From positions 1 to 22,634 of IMG/VR virus record IMGVR_UViG_3300009068_000218: DNA of 22,634 nucleotides, one strand, 5' to 3'. Shown one piece after another: positions 1 to 22,634 of this stretch. Numbering within the stretch: position 1 is the stretch's first letter; the number at the start of each line of letters is the position of its first letter. Below the pieces are notes generated by a model. That model was not told the DNA's origin. It made no database searches and worked only from the letters and a program-made list of their open reading frames with translations. This DNA is from a virus. The translations under genes and the position numbers were made by a program.

Positions 1-2745
1 CTTGGAAAACTCGATTCTAATCCTTATGCAAACAATAATGGCAACTTAGGAAAGACATATTTCTTGGGCTGCTACATGTCAGAGTCAGTTGGCTCAACTT
101 ATCTAAGTGACGCAGGACTTCAGACGCCAGGACAGACCACAGCTGCACCAATCATTCGTGGCATGCTCATGGCAGCATCCGGCGTTCTTGTGAGACTTTC
201 TTCATCATTACCGGGTGCGATCAGCGCTGCTCCTTCTTCGACTCAAATTGGATCAGACTCTGCTTCTCCACGTGGAGCGACAATCGGTTCAGTCATTCTT
301 TCCGAAAATTCTGTCGTAAAGCAAGATTTCGTTCTTCTTTTGAATGGGCACAAAGGAACAGACTCGAATTATCCAAATGTTGTTACTGCTTCGTTTGATC
401 CTTCTTCAAACAATTATTTTGCGAATGTTCTTAACAGAGACCCATTCAAACTTCAAGAAGCAGGACATTATCTTTATGCAAATTGGGACGTCAGCACATC
501 TCTTGCGTCTGTGACAGGGTCAGGAGTTATTTCAGGATCTCATGGCGCATCTGCACTTTCGTCAGCTGGAAAGGCTGGAACAGAGACATCCGCGTTCCTC
601 TTAACTTCTTCTCTTGGACGTGACACATCATCGATTACCGTTCCAAACTTTGAGAGTTTTGAAGATCGATTCGCTTACGCAAAGTCACCATGGATTATTT
701 CTCAAAAGTTCGGTGGAAAGGCGGCAAACCTATTTAAGTTCCACGCTTTAGACGCAGGACAAGACGTTTCTAATCTTTACAAGATTTCTATTGAAAACAT
801 AACTCCTTCCAATGATCCAAACAATCGTTATGGCTCTTTCACAGTAAAGATAAGAAAATGGGCAGATAGAGACACTGCACAATCTCTTATCGCAAGCAAC
901 GAAAGCTTTGTCTGCGATCTTAATCCAACTTCCAACCGTTACATCGCTAAGGTGATTGGTGATGCAAATATTTACTTTGACTTTGATCGTAATGTTGAAG
1001 AGCAAAAAGTCGTTGTCGATGGAAACTATCCAAATCGTTCAAACTACGTCAGAGTAGAGGTTCATGCAGACATTGAGAACGGGTTTGTTGATTCAACAGC
1101 TTTACCAGTTGGGTTTAGAGGTGTTCAGCATCTTGTGACTTCAGGGTCTGCAGTCTTCGCCCAACTTCCTGACGTCGTTGGAGGCCTATCTGGACAATCA
1201 GGAGGTTCTTTAGACAAGGACATTCTTCGTAAGGCAGTTACTCCTCCGCTTCCATTCCGCAAGAAGATTACAGATGGAACCGTTGGTTCGGCAACGGAAA
1301 CAGCAAACTCTAAGTTCTACTGGGGAGCTCAGTTTGAACAGGTCGAGAATATATTGAAGCCAAATGTTGGCATCGTTGCGAACAAGTCTCTGCTCTCTTT
1401 TGCAAAGTATTTCCCAGACTTTGCGACGGCTACGATGCCTGTCGTAGCGGGTGATAACACAGGAGCAGCTGACACTGCAGCAAATGGCGTCATCGACGCG
1501 GACAGGTTCTGCAACAATATTTTCAGCTTAGAAAATATTCAAGTTGTTACAGGATCCAATACAAGAGCAGATTCTCTAGCATGGAAGGATGCAGCTTACG
1601 TACGTAAGGATTCTATCGCTGCAGATGATGTTGCGAAGACTCGAGCATTCCAGGTTGGAGATCTTGTTGATACAGCGAACAGACAATACGCCAAGTTCAC
1701 TCTTCTTCTTCAGGGCGGATTCAACGGCGTCAACATCTTCGACTCCGACGAGGCCAACCTAACGAATAGTGCTGTATCTTCTGATATGGTATATGGAAGC
1801 GGACGTCTTCTCAGCGATGGACCAAACGTTAAGGCTTACACCAAGGCGATTGACATCATGAAGAACACGACCAACATCGATATCCAGATACTTGCTATAC
1901 CAGGTGCACGTCATCCTATCATCACAGACTACGCGACTATCGCTGTAGAAGATAGATTTGACGCTCTTTATATCATGGATATCGAACAGTACACAGAGGA
2001 CGGCACAGACGCAGACTTTGAGGTTCGTTCAGACGCTCAAATCACTTCTGTCTCTAACACTGTGTCAAGCTTCAAAGATCGTAACCTTGATTCGAGCTTC
2101 GCAGCTGCTTACTTCCCAGACGTTCTTTACTCGGCGCCTGACGCAAGCAACTTGCTGGTTCCTCCATCGGTCCTCGTTCTTGGAGCTCTTTCTTTGAACG
2201 ACGCAGTTGGACATCCTTGGTTCGCTCCTGCTGGCTTCACTCGTGGTGCGCTTCCTCAGGCCGCTCTTGAAGCTCGCGTCAGACTCAAGGATGAAGACCT
2301 TGACTCTCTCTACAACGAGCGTATCAACCCATTGATTGCATTCGTCGGTGCTCCAAAGTCTGGTCTCAATCCTTCTTCAGGACTCGTCGTCTGGGGACAA
2401 AAGACACTCCAACTCGCAGCTTCTTCTCTTGATCGAGTCAACGTACGTCGTCTCCTCATTGAGATTCGTCGTCAGGTTCGTGAAATCGCGCAGACAATCA
2501 TCTTCGAGCCAAACCGCGAAGCGACGCTCGCAAGGTTCTCTGCGGCAGTCACACCTCGTCTTCAAAGGATTCAGGCTCTCGCAGGTCTCGAGAGATTCCG
2601 CGTCATCATCGATTCTTCGACAACGACGCAGACAGACGTGGAGAACAACACTGTTAGAGGAAAGATCTTCGTTCAGCCAACAAAGAGCGTCGAGTTCGTC
2701 AGCCTCGACTTCGTCGTTGCAAACAACCTCCAGCAGGTGCAGTGA
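1..2745 (+). CDS. Tail sheath protein, T4 gp18-like (5' end outside window)
   Basis: Contractile sheath subunit that polymerises around the tail tube and shortens on infection to drive the tube through the host envelope. The frame is open from base 1, so the gene starts upstream; at least 914 residues are encoded here, against about 659 for T4 gp18, so extra surface domains are likely. The visible N-terminal part has a sheath-like segment (NGNLGKTYFLGCYMSESVG, about bases 40-96). The C-terminal 110 residues (about 2380-2745) carry the conserved sheath core: GLVVWGQKTLQ, then a segment ending in NVRRLLIEIRRQV, and a terminal beta strand region. It is followed by an inverted repeat and the tail tube gene, the usual sheath-tube order. 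Family assignment is firm; the function of the large middle insertions is not known. Confidence 0.93.
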   Translation, partial: LGKLDSNPYANNNGNLGKTYFLGCYMSESVGSTYLSDAGLQTPGQTTAAPIIRGMLMAASGVLVRLSSSLPGAISAAPSSTQIGSDSASPRGATIGSVILSENSVVKQDFVLLLNGHKGTDSNYPNVVTASFDPSSNNYFANVLNRDPFKLQEAGHYLYANWDVSTSLASVTGSGVISGSHGASALSSAGKAGTETSAFLLTSSLGRDTSSITVPNFESFEDRFAYAKSPWIISQKFGGKAANLFKFHALDAGQDVSNLYKISIENITPSNDPNNRYGSFTVKIRKWADRDTAQSLIASNESFVCDLNPTSNRYIAKVIGDANIYFDFDRNVEEQKVVVDGNYPNRSNYVRVEVHADIENGFVDSTALPVGFRGVQHLVTSGSAVFAQLPDVVGGLSGQSGGSLDKDILRKAVTPPLPFRKKITDGTVGSATETANSKFYWGAQFEQVENILKPNVGIVANKSLLSFAKYFPDFATATMPVVAGDNTGAADTAANGVIDADRFCNNIFSLENIQVVTGSNTRADSLAWKDAAYVRKDSIAADDVAKTRAFQVGDLVDTANRQYAKFTLLLQGGFNGVNIFDSDEANLTNSAVSSDMVYGSGRLLSDGPNVKAYTKAIDIMKNTTNIDIQILAIPGARHPIITDYATIAVEDRFDALYIMDIEQYTEDGTDADFEVRSDAQITSVSNTVSSFKDRNLDSSFAAAYFPDVLYSAPDASNLLVPPSVLVLGALSLNDAVGHPWFAPAGFTRGALPQAALEARVRLKDEDLDSLYNERINPLIAFVGAPKSGLNPSSGLVVWGQKTLQLAASSLDRVNVRRLLIEIRRQVREIAQTIIFEPNREATLARFSAAVTPRLQRIQALAGLERFRVIIDSSTTTQTDVENNTVRGKIFVQPTKSVEFVSLDFVVANNLQQVQ

Positions 2746-2752
2746 GGGAACA

Positions 2753-2809
2753 AGAATATTCTCGATAAATTAAATGTGGTTATCTTCAAAGATTTATCGA
2801 GAATATTCT
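2753..2809 (+). terminator. 18-bp perfect inverted repeat between sheath and tube genes
   Basis: The arms AGAATATTCTCGATAAAT (2753-2770) and its exact reverse complement (2792-2809) flank a 21-nt spacer. The RNA would form a long A/U-rich hairpin 8 nt after the sheath stop codon. No T-run follows at once; a T5 lies about 10 nt downstream. It could be a weak terminator, an RNA processing or stability element, or a protein-binding DNA site, because the outer 10 bases of each arm are themselves a palindrome. Confidence 0.6.
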
Positions 2810-2822
2810 AAAGACCAAATTT

Positions 2823-2853
2823 TTGACACTAACTTTAAATCGATAGAGATACT
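2823..2853 (+). promoter_or_regulatory. Weak sigma70-like promoter candidate before tail tube gene
   Basis: A perfect TTGACA (2823-2828) lies 19 nt before GATACT (2848-2853, 4 of 6 matches to TATAAT), just after the inverted repeat and upstream of the tube gene. Separate transcription of the abundant tube protein would make sense. The -10 match is poor and the spacing long, so this is only a candidate. Confidence 0.2.
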
Positions 2854-2881
2854 TAAAAAAAGGTGACAGGAGAATAAGACC

Positions 2882-3373
2882 ATGGCCGCAGAGACATTAG
2901 ACGTATCATCAATGATTCCCAACAAGTTCGAGCCAAAGCGCAAGAACCGATGGGTGCTCATGATCGAGGGTATTGACGCATACATCATCAAGACGACATC
3001 TCGTCCAACGATTTCAACCGAAGAGGTTGAGGTTCCTTTCATCAACAGTCGCCGTTACCTTGCAGGTAAGACTACATTCGGAACCATCGCGGTTACACTT
3101 CACGATCCAATTGCTCCTTCAGGAGCTCAACAGGTCATGGAGTGGGTCCGTACTCACTTTGAATCCGTCTCCGGTCGTTCAGGTTACGCAGACTTCTACA
3201 AGCGCGACATTCAGCTCAAAATGCTCGACCCCGTCGGCACCGTAGTAGAACTATGGGACATCAAAGGTGCCTTCATCACAGAGGCAAACTTCGGCGAGGT
3301 CACCTACGAAGACGGCGGCCCAATGGAAATCTCAATGACACTCCGTTTTGACAATTGCGTTCTACAGTTTTGA
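2882..3373 (+). CDS. Tail tube protein, T4 gp19-like
   Basis: Subunit of the rigid inner tube through which DNA passes. The product is 163 residues, the same length as T4 gp19. It starts with a short N-terminal segment, then KNRWVLMIEGIDAYIIKTTS, a strand-rich pattern with RRYLAGKTTFGTIAVTLHDP, and the C-terminal strand MEISMTLRFDNCVLQF. These fit the beta-barrel tube fold of gp19/Hcp-like proteins. The start ATG has a strong ribosome binding site (AGGAGA at 2868-2873, 8-nt spacer). It follows the sheath gene as in most contractile-tail phages. The downstream HNH gene lies in the same frame after the TGA stop. Confidence 0.92.
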   Translation: MAAETLDVSSMIPNKFEPKRKNRWVLMIEGIDAYIIKTTSRPTISTEEVEVPFINSRRYLAGKTTFGTIAVTLHDPIAPSGAQQVMEWVRTHFESVSGRSGYADFYKRDIQLKMLDPVGTVVELWDIKGAFITEANFGEVTYEDGGPMEISMTLRFDNCVLQF

Positions 3374-3419
3374 CATCATCATTCGACAATCGCAAAAACA
3401 ATTATCAAATATACAAGTC

Positions 3420-3456
3420 AAAAGGTCCATGGTATGTATTGTACCACGGACCTTTT
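3420..3456 (+). terminator. Terminator-like hairpin overlapping the start of the HNH gene
   Basis: AAAAGGTCCATGGTA (3420-3434) pairs with TACCACGGACCTTTT (3442-3456): 14 of 15 positions match, with one A-C mismatch and a 7-nt loop. The A-tract, GC core and T-tract are the layout of an intrinsic terminator, about 47 nt after the tail tube stop. The stem also holds the presumed ribosome binding site (AAGG, 3422-3425) and the first base of the ATG of the next gene. Confidence 0.75.
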
Positions 3457-4234
3457 ATCATTTACCTGCCCTGAATGTGGACAGTATGAAACGACTAAAC
3501 TAGATTCTCTAAGAATTCATTGCCAAAAGAAGCACAGCTTGCCAACTCGCAAGCTTTACGCATTGCTTTTTCTACCTGAGGGTAAAGAACCAACATGCGC
3601 CTGTGGTTGTGGAGAGCCAACTAAGTTCTTGACTCTTCAAAGGGGATTTTCAGAATATGTCTTGGGTCATGCTGCGCGGGTTAACAACAATTGGGGACAT
3701 AATTTGAAAGCCCGAGAAAAAAGCCTTAAGAAAAGACGAGATGAAGGTTTATGGAGTCGTGATCCGTGGAATAGGGGTAAGACGAAAGAGAATGATCCTG
3801 AGTTTGCGAAGATCGTAGAAAAAGCCTACAACTCTGAAGAAGAAAAAATTAGAAAATCATCAATGATGAAAAGTCATTGGGAAAATGGCATTATTCAACC
3901 TTTAACTGGTTCTGCTCATTCACAATGGAAGGGTGGCACTTCTGCCTTGCAACCGCTTGTTCGTTCTCATCTGCATCGTGAGTGGACGTATCCTAAACTA
4001 AAGGCGTCTGGGTTTAAGTGCGCTAAGTGTAGGTCGACCAAGGATTTGGAGGTCCATCATGACGAAGAGAGGTTTGCCAAGGCTATTTGTGAGTTGGGAG
4101 AGCCTAATGAGTCCTTCGAGAAAAAGCATTTAATTGCCGAGTGGATAACCAGTTATCATATTGAGAAGAATGTTTCTGGAGTTGTTTTGTGTGAAGGATG
4201 TCATAATGGAGAGCATGGGAGCTTGAGTTTGTAG
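3434..4234 (+). CDS. HNH homing-type endonuclease, free-standing
   Basis: Predicted site-specific DNA nuclease of the mobile phage HNH type, inserted between tail genes. Visible modules: an N-terminal C2H2-like finger (C12, C15, H29, H34); a second Cys cluster CACGCG (C55, C57, C59) with H79, probably another metal site; a basic linker with WNRGKTKENDPE (about 112-123) resembling DNA-binding NUMOD-type repeats; and a C-terminal HNH module, C196/C199, EVHHDEERF (H208, H209) and VLCEGCHNGEHG (C253, C256, H257). The 266-residue length suits a phage homing nuclease. The only usual start codon in this frame is the ATG at 3434, which lies in a hairpin stem. Its base composition is more A/T-rich than the neighbouring structural genes, consistent with transfer. 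Whether it is active, and its target, cannot be told from sequence. Confidence 0.88.
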   Translation: MYCTTDLLSFTCPECGQYETTKLDSLRIHCQKKHSLPTRKLYALLFLPEGKEPTCACGCGEPTKFLTLQRGFSEYVLGHAARVNNNWGHNLKAREKSLKKRRDEGLWSRDPWNRGKTKENDPEFAKIVEKAYNSEEEKIRKSSMMKSHWENGIIQPLTGSAHSQWKGGTSALQPLVRSHLHREWTYPKLKASGFKCAKCRSTKDLEVHHDEERFAKAICELGEPNESFEKKHLIAEWITSYHIEKNVSGVVLCEGCHNGEHGSLSL

Positions 4235-4264
4235 GAAAGTGTTGAGTTTGGCTTAAAAATTTGA

Positions 4265-4300
4265 TGTTTGTTTATTTACTCGGTGTTTGTTTATTTACTC
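4265..4300 (+). repeat. Tandem 17-bp direct repeat downstream of HNH gene
   Basis: TGTTTGTTTATTTACTC occurs at 4265-4281 and again at 4284-4300, a period of 19 bp. It lies in the 132-bp gap between the HNH gene and the gp26-type gene. Role unknown; it may be a scar of the HNH insertion or a regulatory site. Confidence 0.8.
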
Positions 4301-4366
4301 TATTTGACTAGTGTTTAATATAAAACAAGCTTTTCTTTATCAACAGATCAATAGAAGGAAAAATAA

Positions 4367-5251
4367 ATGAGTACAGAAGATCGTGAACAACGTAACGCAG
4401 TATTTTCGGGTAATAATCCGCTTCCTCCTGCCGGTGTAGACCCTCGTATGCCGATGCAGTCGGCAGTAGATAAAGTAAAAGCAGAATTTGGCTTAGATGT
4501 TCCATTAGAAGTTGTTCCTCTTCCTTCTTCAGGGAAAGTATATCCTCAAACATCTTCTTTATTCAATGCAGAGACGGTAGAGATCAGGGCGATGACGGCT
4601 CGTGAAGAAGATATTCTTACGTCACGAGCTCTTTTAAAGAAAGGAACTGTTATCACTGAGCTTATTCGCTCTTGCTTAGTTGATCGAGCGATTAGTCCAA
4701 ATGATCTTCTCGGAGGAGATAGAAATGCCCTCATGGTTGCGATTCGTATCACTGGATACGGACCAGATTATAATGTAGAACTAGAGTGTAATGAGTGCGG
4801 AACAAAGTCTCCCCATGAATTCAATCTTGCAGAGCTACCAGTGAGAAGACTCGAGTTAGAACCAGTGACTCCAGGCTCCAACCTTTTCCAATACGTACTG
4901 CCATATAGCAGAAAGGTCGTCAAGTTTAGATTCTTGACTGGTCGTGATGAAGAAGAGATCATGACGATGTCAGAGAAGCAAAAGAAGCTTGGTCTTTCTA
5001 CAGAGTCAAATGTTACGACAAATCTTATTCACTCGATTGTTTCGATCGAAGGAATCGATGATAGAGCAAAGATTGTTAACTTTATTAAGCACATGCCAGC
5101 TAGAGACTCTTTGTCGTTGCGTAATTATATTAAAGAGAATGAACCAGGAGTTTTGATGAGACAAGAAACTTCTTGCTCTTCTTGTGGTCATTCAGAGGAG
5201 GTTGCGATGCCACTCGGCGTCAACTTTCTTTGGCCTTCAGCCGGAAGATAA
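4367..5251 (+). CDS. Baseplate hub/assembly protein, T4 gp26-like
   Basis: Belongs to the T4 baseplate protein family (gp26 type), a small component or assembly factor of the baseplate hub. Recognisable family features are LPSSGKVYPQ (about 52-61), VEIRAMTAREEDILTSRALL (71-90) with KKGTVITELIRSCL, and the C-terminal end LGVNFLWP. Two CxxC pairs (C141/C144 and C270/C273) sit far apart in sequence and look like one four-cysteine zinc site. The product is 294 residues, longer than T4 gp26 (208). The start has a good ribosome binding site (AGAAGGA, 4353-4359). The last 68 bases overlap the next ORF in another frame. The position upstream of the tape measure suggests a role in tail initiation or chaperoning. 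Confidence 0.82.
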   Translation: MSTEDREQRNAVFSGNNPLPPAGVDPRMPMQSAVDKVKAEFGLDVPLEVVPLPSSGKVYPQTSSLFNAETVEIRAMTAREEDILTSRALLKKGTVITELIRSCLVDRAISPNDLLGGDRNALMVAIRITGYGPDYNVELECNECGTKSPHEFNLAELPVRRLELEPVTPGSNLFQYVLPYSRKVVKFRFLTGRDEEEIMTMSEKQKKLGLSTESNVTTNLIHSIVSIEGIDDRAKIVNFIKHMPARDSLSLRNYIKENEPGVLMRQETSCSSCGHSEEVAMPLGVNFLWPSAGR

Positions 5252-5498
5252 AGAAAACCTGATACTTGAGCCCGCCTTTCTTTTGATGTACTACGGTGGA
5301 TTTGTCTGGAAAGAGACAATCCACATGCCTGTGTCCTACAAAAGATGGTTCATTGAACGAATTGGAAAAGAGCTAAGTCGATCTTCCGACGAGGGCGGGA
5401 CTCAAAGCAGAGCTCTGCATCAGAATTCTCCTGATGTAAGAGCTCTTCAAGGTAAAAATCGAGAGCAAAGCCCTAGTCGTTTACGAAGATTCACTTGA
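5184..5498 (+). CDS. Small tail-assembly ORF overlapping gp26-like gene; start or frameshift uncertain
   Basis: The convincing protein part begins near base 5226 and contains LILEPAFLLMYYGGF, a MPVSYKRWFIERIGKEL motif and a polar, probably flexible tail. Similar small ORFs with a Y(K/R)RWF.ER pattern follow gp26-type genes in other myoviruses as I recall them, and may act with gp26 in hub or tail assembly. The frame is +1 relative to gp26 and is open from 5160. The only upstream start codons are GTG 5184, with no Shine-Dalgarno sequence, and TTG 5202, which directly abuts AGGAGG. ATG 5286 would cut into the conserved block. It may therefore be made as a gp26 fusion by +1 frameshifting within 5160-5250, or from GTG 5184. 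The coordinates use GTG 5184. Confidence 0.65.
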   Translation: MVIQRRLRCHSASTFFGLQPEDKENLILEPAFLLMYYGGFVWKETIHMPVSYKRWFIERIGKELSRSSDEGGTQSRALHQNSPDVRALQGKNREQSPSRLRRFT

Positions 5499-5564
5499 TA
5501 GGTCACTTTTTTTTTGATGGTGCTATTTACTGTAGCATTTTATGACATTTCTTGTGGGGCCCTC

Positions 5565-5849
5565 GTGAATGAAAAAAAAATTATAAATGAGCTCAAGGTT
5601 GGTACTCTTGGAAAGCTTTTCTTTGCTACTTGCGCGGCTTGGCTCGTGGGGAAAGCCGTAAACACAAAGATTCGAGGAACCAAAGAAGAAATAGAAGCTG
5701 TAACGAACGCGTTACATGCGTCGAAGCTGTTTCAAGACGAGTTAAATCGTCCAGGAGCGACTGTGCAGTCCGTCGTACAAAAGCTCGGCGTCAAGCATAT
5801 GTCTGCCGCGGAATTTGAACGTGTCCTTGGCGTTCCATGGCCCCTTTGA
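5565..5849 (+). CDS. Conserved-looking small protein upstream of tape measure, function unknown
   Basis: A 94-residue protein if started at GTG 5565 (N-terminus MNEKKIINELKVGTLGK). An upstream start at ATG 5517 or TTG 5514 would add a hydrophobic stretch, but it follows a run of nine Ts and has no ribosome binding site. GTG 5565 has a modest GGGG at 5556-5559. The protein has a hydrophobic segment FFATCAAWLVGKAV (about residues 18-31), a helix rich in charged residues (TKEEIEAVTNALHASKLFQDEL) and a C-terminal part FERVLGVPWPL. It may be a small membrane-associated or tail-assembly protein. It ends 20 bp before the tape measure start, so a link to tail assembly is likely, but no family is recognised. 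Confidence 0.72.
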   Translation: MNEKKIINELKVGTLGKLFFATCAAWLVGKAVNTKIRGTKEEIEAVTNALHASKLFQDELNRPGATVQSVVQKLGVKHMSAAEFERVLGVPWPL

Positions 5850-5869
5850 ATCTCTTCTAATGGTTAATA

Positions 5870-8800
5870 ATGGCTAATCGAGGAAACCCGCCCGGCCCAC
5901 CGTCTCCTGAGCAATTAGAGCTCACGGAGCAATTGGCCGCAGCCATGAAAGATCTGGCCACGACGGGTCCTCGTCTTGAAGCGACATTCACCAGACAGGC
6001 CGCCGCATTTAGAGAGCTCTGCGACGCAATGGCTTGTATAAAAGACGGGCAGACAGCAGAATCTCTTGAAGTAATAAACGAAAATTTAAAGCAGGTAATC
6101 ACATCGATCAATGGTCTACGAGGGACCAACGTAGTGATTACAGACATGTCTAGAAATGCGGAAAGTGCTGCCAAAAATGTCGGAAGCATGTCTTCACAAG
6201 TAAACAGCATCAATCCGGGGAAGATCAAACAACTAGAAAAAGAGCTAGATAGAGTAGAGAAGCAATCGAACAAGTCAAACAAATCCTTCGGTCTTCTTAA
6301 AAAAAGTTTAGGAGGCGCATTTTTAGGCGCGATCAATGGAGTCACTGGTGGCTTTCAAATGTTGTGGAACGTCGGTAAAGCAGGACTTAGCCTATTGTCT
6401 GGTCTCGCGAAAGGTTTCTTTAAGATAGGGAAAGCAATAGTTTCAATCCCTTTAAACATGTTTAAAGGGATCGTTAACATGGCCGAAAGCGGGATGGGGG
6501 AAATTAACGAATTAATGCAGGTCATGAATGACATGCGTAAAGAGTTTGGAACCCTCTCAGGACCTACAAACAAAGCTATCTTTTCTACGGCCGACGCGAT
6601 GGAAAATATGGGTCTCGCAGGAGCGAGCACGTTCCAAATATTCGGTAACTTAGCAGAAAGACAACGCGCTCTTCTAGAGATGTACGCACAGAGCGGACCA
6701 GCGTTAAGAAGCTTTCAAAAAGAAATTCTTGCCGGCAACGGAGCGATACTTGGATTCCAAAAGGGGTTAGGACTTTCCACTGAGCAACTGGAGACGTTTG
6801 CTCAACGAGCGCGTGTTCAGGGAGAGCCAATCACAAAATCTTTGCTCAACATCACGAAGCAAGCCGACCACCTTGGCAAAGCGTTTAAACTTGATGCAAA
6901 GATAATTTCAAAAGAGATGGGCAAAGCTGCGCAGGACATGCAGCACTTTGGTCACGTATCTGAAAAACAGATCGGTGTCGCCGTCACCTACGCTCAGAAG
7001 TTAGGGATTCAGCTAGATAAGATCACTGGTTCTTTCGACAAGTTCTCGACGTTCGACGACGCGGCAGAGAACATCTCTAGGTTGAACGAAGCCTTCAACG
7101 CCAACATCGATATCGGAGAAGTTCTTGCAGAACAAGATCCAGCAAAAAGGTTCGATATTTTGCGTAAGGGACTTCGCGCAACAGGAATTCAGGGAGAAAA
7201 ACTTACTTACACTCAAAAGCAAATGTTACAGTCTATGGCCGGTTGGGACGCGGCGACGTCAGAAGCGGCATTGTCGACCAAGAACATGGGAGTGTCCTAC
7301 AAGGATATTCAGAAGCAGGGAGACGTCGCAGAGAAAAAGACTCTAACTCAAGCAGACGCAATGGCAAAATTGACAGATGCCATGGAACGTAATCTGAAAA
7401 CGATGAACCCGCCAGGAGGAGGATTCTTCGGCAAATTTACGGCCGGCATATTGGCCGGTATGGAACAGTCTGCAGCTTTTAGAAAATTGATGATGAACGT
7501 TAAGTCTTCTCTCATGGGAGCGTTCGAATCAGGAAGGAAATTTGGCGGATGGTTCATGAAGAACTTCCCGGGAATGCAGAAGATAATGGAGGGGCTAGCC
7601 GCAATATTTGATCCCGCAAAGTTTAACAAGCTCTTTGGCGGTGTTACGGCAGCGTTTCAGAAATTTATAACAACCCTGAAGAAAGACCCCAAAGCGGCCG
7701 TTTCTGGTTTGACGAAAGACCTTAAAGGCACTTTCTTCAACTTCTTCAACAAGGAAGCTCCGGAAGGTAGAAAAGTACTCGACGGGTTCAAAGACATCTT
7801 TAAGACAATAGTGGCCGTCATCGCGGGTGTTATTCCTTTAATCATGCAGAAAGTCTCAGCAGCGATAAGAGAACTAACGAACTTCATCTCAAATCCGCGA
7901 AAGTACATTGATGAAGCAAAAAAGAAAGCTGCCTCGGCGGCAGCCTCCGGTCAAGGGTTTGTTAGCTTGCTTTCTCCGATCTTTACATCAATATCAGAAT
8001 CATGGCCCGAACTCAAAAAAGCCCTGACCGATCTCTTCCACGTCGCTTGGGGAAAGTTAAAACCCGTTTTAGAGCACTATGGAAAGATCCTCAAGGGATA
8101 CTTGAGGGAATTCATGATAAAGAAAGCCATATTTGGAGCTCTTACAGGCGCAGCCGGACCACTACTCAGCGCAGGGTTTGAAGCTTTGGTGACAGGAGCC
8201 ATACCCGGGATCAGAGTGGCTTTTGCTGGACTGCAAAAATTCCTGGGTCCGACTTTATCAAAGCTTCTTCCTGGCGTCGGATGGGCCGTTCTCATCGCGG
8301 ACGCGGCGATAAACGTCACCAAATCGATAGAAAAGTTCAGCGGCCATCTAGAGAAGAAGGGCTTCGACCCCGCCACCGCAAAAATTGCTGCAGGAACTAC
8401 TGGTCTTATAAACGCACTGACGCTGGGTCTCCTACCACCAGACCTTCAGATGAAGATTGCAGAGGCAATCGCCGGATGGGCTCAAGCGGCGTTCAAAGCT
8501 TTAGACGAATGGTTCGGACCAGGGTTCTCTGACAGTATTAAAAAGTATTACGCGAGCGCGTTCGATATTGTTGCAGGAATAGGAGACCTCCTCCTCGGGT
8601 TGTGGAACGGAGATCAATCAAAAGTCAACGCAGCTTTTGATAAGATAGCCGACGGAATAGTTGGCTATCTTGAAGGCGCCGTCGAGATTATATTAAACTT
8701 TATTTTGAAAGTTGGCCCAAGGATATTGGAGTACCTGTTCAAGGCTGTTGGGTTTATCATCGACAAATTTGCAATGATTTTAGAAGGAATAAAGTCTTCC

Positions 8801-11062
8801 CCTTTGCTTAGGATCCTTGTGGGAGTCTTTACGGGTGGAATATCAGAGATCTTGTTCCTTCTAATTCCAGCGATCAAAAAGATCGGTGAGTTCTTTACGA
8901 TGTCTGGAAAAGGTTGGGGACTGATCGGCGACGCGATCAAGAAGATCAACATAATCCAGACGCTGAGAGAGTGGGGCGAAGCCACAATCGGCTTCTTCAC
9001 AAAGACCGGTGACAAAATCTCGTACTGGGCAGACGTAATATCACTTCCCTTCAAGCTCGTGTATCACACGATAAAAACAGTGTTCGAGGCGATATACGAA
9101 GAGATCATAAACCCTTCTATTATATTCTTGAAGACGGCAGGAGAAATGATCTTTAATGTTCTTGTTAAACCCTTCAAACTCATGTGGGAGTTTGTCCAGT
9201 ATGTTTTCAACAAAATTGTAACCATGGTGCAGGGTGTGGTCGGAGGCATTAAGACGGCATGGACACCAATATATGAGTTATTAATAATACCAATAAAGGC
9301 CCTTTGGGAAACCGGTAAAAACCTGCTTGGTTTTTTGTGGGACACTTTCTTGGGACTCATCGAAAAGTTCAGGGTCTGGGGACATCAGGTCCTTGACATC
9401 TTGACAGATCCGCACACAAAAGCCTGGGACAGGATAAAGAAAGTCTTGTCTTTCATCTGGGATGGATTCAAAAAACTGCCAGAGAACTTGATCCCGTGGG
9501 GCAAGGAGCTGTTTCACAAGATCACAAATCCGTTCAAGGAAGCGGTCGAAGACATCAAGAAATTCTTCACTTGGGACAACATCAAAAAGACGTTCTTCGC
9601 GATCGTCGCGGGCATAAAAGAGTCCTTGAGTGCTATCGCCGACGCGACCCCGTTCAAGATGCTCATAAGCTTGGCGAACAAGGTGCTGAAGATCGCATCT
9701 CCGTCGAAGGTCTTTGAAGAGGTGGGACAAAACGTCGCAGACGGTATGGACAACGGAATGAAAGACATACCAAAAAATGCCGAAGAGAAATTCAAGTCCG
9801 TAGCAGACGCGGGTACAGCGACGGCCGGTACTGGACCTTCTGCAAAGCCTGCGGAGATCAATGATAAGGCGCAGACTGCGGTTCAAATCATCAAAGTCAT
9901 CACAGACTTGATCAATGCTCTAGCCTCCGTGATCGGAGGAAAGAAGATCGACGCCGGCATCATCAGCTTTGCAGACGCATCCGCGATAACTTCGGCAGTT
10001 CCGCCGATGCTCCAGCTCCTAGACGGTGTGGGTGACCGTGCGGGAAAGATCATGGAATCTCTCATCAAAGTCGTCAGTGCGGCCCCCATAGATGAGACAT
10101 TCGGTAAGAAGTTAGAGACCACCTCCAAGATATTCGGATTTTTGACTGATCTGATGAAGGTGGGGCAGCACGCCTCCGATGCAAAATTCGACGGAGGATT
10201 CGTAAACGGATTCCTTGGGTCACTCGCTGATATCGATCGCATCCTTAAGGGAATGATGTTTAACACCATGATAACAGGCGACATGGGAAGCATCAAGAAT
10301 ATAGTGGAACACTTGGAGGCAATATTTGCTGTAATTCCTTCTGACTTCGGCGACAAGGGCAAGAAACTGCAGGATCTCTTGACAAGCGTCACGAGTATAA
10401 TGAAGGTCTTCGAAGATCCGTTTAAGGGAGTCGAGGCCCCGGGAGGAATCGTCAACCATGTGCTTGGAAATTTGGCGAATATCGACAGAATACTTCATGG
10501 AATGCTTCACAACTTCATGGCCGGCAGCGAACCCGGAATAGGCAACGTCGCGGACGTTGCGTCGCACCTTACTGAACTTGCCGCGTCGATCCCACAAAAC
10601 ATAAACGAAAAAATAACACAGTTGAGCGCGTTCTCAAAGAGTCTGGGAGATATTGCAAAGGTGACGACCGAGATGGCGGGAAAAAGCGTCGTTCCAGCGG
10701 TCGTGGCTCTTGAAGAGATGATCACTGCAGGTCAAAGATTGGAAAATGCCTTGACCCAGGGCGGCGCGTTGAATATTGACACAAAGCTGAAGGCGTTTGC
10801 CTCGAGGTTTGGAAAGAACGTAGGCAGTCTTGGGTCCTACACGATAAAGTCGAAGGACGTCAATATCACGGTGAATTTCAGGATTGCGATGGATTCCAGC
10901 GAGCTTGAACGTATCATGGTGACGAAAAAAGATTCTCTGATCAAAACAAGAATCGATAACTTGATCGATGCGGTCCAGGGAACAGATTCGGCCAAGACGA
11001 CAGCTTCGAAGCTAGTACCCTATAAGTTTGGTGACAACACAAACCCACTACCCGTAGTTTGA
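5870..11062 (+). CDS. Tape measure protein (tail length determinant)
   Basis: Sets tail length and sits in the tube lumen; probably ejected during infection. The 1730 residues are predominantly helical. Near the N-terminus is a coiled-coil-like stretch (about 113-145, IKQLEKELDRVEKQSNK). Long hydrophobic segments follow, such as about 646-662 (IVAVIAGVIPLIM) and 977-1003 (LVGVFTGGISEILFLLIPAI), typical of tape measures that may insert into membranes. The tape-measure hallmark ASPSKVFEEVGQNVADGMDNG is near residue 1275. About 440 more residues follow, including 84-residue repeats. No peptidase or lysozyme motif was seen. The ATG at 5870 has no clear Shine-Dalgarno sequence; an in-leader ATG at 5860 encodes only MVNNG then stop. 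At about 1.5 angstrom per residue, 1730 residues would give a tail of roughly 250 nm (inference). Confidence 0.92.
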   Translation: MANRGNPPGPPSPEQLELTEQLAAAMKDLATTGPRLEATFTRQAAAFRELCDAMACIKDGQTAESLEVINENLKQVITSINGLRGTNVVITDMSRNAESAAKNVGSMSSQVNSINPGKIKQLEKELDRVEKQSNKSNKSFGLLKKSLGGAFLGAINGVTGGFQMLWNVGKAGLSLLSGLAKGFFKIGKAIVSIPLNMFKGIVNMAESGMGEINELMQVMNDMRKEFGTLSGPTNKAIFSTADAMENMGLAGASTFQIFGNLAERQRALLEMYAQSGPALRSFQKEILAGNGAILGFQKGLGLSTEQLETFAQRARVQGEPITKSLLNITKQADHLGKAFKLDAKIISKEMGKAAQDMQHFGHVSEKQIGVAVTYAQKLGIQLDKITGSFDKFSTFDDAAENISRLNEAFNANIDIGEVLAEQDPAKRFDILRKGLRATGIQGEKLTYTQKQMLQSMAGWDAATSEAALSTKNMGVSYKDIQKQGDVAEKKTLTQADAMAKLTDAMERNLKTMNPPGGGFFGKFTAGILAGMEQSAAFRKLMMNVKSSLMGAFESGRKFGGWFMKNFPGMQKIMEGLAAIFDPAKFNKLFGGVTAAFQKFITTLKKDPKAAVSGLTKDLKGTFFNFFNKEAPEGRKVLDGFKDIFKTIVAVIAGVIPLIMQKVSAAIRELTNFISNPRKYIDEAKKKAASAAASGQGFVSLLSPIFTSISESWPELKKALTDLFHVAWGKLKPVLEHYGKILKGYLREFMIKKAIFGALTGAAGPLLSAGFEALVTGAIPGIRVAFAGLQKFLGPTLSKLLPGVGWAVLIADAAINVTKSIEKFSGHLEKKGFDPATAKIAAGTTGLINALTLGLLPPDLQMKIAEAIAGWAQAAFKALDEWFGPGFSDSIKKYYASAFDIVAGIGDLLLGLWNGDQSKVNAAFDKIADGIVGYLEGAVEIILNFILKVGPRILEYLFKAVGFIIDKFAMILEGIKSSPLLRILVGVFTGGISEILFLLIPAIKKIGEFFTMSGKGWGLIGDAIKKINIIQTLREWGEATIGFFTKTGDKISYWADVISLPFKLVYHTIKTVFEAIYEEIINPSIIFLKTAGEMIFNVLVKPFKLMWEFVQYVFNKIVTMVQGVVGGIKTAWTPIYELLIIPIKALWETGKNLLGFLWDTFLGLIEKFRVWGHQVLDILTDPHTKAWDRIKKVLSFIWDGFKKLPENLIPWGKELFHKITNPFKEAVEDIKKFFTWDNIKKTFFAIVAGIKESLSAIADATPFKMLISLANKVLKIASPSKVFEEVGQNVADGMDNGMKDIPKNAEEKFKSVADAGTATAGTGPSAKPAEINDKAQTAVQIIKVITDLINALASVIGGKKIDAGIISFADASAITSAVPPMLQLLDGVGDRAGKIMESLIKVVSAAPIDETFGKKLETTSKIFGFLTDLMKVGQHASDAKFDGGFVNGFLGSLADIDRILKGMMFNTMITGDMGSIKNIVEHLEAIFAVIPSDFGDKGKKLQDLLTSVTSIMKVFEDPFKGVEAPGGIVNHVLGNLANIDRILHGMLHNFMAGSEPGIGNVADVASHLTELAASIPQNINEKITQLSAFSKSLGDIAKVTTEMAGKSVVPAVVALEEMITAGQRLENALTQGGALNIDTKLKAFASRFGKNVGSLGSYTIKSKDVNITVNFRIAMDSSELERIMVTKKDSLIKTRIDNLIDAVQGTDSAKTTASKLVPYKFGDNTNPLPVV

Positions 11063-11095
11063 TTTAAATTAAAGTAGTCATCTAGAGGGTACAAT

Positions 11096-11323
11096 ATGGA
11101 CAAAGAGACAAAGAAGAAATACCTTGAGGATCTATTCAGCAACGAGCTCTTCAAAAAGAGCCTTGACAACGTGAAGTCAGAAGAAGAGCGAAACAAAATA
11201 AAAGCTTTTGCAGAAGATGTTTTCTTAAACTTTATAGAGGGAGTTCTCACGTCTCAAAAAATCGTAGAAGAGAACCCTGAAAAAGTGGCAGATGTTTTGG
11301 CAAGACGAATACCTAAAGAGTAG
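11096..11323 (+). CDS. Small charged helical protein between tape measure and baseplate genes
   Basis: A 75-residue, lysine- and glutamate-rich protein, probably all helical, with no recognised family. It has a good ribosome binding site (AGAGGG at 11084-11089, 6-nt spacer) and a start 34 bp after the tape measure stop. It ends 20 bp before the next large structural gene. Codon use is normal for the window. Its place in the tail operon suggests a small baseplate part or assembly factor, but that is inference from position only. Confidence 0.75.
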   Translation: MDKETKKKYLEDLFSNELFKKSLDNVKSEEERNKIKAFAEDVFLNFIEGVLTSQKIVEENPEKVADVLARRIPKE

Positions 11324-11342
11324 AAGCTTGAGACCTTAAAAG

Positions 11343-14300
11343 ATGGCGGACGACAAGTTGAACACAGGCACGGGTGGAATAAACATCGATGGAAAGGTGT
11401 ATTCCGCGGATGTCGGTGTGCCTGACGACCAGGGCGGTCCGATGGGAGACTGGTCGTCTGGTAACGTTTCCGTCGACAAATCCGTCAAGGACCTCTCAAA
11501 GCCCACAAGAGAAACGTTCGCCAAGTACCTGAGCAAGGTCACATTGGCAAAAGAAGGATCGTCCACTCGCCAAAACGCTTACCCTGTCGGCAACGCGACC
11601 GACGGTGCCGCGACGACGGTCAACCCGGTCTCATTGAACAAGGACGGCATTCCGACTCCTCCGTCTCCCTCTCCAAATGAGTCGATGTTCTCAAAAGATT
11701 TTGACCTTAATGTCGGTGTTGGAAACGGTACACCATTTAAGAAGGGATTTTCTACAGGCCCTGGAATAGACGGAAACGACCTTCTTAAGTCAGTCGGAAC
11801 GAAGGGTGTTAACTCTCTTGCGGTGGAAAACTACGTGTCGTCCGTCCTAAAGACGAACCGCTTCAATCCCATCGCGGCCAACAAAAGATTCGCCGGAGAC
11901 GGATACCTCAAGGCGACGTCGATAAAAGACGTCACGAACACCTCGACGTTCGACGCCAACTCCGCCCTCGCTCGTCCTGACCAGCTCTCGATGGGATCTT
12001 CTGCGGGCAACGATGATTCTCTCGCTCGTGAGTACAAGTTCAAACGTCTCGCCCAGATAGGAACCGTCGTGCAGCTCAGGTCCTCGGTGGAATTAAACTC
12101 CGACAAGAATGGGTACAACCCGAACAGCCAGACGAACCAGCTCGCCGCTTTGCTTCCAGGTCTCGGTCAGCTGGGCTCCAATGTAGACAGCCACGGCAAT
12201 CCGCTTTCGATAGAGCTGATCAGCATCGACAACATCATAAAGAACCTCACGACGGAATCGATCAAAGACGAACAGCTCGTCGACTTCGGTTCGACGTTCC
12301 AGGGAACGATCAATAACGTGTACGACAAATTCTCAGGTTTTTCTTCCGTCGGAATGCTCGCCCTCGCCGCCGCCCTCGTCGCGGCGATCATCGTGGCTTT
12401 TGAGACCATCTCTCTGGGCATGTCTGTGTTCAACACAAGAGTGTCAGGAAACGGTATGAAGCGTGCGTTCGACGGGTCGAGCGGTCGACCCGGAATAGGC
12501 TCTTATTCGGGCGCCCACGTCGGCTTCTCCGGCGGTAACGTGATCGCGGATCTAGTGTCTTTCTTCTCGCCTGTAGGTGAAGGTAAGACGAAAGGTCTCA
12601 GGTTCTTTAATCTTGCTCCGACTCGCCGCGCCTTTCCGGTCGCCGTGATGGCCGGTATGACATCTTTCTTTGGGATCGAAGGGGTTCCTCCTCCAGGCAT
12701 ACAGAGCCCGGGACAGCTCGTCGTCATCGGTCGTGCGATAGTCAGGTCTGTGACAGAGATCGTCTTTGCCTTCAAAGACCTCGTCGACCAGTTCAAGTCG
12801 GCCGGCGCATTTTCCAACGTGACAAAGGTCATAGAGATCATTTACATCATAAGAAACTCTCGGTTCATGGGCGCGATGAACGTCTTTGCCCAACTTGGAG
12901 ACAGCAAGTCTTTGATCGTAGAAGGACCTGACGCGGGTGAGACCGCGAACAACGTCACGATTAGCGATCTTGACGCAGGTCTAAAGATATCTTCTATCGA
13001 CGCCGCAAAAGACGATGATAGAAACGCGCGTTACGGGAAAAGTAGACTGCTGAACGGTACCTCGTCACGGTTAGCATGGGCCACCAATCAAGCGCCGTCT
13101 CTTCATCTTCTTCCGGCTGCAAATTGGATGTTTTATAAAACGGATTTTGGAGTTCCCTATGGGAATCCAGTTGCGTCTGGTATGGGTGGTAAAGATTCGC
13201 CGAATAGAAAAACCGGGTACAATAAAATGGAAGCTGGGTTTGTTGACTCAGGAGTTTCGCGTATCGCTCCTGTAGAAGTTGAGAGATTAGAGAATGAGCT
13301 TGATTCCGAGTACGTTCCGTTCTACTTCCATGATCTTCGCACGAATGAGATCATCGGTTTTCATGCGTTTCTCTCGAGTCTGACGGACGATTTTCAGTCT
13401 CAATATGAAAGCGTCGATGCGTTCGGTAGAGTCGAGCCCATTAAAGTCTACAAGAACACGCAAAGGAAGATTGGTCTGAGTTTCCTTGTCGCCGCGTTGG
13501 ATGACAACGATTTTGACCATATGTGGATGAAGATCAACAAGCTTGTGACGTTGATGTATCCGCAGTACACTGCTGGACAGGCGATAAATGTGAACGGTGA
13601 CTACAATTTTACGAAGCCGTTCACACAGCAAATCGGAGCTGCTCCAATGATCAGGTTGAGGGTCGGAAACCTGGTCTCTTCGAACTATTCAAAGTTCAAC
13701 CTCGCTGGAATATTCGGCCTGAACGACCCCGCCGCGTACCTGAATGGAAGAGACGCAAATGGAAATGACCCCGCTCAACGCAAGGCCGCGGCAGACGGGC
13801 AGAAACAAAAAGACGCTGTTGATGCTGCCGTCTTCTCCACAGCCGCAGCCGCAGAAAAAGCTTTAGAAGATCTTTCGACTTTATCGTACACACCAGGTTA
13901 TCTTTGGACAGCAAGCGATACAGATTGGGACAGTGATAAAGATAAAAAATTAAACCCAAAAGAGTTCGGTCTTGCCGCGGAGATTCAAGGAAAACAAATA
14001 GAAGGAGCTGCAGTCAAGTATCTGGTCAAGTTCGTAAAGTACATACCCAGCACTCCGTCAAGTAATAAAGTAGCTAAAGAATACGCTCAGAAGCATGCAA
14101 AGTATGACGCAGCCCTTAGACAGAAAAAAGTGTCAGATATTGCCAACGCTATTTTCAAATGCGATCCAGGCGACCTCGGCAACCTTACCCCTGAATCACA
14201 AGCAAAATTAGCCGCCGCTCTCCCCGCCGCCCAAGCCCGTGCCGCCGCCGCTCAGACAGACGCAAACAATGCTAGAGACGCGGCGGGCAGTGCCAGCGCC

Positions 14301-14624
14301 ATTGAAAGCCCAGTCACACCTGATCCTACAAACCCTATGGGGAAATACGTCGACGAAGTAAAAACATTCTTGGATGAAAAAAACAACGCGATCGTCAGGT
14401 CGTTCAAGTCTGCCGGTGGAAAAGGTCTTGCTGGGTTCATAGAATCGATGAACTTTGACTGGTACCAGGGCACGACGTGGGACACAGATAAAAATCGTCT
14501 CGCGCCAAAGATGTGCAAGGTCACGATAAACTTCACTCCGGTCCATGACATCTCTCCTGGCCTGGACTCCAACGGATACGATAGAGCACCGGTCTACAGA
14601 GTTGGACCCTACAGAAGGCCTTAA
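11343..14624 (+). CDS. Large baseplate-type virion structural protein (1093 aa)
   Basis: A large protein encoded between the tape measure and the gp53/LysM-like gene, so most likely a baseplate component. The N-terminal 200 residues are Gly/Ser/Asp/Thr-rich and low in hydrophobic residues. Residues about 335-356 form a strongly hydrophobic Ala/Val/Ile segment resembling a transmembrane helix. A folded region follows with VPFYFHDLRTNEIIGFHAFL (near 657-676) and a strand-rich part (FGRVEPIKVYKNTQRKIGLS). Residues 863-874 match an EF-hand calcium loop. An Ala-rich helix (about 955-985) precedes a C-terminal domain containing MCKVTINFTPVHDISPGLD, which resembles the strand pattern of phage tail and hub proteins. 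No lysozyme or peptidase signature was found. The start ATG has only a weak ribosome binding site. Confidence 0.75.
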   Translation: MADDKLNTGTGGINIDGKVYSADVGVPDDQGGPMGDWSSGNVSVDKSVKDLSKPTRETFAKYLSKVTLAKEGSSTRQNAYPVGNATDGAATTVNPVSLNKDGIPTPPSPSPNESMFSKDFDLNVGVGNGTPFKKGFSTGPGIDGNDLLKSVGTKGVNSLAVENYVSSVLKTNRFNPIAANKRFAGDGYLKATSIKDVTNTSTFDANSALARPDQLSMGSSAGNDDSLAREYKFKRLAQIGTVVQLRSSVELNSDKNGYNPNSQTNQLAALLPGLGQLGSNVDSHGNPLSIELISIDNIIKNLTTESIKDEQLVDFGSTFQGTINNVYDKFSGFSSVGMLALAAALVAAIIVAFETISLGMSVFNTRVSGNGMKRAFDGSSGRPGIGSYSGAHVGFSGGNVIADLVSFFSPVGEGKTKGLRFFNLAPTRRAFPVAVMAGMTSFFGIEGVPPPGIQSPGQLVVIGRAIVRSVTEIVFAFKDLVDQFKSAGAFSNVTKVIEIIYIIRNSRFMGAMNVFAQLGDSKSLIVEGPDAGETANNVTISDLDAGLKISSIDAAKDDDRNARYGKSRLLNGTSSRLAWATNQAPSLHLLPAANWMFYKTDFGVPYGNPVASGMGGKDSPNRKTGYNKMEAGFVDSGVSRIAPVEVERLENELDSEYVPFYFHDLRTNEIIGFHAFLSSLTDDFQSQYESVDAFGRVEPIKVYKNTQRKIGLSFLVAALDDNDFDHMWMKINKLVTLMYPQYTAGQAINVNGDYNFTKPFTQQIGAAPMIRLRVGNLVSSNYSKFNLAGIFGLNDPAAYLNGRDANGNDPAQRKAAADGQKQKDAVDAAVFSTAAAAEKALEDLSTLSYTPGYLWTASDTDWDSDKDKKLNPKEFGLAAEIQGKQIEGAAVKYLVKFVKYIPSTPSSNKVAKEYAQKHAKYDAALRQKKVSDIANAIFKCDPGDLGNLTPESQAKLAAALPAAQARAAAAQTDANNARDAAGSASAIESPVTPDPTNPMGKYVDEVKTFLDEKNNAIVRSFKSAGGKGLAGFIESMNFDWYQGTTWDTDKNRLAPKMCKVTINFTPVHDISPGLDSNGYDRAPVYRVGPYRRP

Positions 14625-14670
14625 AGTCTTTTGAAAATGTCGTATATTATTATTTAAGAGGAAAACCTAG

Positions 14671-14967
14671 ATGGCTTTTAGCAGGTATACAAGAGACAAT
14701 CTGAGGTTCGACGGAAAGGGCATGAGGACAGCTTCCGCCGTCGCCGCGTTGCGCAAAGGGATTGCGATAGGAACCATACCGATCGTCAATAAGTTCACGA
14801 TAACTCAGGCCGACCGTCTGGACACTCTTGCTGGAGAAATTTACGGAGAAGCGAGGTACTGGTGGGTCCTCGCGGCCGCGTCCGATGTCGGTTGGGGACT
14901 GCAAGTTCCACCAGACACTGTCATCAGAGTTCCTGATTTGAAGAGCGTCGAAAGAATAATTGGATGA
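14671..14967 (+). CDS. 53: Baseplate wedge protein, T4 gp53-like with LysM-type fold
   Basis: A 98-residue protein resembling the LysM-like part of T4 gp53 and phage tail X proteins. Key signs are residues 41-80: FTITQADRLDTLAGEIYGE, then ARYWWVLAAASDVGWGLQVP, ending in an IRVPDL strand. The pattern of a short strand, helix with aromatic pair YWW and proline-rich turn is the LysM-like module that helps connect baseplate parts. A ribosome binding site (AAGAGG, 14656-14661) precedes the ATG. The stop is one base before the ATG of the next gene, so translational coupling is likely. Confidence 0.8.
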   Translation: MAFSRYTRDNLRFDGKGMRTASAVAALRKGIAIGTIPIVNKFTITQADRLDTLAGEIYGEARYWWVLAAASDVGWGLQVPPDTVIRVPDLKSVERIIG

Positions 14968-14968
14968 T

Positions 14969-17900
14969 ATGCCCAGCCCGAATGATGATCGCACAAACTT
15001 CGAAAAGCTAGACTTCTACTACAGGACTCTGGCGCCGCGTGACATCTATGGCAATTTAAAGTTCCAGTCGGCAGAAGCGAATTTAAAAATAAATCCAAAC
15101 GAGAGAGTGTTCTCTGTGTACTTGAATAGTACTACGTCGGGAAAAAAAATTATTGATGAGCTTAAGGATCTTCAATTAGAGGGTAAAGGAGTTCTCTTTA
15201 ATACGGCATATCAGGGAAAAGCTGACGAGTCGACGACCTATCTTGAAGATGAGTATTGGCGTCCGTCAAACAGGTTTCCAGAGTCCGACGCATCTGATAA
15301 GAAAAAAATAAACAACTTTTACAAAGAGGTCTGCGGAGTTTCCGAAAACCCTCCGAGGGCTTTCACTGTCAACGTTCTACGTTCGCCCATGCTGAGCGAA
15401 GCTCGCAAGAATACAGGAGAGATTGAGTTCTTCTTGAACTACATGCCGTCTATTTTTCCGTCGCAGATGGTCCCGTATTTTTCTGTGGAATTTCAGCTCC
15501 CACAGACGGTCATGCAAAGCAACAATAATAATCAGCTGTACCTGCAGAGACCTTCTCTCTTGAGGTTTCTTATGGGGTCTCAGATCGACATCGCAAAAAT
15601 GCCGCTGACCGCCGCCGATCAGGCGTTGCTGTCTGTTGTCGACACGAGGGTCAAATCAAGAGAAAATCCTGCAGGAACTTCGCAATTCATCGGCATGGAG
15701 ATGTTCACCACTCCGCAGACGTTGTCGAATATGGAAGAGCTTGGGGTCACTCAAGGAAGGCTGAACCAAGTCAAGCCGTTTCTTCCTCCCGCGTCAATTT
15801 TAGGAGCGTCGATACAGATCATGAACGCGGGTGCGGGTAAGTTCGCTCACAAAAAAGCAGATATGGAGCTTAAGATACATGATAAGGCAAGGATCGTAGA
15901 GTTTTCAGAGTTCCTCAGAGGAGGTCCTGGCCACAGAGATACGACCGTGTGGTTGACATATGGCTGGTTGGCTCCTCGGAACCGAGGTGACGACGACGCT
16001 TACGCAAAGTTTATAAATGAAAATATGCTTGTGAGAGAAGCGTTCACGTTGAAGAACTCTTCTTTTTCTTTCGATAACGCCGGACAGGTCAGCGTAAAAT
16101 TGGAGCTTGTCTCCAAGGGGTTCGCGACAGTCGAATCTGCGCTGATTCAGACGACTCAAAAGACAGGCAAGACGATCCTCGAACAGCTGTCTGCGATCTT
16201 AGCAAGAATTCAGAAGAACCGTGCTGCGTTCGGCGCCGCGCCTGAAGGTCTCAACAAAGAGATCAGAATTTTTCAGGTGCTCGACGCTGCCGCCGCAGGA
16301 GACACAGACTTTGATATACCTGAAGATGAACTCAAGGGATTGTTAGACTCCGCGTCGGAGGCCATCAAAAATAGCAAGACGATAGTCGATAAAGCGGCGG
16401 CCCAGACGCTTATTGAAGATGTTGCAAGGTTATATGGTAAGAAGAAAGACCAAAAAGTAACGAACATAAAGAACGATATTTTTAAGGAGATTAAAGACTT
16501 TAACTCAAAGAACTTTGCAAAGTGCTCTTCCCAGAATAGTCCGGATCCATTTTTACCAGATCAGACGAAAAAAGTGAAAGATTACCTGTTATACTCTTCT
16601 GATCTGGTTAGGGTGACGAACGAACAAGCCGGACCAGTTAACGAACAAGCCGGCGCGCAGCAAGGAAAAGTAGCTTCAAAAGGAGCAAAAGGAGGTAAAG
16701 CCCCCACTGCTCCGGATCCGTCCCGTCGAGTTACTTCTTTTGGTAAAGTTTTTTCTGTGTTTTGTCTTCCCGCTCTTCTCAACGTAGCGTCAGAAGAAAA
16801 TATAGACGAAGTGCAGGTCAGCTTTTATCAGCTCAACGAATCTTGCGGACCTGTTAGTTTGCACAGTATTGCAGAATTTCCAATCGATCTCGCGATGTTA
16901 GAGACGCAGTTCTCAGAATTTGCTGTCGCTCGAGGTGGTGAGGCGATGACGGTTCAAGAATTCTTACAATTTATCATCGATACTCAGATTGGAGATAACA
17001 GGTCTCCTGGGTACGGAATGAGGTCTTTTTACGAACCCTACGACATCAATAAACCATCGGAGTCAGTTTCAGGAGACGAAGCAAATTACAACAAGAAGAT
17101 GACAGAGTGGGCTGGAAAGTACGGCTCTTACAAGAAGCCAAGCATCGCGATCAAGATGGAAACGACTTTCGAGAATACGAGCAACACAAAAATCAACCTT
17201 CTTGATAAGCTCCAAAGTACGGTCGGCGCTGCCTATAATGAACCGCTTCTGAACCAGACCGACCCGAATGTAAAAAAGATAAAAAAGATACACATATACG
17301 ACAAGCAACTGAACCCTTACACAAAAGAAGCCCAGCTTCTTAGAGCAGACGACGGCAGTTATACTGCGTATGACGGAGAACCTGCTAGAGAAATTGCCTC
17401 CGAAATGAAGCAGAGATTCCCCGGTTTCGACGAGAGCAGTATCCAAAACTTCGTCCAGCGACAGATAGAAAACTCTGATTCGTTTAGAGTCGCTAGAGGA
17501 AAGGACGTTCTTCGAAATTACGTCGGAAACACGGTTCCTCGACTCATCATAGGAGCGAATGGAAGTCTAATAACAAACGCGTCTTTAGCTTCAAAGACAG
17601 ACGGTCTATTGGGGACGAACAACATGCTCGGTGGAAGCTTCAAGGCAAAATCGACGTTGGCCCCGAATGGTTTGTCGATGGCGGAAAACAACATCCCAAT
17701 GAGGATCATGCCAGCTCAATTGACGCTGACGTCGATGGGATGTCCGATCGCGGATTTGTATCAGACTTATTTCGTAGACTTTGGAACAGGAACGACTCTC
17801 GACGCGATGTACGCATGCACTCAGCTTTCTCACAACTTCGGTCCAGGAAAGTTCGAGACAAGTTGGACGTTTGCTTACACAGACGGTTATGGCAAGTTCT

Positions 17901-18037
17901 TCGGAGCTCCCAATATCAAGGAGCTGTTAAAGAACGTCGACGATGCAACAGGCGAGAAACAGGGAACTCCGGGAACTTCTACCCCGACTTCTGTCGCTCC
18001 CACAGATCCAGGAAAGCAGTCCGGTCCTACGAAGTGA
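14969..18037 (+). CDS. Baseplate hub-type virion structural protein (1022 aa)
   Basis: Large protein likely forming part of the central baseplate hub or an associated ring. The C-terminal region (about residues 920-975) holds QLTLTSMGCPIADLYQTYFV, a DFGTGTTLDAMY motif, SHNFGPGKFETSWTF and YTDGYGKFFGAP, a pattern I associate with hub proteins of myoviruses. An N-terminal third has strand-rich segments (about 290-400), including TTVWLTYGWLAPRNRG. A low-complexity linker near residues 551-585 (NEQAG repeated, then Gly/Lys/Pro-rich) separates two halves. ATG 14969 is preferred: it starts 1 base after the preceding stop. TTG 14960 would add three residues. The exact T4 counterpart is not certain. 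Confidence 0.75.
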   Translation: MPSPNDDRTNFEKLDFYYRTLAPRDIYGNLKFQSAEANLKINPNERVFSVYLNSTTSGKKIIDELKDLQLEGKGVLFNTAYQGKADESTTYLEDEYWRPSNRFPESDASDKKKINNFYKEVCGVSENPPRAFTVNVLRSPMLSEARKNTGEIEFFLNYMPSIFPSQMVPYFSVEFQLPQTVMQSNNNNQLYLQRPSLLRFLMGSQIDIAKMPLTAADQALLSVVDTRVKSRENPAGTSQFIGMEMFTTPQTLSNMEELGVTQGRLNQVKPFLPPASILGASIQIMNAGAGKFAHKKADMELKIHDKARIVEFSEFLRGGPGHRDTTVWLTYGWLAPRNRGDDDAYAKFINENMLVREAFTLKNSSFSFDNAGQVSVKLELVSKGFATVESALIQTTQKTGKTILEQLSAILARIQKNRAAFGAAPEGLNKEIRIFQVLDAAAAGDTDFDIPEDELKGLLDSASEAIKNSKTIVDKAAAQTLIEDVARLYGKKKDQKVTNIKNDIFKEIKDFNSKNFAKCSSQNSPDPFLPDQTKKVKDYLLYSSDLVRVTNEQAGPVNEQAGAQQGKVASKGAKGGKAPTAPDPSRRVTSFGKVFSVFCLPALLNVASEENIDEVQVSFYQLNESCGPVSLHSIAEFPIDLAMLETQFSEFAVARGGEAMTVQEFLQFIIDTQIGDNRSPGYGMRSFYEPYDINKPSESVSGDEANYNKKMTEWAGKYGSYKKPSIAIKMETTFENTSNTKINLLDKLQSTVGAAYNEPLLNQTDPNVKKIKKIHIYDKQLNPYTKEAQLLRADDGSYTAYDGEPAREIASEMKQRFPGFDESSIQNFVQRQIENSDSFRVARGKDVLRNYVGNTVPRLIIGANGSLITNASLASKTDGLLGTNNMLGGSFKAKSTLAPNGLSMAENNIPMRIMPAQLTLTSMGCPIADLYQTYFVDFGTGTTLDAMYACTQLSHNFGPGKFETSWTFAYTDGYGKFFGAPNIKELLKNVDDATGEKQGTPGTSTPTSVAPTDPGKQSGPTK
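16619..16653 (+). repeat. In-frame 14-bp direct repeat coding NEQAG twice
   Basis: AACGAACAAGCCGG occurs at 16619-16632 and 16640-16653 (period 21 bp, 7 codons). It encodes two NEQAG units within the flexible linker of the hub-type protein and looks like a recent small duplication. Confidence 0.85.
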
Positions 18038-18047
18038 TGTTGTAGTT

Positions 18048-19295
18048 TTGTCGTTGGCTGATTTATTATTTGTCGTGGACTCTTTTTGCATATCTTCTTC
18101 CATTCTTGGAACGGATCGACACATGATCGTGTCCGATGATGGATTCATGACGATTTCTAAGGCGCCGACAGACACATGGTATCTAACCGGAGAGATGGAT
18201 CCAATGAAGCCTCTTTGTTTAGATACCCTTCTCTGTCTAAAACGTCTAGATGTGAAGCTCAAACCAGAAGACAAGTGGGTTAAGTCAATGCAGCTTCTCA
18301 CTTCGGGATCTTTGGTTCCATGGTCTCAGACGATGCCATCTGTCCCTTACAAGTCATTCATAAAAAATCTGATTAAATCCATATCAGATTCCATGGACGA
18401 TCTTCCTAAAGATTATTATAAAGAAGTCTGGGGTCCTGGTGGTCAACTTCTTGCTTCTCTTAAGGCGGCAAGAGTCGACGGTGCAGCGTACAAAGAAGTT
18501 GCGGCGACTTTGGGCAGGGACAGCGGCGCATTTGAAACTTTTAGACCTGGTCCTGGTGGATTTCTTCCTGTCGTTGAGTATGACAGATTTGCGACTCGAA
18601 CAGGTCGTCTTACTGTGTCTTCAGGTCCGAATATTTTGACATTGAAAAAAGAATACAGGAAGCTATTAAAGACAAACTTCGCTTCTGGAACGATCTGCTC
18701 TTTGGACTTTGGCGCTCTAGAAGCAAGAATCATTCTCGCGGAAGCCGGTGTGGATCCGTCGGAAAGAGACCTGTACGCAAAGATATCGAATGACATCTTC
18801 AAGGGCAGCATCGAAAGAGACAAGATAAAGACGGCAGTCATCAGCGAACTGTATGGTTCTTCGAAACACGCGCTGGGGAGTCGTTTGGGATTGTCTGGGA
18901 AGAAGCTCGACGAGTTCACCGAGTCGATACAATCGTACTTTAAGATATCGGACCTCAGAAAAAAACTGAAAGAAGAGTTCATCAGGACAGGGAAGATCAG
19001 AAACCGCCACGGCAGGTTTCTCGACCTCGACGACCCACAGGACCACCTATTTGTCAACACTTATGCCCAAAGCACGGGCGTCGACGTTGCTCTTCTAGGT
19101 TTCAAAAAGATCATTGATGATTTAGGTTCAGACGGTGTACGTCCGCTCTTCGTCCTCCACGATGCGTTGATTTTAGACGTACGTTCAGACAGGGTAGAAG
19201 ACGTAAAGAACACGACGTCGGTGGATGTTTTTGGGTATACGTCAAAGTTCCCTGTCAAATATGAAGAAATTTCGAGTGTACAGTCTTCTTCGTAG
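18048..19295 (+). CDS. Minimal family A (Pol I-like) DNA polymerase
   Basis: DNA polymerase palm and fingers of family A. Motif A SLDFGALEARII has the metal-binding Asp (codon 18705), Glu (18720) and Arg (18726). Motif B, RDKIKTAVISELYG, has Arg (18816), Lys (18828) and Tyr (18852) at the spacing of E. coli R754/K758/Y766. Motif C reads VLHDALILDV (His 19158, Asp 19161), with Ala in place of the usual Glu. The upstream TGRLTVSSGPNILTL is the template-contact region (TGRLSS in Pol I). At about 415 residues there is no 3'-5' or 5'-3' exonuclease domain and only a reduced thumb. Start is uncertain: TTG 18048, TTG 18054, GTG 18075 and ATG 18123 are possible; ATG 17943 would overlap the hub gene by 95 bases. 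It sits at the junction of tail and replication genes. Confidence 0.85.
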   Translation: MSLADLLFVVDSFCISSSILGTDRHMIVSDDGFMTISKAPTDTWYLTGEMDPMKPLCLDTLLCLKRLDVKLKPEDKWVKSMQLLTSGSLVPWSQTMPSVPYKSFIKNLIKSISDSMDDLPKDYYKEVWGPGGQLLASLKAARVDGAAYKEVAATLGRDSGAFETFRPGPGGFLPVVEYDRFATRTGRLTVSSGPNILTLKKEYRKLLKTNFASGTICSLDFGALEARIILAEAGVDPSERDLYAKISNDIFKGSIERDKIKTAVISELYGSSKHALGSRLGLSGKKLDEFTESIQSYFKISDLRKKLKEEFIRTGKIRNRHGRFLDLDDPQDHLFVNTYAQSTGVDVALLGFKKIIDDLGSDGVRPLFVLHDALILDVRSDRVEDVKNTTSVDVFGYTSKFPVKYEEISSVQSSS

Positions 19296-19311
19296 AGTAT
19301 AAAGTCGGTTC

Positions 19312-19926
19312 ATGTCGTTAACACCAGAAGAAATTGCAGCAAACTTTGATAAGTTCCGTTCACTCTGCGAGAAGCTCGGTGATCGATCAGAATCAGCTTT
19401 AAAAATGATTGATTCTATCGGCGAACAACTTGCGTTGTGTCCTGCATCATCTCGTAAGGATTTTCACGCAGCATATCCAGGAGGACTAGTCGAGCACTCT
19501 CTCCGAGTCCTGTCCAATGCCATGAAGCTTGTGAAGACTTATGGTTGGGAAGTTCCTAAGGAATCATTGATTATCAGCTGTCTTTTTCATGACATCGGTA
19601 AGGTAGGTCTAGCAAATGACGATGGATCAGTCACTGACTACTACATTCCTCAAGATTCTGACTGGCATCGTGAAAAATTAGGCGAGTTCTATAAGTATAA
19701 CAAAGACATGCAATACATGTCTACGCCTCAGCGTAGCGTTCATATGTGCCAGGCTTTTGATCTTAAATTAAAAACAGATGAATATCTTTCCATCCTTCTC
19801 AACGATGGATTTGTTCTAGATGAAAACAAGCCTTATTGTTTAAAAACAAGTCCATTGGTTTTTGCTGTGATGACAGCTGACTACATTTCTACGATGCAAG
19901 AGAAGTTTGGGGAAAGTTGGCGATGA
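19312..19926 (+). CDS. HD-domain metal-dependent phosphohydrolase
   Basis: A 204-residue protein with the HD superfamily signature: H62 (GGLVEHSLRVL), H93-D94 (LFHDIGKVG) and D190 (AVMTADYIS), which bind the catalytic metal(s). The family cleaves phosphate esters in nucleotides, nucleic acids or signalling nucleotides. The N-terminal 50 residues are helical and may be substrate-specific; HAAYPGGLVEHSL is reminiscent of nucleic-acid processing HD enzymes such as YhaM. It starts 17 bp after the polymerase stop and ends 90 bp before the next gene, so the two are probably co-transcribed. Substrate could be a nucleotide, RNA or DNA end; the sequence does not decide. Confidence 0.88.
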   Translation: MSLTPEEIAANFDKFRSLCEKLGDRSESALKMIDSIGEQLALCPASSRKDFHAAYPGGLVEHSLRVLSNAMKLVKTYGWEVPKESLIISCLFHDIGKVGLANDDGSVTDYYIPQDSDWHREKLGEFYKYNKDMQYMSTPQRSVHMCQAFDLKLKTDEYLSILLNDGFVLDENKPYCLKTSPLVFAVMTADYISTMQEKFGESWR

Positions 19927-19999
19927 TTAATAATTAAGCATGTGAAAAGCTATTGTGCACCAGGCAGACATTATTTCTACGAAGCAAGAAAAAGAGTGA

Positions 20000-20015
20000 G
20001 TAGATATTTATCTAC
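20000..20015 (+). promoter_or_regulatory. Near-palindrome abutting the start codon of the 88-aa gene
   Basis: GTAGATATTTATCTAC is a 7-bp inverted repeat around a 2-base centre, ending at the base before the ATG at 20016. As RNA the 6 outer pairs with a 4-base loop would partly occlude initiation. As DNA it could be an operator. On the minus strand it contains GATAAATA, one base from the T4 late-promoter core, but that would point away from the gene. Confidence 0.45.
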
Positions 20016-20282
20016 ATGAACGACCTGCTGAAGAAGTACATAAAGGAAATTATCCTTGAAATTCAAGGAAATCCCAGAGTGTCTGATCAGCTAGTCAAAA
20101 AGAGCTCAAATTCTAAAAAAAACAACAAAGAAGATTCAGAAGAAGAAGTTGAAGAAATGAGTACTGTTGCGACCAGCTTGGTTCCCGGTGGCGGATTTGC
20201 TACGCCGCTTGGATGGACAAGTGCAAATGTGCAAGGTCCTGGTACTCGCTCCAAGAGACGTAAAAAATCAAAACGTCGTTGA
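20016..20282 (+). CDS. Small highly charged protein, function unknown
   Basis: An 88-residue protein with three zones: an amphipathic helix at the N-terminus (LLKKYIKEIILEI), an acidic and lysine-mixed middle (about 29-48, SSNSKKNNKEDSEEEVEEMS), and a Gly/Pro segment (VPGGGFATPLGW) ending in a basic tail (RSKRRKKSKRR). The tail suggests nucleic acid or acidic-protein binding. The start overlaps the end of a short open stretch (ATGA). No clear Shine-Dalgarno sequence is visible and a palindrome abuts the ATG. An internal ATG at 20158 would make a 40-residue short form. No family recognised with confidence. Confidence 0.7.
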   Translation: MNDLLKKYIKEIILEIQGNPRVSDQLVKKSSNSKKNNKEDSEEEVEEMSTVATSLVPGGGFATPLGWTSANVQGPGTRSKRRKKSKRR

Positions 20283-20291
20283 AGCAAAATC

Positions 20292-20319
20292 TTGAACACG
20301 AGATGTACTAGAGAATAAT
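20292..20319 (+). promoter_or_regulatory. Possible sigma70-like promoter before the SSB gene
   Basis: TTGAAC (20292-20297, 4 of 6) and AATAAT (20314-20319, 5 of 6) are spaced 16 nt apart. The expected start of transcription would fall near 20326, inside the hairpin described next. A promoter here would let the SSB gene be expressed apart from the upstream operon. Confidence 0.3.
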
Positions 20320-20402
20320 GTCTTAACCTGCCTACATGCTGTAGGTGGTTAAAGTTGTTCTCTGTTTTTAACGGAAAATGGAATAGGAAATAGGAAAATA
20401 TT
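20310..20402 (+). promoter_or_regulatory. Structured leader and purine tract of the SSB gene, possible autogenous control site
   Basis: TTAACC (20323-20328) pairs with GGTTAA (20347-20352) and GCCTAC (20330-20335) pairs with GTAGGT (20341-20346, one G-U pair), leaving a single bulged U and a 5-nt loop. An outer helix, AGAGAA (20310-20315) with TTCTCT (20358-20363), encloses it. Then follow a short T-run and an unstructured purine-rich tract (20372-20398) with GGAAAAT, GGAAT, AGGAAAT and AGGAAAAT just before the ATG. This arrangement resembles the autoregulatory leader of T4 gene 32; it could instead be a terminator-like stem. Confidence 0.5.
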
Positions 20403-21245
20403 ATGGCAATTGATCTAGAAGCGATTCGTAAGCGTGTTGCAGAACTCAACGGAACTAGCAAGCGGTCATCGGTGCAGCTGTGGAAGCCACCGGTAGGCGA
20501 GCATAAGATTAGGTGTCTTCCATGGAAGAATTCACCAGATGGGCAACCATTTGCAGAGCGTTGGTTTTATTACATCGGTGATAATGCAGGAATCTTGACA
20601 CCAAACCAGTTCGGTAAACCAGATCCAATTAATGATTTGATTCGTAAGCTGTACAGCAGCGGTAAGCCAGATGATCGTGTCTTGGCAAAGAAGTTACAAC
20701 CAAAGATGAGGTGTTATGCACCAGTGGTTGTTCGTGGTCAAGAAGATAGAGGTGTAATGGTTTGGTCTTTTGGAAAGATTGTCTATCAACGAATGCTTAG
20801 CTTTTTCCTTGATGAGGAGGTCGGTGACATCCTTTCTCCAACAGAAGGGTTTGATCTCAAGGTGACTTTGAGTCAAGCTCCTGGTAAAGCATTCATGGAT
20901 ACGATGGTAGATCCGGCTCGTCGACCAACAAAGCTGCATGATGATTCAAAACAGGTTGAGTCATGGCTCAATTCGATCCCAAACCTTGATGACATGTATC
21001 GACTCAAGTCGACTCAAGAGATCGAGATGGTTCTTAACAACTGGTTGAACGGTGGCACTTCAGAAGATTTGTCCACAGCTTCTACGACTAGAGGCCCAGC
21101 AACGACTGATGCTCTTGATGATCTTGTTGCAGAGGTCAAGGCTTCAACCCCAGAAAAGTCAAAAAAGAAAAAGACCGAGGATGATGCACCCGTCAAGAAG
21201 CAATCTCTTGATGACGCGTTTGCCGATTTGATGGGCGACGAGTGA
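20403..21245 (+). CDS. 32: Single-stranded DNA binding protein, T4 gp32-like
   Basis: Coats single-stranded DNA during replication and recombination. The 280-residue product begins with helix AIDLEAIRKRVAELN and a basic KRSS (20-23) comparable to the LAST-type motif of gp32. The core has VGEHKIRCLPW (31-41), AERWFYYIG (51-59), LQPKMRCYAPVVVRG (98-112) and VMVWSFGKIVYQRMLSFF (118-135), typical of the phage gp32 OB-fold. The zinc-binding His/Cys cluster of T4 gp32 is not visible. The C-terminus is a flexible linker ending in an acidic tail, SLDDAFADLMGDE, used by gp32 and SSB proteins to recruit partners. It precedes UvsX, its usual working partner. The ribosome binding site is AGGAAAA at 20392-20398. 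Confidence 0.9.
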   Translation: MAIDLEAIRKRVAELNGTSKRSSVQLWKPPVGEHKIRCLPWKNSPDGQPFAERWFYYIGDNAGILTPNQFGKPDPINDLIRKLYSSGKPDDRVLAKKLQPKMRCYAPVVVRGQEDRGVMVWSFGKIVYQRMLSFFLDEEVGDILSPTEGFDLKVTLSQAPGKAFMDTMVDPARRPTKLHDDSKQVESWLNSIPNLDDMYRLKSTQEIEMVLNNWLNGGTSEDLSTASTTRGPATTDALDDLVAEVKASTPEKSKKKKTEDDAPVKKQSLDDAFADLMGDE

Positions 21246-21260
21246 TTTTGCGTTGACATC

Positions 21261-21301
21261 TTGCAAACGCCGGAAATCAATTAGGTTTCCGGCGTTTGTA
21301 C
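21261..21301 (+). terminator. Intrinsic terminator after the SSB gene
   Basis: CAAACGCCGGAAA (21264-21276) is followed by a 9-nt loop and its exact reverse complement (21286-21298). With a G-T wobble and two A-T pairs the stem extends to 21261-21301. The stem is GC-rich in the core. There is no long T-run after it beyond the GTTTG of the stem. It separates the SSB gene from uvsX. Confidence 0.7.
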
Positions 21302-21335
21302 TATCTGTGCATTTAAGTAGATAATAACAGAACAT

Positions 21336-22526
21336 ATGGCAAAGAGTAAAGAAGAAACGACTGTTTCAAAAAAAGGCGAAGTTGATTTTGCGGCAGAGTT
21401 GATCAGGGACATTAACAAGGAGTTTGGCACGCGAATCGCGTACAATCTCTCAGAGATGGACGCTCCCACAGTGGTAAAGCGTTGGATCGATACTGGATCA
21501 ATTCAAATAAATTATGCGATTAAGAATGCGCTCGGTGGTGGATACCCAGAAGGTCGCATCATTGAAATTGCTGGCTTACCATCTTCTGGTAAGTCACATT
21601 TGGCTTACCACGCCGCGGCGATTATACAGAAGCAAGGCGGTCTAGTCGTATACATTGATACTGAAAACTCAGTGCCCGTTCAGAAGTTGGCTGACATGGG
21701 CATTGATGTTCGTAAACGATTTGTCTATTGTGACTCTCACTGCACTGAGGAAGTGTTCTCGATCATTGAGTCGACGATCACAAAGGCAAAGCAGATTCTT
21801 GATAAGAACATTCCCATCCTTGTTGTCTGGGATTCGATTGCCGCAACTTCTCCAAAGGCTGAATTGGACGGCGAATACGAGCAAAACTCTATCGGACTTC
21901 AAGCCCGCGCAATTTCGAAGGGAATGCGTAAGATCACTGGTGTAATTGGACAGAACAATGTCACACTTCTTTGTATTAATCAGATTAGAGATGCCATTGG
22001 CGTCATGCATGGTGATCCTACGACAACTCCTGGTGGAAAAGCTATTCCGTTCCATTCTTCAGTAAGAATCCGTCTTGGATCTGGAAGCCAAGTAAAAGAC
22101 AAGAACGGTAATCCAATTGGTATCCACACAACAGTTACGATCAAAAAGAATAAAGTCGCCGCTCCGTTCCGCAAGTGCGAGTTTGACATTATCTTTGGAA
22201 AGGGTATCGTTGAGGATGAATATATTTTTGACGAAGTTCGATCTCACTGCAAGGAAAACGGTCCTGTCAAGCGTAAAGGAAAGACTATCAACGTTTCTGG
22301 AGAAGGAGCGTGGAAGGAACTTAGCGTTGTCGATGACAAGACTGGAGAGGTTATCGTAGAAAAGAAATTCTATAAGTCAGAGTTTGGTTCACTTCTTAGG
22401 GATGATAAACACGGTCCTTGGTTGATGGAAGCAGTAGATGCTGCTCTAACTCTGGTGGTGGGACCAGCTGCTGATCCAAACGAAACAGACGATAACGTTA
22501 CTGATGACGGAGGTTCAGATGACTGA
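21336..22526 (+). CDS. uvsX: UvsX/RecA-family recombinase
   Basis: ATP-dependent strand-exchange protein for recombination-driven replication and repair. Visible features: Walker A GLPSSGKS (80-87), catalytic Glu in YIDTEN (E110), Walker B ILVVWDS (161-167, D166), and the L2-type DNA-binding region from NQIRDAIG (215-222) to TPGGKAIPFHSS (231-242). The 396 residues match UvsX/RecA lengths, and the acidic C-terminus (ETDDNVTDDGGSDD) is typical. It follows the gp32-like gene and terminator and overlaps the dUTPase start by 8 bases. The ATG has no strong Shine-Dalgarno sequence; an AGTAGATA motif sits 19 nt upstream. Confidence 0.94.
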   Translation: MAKSKEETTVSKKGEVDFAAELIRDINKEFGTRIAYNLSEMDAPTVVKRWIDTGSIQINYAIKNALGGGYPEGRIIEIAGLPSSGKSHLAYHAAAIIQKQGGLVVYIDTENSVPVQKLADMGIDVRKRFVYCDSHCTEEVFSIIESTITKAKQILDKNIPILVVWDSIAATSPKAELDGEYEQNSIGLQARAISKGMRKITGVIGQNNVTLLCINQIRDAIGVMHGDPTTTPGGKAIPFHSSVRIRLGSGSQVKDKNGNPIGIHTTVTIKKNKVAAPFRKCEFDIIFGKGIVEDEYIFDEVRSHCKENGPVKRKGKTINVSGEGAWKELSVVDDKTGEVIVEKKFYKSEFGSLLRDDKHGPWLMEAVDAALTLVVGPAADPNETDDNVTDDGGSDD

Positions 22527-22634
22527 GCGGCCAACAAATCCAATTTGGATCAAAGTAATCACTGATGATGATTCTTTGATTCCTGCGTACCAAACATCAG
22601 GTTCTGCAGGGTGTGATCTCATGTCAACAGACAA
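22519..22634 (+). CDS. dut: dUTP diphosphatase, partial (3' end outside window)
   Basis: Hydrolyses dUTP to dUMP, keeping uracil out of DNA and feeding thymidylate synthesis. Only 38 full codons are present. They contain the N-terminal strand IWIKVITDDD and the start of motif I, IPAYQTSGSAGCDL, which is the trimeric dUTPase signature (SAG.DL). Ribosome binding site GGAGG (22509-22513) lies 5 nt before the ATG. The start overlaps the uvsX stop (ATGACTGA), suggesting coupled translation. Confidence 0.88.
   Translation, partial: MTERPTNPIWIKVITDDDSLIPAYQTSGSAGCDLMSTD

Follow-up and report, generated by a model that had tools for sequence, protein, structure and literature searches.

A small, nearly thumbless family A DNA polymerase in a phage replication and recombination gene cluster is probably an accessory, Pol I-like enzyme

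Small family A DNA polymerases with a divergent architecture, termed divPolA1, have been described in 14 phages including Flavobacterium phage immuto (Yutin et al. 2024, Virol J 21:200, PMC11348598). They keep the palm, carry a truncated thumb and an inactivated exonuclease, adjoin replication genes, and occur in phages that also encode a regular polymerase, be it of family A, B or C (PMC11348598). The published description of polymerases of this type rests on those 14 genomes, and no biochemistry was found in the literature. In divPolA2, the N-terminal region is unrelated and the gene neighbourhood variable (PMC11348598). Among cellular enzymes, Pol I often has a dead proofreading domain, and bacteria without the 5′–3′ exonuclease domain of Pol I usually have a stand-alone one (NAR 2026, PMC12926913).

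Here we compare with these systems a small polymerase encoded in a 22,634-base IMG/VR virus record, the whole of which is referred to as the window. The record is a fragment of a genome and, from its sequence, reads as part of the genome of a T4-like myovirus: genes for a tail sheath, a tail tube, a gp26-like baseplate protein, a very long tape-measure-like open reading frame (ORF) and a gp25-like baseplate wedge are followed by those for the polymerase, an HD-domain protein, an 88-aa protein, a gp32-type single-strand DNA-binding protein (SSB) and UvsX. The genes around the polymerase are as follows.

14960..18037, plus strand: tail/baseplate-region protein, 1025 aa, directly upstream of the polymerase (same position in 24 of 26 relatives)
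18075..19295, plus strand: small family A DNA polymerase, 406 aa
19312..19926, plus strand: HD-domain protein, 204 aa, with a predicted YhaM-type 3′–5′ exonuclease fold (PF01966, E 1.2e-6)
20016..20282, plus strand: 88-aa protein with no assigned function, belonging in many relatives to the conserved cluster
20403..21245, plus strand: gp32-like SSB (PF08804, E 1.9e-10)
21336..22526, plus strand: UvsX/RecA recombinase (PF00154, E 2.1e-64; PHROG 97, E 9.7e-75)

A second contig (L002), whose polymerase is identical to that of the window, overlaps the window end and extends the sequence by 1.3 kb, encoding a dUTPase and a 5′–3′ exonuclease (PF02739, E 5.5e-26). Within the tail region, the sheath protein (893 aa; 64-2745) is unusually long, and known sheath families match its C-terminal part only. 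Between the tail tube and gp26-like genes lies a 266-aa ORF (3434-4234), possibly a homing endonuclease, which, by eye, begins with a Zn-finger-like segment and ends with an HNH-like one, and which matches no Pfam family above cut-off.

The original prediction, made from the sequence alone, was of a minimal family A DNA polymerase of about 415 residues, and such an enzyme is indeed encoded. The open frame 17943/18048-19295 on the plus strand matches PF00476 (E 1.5e-12, score 47.6 against a cut-off of 34.3), PHROG 17 (E 1.6e-19) and Taq PolI (E 4e-7), and its codons are under purifying selection, with pN 0.22 and pS 0.83 relative to the closest relative (synonymous sites saturated). The protein is small, as proposed, but its start is probably GTG 18075 (about 406 aa) and not TTG 18048 (415 aa), because this in-frame start is conserved in most close relatives and the structure model shows residues 1–8 of the 415-aa reading as disordered. 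The palm and fingers of family A, with motifs 1, A, B and C and both catalytic Asp residues, are present in an alignment of 48 sequences, which upholds the claim that all motifs are in place. The motifs are located as follows.

18600..18611, plus strand: motif 1, TGRL (E. coli R668 region); T185 in 98% and G186, R187 and L188 in 100% of the 48 sequences
18705..18728, plus strand: motif A, DFGALEAR; catalytic D220 corresponds to E. coli D705 and E225 to E710 (hhalign to E. coli); D220, E225 and R227 invariant
18816..18857, plus strand: motif B, the O-helix RDKIKTAVISELYG, with Ile at the F762 position; R257, K261, Y269 and G270 invariant
19158..19166, plus strand: motif C, HDA; catalytic D372 corresponds to E. 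coli D882; H371 and D372 invariant

Q341 is invariant as well. Against this background of invariant catalytic residues there are two departures: (i) the O-helix RDKIKTAVISELYG, which hhalign places against E. coli RRSAKAINFGLIYG, has Ile in the window polymerase where E. coli has Phe (F762), and (ii) motif C is HDA where the textbook sequence is HDE, with Ala at the E. coli E883 position in all 45 of the 45 sequences that contain the motif. As motif C thus lacks the Glu that is normal for family A, catalysis may be slow or altered.

An AlphaFold2 model built with the alignment of 48 sequences (pLDDT 90.6, pTM 0.88) provides an opportunity to locate what has been lost upstream of the palm. Residues 9–411 of the model align with Klenow residues 348–927 (Z 22.7 over 386 residues; VIA-align), the match to Bst has Z 24.0, and Klenow, Bst and Taq are all aligned end to end with Z 21–24. 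Two reduced regions are thereby delimited.

18075..18401, plus strand: vestigial 3′–5′ exonuclease-like N-terminal region (residues 10–118 in the 415-aa reading), from the Klenow alignment of the whole-protein model
18408..18566, plus strand: rudimentary thumb (residues 121–173), consisting only of helices 121–136, 145–154 and 160–163 in the model

The exonuclease-like region has shrunk to about 110 residues, and none of the DEDD acids (the DxE/D/D set) is conserved in it among the 48 sequences; the conserved N-terminal positions are instead G21, W44, W92, P97 and LDT at 58–60. Given the end-to-end alignment with Klenow and Bst, the modelled N-terminus most likely represents the remains of a 3′–5′ exonuclease domain and not a new domain. 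The earlier statement that the protein lacks a 3′–5′ exonuclease is accordingly right for activity, judged by the missing acids, although a vestige of the fold is predicted. The reduction of the thumb is as had been claimed: the segment D144–R187 spans 43 residues, compared with 120 for D548–R668 in E. coli Pol I. Although D144 was assigned as the Asp anchoring the thumb start from the sequence pattern, the shortness itself is visible in the model, in which the stretch 137–176 contains short helices only and the full thumb of canonical Pol I (about 100 residues, with long antiparallel helices) is absent.

BLAST of this polymerase against 50,697 phage records returned canonical polymerases only, at low identity. 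A motif search based on an alignment that included the small polymerase of immuto yielded 46 relatives at about 26–70% identity; more were added from SSB-anchored loci, and residue conservation was scored on the resulting alignment of 48, in which identities run from 27 to 70%. The window polymerase belongs to a separate clade (support 100/99) with dozens of members, and immuto-type matches number at least 565 in one viral collection; small accessory family A polymerases of divPolA1-type architecture are thus common in phages. Searches of 84,980 prokaryote genomes gave 2 hits, both in metagenome-assembled genomes, and the possibility of a recent cellular gene was rejected on this count. Several individual loci merit mention. 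In Microcystis phage Mel-JY01 (L007:7820-9046), a 408-aa ‘hypothetical protein’ is a divPolA1-type polymerase by its similarity to the immuto protein (phmmer E 7e-22), and it has no PF00476 match. The 595 kb phage LR756511 (L016) encodes on its minus strand, at 1489-2775 and 2772-3545, a short PolA of another sort (428 aa) and, before it, a 257-aa ORF; to the eye, the product of the latter resembles a second palm-type protein (IDIINSQ, IHDS), but it matches no Pfam or PHROG family. Finally, when window positions 18075-22526 are compared with five related loci (L175, L178, L140, L135 and L123), the polymerase is 43–67% alike, whereas values of 78–91% hold for the HD protein, UvsX and, in those loci that have it, the exonuclease gene, which suggests that the polymerase evolves fastest or has been exchanged separately.

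The gene neighbourhood is highly conserved. Among window-clade loci with at least 8 kb of downstream sequence, 25 of 26 have the order PolA, HD protein, SSB, UvsX, 5′–3′ exonuclease and DnaB, and a dUTPase gene lies between UvsX and the 5′–3′ exonuclease in 23. SSB, UvsX, 5′–3′ exonuclease and DnaB are likewise found downstream in 29/29 loci of the immuto group, which have no linked HD gene. At one locus (L188:1950-4106), the polymerase, the HD protein and the next small protein share a single open frame with no stop between them. This fusion was rejected as proof of a polymerase–HD partnership, since the third gene is also read through and the case comes from a single metagenome contig; a close relative, L187, has the polymerase and the HD protein as separate genes.

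Other polymerases in these phages bear directly on whether the small enzyme copies the genome. Each of 13 window-clade relatives (48–309 kb) contains exactly one PolA match, the small one, and nine of them encode a DnaE-type replicase elsewhere; the four with no DnaE match are among the shorter, incomplete contigs (48–97 kb). Two DnaEs checked in full possess PHP, polymerase, fingers and HhH domains, and no family B polymerase was found in the window clade. In the immuto group, immuto itself and four long contigs have, besides the small polymerase, a full-length exo+ PolA of about 780 aa, and the small polymerase of Mel-JY01 coexists with PolB. The genome LR756508 carries DnaE together with PolB pieces, and in the records behind L134, L144 and L147 the DnaE matches extend over two or three ORFs, as if split or interrupted. 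The second complete replicative polymerase whose presence was to weaken the idea of a split replicase is therefore found in relatives; for the window phage we infer it from them, as the window covers just a 22.6 kb fragment of its genome, in which no DnaE was seen. Exonucleases of the classical proofreading types are scarce: DnaQ-type PF00929 occurs in 2/13 window-clade relatives, and DEDDy-type PF01612 in 0/13.

A different candidate for a 3′–5′ exonuclease adjoins the polymerase. The model of the HD protein (pLDDT 93.7) matches YhaM (9h3f) with Z 17.8 over 175 of its 204 residues, compared with Z 9.0 for the next best structure, and the putative active site (H62, H93, D94 and D190) is kept in 37–38 of 40 sequences; the sequence profile match to YhaM/Cbf1 is marginal (E 0.032). 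With DEDDy exonucleases absent and RNase_T-type enzymes rare in the window clade, this protein may, as a hypothesis, be regarded as the best candidate for a 3′–5′ exonuclease acting with the polymerase. The suggestion that an exonuclease is encoded separately may thus be partly right, in that a YhaM-like gene comes next, although the DnaQ or Pol I type that had been envisaged is almost never found. A stronger version, in which the lost DnaQ-type proofreading has been replaced in trans by this non-homologous enzyme, through proofreading or 3′ trimming, seems doubtful to us. The Bacillus subtilis yhaM null mutant is reportedly not a mutator. HD homologues occur in 3 of the 5 immuto-group genomes examined, where they are not adjacent to the polymerase. 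In Prevotella phage Lak-C1 (L010), about 1 kb separates PolB pieces from a homologue at 389439-389891, and HD proteins of the YhaM-like kind may therefore adjoin polymerases of another family too. An explanation of the HD neighbour through Z-genome chemistry (DatZ/PurZ) was rejected, PurZ (PF00709) being absent from 11 relatives.

Taken together, these features make it probable that the window polymerase is an accessory, second family A polymerase of divPolA1 architecture, engaged in Pol I-like gap filling or recombination. The original alternative of a small repair or translesion enzyme survives in outline, as an accessory polymerase in a recombination and replication cluster. Genome copying in this phage group would be performed by the DnaE-type polymerase III alpha subunit and not by the small polymerase. 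Klenow thumb mutants lose DNA affinity and processivity. A nearly thumbless enzyme would by the same reasoning hold DNA weakly and, if catalytically active, make only short stretches unless held by partners, so that a partner-held, distributive enzyme of low processivity is to be expected. The likely partners, in physical contact or otherwise, would come from the same cluster: SSB, UvsX, the 5′–3′ exonuclease, the DnaB helicase and the YhaM-fold HD protein. Such an arrangement would amount to a ‘Pol I in pieces’, in which separate proteins together do the work of Pol I: removal of flaps or RNA primers would fall to the 5′–3′ exonuclease and trimming of 3′ ends to the HD protein, and the small polymerase would fill short gaps at Okazaki junctions or extend recombination intermediates. 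As to the exact substrate, the gene neighbourhood fits gap filling, D-loop extension and lesion bypass alike and does not separate them.

Lesion bypass is the basis of the most serious competing explanation, that of a small, low-fidelity translesion polymerase recruited by UvsX and SSB to copy past damage. The loss of the thumb and, through the dead exonuclease, of proofreading, the replacement of the O-helix Phe by Ile, the HDA form of motif C, the proximity of the gene to that of the UvsX recombinase and its conservation alongside a separate replicase would all suit such an enzyme. However, the catalytic residues are otherwise canonical, and the constant company of a 5′–3′ exonuclease and a helicase is better suited to replication or gap filling; we therefore consider a dedicated translesion role unlikely, though by some way the least unlikely of the alternatives. 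A second explanation, the split replicase of the original prediction, would make the small protein the main phage polymerase, while separate proteins would take over proofreading and the tasks of the thumb. Domain loss and a cluster encoding SSB, helicase and nucleases are compatible with it, and the authors who described divPolA1 took its replication-gene context to favour a part in replication (Yutin et al. 2024, PMC11348598). Nevertheless, this reading was rejected as highly improbable, since relatives possess DnaE (9/13 long relatives), a full exo+ PolA (immuto phages) or PolB (Mel-JY01), and there is almost no DnaQ- or DEDDy-type exonuclease with which the proposed half could pair.

It is similarly improbable that the protein is a repurposed palm that does not act as a DNA polymerase in practice, such as an RNA polymerase, a primase-like enzyme or a structural subunit. 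The missing thumb would be in keeping with this, and motif C HDA is nearer to that of single-subunit RNA polymerases than to that of DNA Pol I. On the other hand, the motif A Glu that blocks ribonucleotides is kept (E225, equivalent to E. coli E710), R257, K261 and Y269 are invariant, and every one of the best structural matches listed is a DNA polymerase.

If the accessory reading is correct, the persistence of the small polymerase beside DnaE, PolB or a full PolA, and invariably at the head of the same SSB–UvsX–exonuclease–helicase genes, points to a need of large phages for their own Pol I-like helper. A natural polymerase almost without a thumb offers a test of the purpose of that subdomain, and the adjacent YhaM-like protein suggests, in a form open to direct test, how a polymerase with a dead exonuclease might obtain editing or 3′-end preparation. 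Should proofreading by the HD protein in trans prove true, it would imply that a family A polymerase can work almost thumbless because its partners hold the DNA.

Comparison with the known systems places the window polymerase closest to divPolA1 in kind. Like the divPolA1 of immuto (about 440 aa), it combines palm motifs with a truncated thumb and a dead exonuclease; in both groups SSB, UvsX, 5′–3′ exonuclease and DnaB genes follow downstream, a regular polymerase is encoded elsewhere (for the window clade, in relatives), Ala follows the motif C Asp, and QS replaces QG. The two nevertheless share only 14–19% identity and no BLAST link, and the window profile matches divPolA1 (probability 96%, E 4e-9) less strongly than canonical PolA (99.4%). 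Further differences are the motif A residue (Glu in the window clade, His in immuto), the HD gene (adjacent in the window clade, distant in the immuto group) and the partner polymerase (DnaE in window-clade relatives, a full PolA in immuto). We treat the window polymerase as belonging to a separate, new clade of divPolA1-type polymerases; a common origin is likely from the shared neighbourhood, and the tree speaks neither for nor against a union of the two clades (56/0). The divPolA2 of barbaviruses (Yutin et al. 2024) is also a small accessory family A palm (about 430 aa) without a standard thumb or exonuclease, but identity with it was set aside as doubtful, as hhalign gives only a weak profile match to AUR84708 (probability 18%, E 0.0013, over 148 columns covering part of the palm and fingers). 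The HD neighbour resembles YhaM/Cbf1 of Firmicutes in having an HD fold over nearly the whole protein and an H...HD...D active site; it differs in having no N-terminal OB domain and in being phage-encoded beside a polymerase. With E. coli DNA polymerase I (Klenow), the window polymerase shares the fold of palm, fingers and remnant exonuclease and the catalytic residues, and it differs in being phage-encoded and in having no exonuclease catalytic site, a thumb shorter by about 75 residues, and HDA as motif C. In window-type phages the 5′–3′ exonuclease has a separate gene, unlike in E. coli Pol I; stand-alone 5′–3′ exonucleases and commonly dead proofreading domains in bacteria both fit a Pol I-like role for the cluster, and gap filling with the 5′–3′ exonuclease, akin to that of E. 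coli Pol I, is the likely function.
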